Shown: positions 1 to 64,000, numbered from the stretch's first letter. The stretch is DNA of 64,000 nt from Elusimicrobia bacterium RIFCSPLOWO2_02_FULL_39_32 (GCA_001800135.1 MGUU01000025.1:62001-126000), one strand, 5' to 3'. Notes: generated by a model from the letters alone, not told the origin. Program-made: numbers and translations.

Positions 1-1
1 C

Positions 2-379
2 TCTCTTGAAAAAAGTATAGGCGGAACACTAGCTCTTAACTTAGATCAAACTCCGCTTTTGCGAGATCAAATTTTAGGCATAAAACTCGCGCTTGCTGAC
101 GGCCATGTGGTTCAATTTGGGGCAAAAGTAATGAAAAATGTGGCTGGATATGACGCGGGCAAATTGCTGCTTGGCTCAAGAGGCAGCTTAGGGGTGATCC
201 TTTCAGTGATCCTAAAAACTTTCCCTCTAAACTATCCGATCCAAGCTCAACCCAATGCTCAAAAGCGCGAAAGTGTAGAAAATAACATTCCTGAAAACAT
301 GTTAGAAATCCATAAAAAAATTAAAAATAGTTTTGATCCAAAAGGAATCTTTTATGAGCTCCCCCTACTTAGATCCTAA
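2..379 (+). CDS. glcE: Glycolate oxidase FAD-binding subunit (GlcE-like), 5'-partial, shortened
   Basis: The open frame runs in from the window edge, so the start is missing. Visible residues begin SLEKSIGGTLALN and continue through LALADG, NVAGYDAGKLLLGSRGSLG and VILKTFP, which match the FAD-binding type 4 domain of GlcE and related flavoprotein subunits. The protein then jumps within about 30 residues to KKIKNSFDPKGIF, the motif normally at the very C-terminus of a ~350-residue GlcE. Most of the C-terminal FAD-oxidase domain is therefore absent, although the frame is open and not obviously broken. It overlaps glcF by 26 nt. The expected role is oxidation of glycolate or a similar 2-hydroxy acid with GlcF and a GlcD subunit, which would lie upstream. 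Whether this short form is active is unknown. Confidence 0.75.
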   Translation, partial: SLEKSIGGTLALNLDQTPLLRDQILGIKLALADGHVVQFGAKVMKNVAGYDAGKLLLGSRGSLGVILSVILKTFPLNYPIQAQPNAQKRESVENNIPENMLEIHKKIKNSFDPKGIFYELPLLRS

Positions 380-1652
380 ATTTAAAGAGCTGGAAAAAGA
401 GTATAATGCGGTCGTACAATGTAATCGCTGCGGATTTTGTGAAACCGTATGCCCTACCTATATGGTCAGCGGAAAAGAAACTCTTTCCCCAAGGGGTAGG
501 AATCAAGCTTTCCGCGAACTTCTAGAAGGCAAAATTAAAAATCCAGAAAATGCTTCGGAGATTTTTTCTACCTGTCTTACCTGCCACGCCTGCACCAATG
601 TTTGCTTCTCGGAAGTTCCTGTGGCAAAATTAATGTCTTCTGCAAGAGCCTGCGCCCAAGAAAAAAATAATTTTTACCCTTTGCAACAATTTCTCCTATC
701 CCTTTTTCTTTCACAAAGAAAACTGTTCTCTTTAATATGTTGGTTTCTTTTTTTATGTAAAAGATTAGGAATTTCAAAAATCTTAAAGCAATTAAAACTC
801 CTAAGATTTATTCCGGAACTAGAGGCAGGGGAAGATATTATCTTAAAAACTCCTCTAATCTTTGGAGGAAAAAAAAATGTCTTAAAACAAAGAAAACAAG
901 AACCTTCTCTTTCAAAAAAAATGAAAAACGCTTACTTTTCTGGATGCGGCATTCATTACCTCTACCCAAAAGTTTCCACCGCATGTTTAAAAGTATTGAA
1001 TTTAAGCAATCTCGGGATTGAGTCGCCAAACCATTCTTGCTGCGGATTAATAGCAGCCAGCGCAGGGAACTTAAAGATTGCTAAAGAGCTAGCTAAAAAA
1101 AATATTAAAGAATTTTCCAGACTAAACCCAAATCAAATAATTGTAGATGATGATTCCTGCTGCGGGTTTATGAAAAGCTATGGGGAACTCTTAAACCAAG
1201 ATCCACAAGCCGTTCAATTTTCCAATAAAATAAAAAATATTTCCGAATTCATTTTGGAAAACGAAGCCATACCTCAAATAGGACAAACTAAAACCATGGG
1301 TAAGGTTACTTACCATGATCCCTGCCAAATGGGGAACGCTCACAAAAGTACCGATGCCCCTAGAAAAATCTTACAGAACTTGAAAGGATTAGCGTTTGTG
1401 GAAATGGATGAATCTAACTGGTGCTGCGGAGGCGCGGGCAGTTACTGCCTTAAACACCCCTCTCTCGCGGAAGATATTCTAGAAAGAAAACTTCTTAATA
1501 TTGAGAAAACAGGAGCTGAGATTGTGATCACTCAGGCTTCTTCTTGTCTTCTGCATTTAGAATATGGGATTAGAAAAAAAGGGTGGCAGAACAAACTAAA
1601 AATAATGCATCTTGCGGAACTATTGAGCGACTCTATTCTCCAAAGACTCTAG
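354..1652 (+). CDS. glcF: Glycolate oxidase iron-sulfur subunit (GlcF)
   Basis: 432 residues. The N-terminus has two 4Fe-4S ferredoxin motifs, CNRCGFCETVCP and CLTCHACTNVC. The C-terminal half has the repeated cysteine-rich CCG domain of heterodisulfide-reductase/GlcF proteins, seen as SCCGLIAASAGN, DDSCCGF, HDPCQMGN and WCCGGAGSYC. The start is placed at the ATG at 354 because AAAGGA lies 7 nt upstream; an in-frame TTG at 333 would only lengthen the overlap with the preceding gene. It should pass electrons from the flavin subunits to the membrane quinone pool. Its 3' end overlaps the convergent SurA_N-like gene by 33 nt. LutA-like lactate-oxidation proteins share these domains, but the GlcE-like neighbour favours GlcF. 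Confidence 0.85.
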   Translation: MSSPYLDPKFKELEKEYNAVVQCNRCGFCETVCPTYMVSGKETLSPRGRNQAFRELLEGKIKNPENASEIFSTCLTCHACTNVCFSEVPVAKLMSSARACAQEKNNFYPLQQFLLSLFLSQRKLFSLICWFLFLCKRLGISKILKQLKLLRFIPELEAGEDIILKTPLIFGGKKNVLKQRKQEPSLSKKMKNAYFSGCGIHYLYPKVSTACLKVLNLSNLGIESPNHSCCGLIAASAGNLKIAKELAKKNIKEFSRLNPNQIIVDDDSCCGFMKSYGELLNQDPQAVQFSNKIKNISEFILENEAIPQIGQTKTMGKVTYHDPCQMGNAHKSTDAPRKILQNLKGLAFVEMDESNWCCGGAGSYCLKHPSLAEDILERKLLNIEKTGAEIVITQASSCLLHLEYGIRKKGWQNKLKIMHLAELLSDSILQRL

Positions 1653-2354
1653 ATGCATTTTTAATTTAGCATTACTTCCCAACTGCTGATACCAACGGTT
1701 TAAAATATGAGCGCTCTTTTCTTGACGGATTTTCTCTCTAAGAGCCTCTGGGTTTTTCTTAAAATCTTCCAATGTTTTATCTCTATCTTTTTCAGGAAGG
1801 GTCTGGCTTAGGTAAGTAAACTCCTGCTCTAGTTCTCTATCCGTAACTTTTATGCCCTGCAAAATAAATGCCCGCAAACGGCCAATGGCAATTTGTCTTC
1901 TTTGAGATTCCTCAAATTCTTTAGGGGTTGTCTTAAAGCCATAGTTTAAAGCCTCTGCGTATGTTTTAGGATCAAACTTTCCATCTCTTTGAAAAGAAGG
2001 AACAGAAGCCAAAGTTTGCGCTAATTCCATGTCCGTAACATAGATGTCATAACGTTTTGCTTCCTGATAAAATACGCTTTCCTGCACAAGGCTCTGCACC
2101 ACATCCTGTTTAATCTGATTTAGAACTTGAGGACTCAAATCTTCATTCCGATCTCTTTTGGAATTAATCACTTGATTATAAAATGTAGAAAAACGACGAA
2201 GGGGAATTTTTTCTCTATTCACCTCAGCTATCGTGTCGGTTAAGGATGTTCCGGAACGAAGATAAAATCCGAACCCAACAAAAGTGCTAATCACAAAACC
2301 AACGATCATAATGATTAGGATTGTATTCTTATGTTTCCTAAACCAATGCATCAT
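1620..2354 (-). CDS. SurA N-terminal domain protein, membrane anchored (PpiD-like, no PPIase domain)
   Basis: 244 residues. A basic start (HWFRKHKN) precedes one membrane helix at about residues 10-32, giving an inside-in, outside-out anchor as in PpiD. Residues 40-170 resemble the SurA/PpiD chaperone domain: AEVNREKIPLRRFSTFYNQV, then VVQSLVQESVFYQEAKRY and DMELAQTLASVPSFQRDGKF. No parvulin-type prolyl isomerase domain follows, so it is likely a pure periplasmic chaperone or a PpiD relative that has lost its catalytic part. It is the last gene after the M23 peptidase and bactofilin on the same strand, which suggests a role in envelope assembly. Two adjacent ATG codons make the start ambiguous by one residue. 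Confidence 0.7.
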   Translation of the reverse strand: MMHWFRKHKNTILIIMIVGFVISTFVGFGFYLRSGTSLTDTIAEVNREKIPLRRFSTFYNQVINSKRDRNEDLSPQVLNQIKQDVVQSLVQESVFYQEAKRYDIYVTDMELAQTLASVPSFQRDGKFDPKTYAEALNYGFKTTPKEFEESQRRQIAIGRLRAFILQGIKVTDRELEQEFTYLSQTLPEKDRDKTLEDFKKNPEALREKIRQEKSAHILNRWYQQLGSNAKLKMHLESLENRVAQ

Positions 2355-2404
2355 GGATGAATGCCTCTATCTAAACTCGAATGTTGCATTATTCTGGTTA
2401 ACCC

Positions 2405-2821
2405 CTAGCTCCTTAAAGTTGTAAGAGAATTGGAAGAAAGTTCCATCTCAATCACATTTTTTTCTTTTAACATGGAGCAATTCCCTTCAAAAAAAGAGCC
2501 ATCTGCAATAGAAAGAGAAGCGGTTTTAATGTCCCCTAAGACCCGAGCGGTTTCAAGCAACTCTAAGGAAGAGTGAGCTTCAATGTTTCCCGTCACCTTC
2601 CCGCCAATCACTACTTGGGAAGCCTGAACATTGCCGCAAATTTCTCCTCCTTCACCCACAATTAAATAAGTTGCCTCACCTATATCCCCCTCAAGTTTGC
2701 CATCCACACGAATAGCGCCTTCAGAATTTAAAACGCCTTTAAGAAAGGTTTCAGAGCCAAGAATGGTTTCCATTTTAGAAATATTTTTTAAGTTTTTTAA
2801 AAATTTATTTTTTCTAAACAA
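2405..2821 (-). CDS. Bactofilin family cytoskeletal protein
   Basis: 138 residues with the bactofilin (DUF583) beta-helix core: ETILGSETFLKGVL, GAIRVDGKLEGDI, YLIVGEGGEICGNVQAS, VVIGGKVTGNIEA and ARVLGDIKT. Bactofilins polymerise without nucleotide and act as membrane-linked scaffolds for shape or cell-wall work. The start is a TTG at 2821 with AGGAGG 9 nt upstream; the first ATG (2773) would cut off the basic tail that precedes the core. It sits 16 nt after the M23 peptidase. In several bacteria bactofilins and M23 peptidases work as partners that remodel peptidoglycan, so the pair here probably does the same; that is inference from gene order. Confidence 0.9.
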   Translation of the reverse strand: MFRKNKFLKNLKNISKMETILGSETFLKGVLNSEGAIRVDGKLEGDIGEATYLIVGEGGEICGNVQASQVVIGGKVTGNIEAHSSLELLETARVLGDIKTASLSIADGSFFEGNCSMLKEKNVIEMELSSNSLTTLRS

Positions 2822-2837
2822 ATGTTAAAACCTCCTT

Positions 2838-3806
2838 TTATTTTCTTACTATCCTTCTAAATTTTTGTGACTTCCCCATCATATAATTCCAAGGATTCAA
2901 ACATTCGCCGTTGTGCCAAACTTCATAATGGCTGTGATTCCCTGTGCTAGATCCAGAAGAACCCATTGTGGCGATGTTCTGTCCTCTTTTAACCCTTTCT
3001 TTTTCTCTAACTAATATCTTAGAATTATGACCATAGTGAGTGGTATAACCAAAACCATGATCAATCACAATTAACTGACCATACCCAGATTCCCAGCCAG
3101 CATAACTGACGATTCCATCTCCTGTGGCTAAAACCGGAGTGCCCTTATCATTGGCGATATCCACCCCTGTATGAAACTGCATTTGACCATGAAACGGGGA
3201 TACTCTTTCTCCAAATTTTGAAGTTAATCTGCCGGCAGCAGGCCATCCCCTAGGAGTTGCTCTAAAAAAACCTCTCTCATAGGCAATCTGTTCAGAAATT
3301 TCTTTAAAAGATTCTAGCCTAGATTTAGCTTCTTTCTGCACAGCGCTAGACTCTTGATAAATTTCAGATTCTGATATTTCCCACAAATGTTTCTTTAAAC
3401 TTTTTAATAAGATAGAGCGCTCAAAAGCTTCTGGACCGCCCTTGCCGGAAGAACTTGAACGCTCTTCTATAATAGCCTGACGATTTCCCATTTTTAAAAG
3501 CTGCCTTAGCTGGGCATCTGCTTCCCGAACCTGATCCACCAATTCTCTGCTCTTTTTAAGTTCAGACGCAAAAAATTGAACTTTTAGTTTTAGAATTTCA
3601 TAGCTTGCTTTTGTTTTCCAATAATCAATATTTCCAAAAACTGCCAAAGCAGCCCAAAAAGTAAAACCGATCCACAAAGAGCCTAAAAACAAGAAAAAAG
3701 ATAAGGAGATTTGTAATCGAACTTGAGGAAGGGTGCTATGAGGCACCACCATCAGGGTTAACTTTTGTTTAAAAGATTTTGTCAATTTATGAGCGATATT
3801 TTTCAT
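2838..3806 (-). CDS. M23 family metallopeptidase (LytM-like cell-wall hydrolase)
   Basis: About 322 residues. A cytoplasmic basic segment leads to one membrane helix (about residues 30-57), then a coiled-coil stretch and a C-terminal LytM/M23 domain. Zinc ligands are visible in FHTGVDIAND (H, D) and in GNHSHYEVW (the H-x-H pair), with TTHYGHNSKILV between them, so the enzyme looks active on peptidoglycan cross-bridges. The start is set at the ATG at 3806; an in-frame TTG at 3815 is possible and neither has a clear Shine-Dalgarno. A good promoter lies just upstream (3832-3860). It begins a three-gene unit with bactofilin and the SurA_N-like protein. Confidence 0.9.
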   Translation of the reverse strand: MKNIAHKLTKSFKQKLTLMVVPHSTLPQVRLQISLSFFLFLGSLWIGFTFWAALAVFGNIDYWKTKASYEILKLKVQFFASELKKSRELVDQVREADAQLRQLLKMGNRQAIIEERSSSSGKGGPEAFERSILLKSLKKHLWEISESEIYQESSAVQKEAKSRLESFKEISEQIAYERGFFRATPRGWPAAGRLTSKFGERVSPFHGQMQFHTGVDIANDKGTPVLATGDGIVSYAGWESGYGQLIVIDHGFGYTTHYGHNSKILVREKERVKRGQNIATMGSSGSSTGNHSHYEVWHNGECLNPWNYMMGKSQKFRRIVRK

Positions 3807-3831
3807 AGCAAACAAGGCGCACGAGTTTCAT

Positions 3832-3860
3832 TTTATAACAGAATTGTTCTCAAAAGTCAA
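3832..3860 (-). promoter_or_regulatory. Sigma70-type promoter of the M23-bactofilin-SurA_N operon
   Basis: On the minus strand TTGACT (3860-3855) is followed after exactly 17 nt by TATAAA (3837-3832). The predicted transcription start is about 10-20 nt before the M23 start codon. An ATG immediately after the -10 opens a 14-codon frame that overlaps the start of the peptidase gene; this may be chance. Confidence 0.65.
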
Positions 3861-3875
3861 GGCAAATTCAAATTA

Positions 3876-5342
3876 TCATAAAGCTTCTAATAAGGCTCGG
3901 GCTTTGTGCAGAGATTCCTGAAATTCAAGTTCAGGATCGCTGTCTGCCACAATTCCAGAGCCTACCTGTATGTTCAGCATCCCTTTGCTTTTTATTGCGG
4001 TTCTAATTAAAAGATTTATTTCACCATCTCCTTGAACCCCTATCCAGCCGCAAGAACCAAAAAATAGAGATCTAGCTAGAGGTTCCACTTCATCTAAAAT
4101 CTGCATGCAGCGTATTTTAGGGCAGCCTGTGATGGTTCCTCCTGGAAAAACTGCTTGAATTGCGCTAAAAATATCTTGAGACTTGCTTAAATTTCCTTGC
4201 ACATGAGAAACAATGTGCATAACATGCGAATATTTTTCTATGACCATCTTTTCTTTAACTCTTACGCTGCCAGACTCACACACCCTGCCCAGATCATTCC
4301 GTTCCAAATCTAAAAGCATAATATGTTCTGCGCGCTCTTTTGGGCTTAATATCAGTTCCCCTGCTAAAAGCTTGTCTTTCTTGGAATTTGCTCCCCTGGG
4401 GCGTGTGCCTGCAATAGGCCTTGTTTCCACCTGATTGGCTCTTTTTTTTAAGAGCAGCTCTGGTGAACAGCTGGCAAGTTGCAAATTTGGCAAACGAAAA
4501 AAACAGGCATAGGGCGAGGGATTAATTTTCCTTAAACGCGCGTAAAAAAAACCAAGGTCTCCTCTAAAGGGAGTTTTAATCCGTTGAGAAAGATTGGCCT
4601 GATAAATGTCTCCTGCGCGGATATATTTTTTTAGTTTAAAAACAGAATCTGTAAAATATTTTTTTTTGTCTTCAATCGGCAATTTTTTTTTGGAAATTTT
4701 TAAATCTTTTTTAAGGGGTAAATCTGGAAAAGAACTTTGTTTTTTCCTAAAAATTTTTAAAAATTCAAGCAGTTTTTCTTTTTCTTTACTATATAAATTG
4801 GCTGGAAAAACAGATCTATTTTTTAGATTGAGGCAGCTCATAAAATAGATTCTCTTTTTTTTATGGTCATAACAGGCAATCTTCTCATAGAGACTAAAAT
4901 CAATCCAAGGGAGCTTTAGTTCATCCTTAGGGGAATCGCTAGCCCAACCGCTTTCAAATGCTCTGCCCAAGTCGTAAGAGATAAGACCAACGACCCCTCC
5001 ATAGAAAGCTGGAAACTGTTTTGGTAAATGAGGGCCAGGGTTAAAGTGAATATAGTTTTGCAAAGATTTCCAAACCTTTAAAGAATTTTTTTTGCCAAAA
5101 CTAACCCAAGATTCTCTAGCCTTAGCCAAAGGAAAATAGGAATACGATCCAGAGGTTGAAACATTAAAACTATCTAAAAAAAAAGTTCTGGAAAAATTCT
5201 TGCAAAGAGAAAGAAAAGCAAGATATGGATCCGCCTGTTCTAAACTGAATGAAACAAGGATAGGAACTTGAGAATATTTTTTTGACCAGTTAATAAACTG
5301 TTTTAAAGAAGGATAGATTTGAATCTTTTTAAAATTTAACAA
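3876..5342 (-). CDS. pabB: Chorismate-binding enzyme, probably aminodeoxychorismate synthase component I (PabB)
   Basis: 488 residues with the full chorismate-binding domain: IRAGDIYQANLSQRI, SPELLLKK, RPIAGTRPRGANS, HIMLLDLERNDLGRV, YSHVMHIVSHV, FPGGTITGCPKIR and GSGIVADSDPELEFQE. PabB makes 4-amino-4-deoxychorismate for folate with a glutamine amidotransferase partner. The AGD-YQ-NLSQR segment is closer to PabB than to TrpE, but the motif that carries a catalytic lysine in many PabB enzymes (PIKGT) reads PIAGT, as in TrpE and some PabB. No trp or pabA gene is near. The start is a TTG 6 nt after the DUF1015 stop, so the two genes are probably co-transcribed from the hemL side. Confidence 0.75.
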   Translation of the reverse strand: MLNFKKIQIYPSLKQFINWSKKYSQVPILVSFSLEQADPYLAFLSLCKNFSRTFFLDSFNVSTSGSYSYFPLAKARESWVSFGKKNSLKVWKSLQNYIHFNPGPHLPKQFPAFYGGVVGLISYDLGRAFESGWASDSPKDELKLPWIDFSLYEKIACYDHKKKRIYFMSCLNLKNRSVFPANLYSKEKEKLLEFLKIFRKKQSSFPDLPLKKDLKISKKKLPIEDKKKYFTDSVFKLKKYIRAGDIYQANLSQRIKTPFRGDLGFFYARLRKINPSPYACFFRLPNLQLASCSPELLLKKRANQVETRPIAGTRPRGANSKKDKLLAGELILSPKERAEHIMLLDLERNDLGRVCESGSVRVKEKMVIEKYSHVMHIVSHVQGNLSKSQDIFSAIQAVFPGGTITGCPKIRCMQILDEVEPLARSLFFGSCGWIGVQGDGEINLLIRTAIKSKGMLNIQVGSGIVADSDPELEFQESLHKARALLEAL

Positions 5343-5348
5343 AAGACT

Positions 5349-6560
5349 TTATAAGCTTCTAAAAACTAAACCTGTAAGCAATTTGGGATAAAAATAGGTA
5401 GATTTCTGCGGCATCAGCTCGCCTTGGCTCACGATCTGATAAAGTTCTTGGATGAAGCTGGGAGGCACCAATAAAGCGACTGAATCCAATTTTTTAGCAA
5501 TTTGCAAAGCCTCTTTTTTATCGTGCGTATAAATAAAATCTTCTTTCTTTTTTTCAGGTAAAAAAACGCTGTGCAAATGAACCAAAGGAAGTTTAAGATA
5601 AGGCTCGCTTTTATCAGGGAACAAATTTTTTAAAGCGCTCAAAGAATGAATCCCCACTGCAAATTTTTCCCTGCCATAACTTAAAATAAAAGAATAATCT
5701 TTGGCTGGCTTTTTTAGCGCGGGTTTTAACCAGAAAAATTCTTTAAGAGAATTAAGTTGTTCTAAAAGCTGCTTAAAAAGAACTTTCCCTCCTTGGCCTT
5801 GTGGCATTAAAATGCGATGCGTGGGATAAATTAACAGCCCTTTATCCTCCATGGGACAAAGATAAAAAAGAGTTCTTTTTGAGCCAACAAGCTCTTTTTT
5901 AATTTGGGAATAGTTCCAAGCTGTTTCATAACGGTGATGACCGTCTGCAATTAAAACAGGGGATTTTTGCAAGGCTTCCTGAAAAACATTCTGCAGCTTT
6001 ATATCTCTTAAAGCCCAAATTTTATGCAGCACATGGTCTTTATCCTTAAATTCAACTAAAGGATCTTTTTTGGAAAAATCAGTAAGGATCTTGCCAACCT
6101 TCTGATTTGGATCTTTAAACATGCCAAAAATAGAGCTGGTATTCATTTGCAGCGCTTTTAATAAATTGAGCCGATCCTCTTTAGGTTTAGAAAGAGTTAG
6201 TTCATGTCTTAAGACAGAACCTTCTCCTGGTTTTTCTACTTCTAACTCACAAAAAAATCCTTTACGGGAGGCTGACTCCCCATCTTTTTTAAAAATTTGT
6301 TCGTAAACATAGAAAGAAGATTCCTGATCCTGTTGAACAACCATTTTTTTAACCCAATCCTGCCAAATTTTTTTTGCATTTTCGTATTTATCCAGATCAG
6401 TCCCTTGAGGAAGTTCCACTTGTATGGCGTTATTCTTTATTTTTCTTAAATTTTTTTCTAAGGACGACCCAATCACATCATAAGGCGGACAAACCAACTG
6501 CGCTACTTCTTTGGAAGTTCCAGAGTACCTAAATGCTTTGAATGGATAAATTTTAGGCAT
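5349..6560 (-). CDS. DUF1015 family protein
   Basis: 403 residues. It matches the DUF1015 family from the first residues (MPKIYPFKAFRYS, VCPPYDVI) through SSFYVYEQIF, FFCELEVEKPGEG and LRHELTLSKPKEDRLNLL to LIADGHHRYETAWNY, the family's most conserved block. No reaction is established for this family; the His-rich ADGHHRY block suggests a binding or catalytic site. The start at the ATG at 6560 has AAAGGA 6 nt upstream and overlaps the 3' end of hemL by 8 nt, implying translational coupling. An in-frame start at 6596 would intrude deeper into hemL and is less likely. Confidence 0.85.
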   Translation of the reverse strand: MPKIYPFKAFRYSGTSKEVAQLVCPPYDVIGSSLEKNLRKIKNNAIQVELPQGTDLDKYENAKKIWQDWVKKMVVQQDQESSFYVYEQIFKKDGESASRKGFFCELEVEKPGEGSVLRHELTLSKPKEDRLNLLKALQMNTSSIFGMFKDPNQKVGKILTDFSKKDPLVEFKDKDHVLHKIWALRDIKLQNVFQEALQKSPVLIADGHHRYETAWNYSQIKKELVGSKRTLFYLCPMEDKGLLIYPTHRILMPQGQGGKVLFKQLLEQLNSLKEFFWLKPALKKPAKDYSFILSYGREKFAVGIHSLSALKNLFPDKSEPYLKLPLVHLHSVFLPEKKKEDFIYTHDKKEALQIAKKLDSVALLVPPSFIQELYQIVSQGELMPQKSTYFYPKLLTGLVFRSL

Positions 6561-7854
6561 GAAAAATCCTTTCGGTTTTAAAAATCGCATTAACAATCGC
6601 TTTTTTAGCTTTGCTTAAATTCAATTCTTTATGCGCTAAAGAAAGAAAAACAGCTTCAAATTGAGAGGGTGGAAAATAGATTCCTTCCTCTAACAAAAAT
6701 TGAAAAAATTTTGCGTAAGCTTTTGTATTGGAAGTTTTTGCTGAATCATAATCTGTAACCGGCCTAGGAGTAAAAAAGATGGTGAAGATTGAGCCAATCG
6801 CATTGATGCTTACAAAATTCAGCCATTCAACCTCTTTTTTTATGGAATGAACAAATTCCTCGCTCTTTTTATTGAAGTTGGCGTAGGGGTTCATTTTCTT
6901 TAAAATCTCTAAAGTGGCAAGACCCGCTTCCATAGCTACAGGATTGCCGGAAAGAGTTCCTGCTTGATAAACCGGCCCATCCGGCGCAACTAAGGAGAGT
7001 ATTTCTTTTTTCCCTGCAAAAGCCCCTACAGGAAAACCGCCTCCAATAATTTTACCAAAGCAAGTGATATCCGGCTGAACATTAAAATAAGTTTGAGCGC
7101 CGCCATAAGCGATCCTAAAACCAGTAATCACTTCATCAAAAATTAATAGGGCTTTTGATTGAGCAGTGATTTCTCTTAATCCTTGCAGAAACCCCTGTTT
7201 AGGCAATACCACCCCCATATTGGCTGCAATGGGTTCTACAATGACTGCTGCGATCTCATTGCCTTGTTTTACAAATAGATCACGCACTGAATCTAAATCA
7301 TTATAAGGAAGCACAAGCGTTTGTTTAGAGTAAGATTCTGGAACGCCTAAAGAATCTGGAATGCCAAGGGTAAGAGCTCCAGAACCAGCTTTAACTAATA
7401 AACCATCGGAATGACCGTGGTAACATCCTGAAAATTTTAGAATTTTATCTCTGTTGGTATAGGCTCGCGCTAAACGAAGCGCAGACATGACAGCTTCTGT
7501 GCCTGAAGAAACGAATCTCACCTTTTCTATTGAAGGGATAGCATGGACTAATGTTTGCGCCATCTTGATTTCAATTTGGGTAGAAGCGCCAAAAGAAAAA
7601 CCATGAGCCATTCTTTTTTTTACCCTCTGTAAAACTTGCGGGTGCGCGTGGCCTAGAATTAAAGGTCCCCAGGAAGAGACAAAATCAATATAACAATTTT
7701 CATCTTCATCCCAAATTAAATCCCCTTTGCCCTCTTTAATAAAAAGAGGAACTCCACCCACAGATTTAAAAGCTCTTACAGGGGAATTAACCCCTCCAAC
7801 TAAAAATTGTTTCGCACTCTTAAAATAGTTTTTTGATTTTTTCCTCTTTAACAT
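6553..7854 (-). CDS. hemL: Glutamate-1-semialdehyde 2,1-aminomutase
   Basis: 433 residues, the usual length for HemL. It starts with KSAKQFLVGGVNSPVRAF and contains SSGTEAVMSALRLARAYT, KFSGCYHGHSDGLLVKAGSG, the aspartate segment LIFDEVITGFR and the PLP-lysine segment FGKIIGGGFPVGAFAGK. It converts glutamate-1-semialdehyde to 5-aminolevulinate, the entry to tetrapyrroles by the C5 route. AAGGGA lies about 10 nt before the ATG and a TATAAT box sits at 7889-7894. It is first in a unit with DUF1015 and pabB. Other haem genes of the window are 30 kb away, so the pathway is split into at least two loci. Confidence 0.95.
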   Translation of the reverse strand: MLKRKKSKNYFKSAKQFLVGGVNSPVRAFKSVGGVPLFIKEGKGDLIWDEDENCYIDFVSSWGPLILGHAHPQVLQRVKKRMAHGFSFGASTQIEIKMAQTLVHAIPSIEKVRFVSSGTEAVMSALRLARAYTNRDKILKFSGCYHGHSDGLLVKAGSGALTLGIPDSLGVPESYSKQTLVLPYNDLDSVRDLFVKQGNEIAAVIVEPIAANMGVVLPKQGFLQGLREITAQSKALLIFDEVITGFRIAYGGAQTYFNVQPDITCFGKIIGGGFPVGAFAGKKEILSLVAPDGPVYQAGTLSGNPVAMEAGLATLEILKKMNPYANFNKKSEEFVHSIKKEVEWLNFVSINAIGSIFTIFFTPRPVTDYDSAKTSNTKAYAKFFQFLLEEGIYFPPSQFEAVFLSLAHKELNLSKAKKAIVNAIFKTERIFHA

Positions 7855-7888
7855 TCTTAATTTTCCCTTTTACAGATTAAACCCAAAT

Positions 7889-7925
7889 ATTATAGCCGCC
7901 CAAATATTCAATAAGATTATTGAAT
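7889..7925 (-). promoter_or_regulatory. hemL promoter -10 with upstream 20-bp palindrome
   Basis: A perfect TATAAT on the minus strand (7894-7889) precedes hemL by about 35 nt. No -35 consensus is present; instead a perfect palindrome of two 9-bp arms, ATTCAATAA and TTATTGAAT separated by GA, occupies 7906-7925, covering the -35 position. This is the layout of a site for a dimeric regulator, possibly an activator. The regulator is not known. The palindrome also lies upstream of the divergent small gene at 7980. Confidence 0.5.
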
Positions 7926-7961
7926 TCAGCATGAACTAAATAAATTAGTCGGGTTAGAAAA

Positions 7962-7970
7962 TGATAAAAT
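7962..7970 (+). promoter_or_regulatory. Extended -10 promoter (TGATAAAAT) close to the start codon
   Basis: TG-A-TAAAAT ends 9 nt before the ATG at 7980. No -35 box and no Shine-Dalgarno are visible. Transcription would begin within about 3 nt of the start codon, giving a leaderless mRNA. Confidence 0.4.
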
Positions 7971-7979
7971 AAATGTGTT

Positions 7980-8228
7980 ATGGCCTCTCAAAAAAATCAT
8001 TTTCTTTCCACGGGAATGACTCCACGCTCATGGCGCATGCTTTCTTATATTTGTGTTGGCACTACCATTTATGGAATGGTTCTTTTAACTGAAACTTTAC
8101 AAGCTTATAAACTAAATAGAATTGACCAACAACTAGACCAATTTAATCGTCAAACTGCTTTAGAAATTATGGATGACTCTAAATCTTCGGAAATTTCCAC
8201 TGCTCCTAACCCTTCACCACCCCAATAG
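7980..8228 (+). CDS. Small hypothetical membrane protein
   Basis: 82 residues, not recognised. One hydrophobic helix at about residues 20-38 ([17 protein letters not shown]) with a basic N-terminal side is followed by a polar, Gln/Asp-rich tail ([14 protein letters not shown]) and a Pro/Ser-rich end. It is probably an inner-membrane protein with its tail outside or in the cytoplasm; topology is uncertain. The last 23 nt lie antisense to the end of a decayed rtcB gene, so the C-terminus (NPSPPQ) may have been acquired when the neighbouring gene was lost. It has its own extended -10 promoter and no ribosome-binding site. Confidence 0.55.
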
Positions 8229-8298
8229 GTTTTAAACGAGCCACTTTTCTAGAAAGACCTGCTTGCTGGCAGACTTCTACCACCTCATTTACATCCTT
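8206..8298 (-). pseudogene. rtcB: Remnant of rtcB: last 30 codons of an RNA ligase RtcB gene
   Basis: On the minus strand codons 8298-8209 read [20 protein letters not shown] then [10 protein letters not shown] and stop at 8208-8206. The ending VARL-P-GVVKG followed directly by a stop is the typical C-terminus of RtcB, the RNA 3'-phosphate ligase. The frame is closed upstream by a stop at 8301-8299, so only the tail survives; the rest has been deleted, and the Gfo/Idh gene now ends 5 nt upstream. Assignment is from memory of the RtcB C-terminus and rests on a short stretch. Confidence 0.6.
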
Positions 8299-8306
8299 TT
8301 AAAAGG

Positions 8307-9380
8307 TTAGTGGGAGCGCAGGGCTTGAATAAACTGTAAGCTCTTGATTCCCTCTTCAAGGGAGACAATCGGACTGCCTGCAAGCGAGGAGATAAAAGAT
8401 GTTTTAACAAGGTCGGTATTTAATAAATGCTTAAAAAAATAGGCGTAATTTTTTCCTTCGATCCAACGGGTATATTCTCCAGTTTGGGGATTGGTTGTTC
8501 CTGATATGTTAAACTCATAATCTTTTTTTTCTTTGCTAAAAATTAATTTTAAACTCTTAAGTTTTCTGTGATATCCTAAAGTGATCCGAACTGGAATTTG
8601 GTCTAAAAGAAGTTCATATTCCACAAAATTTAAAAAAAGATTGTCCCCCTCTTTTTTTACCTCTTTAACGGTTAATTTTTTATTGCGGATGCTTTCTGGT
8701 ATTAGCTCATAAATATGCGGGCCTAAATCCTCTAAAATTTCCTGTTCCCCCACTCCCTGTAATTTCCTCCAGATTCTGGTTCCATGCGTAATAAAAGTAA
8801 TTTTTAAACCGCTTAAATGAGTAAGCATCTCTCCAAAACTTCCAGATTTCTGCGGAGAATTTGGGTTTAAAGGAACTTTTTGAAGTCTTTCATAAAGAAT
8901 TCTATATTGCTGGTTCACGCCGATTTTAACCTGTTTTTCTTTTGCCAAAGGAATTAAATTTTGCAGAGATTCCACTTCATGCAGATGTCCTAAAGGGGGC
9001 TCGCAAAGAATATTTTTTACTTTAAAATCTGTAAGCAATTCTCTTAAATAAGATAAATGAGTGGAGATCGGAGAACAGATCACTACAAGCTCTGGGGATT
9101 CTTTAAGGATCATCTCTCGCCAATTAGTATAACCGCGCACGCTTTTAAGAATGGTTTCTTCAGGTGTTTTGGCAAAAGAAGGCATGTGGGCTAAATCATT
9201 GACTAGCACCTCTAAGACCAGATCCCTATTCCTTTCACTTGTATTTGAGTAAGAGATATTTTCAATGACAGGAATAGGTATATTTTCTCGGTTTGTTTCA
9301 GGATGGTGCTTTAACTGCAGAGCCCATTTTACAAGAAAGATGCCATACGCGGAACCAGCTCCAACAATGCTTACATTCAT
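8307..9380 (-). CDS. Gfo/Idh/MocA-like NAD(P)-binding oxidoreductase
   Basis: 357 residues. An N-terminal Rossmann fold starts immediately (MNVSIVGAGSAYGIF), followed by VVICSPISTHLSYLRELL and a segment ILCEPPLGH where family members usually have EKP. The lysine of that motif, normally involved in catalysis or cofactor binding, is replaced by proline. The C-terminal half has the mixed beta-sheet character of the family and includes GEYTRWIEGKNYAYFFKHLL. Substrate cannot be told. A TCCTTT-complement Shine-Dalgarno (AAAGGAG on the minus strand) lies about 14 nt upstream. Directly downstream is the rtcB remnant, so the 3' flank has been rearranged. Confidence 0.65.
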   Translation of the reverse strand: MNVSIVGAGSAYGIFLVKWALQLKHHPETNRENIPIPVIENISYSNTSERNRDLVLEVLVNDLAHMPSFAKTPEETILKSVRGYTNWREMILKESPELVVICSPISTHLSYLRELLTDFKVKNILCEPPLGHLHEVESLQNLIPLAKEKQVKIGVNQQYRILYERLQKVPLNPNSPQKSGSFGEMLTHLSGLKITFITHGTRIWRKLQGVGEQEILEDLGPHIYELIPESIRNKKLTVKEVKKEGDNLFLNFVEYELLLDQIPVRITLGYHRKLKSLKLIFSKEKKDYEFNISGTTNPQTGEYTRWIEGKNYAYFFKHLLNTDLVKTSFISSLAGSPIVSLEEGIKSLQFIQALRSH

Positions 9381-9473
9381 TTTAAAATGTTTTGCTCCTT
9401 TTTTAAATTTTAAATCTTTCCCAGTAAAGAATCAATGCTACTTTAACCCAAAAAAATTAGCTGATATTCTAGA

Positions 9474-10043
9474 CTAAGAAACGTCTCTGCTCCAATAAAT
9501 TTCAGGAAAGTCTGATTCCTTTAAAATAAACCTGGCCATCTCAAAAAAAAGATCCCCTAAACGATTTAAATAGGCAAGGGTCAAAGGATTATTTTTTATA
9601 TCTGTCTTATCGCTCTTCATGAATTTAACCAGCTGCCTTTCCGCTCTTCTACAAACTGCTCTTGCCTGCTGAAGTATGGTAAAACTAGGCGGACCAATTG
9701 GAACAATAAAATGATGAATTCTTTTTAAAGACTTTTCGTATTTAATGATCAGCTCTTCTATGTGGTGAATATGGCGGGTAGTAATTCTGGGAAGATCCTT
9801 TTTACTCATTCTTGTATTCGCGATATCAGTGCCTAAAATAAAAAGATCTTTGGCAATCCGCAAAAGATCCGATTTTACTTTTGCCTGCTGAATGCGTGTA
9901 TAGGCTTCCCCAATCATTGCGTTCAGTTCATCCACAGTTCCGCAGGCTTCTGCCTGCCATGAACTTTTATAAGCTACTGCTGTGCCAATAAATTCCGTAG
10001 AACCGTAATCTCCTTTACCAATGTTTGGCTTAGATAGTTTCAA
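9474..10043 (-). CDS. Cob(I)alamin adenosyltransferase, PduO/MMAB type
   Basis: 189 residues. The N-terminal ATP-binding loop reads NIGKGDYGSTEFIG, followed by EACGTVDELNAMIGEA; the C-terminal helices carry QQARAVCRRAERQLVKF and YLNRLGDLFFEMARF, matching the RRAER and LNRLSD signatures of PduO-type enzymes. The segment normally reading LPGG is VPIGP here. It transfers the adenosyl group of ATP to cob(I)alamin to form coenzyme B12. The start is a TTG at 10043; there is no good Shine-Dalgarno. It is divergent from cobA, so two corrinoid-related genes share an upstream region, but no cobalamin riboswitch structure was recognised there. Confidence 0.85.
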   Translation of the reverse strand: MKLSKPNIGKGDYGSTEFIGTAVAYKSSWQAEACGTVDELNAMIGEAYTRIQQAKVKSDLLRIAKDLFILGTDIANTRMSKKDLPRITTRHIHHIEELIIKYEKSLKRIHHFIVPIGPPSFTILQQARAVCRRAERQLVKFMKSDKTDIKNNPLTLAYLNRLGDLFFEMARFILKESDFPEIYWSRDVS

Positions 10044-10225
10044 TGTAGTATTTATAGATTTTTCTTAGCTTGCGGCATAGTAAAATTCATTCAAGGATTA
10101 TTTTCCTAAAAGTTTACAAAAAATATATCATATATCAAAATAACTTTTTTGGGGTAATCGTACCTTAACCCGGACTTAAAGAACTTATGATAAAAACTTA
10201 CAGAAGGAATGACAGAGAAGAAGGC

Positions 10226-10996
10226 ATGGTCTATCTCATTGGCGGGGGGCCGGGTGACCCGGAACTGCTTACGCTTAAAGGCAAACATTGTTTAGAAAAA
10301 ACGGATGTGGTTATTTATGACGCCTTAATTAATTTAGAGCTTTTAGAGCACTGCCCAAAAAATGCAGAACGAATTTTTGTGGGGAAAAGACGGCACAGAC
10401 ATGCCTATGAACAAAAAGAGATTAACCAACTTTTACTGCGCCATGCAAAAATGGGAAAAGTGGTTTGCCGTTTAAAAGGAGGGGACCCTTACCTTTTTGG
10501 CCGAGGCGGGGAAGAAGCAGAACTTCTTTCTAAAAATAAAATTTCTTTTGAAGTGGTTCCTGGGATAAGTTCTATTATCGCGGTTCCAGCTTATGCTGGA
10601 ATTCCTCTTACTCATCGGCGTTATGCTTCCTTTGTAACCATCGCTACCGGTCACCAAAAAGATGGAGAAGAAAAATCAAAAAACAATGAGGATTCTGAAT
10701 GGTGCCATTACTCTTCCAAAAAAAGTTTAGTGATTTTAATGGGATTTGCCCGTTTAAAGGCGATTGTGCAACGTTTAATTCACTTTGGCTGGCCAAAAAA
10801 TTCACACATCGCTTTAATTAGTTCAGGAACCCTGCCCAATCAATTCACTTTAACTGGAACTTTACAGGATATTGTTCCCAAAGTAGAAAAATTTAAAGAT
10901 TCTCTTTCTTCCCCGGCAATGATTGTGGTTGGAAATGTTGTTAAACTTAATAAAATAATTAAACCTAAAACTTTTATTAGAAAACAAGAAACGTGA
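10226..10996 (+). CDS. cobA: Uroporphyrinogen-III C-methyltransferase (SUMT)
   Basis: 256 residues from the chosen ATG. Motifs of the tetrapyrrole methylase family are clear: VYLIGGGPGDPELLTLKG at the N-terminus, VVIYDALIN, RLKGGDPYLFGRGGEEAELL, VVPGISSIIAVPAYAGIPLTHR and ATGH. The enzyme makes precorrin-2 from uroporphyrinogen III with two SAM, feeding sirohaem and cobalamin. Alignment to the family start favours 10226, with AGAAGG directly upstream; an ATG at 10187 adds 13 unusual residues but has no better ribosome-binding site. No sirohaem synthase domains are fused to it. Confidence 0.9.
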   Translation: MVYLIGGGPGDPELLTLKGKHCLEKTDVVIYDALINLELLEHCPKNAERIFVGKRRHRHAYEQKEINQLLLRHAKMGKVVCRLKGGDPYLFGRGGEEAELLSKNKISFEVVPGISSIIAVPAYAGIPLTHRRYASFVTIATGHQKDGEEKSKNNEDSEWCHYSSKKSLVILMGFARLKAIVQRLIHFGWPKNSHIALISSGTLPNQFTLTGTLQDIVPKVEKFKDSLSSPAMIVVGNVVKLNKIIKPKTFIRKQET

Positions 10997-11050
10997 CAAA
11001 AAAAGTTCTATTTTTTAATCTAGGTTTTAAATTAAAAGGAAAAAATAATT

Positions 11051-12895
11051 ATGGAACAAACAGAAAGCGCAGCTGCAAATTCTAACCAAATAGTTGAAAT
11101 CTCAAGTAAAAATTTTTTAGGGCTGTCTGTTATAGTGTCTGTCATTGTCTTTATAATAGGCGCCTTTATTTCAATCCCTATTTGGTTCATTGCCCTAGAA
11201 GTCTTGGTTACTATACTTTCCTTATTTGTTTTTGGTTCTATTCGCTATCGTTTAGACAAAAATGCTCTTACCTATGGGGCAGTTTTAGTGATTGGATCCA
11301 CATTTTTTTGGAAATGGTGGCCAAACTCCTTTTTACGCACTTCAATGCAAACAGATGGTTTAGGAGAATTATGGGAATTTCTCCACCATTATCTATTAAC
11401 TTTGCATGGCTTAGACCAACTGGTGCATGCAGATACCATGTTATTTATCTTAGGCTTAACTTTTTTTGTTTCTGTTATTGCCCAGACCAGGCTGCTAGAA
11501 ACTGTTAGTTTTAAAGTGCTGGAAAAAACTAAAGGGAATGCACTTCTCACCATCTTAATTCTTACAGGGTTAGTTTCATTTGCCTCTGGAATTTTAGATG
11601 GGGTTTCAATGATTGGGTTAATGATTCGCACCCTTGTGATTATCTTATTCCTAGCTAAAGCAAAAGATGAAGCCATTCTTTATGCTGTTATGATAGCCAC
11701 TATTATTACAACAGTGTGCGGCATGTGGCTAGCTTATGGGGAACCGCCAAACTTGATCATGAAGGCAAACTTGCATCCCTATTTGGATAATGCGTTTTTC
11801 CTGCGTTACTGTCTCCCTATAGCTGTGGGGAGTTACTGTATTGTGGCATGGAACATTAAAAGAAAGTTAGGAAAGGTGAGCATTCAAATCAATGACTTAG
11901 ATATTTTAGATACACACACCGCAGATGTTCGATTTTTGCAAGCTGAAAAGCATGGTGAGGTTTTAATTCCTGTAGAATTCATTGACAGTTATGAAAAAGA
12001 TTTAGGAGTTCACTTAAAAGGAGTTACGGAACGTCTGCACAATGGAGAACCCCTTGGAAGCGCCATGGTAAGAGAGGGAGTTCCAGAAGAATTACGCAAA
12101 AAAATGTTAGGTCATTTTATTACTGAAGAACTCCAAGAAGCATTAGACCAGCATTATATCCATCTAATCAGAGGAGAAAACGACAAGATGGATTCCTCTT
12201 ACCAAAAGATAAAATCTATTTTTGAAACGATTCATAAACAAAGAATAAAATCTCAGATAATTGGCGGCATTTCTTTTATCCCTTTTATTGGATTTTTAGT
12301 TTGGCACGGGATGAATCACCATGTTCCGTTATTTTTAGCTTCCTTTGCAGGATTTTTTGTAGCCTTCTTAGGAATTTTTAATATCTCAAAAATGAGAAAC
12401 CTTTCTCTTAAAGAAGCCAAACACGAATATGTGGAATATCTATTTCTTTTTCCACTTTTTCTTTCCATTACACTGCTGCAGAAAACCGGATTTTTTAATC
12501 AGATCGCAGAACTTCTGCGTAAAGGGATTGAACTCTTAGGCGCCTCTCATGTCGCTTTTGCGCAATTCATCGGCGCGACTTTTTTATCCGCAATTTTAGA
12601 TAACAATGTAGTCGCAGACTTTACCAGCCGCGGTCTTCATGGTTTGGAAACAGGAATCTTATATCTATTTTCCATGGCGCAAATTGCAGGATATGCTTTG
12701 GGCGGTTGTTGGACTCACATAGGCTCTGCTCAATCTGTGGTTGCTTATGCCTTTATTAGAAAAGAGGTGGATGAACATTTCACCCCTTTTCAGTGGATCA
12801 AAGCTGTGACTCCAACCATACTAGAAATTTTAATTTTTATTACACTTGTGGTTTACGGTGAAGGACTTCTCTTACGTTTTTTTGCAGGACATTAA
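11051..12895 (+). CDS. Ion transporter superfamily protein (NhaD/ArsB-like, putative Na+/H+ antiporter)
   Basis: 614 residues with about 12 hydrophobic helices in two blocks separated by a hydrophilic region at about residues 275-395. The first block has HADTMLFILGLTFFVSVIAQ and TTVCGMWLAYGEPPNLIMKA; the second has GATFLSAILDNNVVADFTSR and GGCWTHIGSAQSVVAYAF. The paired re-entrant motifs GEPPN and LDNN are typical of the IT superfamily (NhaD, ArsB, CitM). NhaD-type sodium/proton exchange is the closest guess; substrate is not proven by sequence. The cytoplasmic insert between the halves is unusually long and charged. AAAGGA lies about 12 nt before the ATG. Confidence 0.75.
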   Translation: MEQTESAAANSNQIVEISSKNFLGLSVIVSVIVFIIGAFISIPIWFIALEVLVTILSLFVFGSIRYRLDKNALTYGAVLVIGSTFFWKWWPNSFLRTSMQTDGLGELWEFLHHYLLTLHGLDQLVHADTMLFILGLTFFVSVIAQTRLLETVSFKVLEKTKGNALLTILILTGLVSFASGILDGVSMIGLMIRTLVIILFLAKAKDEAILYAVMIATIITTVCGMWLAYGEPPNLIMKANLHPYLDNAFFLRYCLPIAVGSYCIVAWNIKRKLGKVSIQINDLDILDTHTADVRFLQAEKHGEVLIPVEFIDSYEKDLGVHLKGVTERLHNGEPLGSAMVREGVPEELRKKMLGHFITEELQEALDQHYIHLIRGENDKMDSSYQKIKSIFETIHKQRIKSQIIGGISFIPFIGFLVWHGMNHHVPLFLASFAGFFVAFLGIFNISKMRNLSLKEAKHEYVEYLFLFPLFLSITLLQKTGFFNQIAELLRKGIELLGASHVAFAQFIGATFLSAILDNNVVADFTSRGLHGLETGILYLFSMAQIAGYALGGCWTHIGSAQSVVAYAFIRKEVDEHFTPFQWIKAVTPTILEILIFITLVVYGEGLLLRFFAGH

Positions 12896-12932
12896 ATCAT
12901 CTATATCGTCTAAAAAAAGCAACTAAAAAATC

Positions 12933-13008
<76 letters not shown>

Positions 13009-13166
13009 GAAATGGATTTTACCGTCGACAAACAAAATTCTAATTATTAATCTAAAATCCTAGTGTGATAAATTCTATCATATTCAAATAAAAAATTATG
13101 GTAGACATAAGAGAAAATCGATTGGAATTGACAATTTCCCCATTTTCGTTAAGAGGCCTTGTTATA

Positions 13167-14606
13167 TTAGAAGAAAAGAAGGAATACAGCTAACGGAATA
13201 AATAAAACACGGTTATCTTCTTGATTTTGAATGAACTTTTTTGTCACAACAATCCCAAAATTCTGATTGTATTTTTCAAGAAAGTATTTAATAGGCGCGA
13301 TATCATCAATATTGTCTCTATACTTAACCTCGATAGGTAAATATCTTTTACCGCCTAAATGGACAATAAAATCTATCTCGCGTTTTGCGTCCTTGAAATA
13401 ACTTAACTCAATAGCTCCCTCAAATTGGCGCAAGGCATTAAATACAAGATTTTCGGCGTAAAGACCCATGATAGTGGAATCGGATAAGATGGAGTCAGTT
13501 AACTTTAAAATTGCATTGCGCAAAGCGAGATCGACAAGATAACATTTTACGCTTCCTCTGCGATATTTAAGAGGCCTCTTGCTAAAACGCGGTAAGGTTT
13601 TAACGAGGTCGGTCATCTCTAACAGCGGCAGATATTTTTCCAGCATCGCCCTGCTAATACCAATTTTTTGGGAAGATTTTTCTACATTTATTTCTTGGCC
13701 GGGTTGTTCAATTAATGATAGGTAGTAATTTTTTATTTTCTCTGGTTTCCTAAATTCGGTGGCGATCACCAAATCTTCAAAAATAACCTTTTGGACCTGA
13801 TTGTCAAAGAGATATTCTTGTTTGGCAACGATATCTTTTATTTCCCAAGCCTCTGGGAATCCACCCTCGACAAAATAATCATTTAATAAGCGTTCGAGTT
13901 CTTCAAATACATGATTGGAGATATGTAAAGGGCTATCGTCCGATTTTCCTTTTAACCAATCTATAACCATTTCTCTTTGCAATTTATACCCAATGTTGTG
14001 CGCTTTATTTACAACGTCAAGCAATTCCGGGTCATTCGCTTTATTAAAATAAACGAATTCCTTGAAAGAAAAAGGCATCAAGTGATTATCTTTAATTCTT
14101 CCCAAAAGACTTTCCCGGCTTTTTCGAAATATGGGAGATGAAGCCGATCCGGATATAACAAAACGAACGGGAAACTCCAAATCGTAATATTTTTTAAGGT
14201 AAAGTTCCCATCGTTCAAATCGTTGGATTTCATCGAAGAAAAAGTAAACTATTTTGTTTCTGTGTTTAACATCAGCCCATTTTATTAAATCGTCAAAGAA
14301 TCGTTCATGAATATGGGGGTCTACCAGCAAAGGGTCATCAAAAGAAAAATAAATGATTTGAGAGGGTTCGGTATGCTTCTCTTGAATTAGAGATTGTATG
14401 ATTTGTTTTAGTATTGTGGTTTTTCCAACTCTTCGCGGACCAGTAATAGAAATAATTTGTTTCAAAGAAAGAAGATCTTTATAAATTTTCTGAAAAACAG
14501 GCCGCTTGAAGATTTTTGTTTTTACTGTTCCTTCTTTCCACCATGGATTATATGGAGTTAGTATGTCCTCTAACTGAATATCTGCAAATCCGTTTTTAGT
14601 ATTCAT
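13167..14606 (-). CDS. AAA family ATPase with DUF4143 domain
   Basis: 479 residues. The N-terminal ATPase has Walker A GPRRVGKTT and Walker B YFFFDEIQRFERW, then ARVVISGSASS-like sensor region FVISGSAS. The C-terminal DUF4143 part includes CYLVDLALRNAIL, GLYAENLVFNALRQF and a nuclease-fold core KREIDFIVHLGGKRYLPIEVKYR, which retains D and E-x-K of the PD-(D/E)XK fold. Such proteins are common single accessory genes of unclear job, often thought to be linked to defence or mobile DNA. It has its own promoter with an overlapping inverted repeat, suggesting control of its own expression. It is the first gene of the accessory region beside tRNA-Thr. Confidence 0.85.
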   Translation of the reverse strand: MNTKNGFADIQLEDILTPYNPWWKEGTVKTKIFKRPVFQKIYKDLLSLKQIISITGPRRVGKTTILKQIIQSLIQEKHTEPSQIIYFSFDDPLLVDPHIHERFFDDLIKWADVKHRNKIVYFFFDEIQRFERWELYLKKYYDLEFPVRFVISGSASSPIFRKSRESLLGRIKDNHLMPFSFKEFVYFNKANDPELLDVVNKAHNIGYKLQREMVIDWLKGKSDDSPLHISNHVFEELERLLNDYFVEGGFPEAWEIKDIVAKQEYLFDNQVQKVIFEDLVIATEFRKPEKIKNYYLSLIEQPGQEINVEKSSQKIGISRAMLEKYLPLLEMTDLVKTLPRFSKRPLKYRRGSVKCYLVDLALRNAILKLTDSILSDSTIMGLYAENLVFNALRQFEGAIELSYFKDAKREIDFIVHLGGKRYLPIEVKYRDNIDDIAPIKYFLEKYNQNFGIVVTKKFIQNQEDNRVLFIPLAVFLLFF

Positions 14607-15076
14607 GCTCCCCTCATTATATCAAAGTAATAATTTATGTAAACTATGTGTTACATAAAATTTATTGTATTTAAAATACTTAATTATTAACAATAATCAC
14701 TATAAATATTTGTTAGAATACCCCCAAACTATTGTTATATATGAATATCACATCAGAAATAATCGCGCAAGAATCACGCAAAGATCGCGCAGACATGTTC
14801 TGTTGATGTGTCTAATAATGACTGCCTATCAAACTGGCAGTGAGGAGGTGTCTATTTTGGTGACCAAAAGGTGTCTATGCTCAGGTCAGAATGGGTCAAA
14901 GTGGGTCAGATCAGGTAAGATTGGGAAATGAATTTTATTGACGGAAAAATGAGAAAAGGATGGAATTATAAGGATTTTAGAAAACTGCCCCTAATGGGCA
15001 ATAAGATGAGAGAAATGTTACAATTATCTAAGATTTTTAATATTAAAGCCCAAAAAAATATGGATCATTAAATTAC
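14607..15076. other. 470-nt gap with palindrome and direct repeats; no firm gene
   Basis: Beyond the DUF4143 promoter this stretch holds: ACTGCC-N9-GGCAGT at 14821-14841; a 15-nt palindrome TTTTGGT-G-ACCAAAA at about 14855-14869 flanked on both sides by the direct repeat GGTGTCTAT; several GGGTCA repeats to 14930; TGCCC-N5-GGGCA near 14990; and an open frame of 40 codons at 14949-15071 (MRKGWNYKDFRKL...). The palindrome with flanking direct repeats looks like the end of a lost insertion element, but no transposase sequence remains. The 40-codon frame is not recognised and may be chance. Confidence 0.4.
14616..14658 (-). promoter_or_regulatory. DUF4143 gene promoter with overlapping inverted repeat
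   Basis: On the minus strand TTTACA (14643-14638), a 16-nt spacer and a perfect TATAAT (14621-14616) precede the ATG at 14606 by 9 nt. A perfect inverted repeat TTATGTAA-N8-TTACATAA at 14635-14658 covers the -35 box, as a repressor site would. A GAGGGG motif sits between the -10 and ATG, but it would mostly lie upstream of the expected start of transcription. Confidence 0.6.
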
Positions 15077-15727
15077 ATGCAAATTCGTTGTAACGTACAA
15101 ATAGATTCTGATTTCCGCAAGGTTATTCTGGCATCTCAAGAGAATGAAACCCCTCAGCATTTGGCGCTAAAGCTTGCGGCATTCGTTCTGTTTTTCAAGT
15201 CAAAACCATTAATGGATGTAAGTTTGAAACACCCAGCGATTGCAGGGCAGGAATTTAGACCGGATTTATTAGCTCTGAACGAGTCTGGGGAAGTGCAATT
15301 ATGGGTGGAATGCGGCACCGTAACTTCTCATAAGCTCGATAAACTTACCCGCCGGTATCGGAATGCCCGTATTATAACCCTTAAAGAAACTTACCACGAA
15401 GCGGAAACCTTGCGCAAAACCATTGAAAAGCATAAAGTTCAGGGTGCGGACCGTGTAGAGATTTGGGCGTTCCCAAACCGGATGTTTCAGGAGTGGTTTA
15501 ACGCCGTGGCTGGAGGAGACGAAGTCTCAGAGGAGGCGAAGCACTCTCCTCCTTTAGGACTCAGCGAAGCAGTCCCCTTTGGGGGCTCGCAGAGAAGCAG
15601 CACTGGAGCGAAGCGAGTGGTGTCCTTTAGGAAAGGAACCGTGGATATTGTGGGCGAATCCGCGGAAAGAAGTTTTAACCTTGTGGTGAACGCGGTTCCT
15701 TTGCAATTCGATTTTCTAACCGCTTAA
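15077..15727 (+). CDS. YaeQ family protein with a repeat-derived internal insert
   Basis: 216 residues; YaeQ proteins are normally about 180. The first ~140 residues fit the family, including ETPQHLALKLAAFVLFF, GQEFRPDLLALNESG, LWVECGTVTSHKLDKL and VEIWAFPN, a PD-(D/E)XK-like fold. The end GTVDIVGESAERSFNLVVNAV also fits. Between them (about residues 147-188) lies a low-complexity segment GGDEVSEEAKHSPPLGLSEA and onward, encoded by DNA that shares modules with the MITE-like element at 23.5 kb. The insert keeps the frame, so the protein may still fold with a surface loop. YaeQ's biochemical role is unknown. No strong ribosome-binding site is seen at the ATG. Confidence 0.75.
   Translation: MQIRCNVQIDSDFRKVILASQENETPQHLALKLAAFVLFFKSKPLMDVSLKHPAIAGQEFRPDLLALNESGEVQLWVECGTVTSHKLDKLTRRYRNARIITLKETYHEAETLRKTIEKHKVQGADRVEIWAFPNRMFQEWFNAVAGGDEVSEEAKHSPPLGLSEAVPFGGSQRSSTGAKRVVSFRKGTVDIVGESAERSFNLVVNAVPLQFDFLTA
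15510..15634 (+). repeat. Repeat-module insert inside the yaeQ-like gene
   Basis: About 120 nt made of short modules shared with 23548-23660: GGAGGCGAAGCACTCTC, CAGCGAAGCAG, and GAGCGAAGCGAGTGGTGTCC followed by TTTAGGA. It also contains small hairpins GAGAC-GAA-GTCTC and the CCCC-TTT-GGGG pair. The GCGAAGC core recurs four times. The order of modules differs from the 23.5 kb copy, so this looks like a mosaic of a repeat family rather than an exact copy. Confidence 0.6.
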
Positions 15728-15793
15728 TAGTGTCCTTCATAAAAAAAATTTGAAGTATGAAATCTCATAAAATAAAATCCTAGGCTGACACCC

Positions 15794-16093
15794 GTGAACC
15801 CAAGATACCTAAAGATGCTGCAAGGAATGAAAAAAGGCAGAAAGAAAGAATGGTCAGTCTATATTCTCCGATGCGGGGATGGAACGCTTTACACAGGAAT
15901 CGCTAAAGATATAGAAAAGAGACTCGTGCAACATTCTAAAGGAAAAGGAGCGGTCTATACTCGAACGCATCTTCCTGTACAGCTTTTGTATCAAGAAAAC
16001 CACATGACCAGATCAGAAGCACTGATCCGCGAAGCGCAAATCAAGCGGAGTCCCCGTTCAAAAAAAGAAAAATTGATTTTAGGGGTGCTGTAA
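15794..16093 (+). CDS. GIY-YIG nuclease domain protein (UPF0213-like)
   Basis: Up to 99 residues. The single domain starts at about residue 20 with WSVYILRCGDGTLYTGIAKDIEKRL, followed by HSKGKGAVYTR, LLYQE and SEALIREAQIKR, the pattern of the YhbQ/UPF0213 group: YIL and TGI as the GIY-YIG core, the Arg in EKRL, and the Glu of SEALIRE. Small stand-alone members are thought to be structure-specific DNA nucleases, with no firm role. The GTG at 15794 is the longest start; ATG codons at 15815 and 15827 (the latter right behind AAGGA) are equally possible. Confidence 0.85.
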   Translation: MNPRYLKMLQGMKKGRKKEWSVYILRCGDGTLYTGIAKDIEKRLVQHSKGKGAVYTRTHLPVQLLYQENHMTRSEALIREAQIKRSPRSKKEKLILGVL

Positions 16094-16104
16094 AAATTCC
16101 ATCC

Positions 16105-16452
16105 ATGAACGCGACTCAAATCATAGACCTAAAACTATCTCAATCAAAATTCCGTGCCAGATTTCAGTTGGATGCAACCGATCATGCGTACATCAACCAA
16201 GTCAAAATGGAAAAAATTATTAGCCATGCAAAAGATTTTATTCGCTTGCGGATTGCGCCGAGCAATCCTAAAAATGATGGTAAGCAGACACCATTCAAAG
16301 GTCACCCAGTCTTTAAAGCGCAGCACGCCACCGCTACCTGTTGCCGAAGCTGTATACAGAAATGGTACGGCTTTCCAAAAAATGTAGATTTAAGAGAAAA
16401 ACAGTGTCAATATCTAGTGAATCGTATTATCCGCTGGATAGAATCCCATTGA
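16105..16452 (+). CDS. DUF4186 family protein
   Basis: 115 residues that fit the DUF4186 family over the whole length: LSQSKFRARFQLDATDHAYI, ISHAKDFIRLRIAPSNPKND, GKQTPFKGHPVFKAQHATAT, then CCRSCIQKWYGFPKN and a C-terminal NRIIRWIE. The CC-x-x-C set and conserved His residues (GHP, QHA) suggest a metal or nucleic-acid site. No function is established for the family. It lies 11 nt after the GIY-YIG gene, so the two may be co-transcribed. Confidence 0.8.
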   Translation: MNATQIIDLKLSQSKFRARFQLDATDHAYINQVKMEKIISHAKDFIRLRIAPSNPKNDGKQTPFKGHPVFKAQHATATCCRSCIQKWYGFPKNVDLREKQCQYLVNRIIRWIESH

Positions 16453-16572
16453 AGCAAATCTATATCTAATGATCTTTTCTGACATATTTAACCGAGCTTA
16501 TGCATTAGGAAATGAGAACCGAGACAAAATCTTCAGTGAATAAAAACATCTTAAATTTTTTGATTCGCTGTG

Positions 16573-16601
16573 TTGACAGAAAAGTCATTAGTTACTAGTG
16601 T
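16573..16601 (+). promoter_or_regulatory. Sigma70-type promoter upstream of the propeller-FlgO-caspase genes
   Basis: TTGACA (16573-16578), a 17-nt spacer and TAGTGT (16596-16601). The -35 is perfect; the -10 is weak. It gives a leader of about 75 nt before the ATG at 16682, which has AGGAGG 10 nt upstream. The rest of the 16453-16681 gap shows nothing else. Confidence 0.55.
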
Positions 16602-16681
16602 ATTTCCAATGGTTGAATTATTTCTCACCTATATTGGACAATAGGTTGCGGCCAAAATTACATGTCAGGAGGTATTTTAGA

Positions 16682-18529
16682 ATGAAGCGTCTTGCAGCAT
16701 TCATCATCATTTCTTTCTTATTTTGTTTTTGTGTGATCAGCCAACAAACTTCGGCGCGCGCCGAAGACGCCGGCAATAACGAGGATGCGACTGAGTCTAA
16801 AGCAGCTCCGATCTGGGCCCATGATTTTAACCAAATGATTTACAAAATAGAAGCTCTCCCTAATGGTTTTTTAGCCGTTACTTCTGGTCCAAAAAAGAAG
16901 GAACGAAAATCAGAGAAAAATGAGGAGGAGATCAAACTATGGTTATTGGATGGTCGGAATGGAAACGTGGTCTGGAATGAGCCTGAAAAAGGAAACCAAA
17001 TCATCGCGGGCAATCCGCATCCTATCGTGGTAAAGCAGGATGAAAATTCATTGAACCTCAAAGCGATGGACCGCAGCGGTGGCGAGGTCTGGTCAAATAC
17101 TCACCCTGGCGTCAGTTTATCCGCAGCCGTAGATCAGGAACAGAATCAACTAATCCTTCTTGAATCAGAAAAGAGTTGGTGGGATCAATCCAAAGAACAA
17201 AATGTAACACTCAAAGTTATTTCCTTAAATGATGGGACGCTCGTTTGGCAAGCGGAATTAGGAGCCTTTCGTTTGCCCATTGTAATTCCGTCCACAGTCA
17301 TGCAGATAACTCCAAAGTCTATCTGGATTGCAGCCGGCGGAAAAGTATTGTCAGTTAACCGGGAAACCAGAAGCGTAGCATTTAACCAGATTCTGGAAGC
17401 CACTCTAGAAAAGGAATCGTCCCCAAACCTTGAATGGCATGCAACCGACCAATTTGCCGCTCTAGCGCTGGATAATGGCATTTGTTTTCTCAATGCTGAC
17501 AAAGGCTTAGCATGGTCTAAAACATTCAAAAAGATGATTCCCGACACTGTTGCCTTTACGGAAACCATGGTTGTAGCTGGTTACCGAATTCCCAAAAGAG
17601 AACGATCCAAAGTTCTTATACTTGCCTATGACCGAAAAAGCGGCGAGGAAAAATGGCGGTATCAAGGGCGCGATGGAATGATGGCCAAGTGGGACCGTGT
17701 TCAAGCTCCTCCCATCGGGTTAGCAGTTAGTGAAGATCGAGTGGCCCTGGCCTTGAAAAACAGTCTCATCGGTCTGGATACCGTCACAGGCAAAATTGCT
17801 TACAAGACTAATCTAAAAAAGAAAAACTACACCTATGCAAAACAGATCGAAAGATGGAAAGATCTTGTTATTATTCATGGCGCGCTGGAAATCCGAGCAC
17901 ATGATTTAATGTCAGGCAAACTAAAGTGGCGGATCAATAACTTCGGCGCCCCAAAGGATTATGCCCAGCGCAATCAAAAACTCTCAGCAGGATTAATGAA
18001 AATAGGATTTCAAGCTGCTGCTTCCATGCAGGAGTTCAGCGCTCAAAGCATGCAGTCATTAGCCAATACAAAAGTGGGCGGAAAATCCGGAAGCCATTAT
18101 TCTCACTATGTTTTCAGTCCCAGCGCCCGATACCAGTTGACCTCTGCGGCTCAACAAGCAGGACGGAGCAGCGCTTGGTATAAGGTAGGAGCATCTGATC
18201 TTGAATTTACAGGTCTCAGCAGGTGGATTGAGATTGTGCATTATGCCCCTGACACCCGCTTGCATGTGCAACCCAAAGTTGTGGATACCAATATATTCGC
18301 ATTTATGCCATTCAGAATAGCAAGTATTGCAGCCGTAAGCCTTAAAGATGGCACTTACAAGGAGGCTCTGCCACTAAAAGCCGCAAGCAGTTGCATCACT
18401 GCCCTTTGCGTGGATATGGCAGAGGGGCTGCTCTATTACGCCAATCACAAGTTAGCCCCAGCCTGCACAAAATACAAACATATTCAGGCATACAAAATTC
18501 CCAAAAACCTGCAGGAACTTGACAACTGA
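16682..18529 (+). CDS. Exported PQQ-type beta-propeller repeat protein
   Basis: 615 residues from the ATG with AGGAGG upstream. A signal peptide (MKRLAAFIIISFLFCFCVIS, cut near SARAED) is followed by at least six propeller blades with the PQQ/BamB-like pattern of a strand, D-x-x-x-G and W: LLDGRNGNVVWNE, AMDRSGGEVWSN, SLNDGTLVWQAELG, AYDRKSGEEKWRYQG, LDTVTGKIAYKT, AHDLMSGKLKWRINNFG and SLKDGTYKE. No PQQ-dependent dehydrogenase active site is evident, so it is more likely a binding scaffold, as BamB is. G+C looks higher than in neighbouring genes, hinting at transfer. It heads a set with the FlgO/DUF4384 and caspase genes. A region near residue 480 (GGKSGSHYSHYVFSPSARYQ) breaks the blade pattern. 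Confidence 0.7.
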   Translation: MKRLAAFIIISFLFCFCVISQQTSARAEDAGNNEDATESKAAPIWAHDFNQMIYKIEALPNGFLAVTSGPKKKERKSEKNEEEIKLWLLDGRNGNVVWNEPEKGNQIIAGNPHPIVVKQDENSLNLKAMDRSGGEVWSNTHPGVSLSAAVDQEQNQLILLESEKSWWDQSKEQNVTLKVISLNDGTLVWQAELGAFRLPIVIPSTVMQITPKSIWIAAGGKVLSVNRETRSVAFNQILEATLEKESSPNLEWHATDQFAALALDNGICFLNADKGLAWSKTFKKMIPDTVAFTETMVVAGYRIPKRERSKVLILAYDRKSGEEKWRYQGRDGMMAKWDRVQAPPIGLAVSEDRVALALKNSLIGLDTVTGKIAYKTNLKKKNYTYAKQIERWKDLVIIHGALEIRAHDLMSGKLKWRINNFGAPKDYAQRNQKLSAGLMKIGFQAAASMQEFSAQSMQSLANTKVGGKSGSHYSHYVFSPSARYQLTSAAQQAGRSSAWYKVGASDLEFTGLSRWIEIVHYAPDTRLHVQPKVVDTNIFAFMPFRIASIAAVSLKDGTYKEALPLKAASSCITALCVDMAEGLLYYANHKLAPACTKYKHIQAYKIPKNLQELDN

Positions 18530-18570
18530 AATTCCATATCCTTAAAAAATGCATATAAAAATATAAGCCC

Positions 18571-18599
18571 TTGATTCATTGTGTTTTCAGGGCTATAAT
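18571..18599 (+). promoter_or_regulatory. Promoter TTGATT-17-TATAAT abutting the next start codon
   Basis: TTGATT at 18571-18576, 17 nt, and a perfect TATAAT at 18594-18599; the ATG of the FlgO/DUF4384 gene is at 18605, so transcription would begin at the start codon (leaderless). The same stretch forms an AGCCCT/AGGGCT inverted repeat around the -35 box and spacer, a possible operator. Confidence 0.6.
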
Positions 18600-18604
18600 A
18601 ATTT

Positions 18605-19915
18605 ATGATTATTTTTACCCTCATCTGCTTTATCTTTTTCTCCCTCAATCCTTATTTCTTATATTGCGCTCCTAATAAACAGATCGTCTCAGTAGTTAAA
18701 TCATTGTCGGACCAACTTTGTAAAAAACTCCCGCCTTCTGATTTATCTGTGGCGGTCATGCCTTTTGAAAATACTGAAGGAAAAGTAACTCAGCTCGGAC
18801 AACTGATTGCCGATGGAATCTCCAAAGAGTTAGTGGCCAGCAAAAAAATAAAAGTGGTGGAGAGAAAGGATCTTGATAAAATCTATCGAGAATGGAAATT
18901 GAATTTAACCGGAGCAGTCAATTCACAATCAACTCGAGAAATTGGTGAAATGACCGGAGCCTCTTACTTATTGTTGGGAAGCATTCAAAAGATGGGAGCT
19001 AACGAGATGCTATTTTTTTCGAAACTTGTAAAAACAGATTCAGCGGAAATTCATCAGGCTGCAAGCGTTTCAATGAAAGCGGACGATGAAACCTTGCTTT
19101 TGAATCGCCCGGTGGAAAAGGCTGAAGAATCTAAAGATGATGCCGTAATCCTATCAAAAAAGGGACTGAGAAACTGCGTTTGGGTGGAATCTCCAGGAGT
19201 GGTAAGGTTTGGCGTTAACGAAACTAAAAATCAGGCGCGCGCAAGAGCCATTGTTAAAGCTCGGCAAAAAGCGATGACGGCAATTCTAGACGAGGAGACT
19301 GCTGAAGAATTCTCAAATTTCAGTGAAGCAGCATTCAAAAAAGAGAACCAACTGATTGAAAATGTCTTGCTTTTAACCCGGTATGGCAGAATTACCGAAG
19401 AAAAAATTATGGAAGAAAATGTGGTGGATGCTAAAGATTGTAAAGCATGCCGATATAGAGTGGTGTTGCAGGATTGCGTCACTCCTCCAAAAGAAAATAT
19501 TGATAAAGGATTTCAAGTAAGTTTGAGCCTTAGCCGCACAGAATTTAAGGAAGAAGAATCTGCGCAAGTCATCATCGGCGCGACTCGCGATTCCTATATT
19601 TATTTGATGAGTGTGGACAAAGATTGGAATCAAGTGACTGCTTTCCCCAATTCGCTAATTAAAGAGAACTTTATCAAAGCAAATGACATTTTCATTTATC
19701 CAGATGAATCACATAAAAAGAACGGCGTTCGTCTTGTGGCGGAACTTCCAGAAGGAGCGGAGTTTTCTGCAGAGACGCTTCGAGCGCTGGCAACTAAACA
19801 ACCCATTCCTGAATCGCTGTTGAATGAAAAATATAATCTTCTCTTAGAAAAATTGAGTGAATCCAACATAGACTGGTGTGAATCTGCCAGCGCCTTTACA
19901 ATTCGCAAGAGGTAA
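18605..19915 (+). CDS. Exported FlgO/CsgG-like protein with DUF4384 domain
   Basis: 436 residues. A hydrophobic signal (MIIFTLICFIFFSLNPYFL) precedes a FlgO/TolB-N-like domain at about 45-160: LSVAVMPFENTEGKV, LGQLIADGISKELVASKKIK, VVERKDLDKIYREW and GASYLLLGSIQKMG. A middle region (RARAIVKARQKAMTAIL) resembles the helical repeat of LPP20-like proteins. The C-terminal third (VSLSLSRTEFKEEESAQVII, YLMSVDKDWNQVTAFPN) is DUF4384, a beta domain often found beside bacterial caspase-like peptidases. It probably acts in the periplasm or at the outer membrane as an adaptor. It stops 7 nt before the caspase gene, which supports joint action. Confidence 0.7.
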   Translation: MIIFTLICFIFFSLNPYFLYCAPNKQIVSVVKSLSDQLCKKLPPSDLSVAVMPFENTEGKVTQLGQLIADGISKELVASKKIKVVERKDLDKIYREWKLNLTGAVNSQSTREIGEMTGASYLLLGSIQKMGANEMLFFSKLVKTDSAEIHQAASVSMKADDETLLLNRPVEKAEESKDDAVILSKKGLRNCVWVESPGVVRFGVNETKNQARARAIVKARQKAMTAILDEETAEEFSNFSEAAFKKENQLIENVLLLTRYGRITEEKIMEENVVDAKDCKACRYRVVLQDCVTPPKENIDKGFQVSLSLSRTEFKEEESAQVIIGATRDSYIYLMSVDKDWNQVTAFPNSLIKENFIKANDIFIYPDESHKKNGVRLVAELPEGAEFSAETLRALATKQPIPESLLNEKYNLLLEKLSESNIDWCESASAFTIRKR

Positions 19916-19922
19916 TCACAAT

Positions 19923-21317
19923 ATGAAAAAGTTTTTAAACAGTTTGAACCCGATGTGTGTTTTTGTGTTGATCCTGTCGCTGGCAGGATGCGCCACACCT
20001 TTGGTACGCGCGGTTAAAAAGGGGCAAACACAAAAAGTTGTAGCGTTAATTGAGAAGGGATCCGCAATAGATGATAAAGCATTGATGTGGGCAGCTTATA
20101 GAGGGGATGCGGAAACTGTGAAAGTTTTACTGGATCAAGGAGCGGATGTGAATAAAAAGAAGGCTACTTTTTGGGATTTTGGTGATTTGGTTACCCCTTT
20201 GATGATTGCTGTGCGCTACGGGCATACTGATGCCGTAAGAATTTTGTTAGATCATGGCGCAGATGTTAATTTAAAACACAGCGGTGTTACCGCGCTTTTT
20301 TATGCGGCTTTCTACGGCCACAGCGATATTGTTAATATACTGCTTGCTAAGGGAGCAGCTGTCAGCGCAACTGATATTCAGTATGCAGAACTGAATGGCT
20401 ACAAAACCTTAGCGGAATTACTTGATAGGGTTAGTAAAAAGCAGTCTTCCCAAATCCTTGGCGAAAATAGTTTGGCTCCTGATTCAACAGCTTCTGCCTC
20501 TTTGCCCCAAAATAATCTAATTGAACAGCCCGTCTTATTAAAATCCGAGGTTGATGTTCCTATCTATAAAGCTCAAGAAAATCCAAATGATTTTGCATTG
20601 GTGATTGGGGTTGAAAAATATTCTAATCAGCTCCCCGATGCACAGTTCGCTGAACGGGATGCAGAAGCAATTAAAAATCATCTAATTGCTTTAGGGGTTC
20701 CTCCTCGTCAAATAAAACTACTTACCAATCATCAAGCAACAAAAGCTAATGTTGAGGCTTACTTAGAAGAATGGCTGCCTAGAAATGTTAAAGAACCAAG
20801 CCGGGTTTTTTTCTATTATTCCGGTCATGGAGCGCCAGACCTTAAGTCTGGACAAGCTTATCTTGTTCTTTATGATGGGAATCCGGACTTTCTTGGTATA
20901 ACCGGTTATCCGATCAAGAAACTCTACTCAATTCTTAACTCTTTGAAAACAAAGGAAATTATTGTTGCCATTGATTCCTGTTTTTCCGGTGCAGGAGGGA
21001 GATCAGTTCTAGCGCAAGGGGCCCGACCTTTGGTTACAAAAGTTGATGTGGAAATTCCTGCAGCTAATAAGATGACGATTTTTTCTGCTTCAGCAGGAAA
21101 CGAAATTTCCGGAACAATAGAGGATCAGGGACATGGAGCCTTCACTTATTATTTTTTGAAAGGTCTGAATGGCGAGGCAATAGATCGTTCGGGTCAAGTG
21201 ACAGCGCAATCGCTTTACGATTATCTAAAACCGAAAGTTCAAGATGCAGCAAACCTTAAAAATCGCGACCAGACTCCTCAGTTAGTGTCTAGTAAAACTC
21301 CTCTAAAATTAAGATAA
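19923..21317 (+). CDS. Ankyrin-repeat caspase-like lipoprotein (peptidase C14)
   Basis: 464 residues. The N-terminus ends in the lipobox LAGC with the lipidated Cys at residue 23. Residues 50-150 form about three ankyrin repeats (DDKALMWAAYRGDAETVKVL, TPLMIAVRYGHTDAVRILL, TALFYAAFYGHSDIVNILL). Residues 222-464 are a caspase-like domain starting DFALVIGVEKYSN; the catalytic dyad is visible as His302 in YYSGHGAP and Cys353 in IDSCFSG, so it should be active. Being a lipoprotein, the peptidase would sit in the periplasm or on the surface, unlike most cytoplasmic defence caspases. The start at 19923 is set by the signal peptide; an upstream ATG at 19878 would place 15 residues before it. Confidence 0.9.
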   Translation: MKKFLNSLNPMCVFVLILSLAGCATPLVRAVKKGQTQKVVALIEKGSAIDDKALMWAAYRGDAETVKVLLDQGADVNKKKATFWDFGDLVTPLMIAVRYGHTDAVRILLDHGADVNLKHSGVTALFYAAFYGHSDIVNILLAKGAAVSATDIQYAELNGYKTLAELLDRVSKKQSSQILGENSLAPDSTASASLPQNNLIEQPVLLKSEVDVPIYKAQENPNDFALVIGVEKYSNQLPDAQFAERDAEAIKNHLIALGVPPRQIKLLTNHQATKANVEAYLEEWLPRNVKEPSRVFFYYSGHGAPDLKSGQAYLVLYDGNPDFLGITGYPIKKLYSILNSLKTKEIIVAIDSCFSGAGGRSVLAQGARPLVTKVDVEIPAANKMTIFSASAGNEISGTIEDQGHGAFTYYFLKGLNGEAIDRSGQVTAQSLYDYLKPKVQDAANLKNRDQTPQLVSSKTPLKLR

Positions 21318-21353
21318 ACTTTCAAAATAAAACGCAAGCTCCCAAATTAGATA

Positions 21354-21575
21354 ATGCTAATTAAACTTAAAGTTCATCCAGACTCGAAAAAGAGTTCTCT
21401 GGTAAAAAAAACAGAGGATGCCTATGAGGTATGGGTAAGAGCGCCTAGAGAAAGGGGGCTGGCAAACAAAGCAGCTCTAGAGTTTCTAGCCAAAGCTCTG
21501 AACCAAAATCCAGGACGACTGCATATTGTTAAGGGTGCAACCTCTCCCAATAAAATCGTAAAAGTTTTAGGTTAA
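21354..21575 (+). CDS. DUF167 (YggU/UPF0235) family protein
   Basis: 73 residues, typical for the family: IKLKVHPDSKKSSLVKK, EVWVRAPRERGLANKAALEF and GRLHIVKGATSPNKIVKVLG. The fold is known (YggU, human C15orf40) but the function is not. It follows the caspase gene by 36 nt and probably belongs to the core genome, marking the right edge of the accessory region. Confidence 0.9.
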   Translation: MLIKLKVHPDSKKSSLVKKTEDAYEVWVRAPRERGLANKAALEFLAKALNQNPGRLHIVKGATSPNKIVKVLG

Positions 21576-21624
21576 AAGTAGTGCGGACAAGATAATAAAA
21601 ATGAAAAGCTTCAGAATCATCCCC

Positions 21625-22737
21625 CTATGAATGAAGCAAAGAAATCAATTGCTTTTGTATTTTGTTCGGTCTGCGGATTAAAGTGAGCATGGCAGTGGTA
21701 AGAGTTTGATTCCTGATCACTGCTCTTAAAGGGCTGCCAATTTTTTGACGAACCCAATATCTTTTTTTCCAGCGCCGCACATATTCTTTCCAAGCCAGCA
21801 TTGATTCTTTATACTTTTCAAACGCATGATACAGCATCGAGCCAGAACTTAAAGCCCGGGCAATTCCTTCACCCATAAACGGATCACAAACGCCTGCGGC
21901 ATCCCCCACCGCAAAAATCCCGGGACTTAAATCCACAGCTTGCCCAAAAGGAAGAGGACCCACTCCTTTCCAAGTAGAGTTCTCAAGAGCGCCTCTCAAT
22001 TTATTTTTTAAAGCAGACTGACATTCAATTAAATGAGTTAAAAATTCGTTCCACTCTCCTTTAAAATCTTTTTTAAAATTGCTGTGAATTAATCCGCTTA
22101 CATTGCTACTACCGTTTTTAAAAGTTAAAGTTCCAAAATATCCTCCTGGAAAAAAATGTAAGGAAAGTTCTCCCGGGATGGGGTTTAATGTTTTAAATTC
22201 AGCATTCCAACCAAACCAACCTGTTGTTTCATGAACTTCCTTTTTAAAAAGAGAAAATCGTCCCTCTGCCGCAACCACTACCTCGCTTTCCAAAACAAAT
22301 TTCTTTTTCTCCGAAGTCGAGACAGCCTCTACTTTCCAGTAAGAGTCGCTTATTTTTTGAATTTTATTAACGCACATTCCCCATTCAATCTCAACATTTA
22401 TTTTTTTTGCCTCTAAAATTAGTAATTCTTCAAGTTCTTTTCTGGGAATGGCTAGCCCAGAAAAATTTTTAACCTGGCAAGGAACCGTAGCTTTTAGCTT
22501 ATCGTTCTGATAAAGAAATGCCTCAGGAACAAAACAGCCTTTTTCACGAGCGCTCTTTAAAAGACCCAACCACTGTAAGTGTTGGGAAGCTTCCGCGCTT
22601 AAAAATGAGCCGCACACTCTCTTCTGCCATTCTTTTCTTTGTTCCAAGACGCGCACAGAAAATCCTGCTCTAGCCAAACCTATAGAAGCGCTCAATCCCG
22701 CAGGGCCTGCTCCAACTACAATTGCAGTTAAATTCAT
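21625..22737 (-). CDS. FAD-dependent oxidoreductase (geranylgeranyl-reductase-like) of a type III PKS cluster
   Basis: 370 residues. Rossmann FAD motif AIVVGAGPAGLSASIGLARAG, then RVLEQRKEWQKRVCGSFLS, the DG-like segment VVAAEGRFSLFKK and the second FAD motif FAVGDAAGVCDPFMGEGIARAL. The pattern is that of aromatic-ring hydroxylases and geranylgeranyl reductases. Its start overlaps the methyltransferase stop by 4 nt. The trio of polyketide synthase, methyltransferase and flavoprotein resembles Streptomyces srsABC, where the flavoprotein hydroxylates an alkylresorcinol to a quinone; the same step is a reasonable guess here. Confidence 0.8.
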   Translation of the reverse strand: MNLTAIVVGAGPAGLSASIGLARAGFSVRVLEQRKEWQKRVCGSFLSAEASQHLQWLGLLKSAREKGCFVPEAFLYQNDKLKATVPCQVKNFSGLAIPRKELEELLILEAKKINVEIEWGMCVNKIQKISDSYWKVEAVSTSEKKKFVLESEVVVAAEGRFSLFKKEVHETTGWFGWNAEFKTLNPIPGELSLHFFPGGYFGTLTFKNGSSNVSGLIHSNFKKDFKGEWNEFLTHLIECQSALKNKLRGALENSTWKGVGPLPFGQAVDLSPGIFAVGDAAGVCDPFMGEGIARALSSGSMLYHAFEKYKESMLAWKEYVRRWKKRYWVRQKIGSPLRAVIRNQTLTTAMLTLIRRPNKIQKQLISLLHS

Positions 22738-23441
22738 TTTTTTTCCCCAGCAAGGCTAAGTCTAAAAAATGATTCTTTTTGCGCTTTTAAATAGTGCAAA
22801 CCCAGAGAATGGGCTAAATCTTTGAGCTCCCTTACAGTAAAAGATCTCTGCACGGATAATGGACCATCGTTCCGAACGATTCGATTCCCAATCAAGTAAC
22901 TTAAAATAGTAATGCCCGCATATGCGGGCCAAGAGCGCTCTAAGTCGCTAATAATGATGCCTCGATTGCTAAGACGGTTAAACTTATCTAGAACCGCGGA
23001 ACAATGCTCAGAAAAAATATGGTGAAGAACAAGTGAAGCAATCACATAATCATAGGAATTTTTGGATTCATCCAAATCTAAAATATTGCGCTCTTCAATT
23101 AGTATATTGGGAAATTCTCGAGTGTTCTCTCTAGCAAAAGCAGCAATTTGTGGAACAAGTTCTAAGCCGGTAATTTCAACTTTAATATTTTTAGATTTTG
23201 CCCATTGCGCAATAGCAAGTGGGATGTCTGCTAGTCCGCAGCCAACATCTAAAATCTTAATTGTTTCAGTAGTTCTCCAAGAAGCGCTAAACACATTCAA
23301 AATTTTAAGGATCAGGGCGCATCCGCCAAAATAGCGGTTGGTGATCTTTAAAAATCTAAGAGCTCCTATCATTTCCTGATCTGTACATACAGAAGTATCC
23401 ATCAGTTCTAGCTTGTCCAAGCGCTGGCTAAAGTCAACCAT
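22734..23441 (-). CDS. SAM-dependent methyltransferase of the type III PKS cluster
   Basis: 235 residues. The SAM-binding motif is TIKILDVGCGLADIPLAIA, with the acidic end of strand 2 at ITGLELVPQ and motif post-I YDYVIASLVLHHIF. The start is the ATG at 23441 with AGGAG 7 nt upstream; a GTG one codon earlier is possible. It likely methylates a ring hydroxyl or carbon of the polyketide product, by analogy with SrsB. It lies 4 nt into the flavoprotein gene, but is separated from the polyketide synthase by a 246-nt gap filled by a MITE-like element. Confidence 0.85.
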   Translation of the reverse strand: MVDFSQRLDKLELMDTSVCTDQEMIGALRFLKITNRYFGGCALILKILNVFSASWRTTETIKILDVGCGLADIPLAIAQWAKSKNIKVEITGLELVPQIAAFARENTREFPNILIEERNILDLDESKNSYDYVIASLVLHHIFSEHCSAVLDKFNRLSNRGIIISDLERSWPAYAGITILSYLIGNRIVRNDGPLSVQRSFTVRELKDLAHSLGLHYLKAQKESFFRLSLAGEKK

Positions 23442-23482
23442 CACCCTGCTCCTATTTAGTATATAAAAGCGTCATAATATGT

Positions 23483-23679
23483 AACCGTTTAGCGGAGGGT
23501 TGTCGTTCCAGTTCCGGTAGTCATTCCCGATACAAGCGGGAATGACTGGAGGCGAAGCACTCTCGCAGCGAAGCAGCACTCGTCCCAAAGGGACTGTCCC
23601 TTCCTACAAAAGAATCTTTTAAGAGGAGGGACGAGCGAAGCGAGTGGTGTCCTTTAGGACGATCTTGCGCTAAACGGTT
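23483..23679. mobile_element. MITE-like element with 12-bp perfect terminal inverted repeats
   Basis: 197 nt bounded by AACCGTTTAGCG (23483-23494) and CGCTAAACGGTT (23668-23679). CATAAT occurs just outside on both sides (23473-23478 and 23682-23687), a possible target duplication. Inside are an 11-bp hairpin AGTCATTCCCG-N7-CGGGAATGACT (23519-23547), similar in style to Neisseria dRS3 repeats, the hairpin GTCCC-AAA-GGGAC, and GCGAAGC modules shared with the insert in the yaeQ-like gene. There is no coding capacity for a transposase. It separates the polyketide synthase gene from its methyltransferase. Confidence 0.65.
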
Positions 23680-23690
23680 GCCATAATGCT

Positions 23691-24740
23691 CTAAAACCGG
23701 ATGACACATCCATGCACAGAAAATCCAGCTCCAAAAGCGACCATTAAACCAAAATCATTTGGTTTTGGGGGAAGGCTGGAATTTAAAATTTCGTTCAAAA
23801 CATAAAGAACCGTGGGAGAAGAAATATTTCCAAAATTTTTTAAAATCTCCCTGGAAGGGAATACCTCTTTGTCGGTCAACCTAAGAACTTTTTGAATTTG
23901 GTCTAGTACCTTAGAACCTCCTGAGTGAAGAATCCAATGCGCTACATCAGACTTTTTCAAACCCATCTTTAATAAACATTGTTTTACAACTGCCTCTACT
24001 GATTGTCCTGCCTGTTGCGGAACATCTTTTCCCAGAACATTGCGTAAACGCCCCATTTCAGTTTTAAATCGTAAAGTCTCTTTCCATTCAGGGTAAGTTA
24101 AAGAGTGAAACATGCAAAGTTCAGCAACTCCCGGCTCTTCCATATTTTTTAAAACTAAAGATGCAGAACCATCTGCAAAAATTCCATTAGAAATGACCAA
24201 ATCCGCAGAGTCATCTACAAAAATAGCTGAAGAACAAATTTCCGTGGAAACAAATGCCGCAACAGCTTTTGGATAGGCATGCAAAAAATTGTGGCACTGT
24301 TCCATGGCAGGGAGCGCGCTGCCGCAGCCCATGCCTACTACATCTAGAGTTCTTACATCCTTTCTTAAATCGCATTTCCCAATTAATTGAGCTGACAATC
24401 CCGGGCAGAGATAGCCGGTGCATGTGCTCACAGCTAAAAAATCAAGCTCTTCTGGTTTAATTTTAGCTTTTACTAAAGCCCCTAAAATAGATTGCGCAGA
24501 TAATTTTAAAGCCTTTTCTTCAAATCTGTGGTTAATTTTATCAGGATCTTTTTCTAGAACATCTTCAATCTTATCAAAAACAAAATGGCGCTTAGCAATC
24601 CCTTTATGAGTAAGAACTTTTTTATAAAGTTTTCTGCAGGCTGGGCTTGTTTTAAAATTCTTTAGAATAAATTTCAAAGACTGCTCTTGGGTTAGAGAAA
24701 GGGGTGGGACTGCAGTATGGAGACCCGCTATTTTAATCAT
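23691..24740 (-). CDS. Type III polyketide synthase (chalcone/stilbene synthase family)
   Basis: 349 residues. The catalytic triad of the family is visible: Cys139 in VVGMGCGSALP, His272 in HWILHSGG and Asn305 in FGNISSPTVL, with the closing GFG-like loop at VAFGAGFSVHG. It should extend an acyl starter with malonyl-CoA to an alkylpyrone or alkylresorcinol. The ATG at 24740 has AGGA 5 nt upstream and matches the family start; a TTG at 24758 is less likely. The downstream methyltransferase and flavoprotein suggest a modified phenolic lipid, which could serve as an envelope lipid or quinone. Starter length cannot be read from sequence. Confidence 0.92.
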   Translation of the reverse strand: MIKIAGLHTAVPPLSLTQEQSLKFILKNFKTSPACRKLYKKVLTHKGIAKRHFVFDKIEDVLEKDPDKINHRFEEKALKLSAQSILGALVKAKIKPEELDFLAVSTCTGYLCPGLSAQLIGKCDLRKDVRTLDVVGMGCGSALPAMEQCHNFLHAYPKAVAAFVSTEICSSAIFVDDSADLVISNGIFADGSASLVLKNMEEPGVAELCMFHSLTYPEWKETLRFKTEMGRLRNVLGKDVPQQAGQSVEAVVKQCLLKMGLKKSDVAHWILHSGGSKVLDQIQKVLRLTDKEVFPSREILKNFGNISSPTVLYVLNEILNSSLPPKPNDFGLMVAFGAGFSVHGCVIRF

Positions 24741-24895
24741 TGTTATCCTATGAAACAATACAAAATTGTTACATTTTTTTTACAAAAAGTTGAAGACAAA
24801 CCACTTCTAATTCTGTTACAATAAATCTAGAAAGTCTAAAAATTTAAAAAATACAACTTAAATTTTAAATTTTTTAATACAAAAAAGAGGAATTT

Positions 24896-25354
24896 ATGAA
24901 AGTTTTTATGAAATCGTTTACACTGATCCTATTATTGACAGGCATTGTTTTTTCCGCATGTGTTCAATGCACGAGTTGCATTGGAACCGGATTTATAACC
25001 TGCCAAGATTGCCATGGATCTGGCGAACATGATAAGGAATGTTATTCCTGTAATGGCAGAAGATATTTTGATAACCATTGCAACACCTGTGAAGGATCAG
25101 GGCAACTAACCTCTCTTTGTAAAACCTGCCAAGGTGAAGGGTCCTCTGGATCAAAAAGGGAAGCTTGTTATTCCTGCCAAGGCAGCGGGTTTGTAAAATA
25201 CAACTGTTATGTTTGCGGCGGCGGTGGATTTAAACGAACTGAATGTTTTACCTGTCATGCGCAAGGCCAAATAAAAGATAAATGTTTTACCTGCAATGGA
25301 AGAGGCAAAGTAGAATGCAGCGAATGTCAAGGAACCAGAGAAATCTGCAATTAA
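24896..25354 (+). CDS. Exported DnaJ-type CxxC repeat protein
   Basis: 152 residues. A signal peptide (KSFTLILLLTGIVFSA) ends at a Cys that may be lipidated, though FSAC is not a classic lipobox. The mature part is almost entirely about ten CxxCxGxG-like repeats (CQDCHGSG, CNTCEGSG, CKTCQGEG, CYSCQGSG, CFTCNGRG and others), the zinc-binding motif of the DnaJ central domain, here doubled or more in number and placed outside the cytoplasm. No J domain is present. It may bind zinc or act in thiol chemistry on exported proteins; this is inference. GAGG lies 7 nt before the ATG and the gene stands alone, divergent from the polyketide synthase. Confidence 0.8.
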   Translation: MKVFMKSFTLILLLTGIVFSACVQCTSCIGTGFITCQDCHGSGEHDKECYSCNGRRYFDNHCNTCEGSGQLTSLCKTCQGEGSSGSKREACYSCQGSGFVKYNCYVCGGGGFKRTECFTCHAQGQIKDKCFTCNGRGKVECSECQGTREICN

Positions 25355-25397
25355 TTCAATTCTTTAAAACTAGCTGACTGATCCAAACTCTTAAACT

Positions 25398-26357
25398 TTA
25401 ATCTCTCACCCAACGAAAAGTCTTCAATTTTTCCAATAATTCTTTAGAAAGTAAATTTCCATCAGAGCTAGAGATATTTTCCTCAGCCTGTTGAATGGAA
25501 CGAATTCCAGGAATTACAGTAGAAACTGTAGGATGAGAAAGACAAAATTTTAAAGCCCCAACTGTTAAACTCTTTATCTCCCCACTGACCAAAAATTTAA
25601 GTTTTTCCACCCTTTCTACTGTTTCTTTTAAAATGTCAGGAGAAAAATAATCTCTGCGCCAGTCTCCTTCTTCAAACACCTTATCTTTAGTAAATTTTCC
25701 AGTTAAAGAACCCTCATCCAAAGGCACTCTTGCGATCACCCCTACATTTTTTTCCTTGCATAAAAGAAATAGACGGTCTTCTGGAGACTGATCAAAAATA
25801 TTGTAAATCACCTGCACACTATCTGCCATTCCAGATTGAACTAATTCTAAAGCTTCATCCGGCGCATGGTCATTGAGTGAAACCCCAATAAAACGAATTT
25901 TTCCTTCCTGTTTAAGTTTAAGAAGAGTTTCATACCAGTCATTTTCTTTTACCCAATTCGGCGCCCAAACATGCAATTGCTGAAGATCAACACATTCCAT
26001 TTTTAGATTCCTTAAACTTTTTTCTGTCTGTTCTCTAATCCAATCCGCAGGAAACGCTTCTTTGATAGGGGTCCCTTTTTTTGCAGGCCACTGCCAATTT
26101 TTTGGAGGGATTTTAGTGGCAACGAAAAATTTCCCTTTTCTTTCCCTATAGACTTTTGCGATTAACTGTTCCGAATGTCCCTTGCCATAGACCGCAGCAG
26201 TATCTATAAAGTTTACTCCTAAATCTAAAGAGCGGCGCAAGGCTTTAAGAGAAACCTCATCATCTGTTTTTCCCCACATGCCTCCGCCAATGGCCCATGC
26301 GCCAAAACCTATTTCTGAAACTTTTAAATTCGTTTTTCCTAAAATTCTATAGTTCAT
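25398..26357 (-). CDS. Aldo/keto reductase
   Basis: 319 residues beginning MNYRILGKTNLKVSEIGFGA. The TIM-barrel family motifs are FIDTAAVYGKGHSEQLIAK (with catalytic Asp and Tyr), the Lys in FFVATKIPPKNW, and the His in VDLQQLHVW. NADPH-binding residues in the end segment SLTVGALKFCLSHPTVSTVIPG are as expected. The substrate is unknown. An in-frame start 9 codons upstream has no ribosome-binding site, so the family start at 26357 is chosen. It is the last gene behind mnmG, 93 nt downstream. Confidence 0.88.
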   Translation of the reverse strand: MNYRILGKTNLKVSEIGFGAWAIGGGMWGKTDDEVSLKALRRSLDLGVNFIDTAAVYGKGHSEQLIAKVYRERKGKFFVATKIPPKNWQWPAKKGTPIKEAFPADWIREQTEKSLRNLKMECVDLQQLHVWAPNWVKENDWYETLLKLKQEGKIRFIGVSLNDHAPDEALELVQSGMADSVQVIYNIFDQSPEDRLFLLCKEKNVGVIARVPLDEGSLTGKFTKDKVFEEGDWRRDYFSPDILKETVERVEKLKFLVSGEIKSLTVGALKFCLSHPTVSTVIPGIRSIQQAEENISSSDGNLLSKELLEKLKTFRWVRD

Positions 26358-26450
26358 AACACCAAGCCCAAAGCTAAGCAGCAATACAGTTTGAATTCTA
26401 TTTCTAAGTAAATATTTCTGTCTAACATAATAAATAAGGATCCAAAAAAA

Positions 26451-28307
26451 TTATAGAGAATTTGTGTGAGAGAACTGACGACTAAATCTTTCAAGATAAA
26501 CCAATAAAATGCCAATATCAGCAGGGGTTACTCCTGGGATGCGCGAGGCCTGGCCTATGGTTCTAGGCAAAACTTTTTTAAATTTTTGACGGGATTCCAA
26601 AAGAAGGCCTGGCACTGAATCAAAATCAAAATTAGATGGGATCTGTTTTCTTTCCATCTTTGCAAATTTTGCGATCATCTGGTTTTGCCGATTCAAGTAA
26701 CCTGCATATTTTTTTTGAATCCCGGCCTGAAGCTCTACTTTTTCATCTGACCATGGAAAAATTTCTTTTGAATGTTGAGTCTCTGACTCTCGTGACCTCA
26801 AATCAGGTTGAAAACCGGTTTTTAAGGCAGCTTCATCATTAAAACTATTGATTCCTTCCGATTTCCGAACTATTCTTTTTCTATACTCGGAAAATCTCTC
26901 ATAGAGTTCTTGAGATATAAGACCAAACTTATAACCAAAATCCATGAGCCTTAAATCAGAATTATCGCTTCTTAAAAGCAGCCTGTATTCTGCTCTGGAA
27001 GTAAACAAACGATAGGGTTCATCTACCCCTTTAGTCACCAAATCATCAATCATCACTCCGATATAAGCCTCATCTCTCCTCAAAACAAAAGTCTCCTCTT
27101 TTTTTATCTTTAACGCGGCATTGATCCCTGCCATAAGCCCTTGTCCAGCAGCCTCTTCATAACCAGTAGTTCCACAGATTTGTCCAGCAAAATAAAGAGA
27201 CTCCACATTCTTTGTTTCTAGAGTTGGAAACAATTGAGTGGGAGGACAAAAATCATATTCTACAGCGTATCCTGCGCGCATCATTTCTGCAGATTCTAAG
27301 CCTGGGACTGTGCGCACTATTTGCCATTGCACATCCTCTGGCAAACTGGTGGACAAACCATTAACATAAATTTCTTCCGTATGATATCCTTCTGGCTCTA
27401 AAAAAATTTGATGCCGCTTATGATGAGGGAACTTCACCACCTTATCTTCAATACTTGGGCAGTAACGAGGCCCAATGGATTTAATTTTTCCTGTATAAAG
27501 CGGGGAACGGTCTAAATTTTCCCGAATAATCTGATGGGTTAGTTCATTGCTATAAGTTAAGTAACAAGGAAGCTGTTCTTGTCTGATTTTTTCTGTAAAG
27601 TGAGAAAAAGGAAGTGGAGGATTGTCCCCGGGTTGAATCGCGCATTTTGAGAAATCAATTGTTTTTGCGTTCAGGCGCATGGGAGTTCCAGTTTTCATTC
27701 TGCCAACTTCAAACCCTAATTCTTTTAAAGAGTCTGTGAGAAATTCTGCTCTGCCTTCCCCAGCTCGTCCCCCAGGCTGGTGATGCATTCCATAATGAAG
27801 AAGACCTCTTAAAAATGTTCCTGTGGTAAGAATCACCGCGCTTGCATAAAATTCTATTCCAGACTTAGTGAGAATCCCTGAAATTTTTTTCCTGGAACCA
27901 TCCAAGGTTTGTTCTATTAAGAGTCCGGACACTTCCCCTTGCCTTAAATCCAAATTTTTTTCTTGTTCAATCACATGTTTGATTGTAAATTGATAAAGCT
28001 TTTTATCGCACTGAGCTCTAGGAGACTGCACCGCAGGACCTTTAGAAGAATTTAAAATCCGAAACTGCAAGCCGGTTTTATCCGTATTCTTTGCCATTTC
28101 ACCGCCTAAAGCATCTATTTCTCTAACCACCTGCCCTTTGCCCAGCCCTCCAATAGAAGGATTGCAAGACATTTGACCCACAGAATCTAGATTCATGGTT
28201 AGAAGCAATGTTTTTAAACCCATGCGCGCTGAGGCTAAAGAGGCTTCGCAGCCAGCATGGCCTGCGCCTACTACAATAACATCATAGGTTTTAGAATAAG
28301 AAATCAT
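26451..28307 (-). CDS. mnmG: tRNA uridine-5-carboxymethylaminomethyl modification enzyme MnmG (GidA)
   Basis: 618 residues, near the usual ~630. The FAD-binding site is VIVVGAGHAGCEASLASARMG; the family signatures CNPSIGGLGKG and GTPMRL are present, as are PSIEDKVVKFP and the C-terminal helical domain ending GVTPADIGILLVYLERF. With MnmE it installs the cmnm5 group on U34 of tRNAs. mnmE lies three genes upstream in the same run, so both subunits should be made together. The start overlaps the stop of the MFS gene by 4 nt. Confidence 0.97.
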   Translation of the reverse strand: MISYSKTYDVIVVGAGHAGCEASLASARMGLKTLLLTMNLDSVGQMSCNPSIGGLGKGQVVREIDALGGEMAKNTDKTGLQFRILNSSKGPAVQSPRAQCDKKLYQFTIKHVIEQEKNLDLRQGEVSGLLIEQTLDGSRKKISGILTKSGIEFYASAVILTTGTFLRGLLHYGMHHQPGGRAGEGRAEFLTDSLKELGFEVGRMKTGTPMRLNAKTIDFSKCAIQPGDNPPLPFSHFTEKIRQEQLPCYLTYSNELTHQIIRENLDRSPLYTGKIKSIGPRYCPSIEDKVVKFPHHKRHQIFLEPEGYHTEEIYVNGLSTSLPEDVQWQIVRTVPGLESAEMMRAGYAVEYDFCPPTQLFPTLETKNVESLYFAGQICGTTGYEEAAGQGLMAGINAALKIKKEETFVLRRDEAYIGVMIDDLVTKGVDEPYRLFTSRAEYRLLLRSDNSDLRLMDFGYKFGLISQELYERFSEYRKRIVRKSEGINSFNDEAALKTGFQPDLRSRESETQHSKEIFPWSDEKVELQAGIQKKYAGYLNRQNQMIAKFAKMERKQIPSNFDFDSVPGLLLESRQKFKKVLPRTIGQASRIPGVTPADIGILLVYLERFSRQFSHTNSL

Positions 28308-29596
28308 GGGTTTGTTATTTTATCATTATTCAGGGTATTCGGGTTAACGTAAAAAAGTAAAAAAATGCCGGCAATAAAGAAAAAAGTTAAACTAAAAACA
28401 GCGATGCGCAAAGAAAAAAACTGAACTAAAAGCCCAAAGGTCAAAGGGCCAACCACATTTGAAACTTTTCCTGTAAGCGCAAAAAAACCAAAAAATTGAG
28501 CGCTTTGTTCTTTTGGGGTAAGCAAGGACAAAAAAGAACGGCTTGCGGATTGGCTGCCGCCTAAAATCAGTCCAATCACTGCTCCCAAAATCCAAAATTC
28601 AAATTTTGATTTTAAAATTAAAGCTGCCCACACCGTTACCGCGCAAAAAATAATAAGAGTACACCAAATTGAAATTTTATGACCCCAAGTGTCTGCCATG
28701 CTCCCAAATAATAGAGAGCCTAAAAATGCTACCCCTTGAATCAAAAGAAAGCAAAGGATCAGTTCGCTTTGGCTCATCTTAAGTTCCTGGGCTCCAAAAA
28801 TAGAGGCCATGATAATAATGGTTTCAATGCCATCATTATAAATTAAGTAAGCAAGAAAAAATTTAAAAATTTCTTTATGCTTTTTTAAATCTTTTAGAGT
28901 TTGCAGGACGTTTTGAAATCCAATAAAAAATGAACTTTCCTTTTCTAATTGCGGGCTCTTGGGTTCATCCAGCCAGAAAAAAATAGGAAGGGAAAATAAT
29001 ATCCACCAAAGTGATACTGAAAAAATGGCTGCTCGCGTAGGAAAATGATTTTCCAAAGGAATAAAAAACCATTCAGGCTGCTGAATCATCAAAAGGTTGA
29101 TAAAAAGAAGAAGCCCTCCGCCAATATAACCAAAAGCCCAGCCAATGGCTGAAACCCTTCCTACTGTATTTGGAGTTGAAAGACTTTTAAGAAACGCATT
29201 ATAAAAAACATTGGCAAGCGCAAACCCGCTGTTTGCCAGAATAAAAAAAAGCGCCGCGGCCCAATAATCTCCTTCTTTAAAACAGCTTAAAAATCCAGTG
29301 GAAATCGCGCCTAAAAGAGAAAATAAAATCAGAGACTTCTTTTTCGTATTGGAAAGATCAGCTCGGGCTCCAAGAATTGGAGAAAGAAAAAAAATAATGA
29401 GAGTAGAAAAAGAAAAACTATAAGCCCAAAAAGCTTCGGAAGGGATTAAGAACTTGCCAACTAAAACGCCGCCTGAGCAGATTACTTTTACAAAATAAAC
29501 ATTAAAAATTACGGCAAGAATGGTTGTTGCAAAAGCAGAGTTTGCAAAATCGTAAAATGCCCAGGCAAAAACTTGTCTATTAATAAGAGATTTCAT
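28304..29596 (-). CDS. MFS transporter, UMF1 (Atg22-like) family
   Basis: 430 residues with about 12 membrane helices. The start RQVFAWAFYDFANSAFATTI is the UMF1 signature, followed by FLSPILGARADLSNTKK (loop 2-3 motif A), a helix pair broken by DEPKSPQLEKES and LGGSQSASRSFLSLLTP in the second half. Family members are linked to efflux of amino acids in eukaryotic vacuoles; bacterial substrates are unknown. It sits between the EF-Tu-like protein and mnmG on the same strand, overlapping mnmG by 4 nt. Confidence 0.88.
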   Translation of the reverse strand: MKSLINRQVFAWAFYDFANSAFATTILAVIFNVYFVKVICSGGVLVGKFLIPSEAFWAYSFSFSTLIIFFLSPILGARADLSNTKKKSLILFSLLGAISTGFLSCFKEGDYWAAALFFILANSGFALANVFYNAFLKSLSTPNTVGRVSAIGWAFGYIGGGLLLFINLLMIQQPEWFFIPLENHFPTRAAIFSVSLWWILFSLPIFFWLDEPKSPQLEKESSFFIGFQNVLQTLKDLKKHKEIFKFFLAYLIYNDGIETIIIMASIFGAQELKMSQSELILCFLLIQGVAFLGSLLFGSMADTWGHKISIWCTLIIFCAVTVWAALILKSKFEFWILGAVIGLILGGSQSASRSFLSLLTPKEQSAQFFGFFALTGKVSNVVGPLTFGLLVQFFSLRIAVFSLTFFFIAGIFLLFYVNPNTLNNDKITNP

Positions 29597-29665
29597 TTAA
29601 ACCCAAAACTTGGCTATAGAAATGAAACCCGATTTATTTGCTGCTCTAAAATTAAGATCTAAAAT

Positions 29666-30127
29666 TTAAGCGACTAAATAAACCTTGTCCCCTTTACGGC
29701 ACTTATCATTCACCTTAATGCCTAGAGAATCTCCTCTTCTCGCGCTTTGCACAGGCACATGATTAATCTGCATGGATTCCACTTTTTGGGTTAAATCCGT
29801 AGTATGTCCGTGAATATGTATGGTATCGCCTACAACTAAAGCTGCTTCTAAAATTAAAGCAACCACCCCAATATGAGAAAAATAATCCTCTACATCCCCT
29901 AATTTTGTTTCATTAGCTGCAGGACGATATCCTGTTTGCAAAGGTTGAGGCGCGGCTTTTGTTCTCCTGGCAGGTTTAGAACCTTTTTTTACTTTTTTTA
30001 TCCGTTTTTTAGATTTTAAAGTTTTTGACTTTTGTTTTTTTAAACTTTTTTTCTTTGCGGTTTTTACTTTTAGTTTTGATTTTTTTGCTGCGGTTTTCTT
30101 TTTTATCTTTTTATTTTTTTTCTTCAT
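29666..30127 (-). CDS. Translation-factor-like beta-barrel protein with a Lys-rich N-terminal tail
   Basis: 153 residues. The first ~60 residues are nearly all Lys with some Ala, Ser, Arg and Thr (KKKNKKIKKKTAAKKSK and so on), like histone H1 tails. Residues 75-153 form a compact domain, KLGDVEDYFSHIGVVALILE, VGDTIHIHGHTTDLTQKVES and GDSLGIKVNDKCRKGDKVYL, which resembles domain 2 of translation GTPases and the C-terminal barrel of U32 peptidases. No GTPase domain is present. It probably binds nucleic acid through the tail. Its ATG follows the CDF stop with no gap. Confidence 0.65.
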   Translation of the reverse strand: MKKKNKKIKKKTAAKKSKLKVKTAKKKSLKKQKSKTLKSKKRIKKVKKGSKPARRTKAAPQPLQTGYRPAANETKLGDVEDYFSHIGVVALILEAALVVGDTIHIHGHTTDLTQKVESMQINHVPVQSARRGDSLGIKVNDKCRKGDKVYLVA

Positions 30128-31027
30128 TTAAGGTTTTACCTCCTCATGCCATTTCTCTGACTCAATTTGGACCGTAGAATGAATTATATTAAACTTTTTC
30201 TGAAGAATGGTATCTATTTTCTGTAAAATAAATTTCTGTTCCTGCATCTTTTCATGGGGAAGCGTTACATGCATGGAAAGCGCGCAAATGTGAGAACAGA
30301 TGTTCCAAATATGTAAATCCCTTACGCTTTTCTTGCCGCAAAGCGATTCCATCTCCTCAATGATAATCCCTCTATCCAAACCTTTGGGCACGCCTTCCAA
30401 AAGAATATGAACCGAATCCTTAAAAATACGAAAAGCGCTGAACACAATAATTACGGAAACAAAGATGGCTGCAATTGGATCAACCACATTATTCTTGGTC
30501 GCTAAAATGATTCCGCCGCTTAAAACAACCGCGCAGCTTGCTAATGCGTCTCCTACAGCATGCAAAAAAGCGCTGCGCACATTGACATCCTCCCCTAAAT
30601 GAGGGTGTAATTTCCAAATCACAAATAGATTAACTAAAAGCCCAAAAAGAGCGATCCCTAACATCTCCATGCTTAAAATCTCTTCTGGCTGGACTAACCT
30701 TCTTAGCGCATGCCAAAAAATCGTAAAAGCAATTAAAAAAACTGTTAACCCATTCACAATGGCTGCGAAAACCTCCAATCTGTGCCAGCCAAAAGTGCGA
30801 GTGTCAGAAATTGGCCTTTCTGCTAAAAGGATGGCGGTGTAAGATAAGATAAAACTTAAAAGATCCATAAAAACATGAGCAGCGTCAGATAGTAAGGCTA
30901 AAGAGTTAGTCCAAATCCCGCCAATCACTTCAATCACTAAAATTCCAGCTGTGGCGCCAATAGCCAGCTTCAAAGCTTTTTTTGAATGGCTGCTGTCTCT
31001 ATGTTCGTGATGGTTTTTAATGTTCAT
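30128..31027 (-). CDS. Cation diffusion facilitator (CzcD/ZitB-like)
   Basis: 299 residues: a His-rich N-terminus (NHHEHRDSSHSKK), six membrane helices and a cytoplasmic domain. The metal site is visible as SLALLSDAAHVFMD in helix 2 and HAVGDALASC in helix 5, the H-x-x-x-D arrangement typical of zinc-transporting members. The C-terminal domain carries DLHIWNICSHICALSMHVTL. Export of Zn2+ or a related ion is likely. Its ATG overlaps the mnmE stop by one base (TAATG). Confidence 0.92.
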   Translation of the reverse strand: MNIKNHHEHRDSSHSKKALKLAIGATAGILVIEVIGGIWTNSLALLSDAAHVFMDLLSFILSYTAILLAERPISDTRTFGWHRLEVFAAIVNGLTVFLIAFTIFWHALRRLVQPEEILSMEMLGIALFGLLVNLFVIWKLHPHLGEDVNVRSAFLHAVGDALASCAVVLSGGIILATKNNVVDPIAAIFVSVIIVFSAFRIFKDSVHILLEGVPKGLDRGIIIEEMESLCGKKSVRDLHIWNICSHICALSMHVTLPHEKMQEQKFILQKIDTILQKKFNIIHSTVQIESEKWHEEVKP

Positions 31028-32439
31028 TATTTACCTATGCAAAATTTTGAAAAAATCTCTTTTAATAAATCTTCCGTAACCACTTCCCCAACAATCATCC
31101 CTAAAGCATCCAATGCGCCTTTAAGCTCCATGGCTAAACATTCTTCCATGGAACTTTCACGACACAAAGCGCTGGCTCGATTTAAATTTTCATGGGCTTG
31201 GCAAAGCGCATTCTTCTGACGCAGGGAACTAACCGCCATTCCTGAACAAATTTCTTCTTTTATTTCTCCTTTTGGCAAAAGCTGTGAAGCTAACTCCTGC
31301 ATTAAATTTTCAATTCCTTGATTTTTCAAACTAGATATAAAAATAAATGAAAGTTTTGGAAAAAAATTATTTATTTCCTCCTTATTAATTTTAGTTTCTA
31401 AATCATTCTTATTAATAGCCAAGATCACCTTTTCTTTATTTTTAACCAACTCCCATATTTTTTTATCTTCCAAACTAAATTTCTCGCTTCCATCACAAAC
31501 CACAATGACAGCATCAGACTTTTCTAAAGATTTTAAAGTGCGCTCAATCCCGATCTGTTCTACAGGATCTACAACTCCTTGGCGAATGCCGGCTGTATCC
31601 ACTAAAAGCGCAGCCATTCCAAATAGGTCAAAACCTTCTTCAATCGTATCTCTGGTTGTGCCTGGAATGTGAGTGACAATTGAACGCTCGCTTTTAAGCA
31701 AACAATTTAAAAGAGAAGATTTGCCCACATTGGGCTTGCCAACAATAGAAATATGAACCCCTTCCCTTAATAAACGGCCAAATTTAAAACTATCAGCCAA
31801 TCTTTTTATTTTTTTAGATTCTTCCTCTAAAATAATCTTTATTTCTTGTAAGGAAAATAAAACTCCTGCGGTGGGATCGTCAGAATGATCTAGCCCCACT
31901 TCAATCTGAGCCAAAAGTTCTAGGAGTTTATTTCTAATTTTAGAAATCTCTTTGGAAAAAGAACCTTGAAGATGAGCTAAAGCAAGACGTTGAGAAAGTT
32001 CGGTTTGGGAGTGGATCAGATCAGCCACAGCTTCTGCCTGAGTTAAATCCATTTTGTTATTTAAAAAAGCCCTCTGGGTAAATTCTCCGGGTTCTGCCAG
32101 CCTTGCGCCATTTTTTGATAAAACATTTAAAATTTCTCTTAATGCCGCTAGACTCCCATGGCAGGTAAGCTCTATCAAATTTTCTCCTGTATAAGAGTGA
32201 GGGGCGCGAAAAAAAGTAACCATCACCTGGTCTAAGATCGTTTTCTCAACTTGGAAATAAGCTAAAGCAGCTTTCTGTGCAGGTACTGTTTCTAGGGATG
32301 AACCATTCGAAAACTTTAAAAAAGATGATAGGATTGGAACCGAGTTATGTCCTGAAATACGAATAATAGCTAATGCCCCAACCCCAATGGGCGTAGCAAG
32401 CGCGGCAATCGTATCATTTTCTAAGTAAGCTCCCTGCAT
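31027..32439 (-). CDS. mnmE: tRNA modification GTPase MnmE
   Basis: 470 residues. The N-terminal folate-binding domain starts TIAALATPIGVGALAIIRIS and includes ARLAEPGEFTQRAFLNNKMD. The G domain has G1 GKPNVGKSS, G2/G3 PGTTRDTIEE and VDTAGIRQ, and G4 NKND. The protein ends FCIGK, the conserved C-terminus with its catalytic-site Cys. It works with MnmG on wobble uridine 34. It begins 14 nt after the EVE-domain gene stop. Confidence 0.97.
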   Translation of the reverse strand: MQGAYLENDTIAALATPIGVGALAIIRISGHNSVPILSSFLKFSNGSSLETVPAQKAALAYFQVEKTILDQVMVTFFRAPHSYTGENLIELTCHGSLAALREILNVLSKNGARLAEPGEFTQRAFLNNKMDLTQAEAVADLIHSQTELSQRLALAHLQGSFSKEISKIRNKLLELLAQIEVGLDHSDDPTAGVLFSLQEIKIILEEESKKIKRLADSFKFGRLLREGVHISIVGKPNVGKSSLLNCLLKSERSIVTHIPGTTRDTIEEGFDLFGMAALLVDTAGIRQGVVDPVEQIGIERTLKSLEKSDAVIVVCDGSEKFSLEDKKIWELVKNKEKVILAINKNDLETKINKEEINNFFPKLSFIFISSLKNQGIENLMQELASQLLPKGEIKEEICSGMAVSSLRQKNALCQAHENLNRASALCRESSMEECLAMELKGALDALGMIVGEVVTEDLLKEIFSKFCIGK

Positions 32440-32452
32440 TTTTTATCCTCAC

Positions 32453-32878
32453 TTAAAGTTTTACATCTTTTTTAGCGCTTAAAGAGAGGAGCGCGTAAAA
32501 TTCTTCTTCAGTGACCGGCATAACAGAAAGTCTGCTTTGCTTAACAAGTTTCATCTCCTTTAATCTTTTATCTTTTTTAATCTCTTTTAAAGTTACAGGG
32601 AATGTTAAGGGTTTGTCAGCGGCTAATTCCACGCTCAGCCATCTCGGGTCTTGAGAAGTTGGGTCCTGAAAATGTTCCTTTACTACTTTTGCAATTCCAA
32701 CAATTTCTGGATTTTTCCCGCTATGATAAAAATAAACCAAATCTCCTTTTTTCATGCAGGCTAAATTATTTCTCGCCTGAAAATTCCTCACCCCATCCCA
32801 AGTCGCGCTTCTAGTTTTAAGAAGATCCTCCCATCCATATTCTTTAGGCTCAGATTTTACCAACCAAAAATTATTCAT
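32453..32878 (-). CDS. EVE domain protein
   Basis: 141 residues spanning one EVE (PUA-like) domain: NNFWLVKSEPKEYGWEDLL, ATWDGVRNFQARNNLACMKK, GDLVYFYHSGKNPEIVGIAK and DPRWLSVELAA. EVE domains bind modified bases in DNA or RNA and occur in restriction and tRNA-related contexts; human THYN1 is a relative. Here it sits between peptidase genes and mnmE, so a link to tRNA modification is possible but unproven. The start overlaps the preceding M16 stop by 8 nt. Confidence 0.92.
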   Translation of the reverse strand: MNNFWLVKSEPKEYGWEDLLKTRSATWDGVRNFQARNNLACMKKGDLVYFYHSGKNPEIVGIAKVVKEHFQDPTSQDPRWLSVELAADKPLTFPVTLKEIKKDKRLKEMKLVKQSRLSVMPVTEEEFYALLSLSAKKDVKL

Positions 32879-34292
32879 TAACTTTTAAGTCAATAGGTTG
32901 AACTGTTCCAAACTCCTTTAAAGGAACATCAAAACTTGCCTCTTCCCCAACCACCATTAAGGTCATCTCTTCTGGTTTTAGATATTTACGAGCAACTTCT
33001 AAAAGTTGGCTGGATGTAAGCTCTTCTATTTTTTGAGTGTAGGTTTCCAGATAATCTTTAGCAAAGCCAAAATAGTCTAAGTTCATTTTTTGGGTTACAA
33101 TCGCATGGCTAGAATTATAACGAAATATAAAAGAATTGATCAAAGCTTCTTTAGCGGCTTTTAATTCCTCTTCACTGACTAAAAAACTATTTAAACTTTC
33201 CACTTGTTTAAAAATAGAGCGTATGGCCTGCCCCAAAGTTTCGCTTTTAGTCTGGCAGCCTGCTGCAATAATGCCATAGTCATAGGGTTCAGAAAAAGAG
33301 CTCCCTACCCAGTAAGCAAGACCAGATCTGGATCGAACTTCCTTATAAAGACGGGAAGAAGAAGAACCTCCCAAAATTTCATTTAATACTTCTAAGGCAA
33401 ATCGGTCCGGGTTATGACGTTTAATGCCAAGCTGGCCAATCAAGACTGAAGCCTGATTAATTTTTTTCTCTGCAAATCCCACACCCTTAGCTTTTTTAAG
33501 GAATCGCTCTTGTTCCTGTAATGAAACAACCCCTGCTAATTCTCTTTTTTCTTTTTTCCAAGAAGAAAAATAATTTTCCAATTTTTGAATGATCTCTTTA
33601 CTGGAAAAATCTCCGGAAATCGCTATCATCATGTTATTAGGAAAATAGTATTGCTGATAAAAATTAAAAAGATCCTTGCGGGAAATTTTCTTAATAGAAG
33701 GAATTTCTTGCGTGCGGCTTAAAGGATGCTTTGGCCCATAAAGGAGTTTTCTAAACTCTCTGCGCGCGATCTGAAAAGGATCATCGTTTCTTCTGCGAAT
33801 GGTTTCAATGATCTTGGCTTTTTCAATTTCTAATTTCCTTTTGTCAAAATTAGGAGAAGTGAGCATTTCAAAAAATAGATTTAGGCCTTTATCTAAATCT
33901 TTGCTTAAAATAGATAAAGAAATGCTTCCTGATTCCAAATCTATTCCAGATTCCAGGCTCGCTCCCATAAATTCTAACTCTTCATCCATCTTTTCCACTT
34001 TTCTTTTGGTCGTGCCCCCGGCTCTAAGCAAAGCGCCGCACAAAGAGGCAAGACCTACCTCTCTGTCTGATTCAAACATGGTTCCTGTTCTAACCAAAGC
34101 TGTGAGTTGAACTAAAGGGAGCTCATGATCTTCTAACATAAAAAGAGTGGCGCCAGACTGAAGTGAATGGCTCTCTATTTTTGGAGGAAGAAATTTTAAA
34201 GTCTTAAATTCTGGTTCTTTAAGCGGATGAGCATTTAGAGCTGAAAAAAATAGAAAGAAAGATATTACAAAATAAGATAGAAATTTTTTCAT
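32871..34292 (-). CDS. M16 family peptidase-like protein, catalytically inactive subunit
   Basis: 473 residues with a signal peptide (KKFLSYFVISFFLFFSALNA). The M16 fold is clear (SGATLFMLEDHELPLVQLTA, NMMIAISGDFS, LGIKRHNPDRFALEVLNEIL, LYKEVRSRSGLAYWVGSSFS), but the zinc motif HxxEH is replaced by a segment GLASLCGALLRAGG with no His or Glu. The C-terminal substrate-binding half with the R/Y pair is kept. This is the usual inactive partner of a two-gene M16 heterodimer. It overlaps the active gene upstream by 4 nt. Confidence 0.88.
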   Translation of the reverse strand: MKKFLSYFVISFFLFFSALNAHPLKEPEFKTLKFLPPKIESHSLQSGATLFMLEDHELPLVQLTALVRTGTMFESDREVGLASLCGALLRAGGTTKRKVEKMDEELEFMGASLESGIDLESGSISLSILSKDLDKGLNLFFEMLTSPNFDKRKLEIEKAKIIETIRRRNDDPFQIARREFRKLLYGPKHPLSRTQEIPSIKKISRKDLFNFYQQYYFPNNMMIAISGDFSSKEIIQKLENYFSSWKKEKRELAGVVSLQEQERFLKKAKGVGFAEKKINQASVLIGQLGIKRHNPDRFALEVLNEILGGSSSSRLYKEVRSRSGLAYWVGSSFSEPYDYGIIAAGCQTKSETLGQAIRSIFKQVESLNSFLVSEEELKAAKEALINSFIFRYNSSHAIVTQKMNLDYFGFAKDYLETYTQKIEELTSSQLLEVARKYLKPEEMTLMVVGEEASFDVPLKEFGTVQPIDLKVNE

Positions 34293-35791
34293 GGCAACTT
34301 TAAGCTTTTTCTTTCTAGAAAAGTCACGGTTTTACTATCTTCAACAAAATATTTTTGAGCTGATGCTTGAAGTTCTTCAGGCGTAACCTGCCTCATTTTT
34401 TTCAAATATTGAAAAAGATATTTCCAATCCCCTAAAACCACTTGATTGTATGCCAACTGAGAAGCCATCCCGCTGTTGGAAGAAAGGTTCCTAATAAAAT
34501 CCGCTTCAATTTGGTTACGAATTTTCTCTAACTCTTGCTCTGAAACTTTTTCCTTTTTTAAACGATCCAGTTCTTGCAAAATCGCAATTTCCAAATCCTT
34601 ATTTTTAAAAGGTTTTCTGGGAGAACCCCCAAAAACAATTAAGTTAGAATATCGTTCTCCCGGATTTCCATTCGATGCCCAAACAGACAACGCGATCTTT
34701 TTTTCCACAATGTTTCTATAAAATCTGGAACTCCTTCCTCGAGATAATAGCTGTTCAATCATCTCCATCACAAAATTGTCCGGATGTGGAGGATTGGGCT
34801 TTTTAAAACCCAATAATAAAGAAGGTTCTGCGTCAAAATTAACAAGAGAACGTTTTTCCCCTGATTGAGGAGGCTCTACGGTTTTATAGGAAGAAGGCAG
34901 GGTTCCAGAGGATAAAGATGAAAAATAAGCGTTAAATTTTTCCAGAACCTCTTTGGCGCGTACATCTCCTACGATCACAACCGTAGCATTATTAGACACA
35001 TAATGTTCGCTAAAAAATCTTCTAGCATCTCTTAAGGTTAAATTTTTAATATCGGAGCTCCATCCTATGGTGGGGGAAGCATAGGGGTGCGCTTTAAACG
35101 CAAGAGAAATAAAATTCTCCCAAAGAGCTCCTTGCGGAGCTGTTTCATAACGCATCCTACGCTCTTCCATGACCACATCTCGTTCTTTATAAAATTCCCT
35201 TAAAACCGGATTTTTCATTCTTTCAGATTCCATTAAAAAATAAAGTTCCCACTTATTGGATGGCAAGCTCACCACAAATCCAGTCATGTCTTTCCCTGTA
35301 AAAGCATTCAAACCTTCTGCTCCGTGCCGAATATAAATCTGATCGTATTCTTCTGGAATAACCCATTTTTGATGTTCAGTTTCCAATGCTTCCATCTTTT
35401 TTTTAAGAGCTTTAATTTTCTCAAGATTTAATTTCTCTGCATCCGATTCTGCCTCTAAAATTTCTAAAGCAGTCTTATCAATCTCCTCTAAAACCGTTTT
35501 TTCCTTATCATAATCTTTTGTGCCAATAGTTTTTGTTCCTTTAAAAAGCATGTGCTCAAAAAGATGGGCTAACCCTGTTTTACCGGAAATTTCATCCACG
35601 CCCCCGGTTTTAAACATCATTTGAAATGAAACCAACGGAGCTTGGTCTCTTTCTAGGATGAGGATTTTTAATCCATTGGGCAGGGTTTGTTCAATCACTC
35701 TTTTGCTTAAGTTTTGAATCGGATCGTTGGAATCAGAAAAAACTAAAGAGGATTGAACTAAAAATAGGAGAAAAAATAATATACGCTTCAT
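34289..35791 (-). CDS. M16 family zinc peptidase, active subunit
   Basis: 500 residues with a signal peptide (MKRILFFLLFLVQSSLVFSD). The inverted zinc motif H76-L-F-E-H80 is in GLAHLFEHMLFKGTK, and the third ligand Glu is expected in LYFLMESERM. A charged helical insert (residues about 90-140, rich in Glu and Lys) precedes DQIYIRHGAEGLNAFTGKD. It should degrade peptides in the periplasm together with the inactive partner. It is the first gene of a run that continues through EVE, mnmE, CDF, the EF-Tu-like protein, MFS, mnmG and the aldo/keto reductase. No Shine-Dalgarno is apparent before the ATG. Confidence 0.92.
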   Translation of the reverse strand: MKRILFFLLFLVQSSLVFSDSNDPIQNLSKRVIEQTLPNGLKILILERDQAPLVSFQMMFKTGGVDEISGKTGLAHLFEHMLFKGTKTIGTKDYDKEKTVLEEIDKTALEILEAESDAEKLNLEKIKALKKKMEALETEHQKWVIPEEYDQIYIRHGAEGLNAFTGKDMTGFVVSLPSNKWELYFLMESERMKNPVLREFYKERDVVMEERRMRYETAPQGALWENFISLAFKAHPYASPTIGWSSDIKNLTLRDARRFFSEHYVSNNATVVIVGDVRAKEVLEKFNAYFSSLSSGTLPSSYKTVEPPQSGEKRSLVNFDAEPSLLLGFKKPNPPHPDNFVMEMIEQLLSRGRSSRFYRNIVEKKIALSVWASNGNPGERYSNLIVFGGSPRKPFKNKDLEIAILQELDRLKKEKVSEQELEKIRNQIEADFIRNLSSNSGMASQLAYNQVVLGDWKYLFQYLKKMRQVTPEELQASAQKYFVEDSKTVTFLERKSLKLP

Positions 35792-35831
35792 TGGTAAAGG
35801 TCAGGCGCAAATAGTAATAATTTCTGCATTC

Positions 35832-35850
35832 ATTGGTTTATTATACCAAT
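35832..35850 (-). promoter_or_regulatory. TATAAT box inside a 19-nt inverted repeat, M16 operon
   Basis: ATTGGT and ACCAAT arms (35832-35837, 35845-35850) flank TTATTAT; on the minus strand a perfect TATAAT lies at 35845-35840, about 48 nt upstream of the first M16 gene. No good -35 box. The symmetric site over the -10 could be an operator. Confidence 0.4.
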
Positions 35851-35885
35851 CTAAAGGATACGGCGTAGAATTAAATATTGATTCC

Positions 35886-36203
35886 TTAAGCTGCCCTACG
35901 ATGATGGCGATCTTCCTCAAGGAAGAAACCAATACGAATTCCATATACCTTTAAGACCGCTTCTAGCGTAGAAACTTCTGGATTTCCTTGTTCAGAAAGC
36001 GCTTTGTATAAGCTTGGGCGACTCATACGAACTTTTCTAGCCAATTTTGTAAATCCACCTTGAGCTTCCACAACATTTTTAAGCGCTTTAAGAAGATATT
36101 TAAAATCCCCTTCCTCTGCAGCAGAATTTAAGTAAGCTGCTGCTTTTTCTGGTTTTGCAAGAAATGTCATTAGAAATTTATGATGATCTACTACCCTATT
36201 CAT
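35886..36203 (-). CDS. higA: HigA-type antitoxin, XRE-family
   Basis: 105 residues. The C-terminal two-thirds is a helix-turn-helix of the addiction-module antidote type: YLLKALKNVVEAQGGFTKLA, RKVRMSRPSLYKALSEQGNP and STLEAVLKVYGIRIGF. It should bind and neutralise the upstream toxin and repress their shared promoter. Order is toxin first, antitoxin second, as in higBA. It overlaps the toxin stop by 4 nt. Confidence 0.9.
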   Translation of the reverse strand: MNRVVDHHKFLMTFLAKPEKAAAYLNSAAEEGDFKYLLKALKNVVEAQGGFTKLARKVRMSRPSLYKALSEQGNPEVSTLEAVLKVYGIRIGFFLEEDRHHRRAA

Positions 36204-36535
36204 TTTCCCCTCCTTTTATAATTTTGCCATAACTCTTGCGCTTTTCGAATATCCTTTACTTGGGTACGTTTTGAACCACCGCAGAGTAAGATGACTATAA
36301 TAGGACCATCCTCTCCATAGTAAACACGGTATCCAGGTCCGAAATGAATTCGAAGTTCCCACACTCCTTGCCCAACAAAGGAATGGTCTCCAAAGTTACC
36401 ATCCTCTACCCGATCAATACGTTTTAAAATTATGATCTGTCCTTGGGAATCTTTTAGCCCATCAAACCACTCTGCAAAGAGGTCTCGGTCGTTTTCCACA
36501 AGGTAATGCTTAATGTGTCTCTTCAAAGGTTCCAT
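36200..36535 (-). CDS. higB: HigB/RelE-type toxin (addiction-module killer protein)
   Basis: 111 residues. The RelE-like fold is recognised by FAEWFDGLKDSQGQIIILKR, VEDGNFGDHSFVGQGVWELR, FGPGYRVYYGEDG and LLCGGSKRTQVKDIRKAQEL, the pattern of the phage-derived Gp49-like/HigB toxin group. These are ribosome-dependent mRNA nucleases. Start ATG at 36535 has no clear Shine-Dalgarno; the promoter and operator lie directly upstream. Confidence 0.92.
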   Translation of the reverse strand: MEPLKRHIKHYLVENDRDLFAEWFDGLKDSQGQIIILKRIDRVEDGNFGDHSFVGQGVWELRIHFGPGYRVYYGEDGPIIVILLCGGSKRTQVKDIRKAQELWQNYKRRGK

Positions 36536-36542
36536 AGAAGAT

Positions 36543-36577
36543 TATAGGAGTGTATCCTATAAAGTACATTTTGTCAA
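36543..36577 (-). promoter_or_regulatory. higBA promoter with 19-bp operator over the -10
   Basis: Minus strand: TTGACA (36577-36572), 17-nt spacer, TACACT (36554-36549). A perfect inverted repeat TATAGGA-N5-TCCTATA at 36543-36561 has the -10 box as its centre. This is where HigA would bind to shut off transcription. Confidence 0.7.
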
Positions 36578-36625
36578 GACACCACATTGAGCAATCTAAT
36601 ATTTAGGCTGAATGATTTGGACAAA

Positions 36626-36634
36626 TGATATAAT
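36626..36634 (+). promoter_or_regulatory. Extended -10 (TGATATAAT) next to the start codon at 36643
   Basis: TG-A-TATAAT, a perfect extended -10, ends 8 nt before the ATG. There is no -35 and no Shine-Dalgarno, so a leaderless transcript is expected. Confidence 0.55.
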
Positions 36635-36642
36635 TTGGCTTA

Positions 36643-37581
36643 ATGAAAGAATCTTTGGCAAAACTCCTTCAAATCCTTTCAATTTTTATTCTGATCTTAT
36701 CCACTGTATTGCTTTGGAAAGGGATAGAGCCTTTTAAAACTCATTATTTTCTTTTTGCCTGGTGGTCTTATATCGCTTTGCTGGATAGCTGGCTCTATCT
36801 TCATGGAGGAGAATCATTAATGATAGCCAATTTTTCTAATTTTTTTCTTTTTCTTCTACCCTTTTCTACTTTTTTCTGGTTTATTTTTGAAGCATTTAAC
36901 TTAAGGATTCAGAACTGGTCTTATCTAAATATGCCCAAAGAGATTTGGATTCGCTGGCCATCTACTTTTCTTGCCTATGCATCTGTTGTCCCTGGAATTT
37001 TCTTAACTGCTAACTCCCTAGACCATCTAAATATTTTTAAGAAAAATGAATTTTCTCAATTTTTCAATCTGGAAATCTCCAAATTTTTATTAATTTTTCT
37101 CATGCTTACTGGTGGTTTTATGCTCATTTTGCCCCTGATTTTTCCAGCCTATTTTTTTCCTTTGATTTGGGGCGGATTTATTCTATTGTTGGACCCGCTC
37201 CTTATCCACTGGCAAAAAAAATCCCTGATCCGAGAATGGGTTCAAAGAAACTGGAATAGAACCTTTCAACTGCTTTTAGCCGGAGCTGTTTGCGGATTTT
37301 TATGGGAACTATGGAATTTTTGGGCAGGCGCTAAATGGATTTATACTATTCCTTTACCAGATTTTTTAGCTTCTCAGAACAAAATTTTCGAGATGCCTCT
37401 AATAGGATTTCTAGGATTCCCGCCATTTGCTTTAGAATGTTTTGTCATGACAGAATTTGCTCAAGCTCTTAAAGAACTGCTCTCCAAAAAAATTTGGAGA
37501 GTTCTCGTGGTACTGGGATTCCTATTTTCTTTAACCACCTGTTATTTTATGGATCTTTATACGATCTTATCCTTCCGATGA
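36643..37581 (+). CDS. Hypothetical multi-pass membrane protein
   Basis: 312 residues with about 8 hydrophobic helices; not recognised. Features: LLQILSIFILILSTVLLWKG at the N-terminus, a Trp- and Phe-rich loop (FEAFNLRIQNWSYLNMPKE), HWQKKSLIREWVQRNWNR between helices, CGFLWELWNFWAGAKWIYTI, and LIGFLGFPPFALECFVM near the end. The two FxWExxNFW-like segments (WFIFEAFNLRIQNW and FLWELWNFWAGAKW) may be an internal duplication. It lies between higBA and the haem cluster on the opposite strand to both and seems to be a single-gene unit. Confidence 0.6.
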   Translation: MKESLAKLLQILSIFILILSTVLLWKGIEPFKTHYFLFAWWSYIALLDSWLYLHGGESLMIANFSNFFLFLLPFSTFFWFIFEAFNLRIQNWSYLNMPKEIWIRWPSTFLAYASVVPGIFLTANSLDHLNIFKKNEFSQFFNLEISKFLLIFLMLTGGFMLILPLIFPAYFFPLIWGGFILLLDPLLIHWQKKSLIREWVQRNWNRTFQLLLAGAVCGFLWELWNFWAGAKWIYTIPLPDFLASQNKIFEMPLIGFLGFPPFALECFVMTEFAQALKELLSKKIWRVLVVLGFLFSLTTCYFMDLYTILSFR

Positions 37582-37622
37582 TAAAAAGAAAACAGTTCAT
37601 TCTTCCTAAAAAAACTTATTCT

Positions 37623-39053
37623 TTATTTAAAAAAGCTCTTAAATAAATCTTCTGCGGCATCAGCGCCGCTTTGAATGCAGTCTGGAATTCCAGTGCCGCT
37701 ATACGCATTCCCCGCCAGAACAAGCCCTTTAAAATTGGCAGCCTTTTGCCTGATTTTTTCTACAAGCTCTTTGTGTCCAAGCCCATACTGAGGAAGCGCA
37801 TTTTTATGATGTGAAATAACAGTTGAAATCGGCTTTGCCTTGATCCCAAGAATATTCTCTAAATCTCCTCTTGCCGCGTTTGCTAGCTCCTGATCGCTTA
37901 AATCAGAAAGCGTTTCAACCTTTTTCCCGCCAATAAAAACTCGTAAAACCACTTTATCTAAAGGAGCTCTCCCCGGGAACTTAACACTGGAAAAAGTGCA
38001 GCCGCTAATTATTTTTTGTTCAATTTCAGGCACTACAAACCCAAAACCATTCAAAGGATGCGCAATCTCCTCCTTTTTATAAATTAAATTGATTGTGGCT
38101 CCTGAACCATACCTAATTTTTTCAAGTTCAATGCTAAGTTCCTGATCTAAAGTCTTTAAAATTTTAGCGGATTGCGCGCTGGAGAGCGCGCAACAAAGCG
38201 CATCAGCCTCAACTTCAAAATCTTTTCCCTTGATCTTAAATTTTTTTCCCTGCAAATGATTCAAACTAATTTCTCTTACCTCGCTTTTTAGCCTGATCGA
38301 GTCCTGAGGGAGCTTACGAGAAAGATTCTCAATTAAAGTTTCTAATCCATTTTTTAAAGAAACAAACAAGGTATAGCGCGGTCCGCTAAAAGATTTTTCT
38401 TTAAACTTCCTCATTTCTTTTAAAAGGCCCAAAATAACACTTCCATATTTAAATTCCCACTCTAAAAATTTAGGAAAAGTGCTTAACAAACTTAAATTTT
38501 GCGGGTCACAAGAATAGATCCCTCCAACCATGGGTTGAGCCATTCTAACTAAAGCCTCGTTTCCCAGTCTTCTTCTAACAAAAGAATCTAAGGTTTCATC
38601 TTCAAACTTTTTTTTACGAGGGATCAATGTTTCTAAAAGAATTCTTAGTTTTCCCCTCCAAGAAAAAAGGGGTGTGGTTAGAAAAGGCCAAATGCGTGAA
38701 GGCGCAAGCAAATAAAATCCTTCAGGAACTTTTTCCAGTTTATTTTTCCAGACAATAAAACTATGACGAAAACTAGGGGTTGTGCCAATCAAATCATTTT
38801 CCAAACCCAATTCTTTACAAAGATCAATCGTAGCTCTTTTTTCTGTAAAAATTGCGTCTGGCCCCAGCTCTAAAACACAATCATTGACCATCACTGATTG
38901 AATGACCCCACCAACTCTATCCCCAGCTTCTAAAACCAAGAGTTCAATTGGAAATTTCTTTTCCTTGCTCAAGTTTAACAAACGATAAGCGCAGCTAAGC
39001 CCTGTAATCCCTGAGCCAATCACCACAATTCTTGGAGGTTTAGTTTCATTCAT
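37623..39053 (-). CDS. hemG: Protoporphyrinogen/coproporphyrinogen oxidase (HemY-type PPOX)
   Basis: 476 residues. Rossmann FAD motif VVIGSGITGLSCAYRL, then VLEAGDRVGGVIQS and LELGPDAIFTEKRAT, with the end motif GLVLAGNAYSGTGIPDCIQS as in PPOX and CgoX enzymes. It oxidises the porphyrinogen ring by six electrons with oxygen as acceptor in known members. Family members use either protoporphyrinogen IX or coproporphyrinogen III; sequence alone does not decide. It follows hemH on the same strand after a 144-nt gap that contains nothing recognised. Confidence 0.9.
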   Translation of the reverse strand: MNETKPPRIVVIGSGITGLSCAYRLLNLSKEKKFPIELLVLEAGDRVGGVIQSVMVNDCVLELGPDAIFTEKRATIDLCKELGLENDLIGTTPSFRHSFIVWKNKLEKVPEGFYLLAPSRIWPFLTTPLFSWRGKLRILLETLIPRKKKFEDETLDSFVRRRLGNEALVRMAQPMVGGIYSCDPQNLSLLSTFPKFLEWEFKYGSVILGLLKEMRKFKEKSFSGPRYTLFVSLKNGLETLIENLSRKLPQDSIRLKSEVREISLNHLQGKKFKIKGKDFEVEADALCCALSSAQSAKILKTLDQELSIELEKIRYGSGATINLIYKKEEIAHPLNGFGFVVPEIEQKIISGCTFSSVKFPGRAPLDKVVLRVFIGGKKVETLSDLSDQELANAARGDLENILGIKAKPISTVISHHKNALPQYGLGHKELVEKIRQKAANFKGLVLAGNAYSGTGIPDCIQSGADAAEDLFKSFFK

Positions 39054-39197
39054 AATTATTTTTTTTAGAAAGTGTCCTCATTCTTTTTTATGAAAAAAAT
39101 GGAAAAATTTTTAGTCAAATTCCACAATCCAACTGAAAGATTTAGATTAACTAATTATTACGCAATATTTTCTGTTATCATAGGTGAATATTTTAAG

Positions 39198-40115
39198 TTA
39201 AAGCTTTTCCATGCAAAGCTCAGCCAAGAGTTGGATAAATTTAGGATGGTCGCCTACGGTTTTAGATCTAAAAAAATCAATTTTTAATCTTTGAGCTGTT
39301 TTTTTCGCTTTAATGTCTAAATCATAAAGCACTTCTACATGATCGCTGACAAATCCAATTGGAATAGTTAAAACAGACCGCACTCCTTGAGAATTTAACT
39401 CTTTTAATTTTTCATTGATATCTGGTTCCAGCCAAGCCTCTTCTGAAGAACCGCTTCTACTTTGAAAAGCGATGGTCCAATTTTTTTTAAGGAACCTGTT
39501 TGCAACCAGTTTTGCTGTGTTCAAAATTTCCTGAGAATATCTGGATTTTTGATCCATCCATAAAGGAATGCTGTGCGCGCTAAAAATCCAGTAACAATCC
39601 TCTTTAAGAGCATTGGCAGAAAAAGATTGAAGTTCCATAATTCTTTCTGCAATCGCATCAATCAAATAAGGATGGTCATGCTTTGGATTCAAAAGTTCAA
39701 CTTCTGGAGCTCCGGTCCCAATATTTTCTCTAGCTTGGTTTAAAACTTGAATATAGCGATCCCAGCTAGCCTCTGAGCGAAAAAGAGACATCACAATTCC
39801 AAGGGCTTTTTTAACTCCATCTTTTTTCATTTCCAGCAATGTATCCAAAATCATAGGGGACCAGTTTCTCATTCCCACATAAACTTTTAAAGAAATTCCT
39901 TTAGAGTTTAAAAAAATTTCCAAAGATTTTGCTTGACAACAGGTTATCGCAGTTAAAGGGGAACCGCCGCCAATCAGTTTGTACTGCTCAATCACAGTGG
40001 CGATTCTTTCTTGAGGAATGTTGTGACCCTGAGTTACATTGGTTAAAAAAGGCTTTACTTCTTCAAATTTTGCAGGCCCGCCAAAGGCAAAAAGTAAGAT
40101 CGCATCAACATTCAT
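39198..40115 (-). CDS. hemH: Ferrochelatase
   Basis: 305 residues. Motifs: ILLFAFGGPAKFEEVKPFL, YKLIGGGSPL, VGMRNWSPMI, the catalytic His in FSAHSIPLWM, FQSRSGSSEEAWLEP and the Glu in GFVSDHVEVLYDLD. It inserts Fe2+ into the porphyrin ring. The ATG at 40115 is used; a GTG at 40121 overlaps the hemDE stop by one base and would add two residues. It is translated right behind hemDE, so the three enzymes should be made in step. Confidence 0.95.
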   Translation of the reverse strand: MNVDAILLFAFGGPAKFEEVKPFLTNVTQGHNIPQERIATVIEQYKLIGGGSPLTAITCCQAKSLEIFLNSKGISLKVYVGMRNWSPMILDTLLEMKKDGVKKALGIVMSLFRSEASWDRYIQVLNQARENIGTGAPEVELLNPKHDHPYLIDAIAERIMELQSFSANALKEDCYWIFSAHSIPLWMDQKSRYSQEILNTAKLVANRFLKKNWTIAFQSRSGSSEEAWLEPDINEKLKELNSQGVRSVLTIPIGFVSDHVEVLYDLDIKAKKTAQRLKIDFFRSKTVGDHPKFIQLLAELCMEKL

Positions 40116-40120
40116 GGTCA

Positions 40121-42064
40121 CTAACGGCTGCTCAGCTCATGCACCATCTCTACTAAAGCTCTTACATTTTCTACCGGTGTTTGCGGAAGAACTCCATGCC
40201 CAAGATTAAAGATATGGCCATTTCTAGATTTGGCTTCTTCTAAAATTCTTTTAGTTTGTTCTCGAATTGTCTTATGATCAGACAAAAGCACCAGGGGATC
40301 TAAATTCCCTTGGAGTGCGACTGAACCTAACTGATCCCAACTCTTTCCCAAATCTACTCTCCAATCTAGACCCATCACCTGACCTCCAGCCTCTTTCATT
40401 AATTCTAAAAGAGCCCCTGTATCCGTGCCAAAATGGATCATGGGTGTGGTGGATGGCAAAGATGAAAAGAGTTTTTTCATGTGAGGAAAAACAAAAGTTT
40501 TATAATCTTGAGGAGACAAACAACCCACCCAACTGTCAAAAATCTGCACAGCTTGCACCCCTGACTTAATCTGCCCAAGAATGTAAGCAATGGAAGAGTC
40601 CGTCACTTTACTCATCAGCTGGTTCCAAGCTTTATAATCTCGATACATGAATGACTTTGTATGCAAATAATTTTCTGAAGATTTTCCCTCAACCATATAA
40701 GAGACCACAGTAAAAGGGGCGCCGGCAAAACCAATGAGCGGTATTTTTGAATTTAGGTGAGACCGTATTTTTTTAATCGCTTCAAAAACAAAGCCAAGAG
40801 ATTCTTCTGGCTTAACAATCGGCAAATTTTCCACAGCTTCTTCTGTGCGCACAGGACGATAAATCAAAGGACCATCCCCTTTGGCATATTCTAAACCCAC
40901 TCCCATGGGTTCTAAAATTAAAAGAATATCGGAAAAAAGAATAGCTGCATCCACCCCTAATTTCTCCTGAGCTGTTACTGTCACTTCGCAAGCAAGATCT
41001 GAATTTTTGCAAAGATCTAAAAATTTTACTTTTGACCTTAGTTCTCTATATTCCTTCATGTAACGCCCTGCTTGACGCATGATCCAAATCGGGGTGTAGC
41101 TTGAAGGTTCTAAGCGACATGCCTTCATAAAAGCGCTTTCTTTACAAAGATCTCCACTATAGAGTTTGATCGGATAAATTTTAACTTCTATTTTTTTATG
41201 ATCTTTTTGCCAAGATTTTCTCTTCTCTTCCAAAAGAGCTGGACAGACTAAGGATGCTTCCTTTACAAAAAGTCCCATCTTGGATTCTTTGGATTCAAAG
41301 TCTATGGGCAGCCCGCTTTCCTTTAGATTTTCTGAAACAATCGGGCCAATGGATCCAACCACCATCCGATCCAAAGATTCTCTAAAAGAACTTTCTAAAC
41401 CCTCTTCACTAGCAACTTCTAAAACATTATAAATTTGTGTGGCATTCGTAAACAATAGAATATCTGTATTACCGTCGCACACGTCAAAAATCGCTTTTTT
41501 TAAAAGAGAAAGGTCTTCTGGCAATGCCCAGCGATAGACAGGCACACGGCTAACATGCGCTCCTCTTTTTTTTAGTTCCTTAATAAATTCTTGATTTTGT
41601 ATGCCATATTCCTGCACAAAAACTTTTTTTTCTTTAATTGAAATTTTTTGATCTAAGATGGATAGAACCTCGCGCCAGGTATTGGGTTCTGGCGCGCAAA
41701 TGGCAGGAGTGATTCCCATTTCTTTTAAAGCTAAGACTGGTTTAGGGCCTCTAGCCACAAGAACTGTTTTTGCAAATGAAGCTAAAAAAGTTTCCCTAGG
41801 GATCTCTTTTTCAATCACCTGTAGAAGAAAACGGGTGCCAACTCCAGTCATTAAAATCACAATTTCAGCTTTGCCTTGCACCACTTTTTTGCCAAATTCA
41901 AGCGCTTCCTGATTTAATTCAAAAGGAATTTCTCTCATGGAAGGAGCTATGGTAGCCCTCCCTCCATAGCGTGTCAGCAAGCTCTGCATTTCATAAGCCC
42001 TGCGGCTTTCAAAGCTTGTAACTTTAAGTCCTGAAAAATTTCCCTCTTTATTCTCTTGGTTCAT
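40121..42064 (-). CDS. hemE: Fused uroporphyrinogen-III synthase (HemD) and uroporphyrinogen decarboxylase (HemE)
   Basis: 647 residues. Residues ~10-265 are HemD-like: LKVTSFESRRAYEMQSLL, IVILMTGVGTRFLLQVI, VARGPKPVLALKEMG, VPVYRWALPED and DILLFTNATQIYNVLE. Residues ~300-647 are HemE: KACRLEPSSYTPIWIMRQAG with the RQAGRYM substrate loop, AAILFSDILLILEPMGVGLE, LIGFAGAPFTVVSYM, FDSWVGCLSP, HFGTDTGALL and NLGHGVLPQTPVENV. The fusion would close hydroxymethylbilane and decarboxylate the product in one polypeptide. The TTG at 42085 lies inside the promoter, so the ATG at 42064 is taken; the transcript would be leaderless. Confidence 0.92.
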   Translation of the reverse strand: MNQENKEGNFSGLKVTSFESRRAYEMQSLLTRYGGRATIAPSMREIPFELNQEALEFGKKVVQGKAEIVILMTGVGTRFLLQVIEKEIPRETFLASFAKTVLVARGPKPVLALKEMGITPAICAPEPNTWREVLSILDQKISIKEKKVFVQEYGIQNQEFIKELKKRGAHVSRVPVYRWALPEDLSLLKKAIFDVCDGNTDILLFTNATQIYNVLEVASEEGLESSFRESLDRMVVGSIGPIVSENLKESGLPIDFESKESKMGLFVKEASLVCPALLEEKRKSWQKDHKKIEVKIYPIKLYSGDLCKESAFMKACRLEPSSYTPIWIMRQAGRYMKEYRELRSKVKFLDLCKNSDLACEVTVTAQEKLGVDAAILFSDILLILEPMGVGLEYAKGDGPLIYRPVRTEEAVENLPIVKPEESLGFVFEAIKKIRSHLNSKIPLIGFAGAPFTVVSYMVEGKSSENYLHTKSFMYRDYKAWNQLMSKVTDSSIAYILGQIKSGVQAVQIFDSWVGCLSPQDYKTFVFPHMKKLFSSLPSTTPMIHFGTDTGALLELMKEAGGQVMGLDWRVDLGKSWDQLGSVALQGNLDPLVLLSDHKTIREQTKRILEEAKSRNGHIFNLGHGVLPQTPVENVRALVEMVHELSSR

Positions 42065-42073
42065 TTTTGTCTG

Positions 42074-42102
42074 ATCATAGAACAAGAAACCAAATTAGTC
42101 AA
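42074..42102 (-). promoter_or_regulatory. hemDE promoter TTGACT-17-TATGAT
   Basis: Minus strand TTGACT (42102-42097), 17 nt, TATGAT (42079-42074), ending 9 nt before the ATG. The leader would be 0-3 nt long. Confidence 0.65.
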
Positions 42103-42118
42103 CTTCTTTCGTGCCTTA

Positions 42119-42176
42119 AGAATCGTCATTGGTTGTAAGAATCTTTGAGGAACTCCTTGAATCCTATGACGATTCT
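42119..42176. repeat. 11-bp perfect inverted repeat with nested palindrome
   Basis: AGAATCGTCAT (42119-42129) and ATGACGATTCT (42166-42176) enclose 36 nt that include the palindrome AGGAACTCCT. It lies between the divergent hemDE and wecB genes. It could be a structured repeat or a regulatory site; it has no T-run for a terminator. Confidence 0.5.
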
Positions 42177-42203
42177 GGGTTACTATTATGATAATATAAA
42201 ACC

Positions 42204-43370
42204 ATGAAAAAAATATTTTGTGTCTTTGGAACCAGACCAGAAGCGATTAAAATCTCCCCTATTCTTAAAATTTTAAAAAAAGAAAAAGACAAATTTAACC
42301 TTAAAGTTTGCGTCACAGCCCAGCATCGGGAAATGTTAGACCCTTATTTAAAGTTTTTTGGCATCACGCCTCATTATGATCTAAACATCATGGAAGATCG
42401 CCAGTCTTTAGAGGAACTCTCTCACAATCTCTTATCCCGAATTCCCTCTATTTTAAAAAAAGAAAACCCGGATTTGACTTTAGTCCAAGGAGATACCTCC
42501 ACAGCCTTTTTAGCTGCTTTAAGCTCATTTTATCTTAAAATTCCTGTGGCTCATGTTGAAGCTGGCTTAAGAACCTATAACTACTCTCAACCTTTTCCAG
42601 AAGAAGCTAATAGAAGATTAATTGACGCATTAAGCATTTTACATTTTGCCCCAACCCTGCAGTCTAAAACCAATCTTTTAAAAGAAGGTTTTTCTGCCAA
42701 AACTATTTTTGTTACTGGCAATAGCGGGATTGACGCGCTTAAAAGCGTTACGCAAAATCCTCAAAATTTTAAAAATCCATTTTTGAAAAAATTTTTCAAT
42801 TCCAAACCTAAAAAAGAGGCCTTTAAAACAATTTTGGTAACAGCTCACAGAAGAGAAAATTTTGGCGAGCCTTTAAGACAGCTCTGTTTAGCTTTAAAAA
42901 GCATAGCAGATTCTTTTAACCAAGTTTTTATTTTTTATCCAGTGCATCTTAATCCCAATGTTGCTTCTACGGTAAAAAAAATCTTAAAAGACCAAACGAA
43001 AATTTTTCTTCTACCCCCTTTAGAATATAGTGATTTTACCTGCCTTTTAAAAAAATCTTGGGCTCTTGTGACAGATTCCGGAGGGTTGCAGGAAGAAGCT
43101 CCAACCCTTGGGATCCCAACGCTGGTCTTAAGAAAAATTACAGAGCGGCCAGAAGCAGTTCAAACAGGAAGCGTAAAGGTGATAGGAACTGAAAAAGAAA
43201 ATATAATAGCTGAAATTAGCAAATTAATTAAAAATAAAAACAGCTATCAAAAGATGGCTAAGGTTTCCCATCCCTATGGAGATGGAGAAGCTGCGCAAAG
43301 AATAGTGAATGCTCTTTTATTTTACTTCAACTATAAAAAAAATCGTCCTAAAGATTTTAATCCTGAATGA
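42204..43370 (+). CDS. wecB: UDP-N-acetylglucosamine 2-epimerase (non-hydrolysing)
   Basis: 388 residues. Signatures: FGTRPEAIKISPIL, VCVTAQHREMLD, VQGDTSTAF, HVEAGLRTYNY, FPEEANRRLIDAL, FVTGNSGIDAL, LVTAHRRENFG, VTDSGGLQEEAPTLG and RKITERPEAVQTGSVKVIG. It makes UDP-ManNAc for surface polysaccharide. The ATG is 6 nt after a TAATAT box with an upstream TG and has no Shine-Dalgarno. Its 3' end overlaps the large repeat-protein gene by 4 nt (ATGA), tying that gene to envelope polysaccharide synthesis by position. Confidence 0.95.
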   Translation: MKKIFCVFGTRPEAIKISPILKILKKEKDKFNLKVCVTAQHREMLDPYLKFFGITPHYDLNIMEDRQSLEELSHNLLSRIPSILKKENPDLTLVQGDTSTAFLAALSSFYLKIPVAHVEAGLRTYNYSQPFPEEANRRLIDALSILHFAPTLQSKTNLLKEGFSAKTIFVTGNSGIDALKSVTQNPQNFKNPFLKKFFNSKPKKEAFKTILVTAHRRENFGEPLRQLCLALKSIADSFNQVFIFYPVHLNPNVASTVKKILKDQTKIFLLPPLEYSDFTCLLKKSWALVTDSGGLQEEAPTLGIPTLVLRKITERPEAVQTGSVKVIGTEKENIIAEISKLIKNKNSYQKMAKVSHPYGDGEAAQRIVNALLFYFNYKKNRPKDFNPE

Positions 43371-46312
43371 CCCCTCAGAACCAAAATTGGATTCAAGGAA
43401 TTCGTCTCGATTCTCACAGCCAATATCGGTTTTTGGGGAAACGGCTTTTATGCCTTTCCCTTCTTTTGTTTACTTGCCTTACACCTCTTCATTCTGCTCC
43501 TTCTCATTTTAGACTGCCGCCCTTATTTTGGTACGAATCAGAGCCCATGGAAGACCGCTCTTTTTTAATGACCCTCCTCATATATTGGAGGGGAAAAGAT
43601 CGAGAAAGCCTTTTCAATCTTTTTGCGCCATTTTATTATGATTTTCAAAGTGAAAAAGATAAAGTCAGGGTGCTTTTGCCAATTCACTTTTATCGCCAGA
43701 CGGAAGATAAAAGTCTATTTCTTCTTGGGCCCTATTTTTCAAAAAGATCTATTTCTGAACAAACAAAATTCATTTTCCCAATTTTTTTTAAAAGCGAGGA
43801 TGAAAAATTAAAATCAAAACTTATTTTCCCGTTCTATTGGTCATTTCAATCTTTAACGCCAGAAAAAAAATTACATGAACTTTTATTCCCTTTTTATTTA
43901 AGGGTCAAGGGGGAACAGGATCAAGAAATTTATTCTCCAGTTTTTTGGTCCTATAAAGATTTAAAAAGCTCAAAAGGAATATTGCCCCCTTTTTATTGGA
44001 AACTTACAGAATCTTCTAAAACTCAAATTGGTTTTCCTCTTTATTGGAGATTTTTCAAAAAAGATCCTGAATTAAAAGATTTTGAGATCGCATTTCCTTG
44101 GATCTATCTTCGTTCTGGAAATAACAGCTTTAGAACCTTTGTGCCCCTCTACTGGGGTAGAACTAAAGAGGAAAAAGGAGAATGGAACCTATTTTTCCCT
44201 TTGCTCTTTCAGTCTGAAGATAAGAATGGCAACAATAAATTAATCACTCCTATTTTTAGCCGTTTTAAAGATGAGAATGGAAGAATCTGGGGACACACGG
44301 GACTTAATTTTTTTTCAAAAGAGCCTTGGGGAGGAAAATCAGAAATTTTTTTTCCCTTTTTATATTACAGGGGAGAACCGGATTTTTTTAAATTAAGATG
44401 CCTCTCTTTTTATCTGGAACGTCATGCTGACCAAAAGCGCATGGAAACTTCTCTCCTGCCTTTAGTTCGATATCGTAGAGACTTTGACCGCAAACAAATC
44501 TTTATTTTAGGTTTTTACCGCGACAAGGATCCAGAAGTCCACCGAGGTTTTTTGTTAAACTATTTTTGGAGAAAGGAAACCTCCTTAAGAAACAATTCCC
44601 CTGCCTTACAAAAACATATTCTTTTCCCAATTTTTTGGACCGTGCGCTCAGAAGATCAAAAAACCACAATTCTTCCTCCTTTGTTCGCTACCCATGAAAA
44701 AGAAGATTTCAGATTTTCTCTTTTGACCCCTTTGATTTTCCAAATAAAAAAAGGAGAGGAGACTTTTACAACCTTTTTTCCAGCCTATATGCAGAGATCC
44801 GTGCCTGAACGCTCCTGGACAACACACTTTTTTCTCTTATGGCATCTTCAAAAAGGGAAAAAGGCGATTGCCAGTTTATTCCCGATTTATCGCAGAGCCA
44901 GTTTCCCCAATGGTTCTAGTCTCCTTTTACCCGGCTTTTATTACCTTAAAGAGGGAAAAGAAACTCAAGGTTTTATTTTTCCCTATTTTTGGGATAAAAG
45001 AGGTCCTACCCAATACCAATTCTTCCCGCCATTCTATTACCAATTCTCAAGACCCAGTTGGGGGTTAAAAAGTTTATTTCCCATTTATAAATTCGAGAAT
45101 CAGGAAATTAAAGAAACCGGTCTTTTTCCTTTTTGGGCAAGGACAAAGTCTAAAGGGCCGGAACATTTTCTGGCCAACTCTCACAGATTCCTTCCATTCT
45201 ATTTTTATAGAAAAGTTCCTAATGGCACTGATCTGTGGATGCCATTTTTGTTAGCGCGTTTTGAGAAAGAAATCAGCGAAGAAAACCAAAAAACCATTCG
45301 CGGCAGATTGTTTTTATTAAGCTATTGGCAGAGATCCGAAAAAGCTTCTTTAACCCGGCTAGACCCTATTTTTTCTTTTTATCGCACCCCAAATAGTAAA
45401 GGATTTGTAATGCCCACAGCTCCATTTCCCCTTTGGAAATATGAAGTAAAAGGGGCAAAAAAAGAGGAACAAATCGTAGAAGGCACTTTTTTTCCCTATT
45501 TTTGGAGAAGGAGTCCTGCTTTAAGAAAAAATCTATTTTTCCCTATATATTATTCAAAGAAAAAAATGTCTGAAGAGTCCTTGAAAGAAGTTTCAGAGGT
45601 ACGATGGTTTTTAGCTTACTTCTCAAGCTCCAATGAATTGGAACAAAAAAGAAAAACATTTTTCTTTCCTCTCTATTGGTATTTTGCGGAAAAAGAAAAG
45701 TCAATTCAGGTTTTAATTCCTTACTGGAGAGAAAGAGAGCCCCAGTTATCTCGAGACATTTTTTTCCCTGTTTGGTGGCATTCCCAAAAAAAGGAATCCA
45801 AAACATCAGTTTTTTTCCCGATTTTTTATAAGGCTTATCAGGCAGATTTAAAAGAAAAAACTATTTTTTTCCCTGGGTTTTGGGTTCGAAAAAGCCCGGA
45901 AAGTTCCTCATTGCTTTTTCTAAATTTTTTACAAAAAAGTTCAAATAAAACCAAAGAAAAAACAACATTTTTCTTTCCCCTTTACTGGCAGGAGTCTGAA
46001 CCTAAAAAAAGTAGCGCTTATCTTTTTCCTTTATATTTTAAATATACAAAGGAACATTTTCATTCTAAGATATTCTTTCCTTTATATTGGAGGTTTGAAG
46101 GAGTGGATACCTCCATTCAGATTGTACCCCCCTATTTTAAAGTTTATTCTAAACAAGATGAGGAAAGCACAACTGGATTTGCTCCCTTGTGGACCTATAG
46201 TCATAATCGTTTAAAGACTGCTAAAAGTTTTCAGCTTTTGGGTGGGCTTATGGGAATTGAAAAAAAAGAAGGAAAGACTAAATTTACTTTACTTTATTTT
46301 TTAAAAATTTAA
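43367..46312 (+). CDS. Exported giant repeat protein with ~50 'FFPLYW' aromatic repeats
   Basis: 981 residues, family not recognised. A signal peptide is likely at about residues 24-45 (KRLLCLSLLLFTCLTPLHSA). From residue ~50 to the end the protein is built of about 50 degenerate units of 18-22 residues, each with a core like [FL]FP[LIFP][YF][WY] (IFPFYW, LPPFYW, GFPLYWRF, FVPLYW, FFPYFW, FFPVWW, FFPLYWRF) followed by a charged turn (Lys, Glu, Asp, Gly). There are hardly any Cys residues after the signal and no catalytic motif. Regular strand-turn units of this length suggest a beta-rich fold such as a barrel or solenoid. Coupling to wecB suggests an outer-envelope role. The 3' end overlaps rluD by 29 nt. 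Confidence 0.8.
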   Translation: MTPQNQNWIQGIRLDSHSQYRFLGKRLLCLSLLLFTCLTPLHSAPSHFRLPPLFWYESEPMEDRSFLMTLLIYWRGKDRESLFNLFAPFYYDFQSEKDKVRVLLPIHFYRQTEDKSLFLLGPYFSKRSISEQTKFIFPIFFKSEDEKLKSKLIFPFYWSFQSLTPEKKLHELLFPFYLRVKGEQDQEIYSPVFWSYKDLKSSKGILPPFYWKLTESSKTQIGFPLYWRFFKKDPELKDFEIAFPWIYLRSGNNSFRTFVPLYWGRTKEEKGEWNLFFPLLFQSEDKNGNNKLITPIFSRFKDENGRIWGHTGLNFFSKEPWGGKSEIFFPFLYYRGEPDFFKLRCLSFYLERHADQKRMETSLLPLVRYRRDFDRKQIFILGFYRDKDPEVHRGFLLNYFWRKETSLRNNSPALQKHILFPIFWTVRSEDQKTTILPPLFATHEKEDFRFSLLTPLIFQIKKGEETFTTFFPAYMQRSVPERSWTTHFFLLWHLQKGKKAIASLFPIYRRASFPNGSSLLLPGFYYLKEGKETQGFIFPYFWDKRGPTQYQFFPPFYYQFSRPSWGLKSLFPIYKFENQEIKETGLFPFWARTKSKGPEHFLANSHRFLPFYFYRKVPNGTDLWMPFLLARFEKEISEENQKTIRGRLFLLSYWQRSEKASLTRLDPIFSFYRTPNSKGFVMPTAPFPLWKYEVKGAKKEEQIVEGTFFPYFWRRSPALRKNLFFPIYYSKKKMSEESLKEVSEVRWFLAYFSSSNELEQKRKTFFFPLYWYFAEKEKSIQVLIPYWREREPQLSRDIFFPVWWHSQKKESKTSVFFPIFYKAYQADLKEKTIFFPGFWVRKSPESSSLLFLNFLQKSSNKTKEKTTFFFPLYWQESEPKKSSAYLFPLYFKYTKEHFHSKIFFPLYWRFEGVDTSIQIVPPYFKVYSKQDEESTTGFAPLWTYSHNRLKTAKSFQLLGGLMGIEKKEGKTKFTLLYFLKI

Positions 46313-47219
46313 GAGTCTGCAAGAAATCTTTTGGCAGCGGAGCTTCAAACTGAATCCATTTTCTTGAAACAGGATGTTCAATTTTAAGACGAAACGCATG
46401 CAGCATCTGGCGCGGAACATTTTGATCTTCTATCCCATAAAGGGTATCCCCTAAAATCGGGTTTCCGATCTTAGAGAAATGAAGCCGTATCTGATGAGTT
46501 CTGCCTGTCTGCGGATAAACCTCAATATAGGAATGTTCAGGAAAAAGTTTTAAAACCTTAAATTCTGTGCGGGCAAACTTCCCCTGAGGTTGAAGATCCA
46601 TTTTATTAGAATGATACGCTCTGCCAATGGATCCTTCAATTTCCCCTTTTAAAACTTTTAAGCGACCTGTAGTAATCGCGCGATATACTTTCTTAACTTT
46701 CCTATCTTTAAATTGTTCAGAAAGCAATTTTTGACTTAAAAAAGTCTTTGCCACCACCAACACCCCAGAAGTTTCTTTATCTAACCGGTGCACTAACCCA
46801 AGCCTAAGTCCCTCAGCTCCTTGTGACTCATGATCTAAAAACAGTTCACTTTTATTTTGTTTTAAATGATATGCGATCCCATTAGCTAACGTGTGATCTC
46901 TGTGACCTTTTGCCGGGTGCGTCACGATCCCAGCTGATTTATTAATCACAAGAATCGCTTTATCTTCATAAATAATTTTTAAAGGAATGGGTTCTGCTGC
47001 AAGCGTTAATTCTTCTTCAACTGTTTTTCCAGAAATGTTTTCATCCCCTTTTAAACGAAGAGCTGAACGTCCCTTTTTTTGATTCACCAAAATCACTCCC
47101 TGCTCAATCCAATATTGAATTTTGCTGCGGGAGAAATCAGGAATCTTTTCCTTAAGAAACTGATCTAATCTTTTATCTCGGTCTTCTAATTGAGCGTTAA
47201 AGCTAAAGGCATTCATCAT
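46284..47219 (-). CDS. rluD: Ribosomal large-subunit pseudouridine synthase, RluD family
   Basis: 311 residues. An N-terminal S4 domain (KRLDQFLKEKIPDFSRSKIQ, GVILVNQKKG) precedes the RsuA/RluA-type catalytic domain with the nucleophilic Asp in GLVHRLDKETSGVLVVAK and further blocks INKSAGIVTHPAKG, KKVYRAITTGRL and PQTGRTHQIRLHF. The S4 plus RluA layout fits RluD (23S positions 1911/1915/1917 in E. coli). The start is one of two adjacent ATG codons. Confidence 0.93.
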   Translation of the reverse strand: MMNAFSFNAQLEDRDKRLDQFLKEKIPDFSRSKIQYWIEQGVILVNQKKGRSALRLKGDENISGKTVEEELTLAAEPIPLKIIYEDKAILVINKSAGIVTHPAKGHRDHTLANGIAYHLKQNKSELFLDHESQGAEGLRLGLVHRLDKETSGVLVVAKTFLSQKLLSEQFKDRKVKKVYRAITTGRLKVLKGEIEGSIGRAYHSNKMDLQPQGKFARTEFKVLKLFPEHSYIEVYPQTGRTHQIRLHFSKIGNPILGDTLYGIEDQNVPRQMLHAFRLKIEHPVSRKWIQFEAPLPKDFLQTLKFLKNKVK

Positions 47220-47248
47220 TTTTTTATAAGCTTACTTCCATGCAGCAC

Positions 47249-47277
47249 TTGACAAAAAAAACTTTTGGGGCTAAACT
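47249..47277 (+). promoter_or_regulatory. Sigma70-type promoter TTGACA-17-TAAACT
   Basis: TTGACA (47249-47254), 17 nt, TAAACT (47272-47277), upstream of the receiver gene. The leader is about 50 nt and holds AAGGAAG before the ATG at 47336. Confidence 0.65.
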
Positions 47278-47335
47278 TTGAACAAACAACACATCTCGTG
47301 ACTGCATGACATATTTTAAAAAGGAAGTCTTTAAA

Positions 47336-47728
47336 ATGCATCGCAGAAAAAAGATTCTAATCGTAGAAGAAGATCCTAAAAACATCGAGGTTATTAAAAA
47401 AACTTTAGAGCAGGATAAGTATGAGCACATGGAAGCTTTTACCGCTGAAGATGCGCTGGAGCTTTTAGAAAGAGAAGAGGTTGACCTTGTCATTTGTCAC
47501 ACCCAGTTAGTGGGCATGAGCGGCACAGATTTCCTTGCGGAATTGCATAATTGGGACATTGAGCTTCCTGTAATTTTAACATCCAATGGCGGCACCAAGG
47601 AAAAGGATTGGTTAAACGCGCTGCAATCTCAAGCTTTTGACATGATCGCAAGGCCCATTCATAAAGATCATCTTCTTAAAGCCGTGCATAAAGCTCTTCA
47701 TAAAAAAGAAGTATTGGCCGCATCTTAA
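47336..47728 (+). CDS. Stand-alone receiver domain lacking the phosphoacceptor Asp
   Basis: 130 residues covering a single CheY-like domain. The acidic pocket is kept (IVEEDPKN, E11/E12/D13), and the Thr in VILTSNG is present, but the phosphoacceptor position reads His55 (LVICHTQLVGMSG) instead of Asp, and the conserved Lys before Pro is Arg106 (IARPIHK). It therefore cannot be phosphorylated in the normal way and is probably a pseudo-receiver used for protein contacts. The ATG at 47336 has AAGGAAG upstream; a start at 47306 is possible but sits before that site. No kinase is nearby. Confidence 0.85.
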   Translation: MHRRKKILIVEEDPKNIEVIKKTLEQDKYEHMEAFTAEDALELLEREEVDLVICHTQLVGMSGTDFLAELHNWDIELPVILTSNGGTKEKDWLNALQSQAFDMIARPIHKDHLLKAVHKALHKKEVLAAS

Positions 47729-47769
47729 AAAAAATCCGCAAGATTTTCAAAGTTTTCTTTAAGAAACCT

Positions 47770-50700
47770 TTAAAGAGGGACAAGCTTCCATGATTTCTCC
47801 CCGCACATGCCTTTTAATCCTGTTAAAAGCTCCTCTGTAATTTTTACTTTTATCTTTGGATCTAGAGAAAACTCTCCGTGGTTAGGGGTAGAAAGCAAAA
47901 ATTGCACAGGGCAATGACCATTATTTTTATGCAGAAATTTTTTTAAATCTTCCAGAGACGTATCCTCTAATCCCGCAGTGTTGATGTGAAGTACCATTTT
48001 TTTTACTAAACTTTCCCGGGCTTTTTCTAAAGATAAAATTTCTTCCACAATCAGTTCTTGAATCTCCTCTTTCCCTGAACGATTTAAACGCCCGGAAACC
48101 ACCACCATTTGATTGATGGCAATCAGTTTAGAAAGCCCTCCTGCATAAGATTTGGGAAATACCACACAATCCATCTCACCTTCTAAATCTTCTAGTTTAA
48201 ATCGCGCGTAGGGCACTTGCTGCTTTTTAGAAATGAGCCTCCTTACATTTTCTATAATACCAGCCACACGCACTCGCCCGCTTGCTTGGCCGTTGTTTCC
48301 TACTTGAGCTAAAGAGGCAGTGGCATAAAAGCTAAGTTCATCTTTAAATTTTGCTAATGGATGGCCAGAAAAATAAAAACCCAGCACCTCTTTTTCAAAA
48401 GAGAGCAATTCATGTTCATGCCATTCTGGAATATTTGAAACGAGTTCACTCGGGTTTTCTTGAGATGTAATTTGCAAAGATTCAAAAAGGGAAGCTTGTC
48501 CTATTATCTGATCGTCCCTTAATTTGGAAGTGAACTGTAATATTTTCTCAAGAGAACCAGCCATTTGAGCGCGAGTTCTTGTATTAGGTTCGCCTACAAA
48601 ATCAAAAGCGCCGGCTTTAATTAAGGATTCAATGACTTTTTTATTCACACCTTTAGTGTCAACTTTTTGGCAAAAATCTTGCAAAGAACAATAAGGCTCT
48701 TTTTCTCTTTCCCTTACAATAGCTTCAGCCGCGCCTTCCCCCACATTTTTTACCGCAGAAAGGCCAAAGATGATCTTTGTCTCTTTCCCCTTCCCAATCA
48801 AACTAAAATGAGTAGAAGAATTTTGCACATTAGGCGGAAGCACTTCAATATCCAAAGACTGCGTATCCTGAATATATTCCACCATTTTGTTGCCTTCTTC
48901 TTTGGCAAAGGAAGAATGGCCAATCACAGAAGAAATTAAAGAAACCATATATTCATGCGGATAGTTCGCTTTCAAATATGCGGTTTGATACGCCAAAAGG
49001 CCATAAGCCGTGGCATGAGACTTATTAAATCCATACCCTCCGAAATGTTCTATTTGAGCAAAAATCTTCTCAGCAATTTTTAAATCAATCCCTTTGTTTT
49101 TAGCTCCCTCCAAAAAACTCTGTTTAAGTTTAGTGATCTCTTCCGGAATTTTTTTTCCCATCGCTTTTCTTAAAACATCAGCCTGTCCTGCGGAAAAACC
49201 GGCAATCACTCTTGAAATTTGCATGACCTGCTCTTGATAAACAATAATCCCATAAGTTTCTTTAACAATTGGCACAATGCTAGGGTGATCATATTTCACT
49301 TTAGAATGAGCGTGTCTTCTAGCCACAAAATCATCCAGCATGCCGCTGCCCATGGGACCCGGACGATAAAGAGAAACCAGAGCGATAATATCTTCTAAAC
49401 TATCTGGTTTTAATTTGCGCAGCAGATCTCTCATGCCAGAAGACTCCAGCTGAAAAATGCCAATGGTTTTTGCTTCACTTAAAAATTTAAAAGTTTTTGG
49501 ATCATCCAAAGGAATTTTTGTTAAATCGAATTCAGGGTCATGCCGTTTTTGCACCCAGGATTCTGCATTCTTTAAAACTGTAAGGGTTCTTAAACCCAAA
49601 AAATCCATTTTAAGAACCCCTAACTTTAAAAGGCTGTCATCATTGTACTGAGTGGTAATGACATCTTTACTGCCTTGGGCTACCGGAATATAATGAGTAA
49701 TGTCCTGATTTTCCTGGGTTGGCACAATCACAATGCCAGCGGCATGCACCCCGGTATGGCGTTTTAAACCTTCCAGCCTTTGTGAAACATCCAATAACTT
49801 TTTTACATCCGGACTGTTTTGGTAAAGGTTTTTAAGTTCTGGCACCTGTTTTAAAGCTGAAGAGATTGTGATTCCTATCTCTTTTGGAATCATTTTCGCG
49901 ATCCTGTCGCATTCTTGTAAAGGCATTTCCAATACTCTTCCCACATCTCTAACCACAAGACGCGCGAGCATGGAACCAAAGGTAATAATTTGCGCCACAG
50001 AATCGTTTCCGTATTTTTTTCTCACATATTGAATGACTTTTTCCCGGCCTTCATCAGAAAAATCTATGTCCAGGTCTGGCATGGTTCTTCTGTCTGGATT
50101 TAAAAAACGCTCAAATAAAAGACCGTATTTTAAAGGATCAATGTCTGTAATGCCCAGAGAGTAGCTCACTAAACTACCCGCTCCTGAACCTCTTCCCGGC
50201 CCAACCGGAACCCCTTCTTTTTTAGCAAAACTTACAAAATCCCAAACAATCAAAAAGTAAGCTGAAAACCCCATGCGTTTGATCACAGCCAGTTCTTCTT
50301 CTAATCTGCTTTTATATGCAGGCAACATCTGCCCAAACCTTTTTCGGATTCCGTCCATACAGAGTTTCTCTAGATAAGAATCCATGGTTTCCCCTTGAGG
50401 CACCTGATATTGAGGAAGAAGAATCCTGTCGAATTTAATTTCCAAATTACAGTGGGAAGCTATTTCTATGGTGGAATGGAGCGCTTGGGGAACTTCTGAA
50501 AAAAGTTTTTCCATTTCTTGCGGACTTTTATAATAGAATTCTTCAGATGCATAACGCATGCGGTTGCTTTCACTCACAACTTTACCTGTGCCAATGCAAA
50601 GCAACACATCGTGAGCGAATGCATCCTCTTTTTTAAAGTAATGGCAATCATTGGTAGCTACTAAAGGGATCCCTGTTTTCTGGGAAAGTTCCGTTAATGT

Positions 50701-51294
50701 CCGATCTACCTTTTTTTGAGCCTCAATTCCATGATCCATGATTTCTAAATAGAAATTCCCTTTGCCAAATATCTCCTGATATTTGCCTGCAAGTTCCAAA
50801 GTTTGGTCTGATTTTTCTTGCAAAATAGTCTCCGCGATTTTTCCTTTTAAGCAGCCGGACAAAGCAATTAAACCTTCATGATATTTTTCCAAAATTTCCC
50901 AGTCTATGCGAGGTTTATAATAAAACCCTTCCAGATAAGAAATAGAGGTAAGTTTCATTAAATTTTCATACCCTTTTTCATTTTTAGCTAAAAGGGTCAG
51001 ATGGTTATTGGATGTGGAGAGGGTTCCGGATCGGTCGTTTCTTAATTTTGGAGCCACATAGGCTTCCATGCCAATAATGGGTTTAATGCCTTCAGTCTGA
51101 CAAGATTTATAGAATTCTATGGCGCCAAAAATATTCCCATGGTCTGTCATGGCTAAAGCCGGCATTTTTTGGGCAGCAACAAATTTAATTAGTTCTGAGG
51201 GTTTACCGCGATCATCCGTAATTCTGCAGGCTCCATCCAAAAGGGAATATTCAGAATGGGCATGCAAATGTACAAACTGCGAGTGATTAGGCAT
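47770..51294 (-). CDS. dnaE: DNA polymerase III subunit alpha
   Basis: 1174 residues, the length of DnaE1-type polymerases. An N-terminal PHP domain begins HLHAHSEYSLLDGACR and has AMTDHGNIFGA. The polymerase core has GPGRGSGAGSLVSY and the catalytic Asp pair in PDLDIDFSDEGR, followed by the fingers region with VYQEQVMQI and GYGFNKSHATAYGLLAYQTA. A helix-hairpin-helix and an OB-fold (RVRVAGIIENVRRLISKK) complete it. It is the replicative polymerase catalytic subunit. It seems monocistronic or follows the rmlD-like gene. Confidence 0.97.
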   Translation of the reverse strand: MPNHSQFVHLHAHSEYSLLDGACRITDDRGKPSELIKFVAAQKMPALAMTDHGNIFGAIEFYKSCQTEGIKPIIGMEAYVAPKLRNDRSGTLSTSNNHLTLLAKNEKGYENLMKLTSISYLEGFYYKPRIDWEILEKYHEGLIALSGCLKGKIAETILQEKSDQTLELAGKYQEIFGKGNFYLEIMDHGIEAQKKVDRTLTELSQKTGIPLVATNDCHYFKKEDAFAHDVLLCIGTGKVVSESNRMRYASEEFYYKSPQEMEKLFSEVPQALHSTIEIASHCNLEIKFDRILLPQYQVPQGETMDSYLEKLCMDGIRKRFGQMLPAYKSRLEEELAVIKRMGFSAYFLIVWDFVSFAKKEGVPVGPGRGSGAGSLVSYSLGITDIDPLKYGLLFERFLNPDRRTMPDLDIDFSDEGREKVIQYVRKKYGNDSVAQIITFGSMLARLVVRDVGRVLEMPLQECDRIAKMIPKEIGITISSALKQVPELKNLYQNSPDVKKLLDVSQRLEGLKRHTGVHAAGIVIVPTQENQDITHYIPVAQGSKDVITTQYNDDSLLKLGVLKMDFLGLRTLTVLKNAESWVQKRHDPEFDLTKIPLDDPKTFKFLSEAKTIGIFQLESSGMRDLLRKLKPDSLEDIIALVSLYRPGPMGSGMLDDFVARRHAHSKVKYDHPSIVPIVKETYGIIVYQEQVMQISRVIAGFSAGQADVLRKAMGKKIPEEITKLKQSFLEGAKNKGIDLKIAEKIFAQIEHFGGYGFNKSHATAYGLLAYQTAYLKANYPHEYMVSLISSVIGHSSFAKEEGNKMVEYIQDTQSLDIEVLPPNVQNSSTHFSLIGKGKETKIIFGLSAVKNVGEGAAEAIVREREKEPYCSLQDFCQKVDTKGVNKKVIESLIKAGAFDFVGEPNTRTRAQMAGSLEKILQFTSKLRDDQIIGQASLFESLQITSQENPSELVSNIPEWHEHELLSFEKEVLGFYFSGHPLAKFKDELSFYATASLAQVGNNGQASGRVRVAGIIENVRRLISKKQQVPYARFKLEDLEGEMDCVVFPKSYAGGLSKLIAINQMVVVSGRLNRSGKEEIQELIVEEILSLEKARESLVKKMVLHINTAGLEDTSLEDLKKFLHKNNGHCPVQFLLSTPNHGEFSLDPKIKVKITEELLTGLKGMCGEKSWKLVPL

Positions 51295-51359
51295 AAGGGT
51301 TCGTTTTGATTGGTATTCTTTATTTCAAACTTAAAACGAAAACAGTCAATTTTCTATCT

Positions 51360-52241
51360 TTATTCAATAAATTGGCTCTTAATTTCCTCAATATATTCTT
51401 TTAAAGCTAAACGCCAATCCCGCATCCTATCCAACCCCATTTCACCTAAACGTCCATTCACTGCGCTTAAATTAAAAGCTCTTGGCGCTGTCTCTTTAAA
51501 ATCCTTTGAATTAATGGAAATAACTTTTACATCTTTAACCCCGGCAAATTCCAGCACTGCCTTAGCATATTCAAAATAGCTTGCGGTTCCATGCCCCACC
51601 ATATTAAAAACTCCCTCTCCGCCTTTCTCAATCAACGATAATAAATTACGGGCAGTGTCTTTAACGGAGCTGGGTTGGATAAAACGATTATCAATCATTC
51701 TAATTTCTTTTACTCCGGAACTGACCATTCGCAAAACCTTGCTCACAAATTTTTTATCCTTCTCTCCCCCTCCAAATAAAGAACCAAAACGAACAATCAA
51801 ATGTCTCATATTTTTAAATTCCGAGACCACAACTTCACCGATCCACTTGCTTTTAGAATAAGTGCCTATGATTTTATCTGGGATTACCTTATCATAACGC
51901 TCATCGTAAGGACTCTCTTTATCTCCCGGATAAACATAAAAAGTGGATGGAAAAACTAAAAGAGCCTTTACTTTTTGCGCGCCTTCGCAAACGTTTCTAG
52001 CGCCTTCAACATTAACTGCAAAACATTCCTCAGGATTATACTCGCACCAATCCACATCTGTTTTAGCCGCAAGATGAATAATCACATCCGGCCTGTGATA
52101 TTCTATGATTTCCTGCGTTCTATGCCGATTAGTTACATCTAAATCAGGATAATTAAAATGTTTGAAGAAAAAGGCATTATCCAAATGCTTTTTAAGTTCA
52201 GTTCCAACCATTCCATTGGAACCAGTCACCAATATCTTCAT
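51360..52241 (-). CDS. dTDP-4-dehydrorhamnose reductase-like protein (RmlD family)
   Basis: 293 residues from the ATG that fits the family. The NAD(P) motif is KILVTGSNGMVGTELKKHL; then VIIHLAAKTDVDWCEYNPEE, STFYVYPGDKESPYDERYD with the Tyr-Lys pair in GTYSKSKWIGEVVV. RmlD reduces the last step of dTDP-L-rhamnose; relatives reduce other nucleotide sugars, and rmlA-C are not in the window, so the product is not certain. An upstream start at 52271 is poorly supported. It is divergent from the HD-GYP-like gene. Confidence 0.8.
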   Translation of the reverse strand: MKILVTGSNGMVGTELKKHLDNAFFFKHFNYPDLDVTNRHRTQEIIEYHRPDVIIHLAAKTDVDWCEYNPEECFAVNVEGARNVCEGAQKVKALLVFPSTFYVYPGDKESPYDERYDKVIPDKIIGTYSKSKWIGEVVVSEFKNMRHLIVRFGSLFGGGEKDKKFVSKVLRMVSSGVKEIRMIDNRFIQPSSVKDTARNLLSLIEKGGEGVFNMVGHGTASYFEYAKAVLEFAGVKDVKVISINSKDFKETAPRAFNLSAVNGRLGEMGLDRMRDWRLALKEYIEEIKSQFIE

Positions 52242-52286
52242 AATTGAACCCAATCGTAACATAATTACCATCTGACATCAAGAAAC

Positions 52287-52315
52287 TTGACAATCTTAGT
52301 TTCTTCTGTTATTAT
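52287..52315 (+). promoter_or_regulatory. Sigma70-type promoter TTGACA-17-TATTAT
   Basis: TTGACA (52287-52292), 17 nt, TATTAT (52310-52315). Near-consensus. It drives the GAF/HD-GYP-like gene, whose leader of about 28 nt has AGGAGG before the ATG at 52350. Confidence 0.75.
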
Positions 52316-52349
52316 CACAGCTAACCCTCATTTAGGAGGAGCTTTAAAG

Positions 52350-53645
52350 ATGTCCCCAATGATCTTCACAGTCACATTTCTTATCTTTCTTTTAGCCGGG
52401 AGTTGGTTATTTTATCTCTCCTATTACTTAAGAAACAGACAAAAACATAACCTTGCGCTTAAAAACTTTGAAGAATCTCAAGCCCGCCTTAGAGAAGAGG
52501 TGGTCAACACTGATTCTTTAGTTAATCTTTTAGCAAATGTCCATGAGATTGTCTTGGAAAGTTTTGGCGATAAAACAAAACCGGTTCTTGCAAAAATGAT
52601 CCTTAGCTCTGCCTGCCAAATTATGGGTTGCGCTGTTGGCTCATTAATGATTTTGGACCAAGAAAGTCAAGAACTAAAAATTGTGGCTACGCAAGAACTT
52701 TCTCAAGAAACCTGTAAATCTTTGGGTTTAAAATTTGGAGAAGGTCTCTTCGGCGAGTCTGCCTTAATTGGAAAAATTAAAATCTTTGATGATTTAACTA
52801 AAGATACAAGGGTTGCTGGTTTAGAACTTCCAGGAAAATCTCTAATGCTGATCCCTCTAAAGTTAAAAGACCGAATCATGGGCTTACTTTCAATTTTTGC
52901 GGATGAACCGCACCATATCTTTGAAGAAAAGAAAATCCGTCTATTAAATATCTTGGCTCGCCAAAGCACGATTGCTCTGGAAAATTTGGGGTTATATAAA
53001 AACTTGCAAATTTTTTATTGTGAAATGGTTGAGGCTTTGGCAGAAAGATTGGCCGCGGAAGAATCTAAAGATAAGAATGAAACCTTGCGGTTTTATGCAA
53101 GAAAAATCGCTCAAGAGCTAAAACTGCCTGACTCTATAGCGATGTATGTTGAATTCGCCACAATTCTCCGCGGCATTGGAAAAAGCGATCTGAATGAGCT
53201 CATTTTGCATAAACCAGGCAACTTGACTCCCAAAGAATTAGAAGAAGTTAAAAAAGCTCCTAAAAAAGGTCATGATTGGGTCTCAAAAGTAAAATTTCTT
53301 TTACCGGTTGGCCCTATGATTTTGTACCACCAAGAGCACTGGGATGGAAAAGGATATCCCTCTGGACTAAAAGGGAATGAAATTCCTTTAGGATCCAGAA
53401 TTGTTTCTGTGCTGGCTGCGTTTCACTCAATGACTACAGACCGCCCATACCGCAAAGCTCTGCCTGAAAAGCAGGCTATTCGAGAGCTGAAAAATCAGGC
53501 TGGAACCCAGTTTGACCCAAAAGTAGTAGAAACATTTGTAAAAATTTTTGAAATCGAAAAGGAAAAGATCCCACAAGGACAAGCGTTTATAAGAAATGGA
53601 AAAGAAGATCAGTCCGTATTTGAAAATTTCTGGGAATGGAACTGA
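52350..53645 (+). CDS. Membrane-anchored GAF protein with a degenerate HD-GYP domain
   Basis: 431 residues. One membrane helix (residues ~4-27), a coiled linker, a GAF domain (about 75-215: MGCAVGSLMILDQESQELKI, GEGLFGESALIGK, LIPLKLKDRIMGLLSI) and an HD-GYP-like domain (about 225-415). Key metal ligands are lost: the HD pair is Arg274-Gly275 (TILRGIGKS), the HHE motif is YHQEHWDGKGYP with the second His changed to Gln, and the later Asp ligands are Ala356 and His359. The GYP motif is intact. It should not hydrolyse cyclic-di-GMP but may still bind it. Start at 52350 is supported by AGGAGG 10 nt upstream. Confidence 0.85.
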   Translation: MSPMIFTVTFLIFLLAGSWLFYLSYYLRNRQKHNLALKNFEESQARLREEVVNTDSLVNLLANVHEIVLESFGDKTKPVLAKMILSSACQIMGCAVGSLMILDQESQELKIVATQELSQETCKSLGLKFGEGLFGESALIGKIKIFDDLTKDTRVAGLELPGKSLMLIPLKLKDRIMGLLSIFADEPHHIFEEKKIRLLNILARQSTIALENLGLYKNLQIFYCEMVEALAERLAAEESKDKNETLRFYARKIAQELKLPDSIAMYVEFATILRGIGKSDLNELILHKPGNLTPKELEEVKKAPKKGHDWVSKVKFLLPVGPMILYHQEHWDGKGYPSGLKGNEIPLGSRIVSVLAAFHSMTTDRPYRKALPEKQAIRELKNQAGTQFDPKVVETFVKIFEIEKEKIPQGQAFIRNGKEDQSVFENFWEWN

Positions 53646-54330
53646 AAAAGATCAAAAAGGAATTTTGTATGTTGTTTCAACGCCAATTGGGAATTTATCG
53701 GATATTACAATCCGAGCGTTGGAAGTTTTAAAGCAAGCTGACCAGATTCTTTGTGAAGATACAAGAATAACTTTAAAACTATTAAACCATTTTGGAATAC
53801 AAAAACCACTTTTAACCATTTTCGGTCCTAAAGAAAAAAAAGAAATTCCAAAAATTCTTGCCTTGCTTGAAAAAGGCCAGTGTTTAGCGCTATTAAGCGA
53901 TGCTGGAACCCCTACCTTGTCTGATCCCGGCACATCCATTGTAAAAAATGTAAAAGAGTTAAAGTTCCCTGTTGTGCCTATTCCCGGAGCTTCAGCCATA
54001 TCTTGCGCTTTATCGGTTTGCGGTTTTGCGGAAAAAAGCTTTCTTTTTCTTGGTTTTCTTCACCGCAAGTCCGGCAAAATCAAAAAAGAATTGTTAGAGG
54101 CTAAAAAATTTAAAACCACTGTGGTTTTCTTTGAATCCCCATTTAGAATTTTAAAAACCCTCTCTTTAGTCGCTGATACCTGGGGAAAAGAAACCCTTAC
54201 TTTTATTGGCAGAGAAATGACTAAAAAATTTGAAGAGGTGCTGGAAGGAACTTTAAATGAAATAATAGAAAAAATGCAGGGAAAAGAAATCTTAGGGGAA
54301 ATAACCGTTATTATAAAGGAGCCAAGTTAA
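53596..54330 (+). CDS. rsmI: 16S rRNA 2'-O-ribose C1402 methyltransferase RsmI
   Basis: Up to 244 residues. The tetrapyrrole-methylase-like fold has LYVVSTPIGNLSDITIRALE, CEDTRITLKLLNHFGI, LALLSDAGTPTLSDPGTSIV, VPIPGASAISCALSVCGF, FFESPFRILKTL and GREMTKKFEEVLEGTL. The C-terminal helical domain found in E. coli RsmI (286 residues) is missing, as in some lineages. The ATG at 53596 overlaps the previous gene by 50 nt; a TTG at 53665 with AAAAAGG upstream would start exactly at the family core and is a serious alternative. Confidence 0.92.
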   Translation: MEKKISPYLKISGNGTEKDQKGILYVVSTPIGNLSDITIRALEVLKQADQILCEDTRITLKLLNHFGIQKPLLTIFGPKEKKEIPKILALLEKGQCLALLSDAGTPTLSDPGTSIVKNVKELKFPVVPIPGASAISCALSVCGFAEKSFLFLGFLHRKSGKIKKELLEAKKFKTTVVFFESPFRILKTLSLVADTWGKETLTFIGREMTKKFEEVLEGTLNEIIEKMQGKEILGEITVIIKEPS

Positions 54331-54331
54331 A

Positions 54332-55375
54332 ATGAAAGTTTCCATTATTGGAGCTACGGGTTATACTGGCGGGGAACTCTTACGTTATCTCTTGAAACAT
54401 CCAGAAGCAACCATTGCGCATTGCACCTCTCAATCTCAAGTGGGAAAACCCCTGTCTTTGATCCACCCGAATCTCGCGCATAAAATGGAGCTAAAAAATA
54501 AAAAAGAATGGTTTTTGGAAAAGTGTGATGTAAAAAAAATTGCAGAAGATTCCGATATACTTTTTATTTGCCTGCCGCATGGAGAAGCTTCTAAAATAGT
54601 CAAGGAGTTCTATCCTAAAAAAATTAAAATCATAGATCTTTCCGCTGATTTTAGACTGCGCTCCAGCTCTCTCTATGAAAGCTGGTACAAAACCAAACAC
54701 CCTTGCCCAGATTTGCTAAAACAAGCTGTTTATGGTTTGCCTGAACTCTACCGCAAACAAATTGCCAAAGCAACTTTGGTGGCAAATCCGGGCTGCTATG
54801 CCACAGCCGCAATCTTAAGCGCAAGCCCTTTAGTTAAAAATAACTGGAGTAATCCCAACAGTCTAATAATAGATGCAAAATCCGGCGTCTCTGGCGCTGG
54901 CAAAAAATTAGAACTGAAATATCTCTTTACTGAAACAAATGAAAACTTCTTGGCGTATGCTGTAAACGGACACAGACACTCTCCTGAAATTGAACAGGAG
55001 CTTTCCAATTTAAGGAAAGATCAGCCAAAAATAAAAATAACTTTTGTGCCCCATCTGCTCCCTATTCATAGAGGCATCCTTGTAACGCTCTATGCAAATT
55101 TAACTAAAAAAACCTCTTTGAATGAATTATGGGATATCTACAACTCTTTCTATAAAAACGAACCCTTTGTAAAAGTATTGCCTCAAGGTTCGTTTCCGGA
55201 GTTAAAAGCTGTGCAACACTCTAACTTTTGCCAAATTGGAGTGCATCTGGAAGAAAAAACAAATAGAGCGATTGTGATTGGAGCTCTGGACAACCTAGGG
55301 AAAGGCGCAAGCTCTCAAGCAATTCAGAATATGAACCTGATGTTTGGTTTAGAGGAGACATGCGGACTATTATAG
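54332..55375 (+). CDS. argC: N-acetyl-gamma-glutamyl-phosphate reductase
   Basis: 347 residues. NADP motif SIIGATGYTGGELLRYLLKHP; active-site Cys in VANPGCYATAAIL; LPHGEASKIV, IDAKSGVSGAGKK and catalytic His in HRHSPEIEQEL. It reduces N-acetyl-glutamyl phosphate in arginine synthesis. AAGGAG lies 10 nt before the ATG, within the end of rsmI. argJ follows two genes on, so this is an arginine unit. Confidence 0.96.
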   Translation: MKVSIIGATGYTGGELLRYLLKHPEATIAHCTSQSQVGKPLSLIHPNLAHKMELKNKKEWFLEKCDVKKIAEDSDILFICLPHGEASKIVKEFYPKKIKIIDLSADFRLRSSSLYESWYKTKHPCPDLLKQAVYGLPELYRKQIAKATLVANPGCYATAAILSASPLVKNNWSNPNSLIIDAKSGVSGAGKKLELKYLFTETNENFLAYAVNGHRHSPEIEQELSNLRKDQPKIKITFVPHLLPIHRGILVTLYANLTKKTSLNELWDIYNSFYKNEPFVKVLPQGSFPELKAVQHSNFCQIGVHLEEKTNRAIVIGALDNLGKGASSQAIQNMNLMFGLEETCGLL

Positions 55376-55427
55376 GCCCAAACAATAGTTTTTCTAAACA
55401 AGGGATTTAGGATAAAGGAACTGAACT

Positions 55428-55437
55428 CGAATATTCG
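55428..55437. promoter_or_regulatory. Palindrome CGAATATTCG in the argC-argJ gap
   Basis: A perfect 10-nt palindrome that extends with one mismatch to an 18-nt one (55424-55441, AAC to GTT at the ends). It lies just before AAGGAGG of the zinc-ribbon gene. Possible operator; the regulator is unknown. Confidence 0.3.
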
Positions 55438-55458
55438 GGTTAAAAAGGAGGAAGTACC

Positions 55459-55704
55459 ATGGGAATTAGAAATTTTTTTGAACGTTGGTTTGGAAAAGAT
55501 AAAGAATATGCGCCTTATACTCCTGAACAAGAAGATAAAGGAAATGGTAAAAATGAGAATGGAGCAAAAATGTTTTGCGTGGACTGTAAAAGACAATTCC
55601 TTTTTGAACCAGGAGAACAGCAATTTTTTAAAATGAAAGGACTCACCCCGCCAAAAAGGTGTCCAAATTGCCGCTCTAAAAGAAAACAGTTTAAGAGAAG
55701 ATAG
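55459..55704 (+). CDS. Small zinc-ribbon protein (zf-trcl type)
   Basis: 81 residues. The C-terminal half carries two CxxC knuckles, MFCVDCKRQF and PKRCPNCRSKRKQ, around EPGEQQFFKMKGL, the pattern of the probable zinc-ribbon family often found alone in bacteria. The N-terminus (RNFFERWFGKDKEY) is basic and aromatic. The role is unknown; nucleic-acid binding is a guess from the basic tail. A strong AAGGAGG sits 7 nt before the ATG and the stop overlaps the argJ start by one base. Confidence 0.85.
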   Translation: MGIRNFFERWFGKDKEYAPYTPEQEDKGNGKNENGAKMFCVDCKRQFLFEPGEQQFFKMKGLTPPKRCPNCRSKRKQFKRR

Positions 55705-56906
55705 TGTCTGACATTCAGCTCCCTCAAGGTTTTTATGCGTCTGGGGTTTACTGCGGAATCGCTAAAAAACCTAAACCAGCAGACCTTACGCTGATTTACT
55801 CTGAACGCATCTGTAACGCGGCAGGAATCTTTACCCGCAATCTGGTCAAAGCCGCCCCAATTATTGTTAGCCAAAAAAATCTTGAGAGTGGAACAGCTCA
55901 AGCGATTGTAGCTAACTCTGGCTGCGCCAATGCCGCAACCGGGGATCAGGGCTTAAAAGATGCGAAAAAAATGTGCGCATTGGCTGCAGATGCATTTAAG
56001 ATAAAAAACAATCATGTGCTGGTAGCTTCTACAGGCGTCATTGGTTCAACCCTTCCCATAGAAAAAATAAAACAGGGAATTAAAAATCTTTCTTCTCAGC
56101 TTAACCCTAAGAATAAAAAAATTTATAACAACCCCTTAAAAGCGGTCTATGGCATCATGACCACAGATAAAGTTCCTAAATTTGAAAAAAGAGAATTTAT
56201 TATGGAAGGCAAAACAGTAAGGCTCTGGGGATGCGTTAAAGGAGCAGGGATGATCCATCCTAATATGGCTACCATGCTTAGCTTTATCCTAACAGATGCG
56301 GAGCTGCCCATTCCCATTATGAAAAAAATGCTAAAAACCTCTTGCGACCAATCCTTTAATGCTGCCACCGTGGATGGAGATACCTCTACTAATGACTCTG
56401 TATTTTTTCTAGCCAATGGTTTAAGCGCAAAAATCAAAAAGCCAAAAGATCTAGAAAAATTTAATTTTGAACTTAAAAGTCTCTGTGAATCCTTAACTAA
56501 AAAAATGATCTCGGATGGAGAGGGCGCCACAAAATTAATTCAAGTTATTGTGCGCGGGGCGCGTTCCAATAGAGAAGCAAAAAAAATAGCCGAAGTGGTA
56601 GCCACTTCCCCTTTAGTTAAAACAGCTTTTTTTGGAGAGGATGCTAACTGGGGAAGAATTTTAGCCGCAGCAGGCCGATCAGGGGTCAAGTTCCACCCAA
56701 ACAAAACAGATCTATTGTTAGAAAATTTGTCTCTTGCTAAAAAAGGGAAAGCGGTCATCTTTTCTGAAACAAAAGCAAAAAAAATATTAAGCCAAAAAGA
56801 AATCAGAATCTTTCTTAACTTACATGAGGGCAAAGCATCCGCTCATTACTGGACCTGCGATTTTTCTTTGGATTACGTTAAAATAAACTCTGATTATCGT
56901 TCTTGA
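55704..56906 (+). CDS. argJ: Bifunctional glutamate N-acetyltransferase/ornithine acetyltransferase
   Basis: 400 residues starting with GTG at 55704. The autocleavage site with the nucleophilic Thr is in [15 protein letters not shown]; other signatures are [46 protein letters not shown] and [17 protein letters not shown]. It recycles the acetyl group between N-acetylornithine and glutamate in arginine synthesis. It runs on from the zinc-ribbon gene and ends 33 nt before glyA. Confidence 0.96.
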
Positions 56907-56938
56907 AAAAAAACAACCCTATAAAAGAAGGAGCAACC

Positions 56939-58192
56939 ATGAACACCCTTAAAAAAACAGATCCGGAAATTTATTCAGCCATTCAAGGTGAAACTAAAAG
57001 ACAAATGGAAAAACTAGAACTCATAGCCTCAGAAAATTATGTTTCTCCCAGCGTACTTGAAGCCCAGGGTTCTGTGCTGACCAATAAATACGCGGAAGGT
57101 TTGCCGCAGAAAAGATATTATGGCGGCTGCGAGTGGGTGGATGTGGCTGAAACTTTAGCCATAGAAAGAACTAAAAAAGTTTTTGGCTGCGAACATGCGA
57201 ATGTTCAGGCGCATTCAGGAACCCAGGCGAATATCGCTGTTTATTTAGCCTGCCTCAACATTGGAGATACCATCATGGGACTTTATCTACCCCATGGAGG
57301 CCATCTTTCTCATGGTCACCCCATGAACTTTTCCGGTAAATATTACAAAGTAATCGGCTTTACAGTTAAAAAAGAAACAGAGCTGGTTGACTATGAAGAA
57401 GCAGAAAGATTAGCTTTAGAGCACAAACCAAAATTAATTTGCGTAGGGGCTTCAGCTTATTCCCGTATTTTTGATTGGAAACGCTTTCGAGAAATTTGTG
57501 ATAAAATCGGAGCTATTTTTATGGCGGACATGGCTCATTATGCAGGCCTTGTGGCAGCTGGCCTTTACCCTTCCCCCATCCCTTACGCGGATTTTGTAAC
57601 CACCACTACCCATAAAACTTTGCGGGGGCCAAGAGGAGGCATTGTTATGTGCAAAGCTCAATACTCGCAAACTCTGGATAAAACTATTTTCCCTGGCACT
57701 CAAGGAGGGCCTTTGATGCATGTGATTGCGGCAAAAGCAGTGGCCCTGGGAGAAGCTCTAAAACCTTCCTTTAAAAAATATCAGTCCCAAGTTTTGAATA
57801 ACGCAAGAGCTTTTGCGCAAAATTTAAGCAAAATGGGATTTAGAATTGTTACTGGCGGCACCGATTGCCACATGTTTTTAGTGGATTTGCAATCTAAGAA
57901 TCTTACAGGGAAAGTTGCGGAAGAAAGTTTAGACAAAGCTGGAATTACCGTTAATAAAAATACCATCCCTTATGATCCTCAAAAACCTTTTATCGCTTCC
58001 GGCATACGGATTGGCACCCCTGCTTTAACCACGCGCGGCATGAAAGAAAAAGAGATGGAAAAAATTTCTATTTGGATGGATCGGGCTCTTAAAAATACAG
58101 GGAATGAAGCTGAACTTAAAAAAATTTCGCAAGAAGTAAAAAATTTCTGTAAAAAATTTCCGCTTGAATCTCATCTAAAGAGTATGATATAG
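56939..58192 (+). CDS. glyA: Serine hydroxymethyltransferase
   Basis: 417 residues from the ATG with AAGGAG 6 nt upstream; the upstream in-frame start at 56903 overlaps argJ and lacks one. Signatures: [54 protein letters not shown], the substrate loop [18 protein letters not shown] and the PLP-lysine in [14 protein letters not shown]. It interconverts serine and glycine with tetrahydrofolate, feeding the one-carbon pool that folD (63.6 kb) also uses. Confidence 0.97.
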
Positions 58193-58202
58193 TAAAATTG
58201 GT

Positions 58203-58487
58203 ATGAATGAAAATAATTCTAATCTTCCAATTTTAACTGAGGACACAACAAAGCCTCTTTCTCTTGTCTTAAAAGAAATAGAAAAAAAAGTTACAGAAAA
58301 TCGAATAAAATACAGTGATCAAGATAAAAGCATTAAAGATTTTAGAAGAATTTTTGACCAAGATTCTTCCAAAATGAACCAAGCGATTTTTAATGAAACC
58401 TCTGAAGAGGAAATTTATCAAGAAACCCTGCGCACCATTGCTATTCTAGTAGAAATCCTTTCTCTCTCGATAAAAAAACAACCATAA
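58203..58487 (+). CDS. Hypothetical small acidic protein
   Basis: 94 residues, not recognised. It is polar and rich in Lys, Glu and Asp, with predicted helices (LSLVLKEIEKKVTENRIKYS and EEEIYQETLRTIAILVEILS) and no membrane segment or cysteine. It starts 10 nt after glyA and stops 6 nt before the VanZ gene, so it probably is translated as part of that run. Confidence 0.55.
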   Translation: MNENNSNLPILTEDTTKPLSLVLKEIEKKVTENRIKYSDQDKSIKDFRRIFDQDSSKMNQAIFNETSEEEIYQETLRTIAILVEILSLSIKKQP

Positions 58488-58493
58488 AGTAGC

Positions 58494-58994
58494 GTGAACC
58501 TCCTTTCTATTGAAAAATCTTCGTCCGCAACGCTTTTCCAGCTTTGGGGAAGGGTCATTTTCTGGTGTTTTTTAATCACCATATTTTCCAGTCAGCCAAA
58601 CTATACAGGAGAAGGCCTTAACTTTGAAACATGGTTAGGAGCTTCAAAATTTATTCTTAGAAAAATTGCGCACCTGCTAGAATATGGACTGCTTGGAATT
58701 TTTAGCAAGCGCGCTCTGGAAAAAACTTTTTTAAATGTTCCTCGTCTTCATTTTATTCTTACTTTCTTCTTTACCCTGCTTTTTTCCATGAGCGATGAAT
58801 GGCATCAATCTTTTGTTTATGGCAGGGGCGGGACCGTCTTTGACGTCATGATAGACAGCTGCGGTTCCTTTATAGGATTATTTTTTCTGGAAAAATATGA
58901 TTCAAATCAGAAGTTTGCGTTAAGGGATGAACAGCAAAATGAAAAAAAAGAAAAAAATTTTAATGATCAAATTGCGGCAGAAGTGGAAAATTAA
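58494..58994 (+). CDS. VanZ family membrane protein
   Basis: 166 residues starting at GTG with four hydrophobic helices. The VanZ hallmark is RKIAHLLEYGLLGIFSKRAL, followed by MSDEWHQSFVYGRGGTVFDVMIDSCG. VanZ proteins confer low-level teicoplanin resistance in enterococci; their reaction is unknown, and most homologues are simply envelope proteins. The C-terminal 30 residues are charged and Gln/Lys-rich. A short ORF overlaps the 3' end in another frame. Confidence 0.85.
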   Translation: MNLLSIEKSSSATLFQLWGRVIFWCFLITIFSSQPNYTGEGLNFETWLGASKFILRKIAHLLEYGLLGIFSKRALEKTFLNVPRLHFILTFFFTLLFSMSDEWHQSFVYGRGGTVFDVMIDSCGSFIGLFFLEKYDSNQKFALRDEQQNEKKEKNFNDQIAAEVEN

Positions 58995-59085
58995 GCCCTC
59001 TACAAAAATTAAAGAGAGCTCAAAAATCTATGTTCGTTCTAAAAGTAAAAAAGAGATTCAAAAACAACTTCTGCGCGAGCTTTAA
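58939..59085 (+). CDS. Possible 48-residue Lys-rich small protein
   Basis: Frame MKKKKKILMIKLRQKWKIKP, then STKIKESSKIYVRSKSKK to a Leu-Arg-Glu-Leu end. It overlaps VanZ by 56 nt in another frame and has AAGGGA about 10 nt upstream. Small basic proteins with a W-K-I-x-P-x-T-K-x-x-x-S-x-K-x-Y-x-R pattern occur in other bacteria to my recollection, so it may be real; base composition alone could also yield it. Confidence 0.35.
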   Translation: MKKKKKILMIKLRQKWKIKPSTKIKESSKIYVRSKSKKEIQKQLLREL

Positions 59086-59774
59086 AACTTCCTGATTCCC
59101 AACTTATAAAATTCTATCCCTTTTTCCCAGACCCAAGCCCAAATCAAAGAATGCGTATTGAAAACTTGAAAAAAATATCTCTTAACCCCAACTGAATCCC
59201 AAAAAAGGAATTTGGTTAAAAAGACTAAAATCCAAGCATTCACCAAAAGAATAAAAACTAAAGAGAAAATGAAGCCTGTTTTTTTTATATCCGGCTGCTC
59301 TTGACGGATAGCAAATATGGTTAAAGAAAGGTGAAAGGCAAGGGTAAAACCGATTAAAGCAAGAAAAATTAAATGATATTTTTCCATCTCGATCCAGAAT
59401 CCTAAAATAGTATAGACTAAAAAAATAAATAAAGTATAAAAAGGGATGCAGTAGGGAGATAACGCCACAAAAAAATTGGTTTTAGAAAGAGAAACACTTC
59501 CTCCCTCTTTAGAAACCTCAAAAGAATGGACCTTGCCGCCTACTACCACAGAGGCTAAAGCATGGGTCAGTTCATGGCCAAAGACATAGGTTCGTAAAGG
59601 ACGATTAAAAATTATTTCAAAAAAGATGTAAAGTAGAGCGCCTAAGAGCAGAAAAAATAATAAATCCAAAGAATGGTTCAAGGAAAAAATAAATTCAGGG
59701 AAATGACGATAGGTGGCTAGGGTAAGAGGAATCAGCGCCAGTCCCCAGAAAAAACGGAAAAGCTTTGTAAACAT
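59082..59774 (-). CDS. M50-like membrane zinc peptidase
   Basis: 230 residues with about five membrane helices. The zinc motif H67-E-L-T-H71 is in YVFGHELTHALASVVVGGKV, and the later ALSPYCIPFYTLF segment is where M50 peptidases carry the Asn/Asp-Pro-Gly third-ligand motif; a clear Asp ligand is not seen there. It may be a site-2-protease relative or a related M50 group of unknown substrate. The 3' end meets the possible small ORF on the opposite strand with a 4-nt overlap. Confidence 0.7.
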   Translation of the reverse strand: MFTKLFRFFWGLALIPLTLATYRHFPEFIFSLNHSLDLLFFLLLGALLYIFFEIIFNRPLRTYVFGHELTHALASVVVGGKVHSFEVSKEGGSVSLSKTNFFVALSPYCIPFYTLFIFLVYTILGFWIEMEKYHLIFLALIGFTLAFHLSLTIFAIRQEQPDIKKTGFIFSLVFILLVNAWILVFLTKFLFWDSVGVKRYFFQVFNTHSLIWAWVWEKGIEFYKLGIRKF

Positions 59775-59807
59775 ATTTTTTATCTTATAAAAATGGTCAG
59801 GAAACCT

Positions 59808-61328
59808 TTAAATACGCTCATAAATAGAAAAGTCTAAATCTCTATAAACTAAATTAAACTGTTCTAAAAATAAAGGATCTTTTTCTTCCATTTTTAGTTC
59901 TCCTGGAACAAGAAAAAATTTTATCCCTTGTTTCAAAGCCTCTTTAAAACGGCCGCTGCCATAAGGATGGCGAGAGTGGGTAAACCCTTTCCTTGCCAAA
60001 TGATATAAATAAAAAGGTTGATCCTCTGCATAAATATAAAATAAATCTTCGCGTTTTGAAAGCTCTTTAGCTACAACTTTTGCCCGCAATACCCAAAAGT
60101 CTGTTAGATCATACCAATGTCTTATTCTTAAAAAAGCATGGAGCGGCATAGATAACACTAAAAGAATGAACAAAACTTTTGTCGAGTTAAAAGAGTGGCA
60201 TGCCCTTAAGCCTGACACCCCGTTCATTTTAAAAGAACTTTTCTCTTGAACCTTTGCCCATAAAGATAAAATTCCCAGAGCGATCAAGACCGCATAAATA
60301 GGAGACAGGGGCAAGGCCGCGTACTGATGTACTTTTCCATATTTTCCGCATAAAATCAAGTAGGATACAGCGGATAAAAACCATGCTAAGATAAAGCGAA
60401 TCTTTTTCTGCCATGCCTCTTTTAAACCAACCACTAAGAAAAGCAGACCCGCATAAGTGGTTAAAAGCTCTGGGGTGCGGGATAAAAAATGAGTAGTCCA
60501 AAATTTAAGGCTCCTCCACTCTTTTAAATAATCCAATTCATTTTTAAAAAAACTCTCCTCCCCGGTCAATGCCGGCAATCCAAAGATCGTGTAACCATAC
60601 CAACTGCCAAGAAAAATAATAATTAAGCCTGACCAAAGATAAAGCTCTTTTTTATAAAACGCTTTTCTTCCATATTTTTCGCTGATTAAAAAAAGAGCAG
60701 GGGCGCTTAAAAAAATGTAGGGCAGTTTCAACAAAAATGAGAGAGCTAAAAAAATAGCTGAACAAAAACCATAAGGAAAAAATTTCTCTTTTTCTAACTG
60801 ACTTTTTTGTCGCCATCCATTTTCTAACAATGCAATATTTGGATTTAAATAAAGCGCTGTAAAAAGGTACCCTGCTAAAAGAAAAAAAATGGCCATGGAT
60901 TCCGGCATAAAAGTTCTCATAAAATAGATGCGTATCGGAATAAAAGAAAATACAAGAGAACTGATTAAAGCAACGCGCTCTTGCCCAAAAAAACAAATTA
61001 AAAAATAAAGTAAAACAGCGCTTCCAGCCGCAAAAATCATGGAAAGAACCCTTCCCCAAACCTCATTGACTCCGAAAAATTTGTAACAAACAGCAACTAG
61101 ATAGCTATAGAGCGGAAACTGGGTAGAGGCATGCCTCAGGTCATTCCCTTGAAAATCTATTTGAGGTTTAAAAAAATTCATTCCCCCCTCATAAAAATTT
61201 CTGGAAATAGAAGCCCTTAAGGTTTGCGCCCATCCATGAAAATCAAGCAAAGGATTAAAAAGACCGGGCAAATGGGTTAGGCAGCTTACAGAAAAAATTA
61301 ATAAAAGTTTTATAGTTAAAATACGCAT
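59808..61328 (-). CDS. Membrane glycosyltransferase, GT39/ArnT-like (PMT_2)
   Basis: 506 residues with about 11-12 helices and a soluble C-terminal part. The first periplasmic loop has LLDFHGWAQTLRASISRNFY and RHASTQFPLYSYLVAVCYKF, which matches the PMT_2 family, where an Asp in this loop acts in catalysis. These enzymes move a sugar from a polyprenyl-phosphate carrier to a lipid or protein on the outer side of the inner membrane. Target unknown. The signal-like start MRILTIKLLLIFSVSCLTHL is the first helix. It lies 33 nt upstream of the M50-like gene. Confidence 0.8.
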   Translation of the reverse strand: MRILTIKLLLIFSVSCLTHLPGLFNPLLDFHGWAQTLRASISRNFYEGGMNFFKPQIDFQGNDLRHASTQFPLYSYLVAVCYKFFGVNEVWGRVLSMIFAAGSAVLLYFLICFFGQERVALISSLVFSFIPIRIYFMRTFMPESMAIFFLLAGYLFTALYLNPNIALLENGWRQKSQLEKEKFFPYGFCSAIFLALSFLLKLPYIFLSAPALFLISEKYGRKAFYKKELYLWSGLIIIFLGSWYGYTIFGLPALTGEESFFKNELDYLKEWRSLKFWTTHFLSRTPELLTTYAGLLFLVVGLKEAWQKKIRFILAWFLSAVSYLILCGKYGKVHQYAALPLSPIYAVLIALGILSLWAKVQEKSSFKMNGVSGLRACHSFNSTKVLFILLVLSMPLHAFLRIRHWYDLTDFWVLRAKVVAKELSKREDLFYIYAEDQPFYLYHLARKGFTHSRHPYGSGRFKEALKQGIKFFLVPGELKMEEKDPLFLEQFNLVYRDLDFSIYERI

Positions 61329-61354
61329 TGATTTGGTTTTATGGACAATTCGAA

Positions 61355-62539
61355 TTAAGCCATATTCAACTCACTTTCTACAAATCGTTTGAAAAAAATA
61401 GAATAGTCTTCTTCTACTTCCTTTCCTTCATCTTTTTGAACCGTCACTTTTTTTCCCTCATTTTTATAGTCTTTAATTAAAAAAGGCTGATTTAAACAAA
61501 TTTCTCCTTTAGAGGAATGCGCCATGGGTAAAATAATTAAAGGAATTTTTCTACTGGAAATCCGTGATAATAGAATTCTAAAAAACCGAAGCCTCCATGG
61601 ATTTTTTAATAGAAGCTCTTTTTTAAAATCTTCGATCATCTTAAACTGAATCCCGGCAGGGATCCCAACTGTTTGCAAAAAAAAGATGAGCTCATTCAGC
61701 TCTTTATCCTCTACCATGCCTTTGGAACAGGCTAAAGAACCTTCTTTTATTAATATCGAAATAATGGACTGAGCTATTGTTTGCTTGGATAAACGTTTTG
61801 GGAAAGAATGAGAGTATGCCTGATGCGCGAATTCTCGTATGGTGTAAAAAACCCTGGAGTTGTGCGCTACCCCGCCGGCTAAAGCAAGGCAAAGAGGCTC
61901 TTTATTTTTTAAGATTTTAAGCATATGAAAAATGGCTTTAGTGTAATGAAATCTTTTAAATAAAAATTTCTGTAAGAAAAATTTTTCATATGGCTTTCTA
62001 TCCACTGCGCAATGGCCGGAGCTAATGAGACCTGCATAAGCTGCCCCAACAAAAGGATGGAGAGTATCCAAAGCAAAAGAATCAATTGCCTGCACTAACT
62101 TAAATTTTTTATCCGGACAAAGAAGTTCCGAACTTTTTACAGCATAGGCGATCAACTGGCCTAAAAGATAAAACTGTTGGCCAATGGTTTCTGGATGTGA
62201 AGTTAAAATCATCAAAGAACATTTTTCTCCATGCTCTTTTTCAAAGATTCGAATTAAGCGCAAAGCATTATTAAAATTCTTTTGATTTTCTGCGCCTAAG
62301 ATAAGTTTTTTACCTTTGGAACTATAGCGCGATATAAAAACAGTGGATCGGTTAGCGCATTTGGCAGAGGGAAAACGAATAAAAAAACAGCCCATGAGAG
62401 CGCCGAGAAGATTAAAAAATATTTCAAAAATTTTAAAAAATTTAGATCGGGCGAGGTGTTTTTTGGGGTAAAGCTTACTGTCTTCGGAATAGGCGACTTG
62501 AATCAGGTTTCTTTGAAATTCTTCTCCTAAATTGTTCAA
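61355..62539 (-). CDS. Hypothetical protein coupled to an HD-GYP response regulator
   Basis: 394 residues, not recognised. One hydrophobic segment at about residues 36-55 (FEIFFNLLGALMGCFFIRFP) may anchor it; the rest is soluble and rich in Lys, Leu and Phe. Notable stretches: ALRLIRIFEKEHGEKCSLM, QAIDSFALDTLHPFVGAAYA, LCLALAGGVAHNSRVFYT and KIPLIILPMAHSSKGEICLN. LAGGVAHNSR recalls a glycine-rich nucleotide or sugar-kinase loop, but this is weak. Its start overlaps the HD-GYP gene stop by 4 nt, so the two are translated together and may act in the same pathway. Confidence 0.6.
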   Translation of the reverse strand: MNNLGEEFQRNLIQVAYSEDSKLYPKKHLARSKFFKIFEIFFNLLGALMGCFFIRFPSAKCANRSTVFISRYSSKGKKLILGAENQKNFNNALRLIRIFEKEHGEKCSLMILTSHPETIGQQFYLLGQLIAYAVKSSELLCPDKKFKLVQAIDSFALDTLHPFVGAAYAGLISSGHCAVDRKPYEKFFLQKFLFKRFHYTKAIFHMLKILKNKEPLCLALAGGVAHNSRVFYTIREFAHQAYSHSFPKRLSKQTIAQSIISILIKEGSLACSKGMVEDKELNELIFFLQTVGIPAGIQFKMIEDFKKELLLKNPWRLRFFRILLSRISSRKIPLIILPMAHSSKGEICLNQPFLIKDYKNEGKKVTVQKDEGKEVEEDYSIFFKRFVESELNMA

Positions 62540-63558
62540 AGTCGAGATTTTTTAGCCATTGAAATTTTTAAATTTTTAATTTGAGAAAGAAAAGTGGCGA
62601 GTTCTCCGCTGCGCACAGCTTTTTCCCAAATTCTAATCAGGTCCCCATCCCACCAGCCGCGTTTTGCTTCTTCATACATTACGCCAAAAGCCTTGTCTAT
62701 GCTCCAGGCATCTTTATAGGAACGCGCTGAGGTTAACGCGTCATAAATATCTACAATATTGACGATCCTGACTAAAGGGGGAATGTCATCCTTTTTTAAA
62801 TGATCTGGATACCCATCCCCATTCAGTTTTTCATGGTGATGGCGTATGAGAGGCAAAGCATCTTTAGCGGACCTTAACCTTTCACAAATATTGTATCCCA
62901 CCACTGGATGGCCTTTCATCACTTCAAATTCTTCTGAAGTCAAAGGACCGGGTTTAAGAAGAATAGAATCTGGCACAGCCATCTTGCCAATGTCGTGTAA
63001 AGCGCCGCCTTTTTCCAATGTCTCAAGGTCCGCCTCTTTTCTATCTAATAATTTTCCTAAAACCACCGCATACCGGGAAACACGGTCCGCATGGCCAAGC
63101 GTAAAAGGATCTTTTGCCTCAATAATACGGGCCAAAGAAAAAACAACTCGTTCCGCGTCATCCAAATGGTCGTTCAGTGATTTAACTCTTAAAAGTGACC
63201 GAATCCGAGCTAAAAGTTCTACCCCGCTATAAGGCTTCGTGATATAATCATCCACGCCTGCTTCTAAACCTTGAACCTTTGAATCCAGCTCTAGCCGCAC
63301 GGTTAACAAAATGATAGGGATAAAACGCATTTCCCTTTCTAATTTTAGCTGCCGAGCTACTTCAAAAGATTGTTTGCCCGGACGATCTATCTCTAATAAA
63401 ATAAGATCCGGGCTTTCATTCAAAGCAGTTTCAACCGTGCTAGAACCGCTGGGAACAAAAACTGTGGCAAAACCATTTTCTTGCAGAAGCTGACCTATCA
63501 CTTCCGCGTTTTCGCGGTTATCGTCAACAATTAAAATTTTTTTTTCTTGGTTTTCCAT
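62536..63558 (-). CDS. Response regulator with HD-GYP output domain (receiver Asp replaced by Glu)
   Basis: 340 residues: receiver (about 5-125) and HD-GYP (about 135-300). The output domain is complete: H188-D189 in GGALHDIGKMAVPDS, RHHHEKLNGDGYP, and Asp270/Asp273 in VDIYDALTSARSY, so cyclic-di-GMP hydrolysis is expected. In the receiver, D12/D13, Thr86 and Lys108 are kept, but the phosphoacceptor position is Glu56 (DLILLEIDRPG), which can mimic a permanently phosphorylated state. GGAAGGG lies before the ATG. No partner histidine kinase is in the window. Confidence 0.92.
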   Translation of the reverse strand: MENQEKKILIVDDNRENAEVIGQLLQENGFATVFVPSGSSTVETALNESPDLILLEIDRPGKQSFEVARQLKLEREMRFIPIILLTVRLELDSKVQGLEAGVDDYITKPYSGVELLARIRSLLRVKSLNDHLDDAERVVFSLARIIEAKDPFTLGHADRVSRYAVVLGKLLDRKEADLETLEKGGALHDIGKMAVPDSILLKPGPLTSEEFEVMKGHPVVGYNICERLRSAKDALPLIRHHHEKLNGDGYPDHLKKDDIPPLVRIVNIVDIYDALTSARSYKDAWSIDKAFGVMYEEAKRGWWDGDLIRIWEKAVRSGELATFLSQIKNLKISMAKKSRL

Positions 63559-63593
63559 ATTTTACTTACCCTTCCCAAATGAAATCTGCAAGA

Positions 63594-64000
63594 TCAAGTT
63601 CCGCCAGCAGCTTTACATAATTCAACTGTATTTTTTAAAAGCATGACAATGGTCATGGGACCTACCCCTCCAGGCACCGGAGTAATCCAACCCGCTTTTT
63701 CTTTAGCAGCCTCAAAATCAACATCCCCTGACAAGCTGCCGTTAGCGTTACGGTTAATCCCCACATCAATCACAGCCGCGCCTTCTTTAACCATATTTCC
63801 CTGAATGAATTTAGCTTTTCCAATCGCTGCTACGAGGAGTTCCGCTGATCTACAGCATTCTATCAAATTTTTTGTTTGTGAATGGGTTACAGTTACCGTG
63901 GCATGACGGGCTAAGAGCAGAGCTGCCATGGGTTTGCCTACAATCATGCTCCTGCCAACCACCACTGCGTTTTTGCCTTGTATGGAAATTTTGGACCTAT
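63594..64000 (-). CDS. folD: Methylenetetrahydrofolate dehydrogenase/cyclohydrolase FolD, C-terminal part
   Basis: The frame is open to the window edge, so the N-terminal half lies beyond it. Visible residues include [20 protein letters not shown] (the NADP-binding segment), [49 protein letters not shown] and [16 protein letters not shown], the FolD C-terminus. The GTG at 63965 is internal, not the start. It oxidises methylene-THF and hydrolyses methenyl-THF, in the same one-carbon pathway as glyA. Confidence 0.95.

Follow-up and report, generated by a model that had tools for sequence, protein, structure and literature searches.

What kind of protein is encoded directly downstream of wecB in a groundwater Elusimicrobia bacterium, and what could a chain consisting almost entirely of short aromatic units do for the cell that exports it? 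The ORF in question (43367–46312, +; 981 aa) lies in a window of 64,000 nt, the whole stretch of DNA analysed here, and is present as a single copy in the genome. Coordinates and translation bear out the position and length given in an earlier note made from the sequence alone, as well as the 4-nt coupling to wecB that it described: the ATG at 43367 shares ATGA with the wecB stop at 43370. At the other end, 29 nt (46284–46312) are shared with the 3′ end of a convergent rluD-type gene (Table 1). The N-terminus reads as a signal peptide, with a basic n-region ending in FLGKR, then hydrophobic LLCLSLLLFTCL, and cleavage likely near HSA/PS. Homologs also carry classic signal peptides (ending e.g. 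ARA-EE, ASA-EE, AQA-VE), in agreement with the exported protein proposed earlier.

Table 1 Features of the repeat gene and its neighbours (positions in the window).
Feature	Position	Strand	Basis
wecB, UDP-GlcNAc 2-epimerase	42204–43370	+	TIGR00236, 451 bits vs cut-off 210; Pfam PF02350
Signal peptide region, residues 1–44	43367–43498	+	sequence reading
Conserved N-terminal unit, residues 45–65, HFRLPPLFWYESEP...	43499–43561	+	alignments
Array of putative beta-strand units 2–50, residues 66–935	43562–46171	+	segmentation, period 17.35 aa
Five-unit segment, residues 865–949, modelled as five long strands	45959–46213	+	AlphaFold2
Conserved C-terminal cap, residues 936–981, TGFAPLW...FQLLGGLMGIEKKEGKTKFTLLYFLKI	46172–46309	+	alignments
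RluD-type pseudouridine synthase, convergent	46284–47219	-	Pfam PF00849 and PF01479; conserved neighbour
Receiver-domain (response-regulator-like) protein	47306–47728	+	sequence; conserved neighbour
dnaE, DNA polymerase III alpha	47770–51294	-	sequence; conserved neighbour

Tokenising divides the mature chain into 53 degenerate units (mean 17.9 aa, mostly 16–17) centred on h-h-F-P-L-Y-W. A dynamic-programming segmentation, independent of the tokenising, recovered these 53 cores and made one further, spurious call within the signal peptide; by automatic segmentation the modal unit spacing is 17, then 16 (range 15–25). The hydrophobicity spectrum has one dominant period (17.35 aa, 62.7 times mean power), power in the 14–24 aa band is 132 (mean 27 and maximum 45 in 2000 shuffles), and the motif h-P-h-h-h occurs 24 times (1.8 expected; shuffle maximum 7). 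The repeat is therefore real, and the earlier count of about 50 aromatic-core units was close, whereas the unit length of 18–22 residues given with it is too long. The array follows the consensus (R/K/S/T)xx(V/L/I)(L/F)(F)P(L/I/F)(Y/F)(W/Y/F)(R)x(R/K/S)(S)(P/D/E)(D/E/G). It is preceded by the N-terminal unit, in which R49, P51, P52, W55 and E57 are invariant across 12 aligned homologs, and followed by the C-terminal cap, with alternating hydrophobics in its last strand (F-9, L-7, Y-5, L-3, I-1). The window protein ends in YFLKI; an F or W terminus is found instead in several distant members (e.g. FLWLF, YLWVF; also WVF, FWF, WLF).

Purifying selection acts on the repeat ORF: compared with its orthologue in an Elusimicrobia groundwater MAG (L023; 91% identical), dN/dS is 0.19, similar to the values for wecB (0.13) and rluD (0.16) in the same comparison. 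Homologs are present in 15 of the 41 nearest genomes, and a profile search of the phylum found matches in 22 of 341 Elusimicrobiota genomes (one marginal), all from the same class; about 20 of the 341 carry full-length homologs with first and last units conserved. No relative was found in the plasmids and phages searched or in two viral-contig scans. Nearer homologs align end to end at 24–44% identity, with the first unit (RLPPLFWYE) and the C-terminal cap (QLLGGLFG...LLYFF) best conserved; invariant columns of the 12-homolog alignment are mainly P, W, G, F and Y, with no enzyme-like conserved polar residues. By automatic segmentation the unit number varies from 37 to 60 among homologs, and several length differences correspond to alignment gaps about one or two units long. 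A distant 1209-residue member (L078:6417-10043, +) contains long near-identical internal blocks in several copies (e.g. SDRLFPFYSYG..GKTGETH.GALLY..), which suggests that several units were recently duplicated in tandem.

The order wecB, repeat gene, rluD, receiver protein, dnaE, including the convergent arrangement of the repeat gene and rluD, is kept in the nearest family at about 42% identity, in full on contigs that are long enough, while two cut contigs show the parts that they contain. The wecB/repeat junction in relatives is a 1-nt overlap or a gap of about 5 nt, and in two nearest-family relatives a WecA-type glycosyltransferase gene lies directly upstream of wecB. The search of close genomes suggested in the earlier note thus found the gene conserved within a clade and in its place beside wecB. 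Beyond the nearest family the repeat gene lies elsewhere, away from wecB, so that the link to cell-surface sugar synthesis drawn earlier holds in that family but not in the rest of the phylum, and a glycan role may not be general. In f6 relatives (L031:1212-3663, L033:217-3571) the genes upstream of the repeat gene are divergent and take the place of wecB; among them are those for an LPP20-type putative lipoprotein (L033) and a shared C-x-SPRAL protein. Elsewhere in the window (40121–42085, -), a 654-residue ORF fuses HemD (uroporphyrinogen-III synthase; PF02602 at 32–271) and HemE (uroporphyrinogen decarboxylase; PF01208 at 316–650), and adjoins ORFs resembling hemH and hemG.

The view that no named repeat family fits has to be revised: NCBIfam NF047486 (LA_1737_Cterm) passes its cut-off with the repeat protein (62.1 bits whole-protein, cut-off 60; E 5.5e-17) and matches 11 of the 12 members of alignment A1 and three of five distant forms. 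Neither a reversed copy nor a copy shuffled inside each core was matched, so the match is not due to composition alone and unit sequence is shared. The score is a sum of weak stretches: single genomic places reach 8–15 bits (<16), none over the cut-off, and the best stretch covers model positions 15–62 of 158, none spanning the 158-position domain. Because of this partial coverage the protein is filed as related to LA_1737 through its repeat unit, by a weak link, and not as a proven member; the match also lacks the conserved Elusimicrobia C-terminal cap. Pfam contains no family for the window protein at E up to 1, and none for its relatives. The strong match to an existing family that the earlier note had set against a new repeat is thus only weakly approached, by LA_1737. 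NF047486 is named after a Leptospira locus and its entry gives no function; a paper search for LA_1737 or FPLYW motifs returned only unrelated text matches and, in the library covered, no paper on the family.

A fold with one strand per unit and neighbouring units antiparallel is moderately supported. A full-length AlphaFold2 model, from an alignment of two near-identical rows, carries no confidence (pLDDT 27.5), whereas the five-unit segment was modelled as five strands, one per unit and about 11–14 residues each (2–14, 17–30, 35–47, 51–64, 72–82; pLDDT 61.2). The input for the latter was a self-offset alignment (A4) of five-unit runs from the same protein and L023, built from non-overlapping runs; MAFFT lines overlapping self-offset rows up on themselves. 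Foldseek comparison of this model with PDB folds returned five-stranded antiparallel meanders (CapZ, TM about 0.7), none at a significant E-value; a PDB-sequence search found no similarity to any solved structure, and a viral fold library gave no significant match. Opposite-charge coupling between adjacent units is strongest at a+b=0 (+k vs -k; z -3.5, p 0.001, best of 9 offsets, under a null that shuffles orthologous unit positions jointly and keeps relatedness), next at offset -2 and slight at odd offsets; this corresponds to an antiparallel hairpin whose prolines face each other. With one representative for each of six subfamilies the coupling is weak (z -1.8, p 0.03), so this register evidence is moderate; a pooled z of -6.6, inflated by relatedness, was discarded in favour of these relatedness-controlled tests. 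A beta-propeller or other multi-strand super-repeat was also rejected: correlation at lag 3 or 4 is not consistent, and the lack of a consistent three- or four-unit super-repeat argues against propeller blades. The all-beta fold proposed earlier therefore gains from the five-unit strands and the charge register, but not from the full-length model.

The strands differ from the alternating hydrophobic/polar pattern first read into them. Both faces of the seven-residue core (positions -3 to +3) are hydrophobic (the odd-minus-even difference is 0.08 and positive in 55% of 949 units), and the units are not amphipathic in the sense of one lipid-facing and one polar face. Position +2 is aromatic in 75% of units; between -2 and +2 charged residues hardly occur, and they become frequent from |k| of 4 outward. 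The net charge comes to +48 for the mature chain and lies between +18 and +57 in every homolog. An extended strand measures about 3.3 Å per residue, and seven residues roughly 23 Å, close to the outer-membrane core. The turns on both sides are short and do not clearly alternate in length; outer-membrane barrels usually alternate short periplasmic turns with long outer loops. In water-filled barrels the lumen face is polar. A band hydrophobic on both faces would be odd there, and suggests lipid, apolar cargo or sheet packing inside.

We tentatively favour a very large antiparallel beta meander, forming a sheet or a barrel, that BAM assembles in the outer membrane and that serves a surface glycan dependent on wecB. 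The protein would be exported by Sec and then folded into the outer membrane by BAM as a structural protein of 53 single-strand units, each contributing a strand of about 11–13 residues and a short charged turn; adjacent units would pair antiparallel, prolines opposite, giving one continuous meander as in outer-membrane barrels. The roughly 7-residue aromatic band would match the thickness of the membrane, the basic turns would lie among the lipid head groups on either side, and the sheet would be capped or closed by its conserved first and last units. Given its coding as a pair coupled with wecB, the protein would most likely help to display, anchor or export a surface glycan that contains ManNAc and depends on wecB. 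Signal peptides across homologs, three Omp85 (BamA-type) matches in the genome, and the terminal strands of several distant members, in which hydrophobics alternate up to a final F or W as in the C-terminal BAM signal, are consistent with this assembly, as are the unit and period statistics, the five modelled strands, the a+b=0 register, and charge that is rare at the core, frequent beyond ±4 and strongly positive in sum. The glycan part draws on the conserved wecB junction and the upstream WecA-type gene in two relatives, and is weakened by the position of the gene outside the nearest family. Against the favoured explanation stand the full-length pLDDT, the non-amphipathic core, the turns without alternation, the ...LKI terminus of the window protein and the weak coupling among representatives. 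A special form, a single-chain transmembrane ring of about 53 strands acting as corral or lateral conduit for wecB-dependent outer-membrane glycolipids, is quite improbable: its lumen band would be as hydrophobic as the outside and would enclose lipid or lipid-linked glycan, not water, and we know of no barrel as large.

The same hydrophobic faces and short turns would also suit a water-soluble beta shell or solenoid, in the periplasm or at the surface (cf. YD-repeat cocoons), in which the meander is rolled with one hydrophobic face inside to hold or scaffold cargo or glycan. Free variation from 37 to 60 units would be tolerated better by a solenoid than by a barrel, but the two-faced 7-residue band leaves one face in water unless sheets stack, Pfam gives no RHS/YD or solenoid match, and the C-terminal strands of distant members resemble an outer-membrane signal; we consider this arrangement possible, if doubtful. 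Whole-unit length variation also fits a protein that coats the surface or forms a matrix there, as fibres or sheets, and whose basic strands would bind an anionic surface polysaccharide made through wecB and stiffen the envelope. The net charge, the coupling with wecB and the lack of enzyme-like conserved polar residues fit such a coat, which is nevertheless unlikely, as the protein shows no known signal for sorting or anchoring, clades without linked wecB keep it, and the strictly conserved units at either end point to a defined assembly, not an indefinite fibre. That the sequence is a low-complexity aromatic chain without ordered fold, or a composition artefact, would agree with the full-length pLDDT, a value obtained from two near-identical rows only. 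It is very hard to reconcile with the dN/dS, about 25% identity end to end across the class with invariant P, W and G columns, the register-specific charge coupling, the ordered strands of the five-unit model, and an LA_1737 match lost upon reversal or core shuffling.

YD/Rhs, MORN and WG repeats are short beta repeats of roughly 17–33 residues with aromatic positions and charged turns. The units described here share these traits but differ in their proline-centred FPLYW core, and none of the three families has a Pfam match in the window protein or its homologs at E up to 0.1–1. Among giant outer-membrane beta-barrels, SprA has 36 strands (PMC10994853) and LptD is stated to have 26 (PMC11494523). 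Like the repeat protein as proposed here, they are exported, with long antiparallel strands, short turns and a conserved last strand, but they are non-repetitive, whereas the repeat protein has 53 near-equivalent units hydrophobic on both faces; neither these nor other solved structures resemble it in sequence. GfcD, with 12 + 13 strands in two barrels and a middle domain, is an exporter proposed for lipid-anchored group 4 capsule (PMC11494523). The proposed passing or anchoring of surface polysaccharide at the outer membrane and the coding with polysaccharide genes are common to both proteins, but the repeat protein has a uniform repeat instead of two barrels and no sequence match to GfcD.

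If the strand-per-unit meander is true, the protein would comprise about 50 near-equivalent strands and its length would evolve by gain and loss of whole strands, a natural test of the limits of size and repetitiveness for beta sheets that are shell-like or assembled by BAM. The unstudied LA_1737 family, which reaches from Leptospira to Elusimicrobiota, would in addition gain a structural description.
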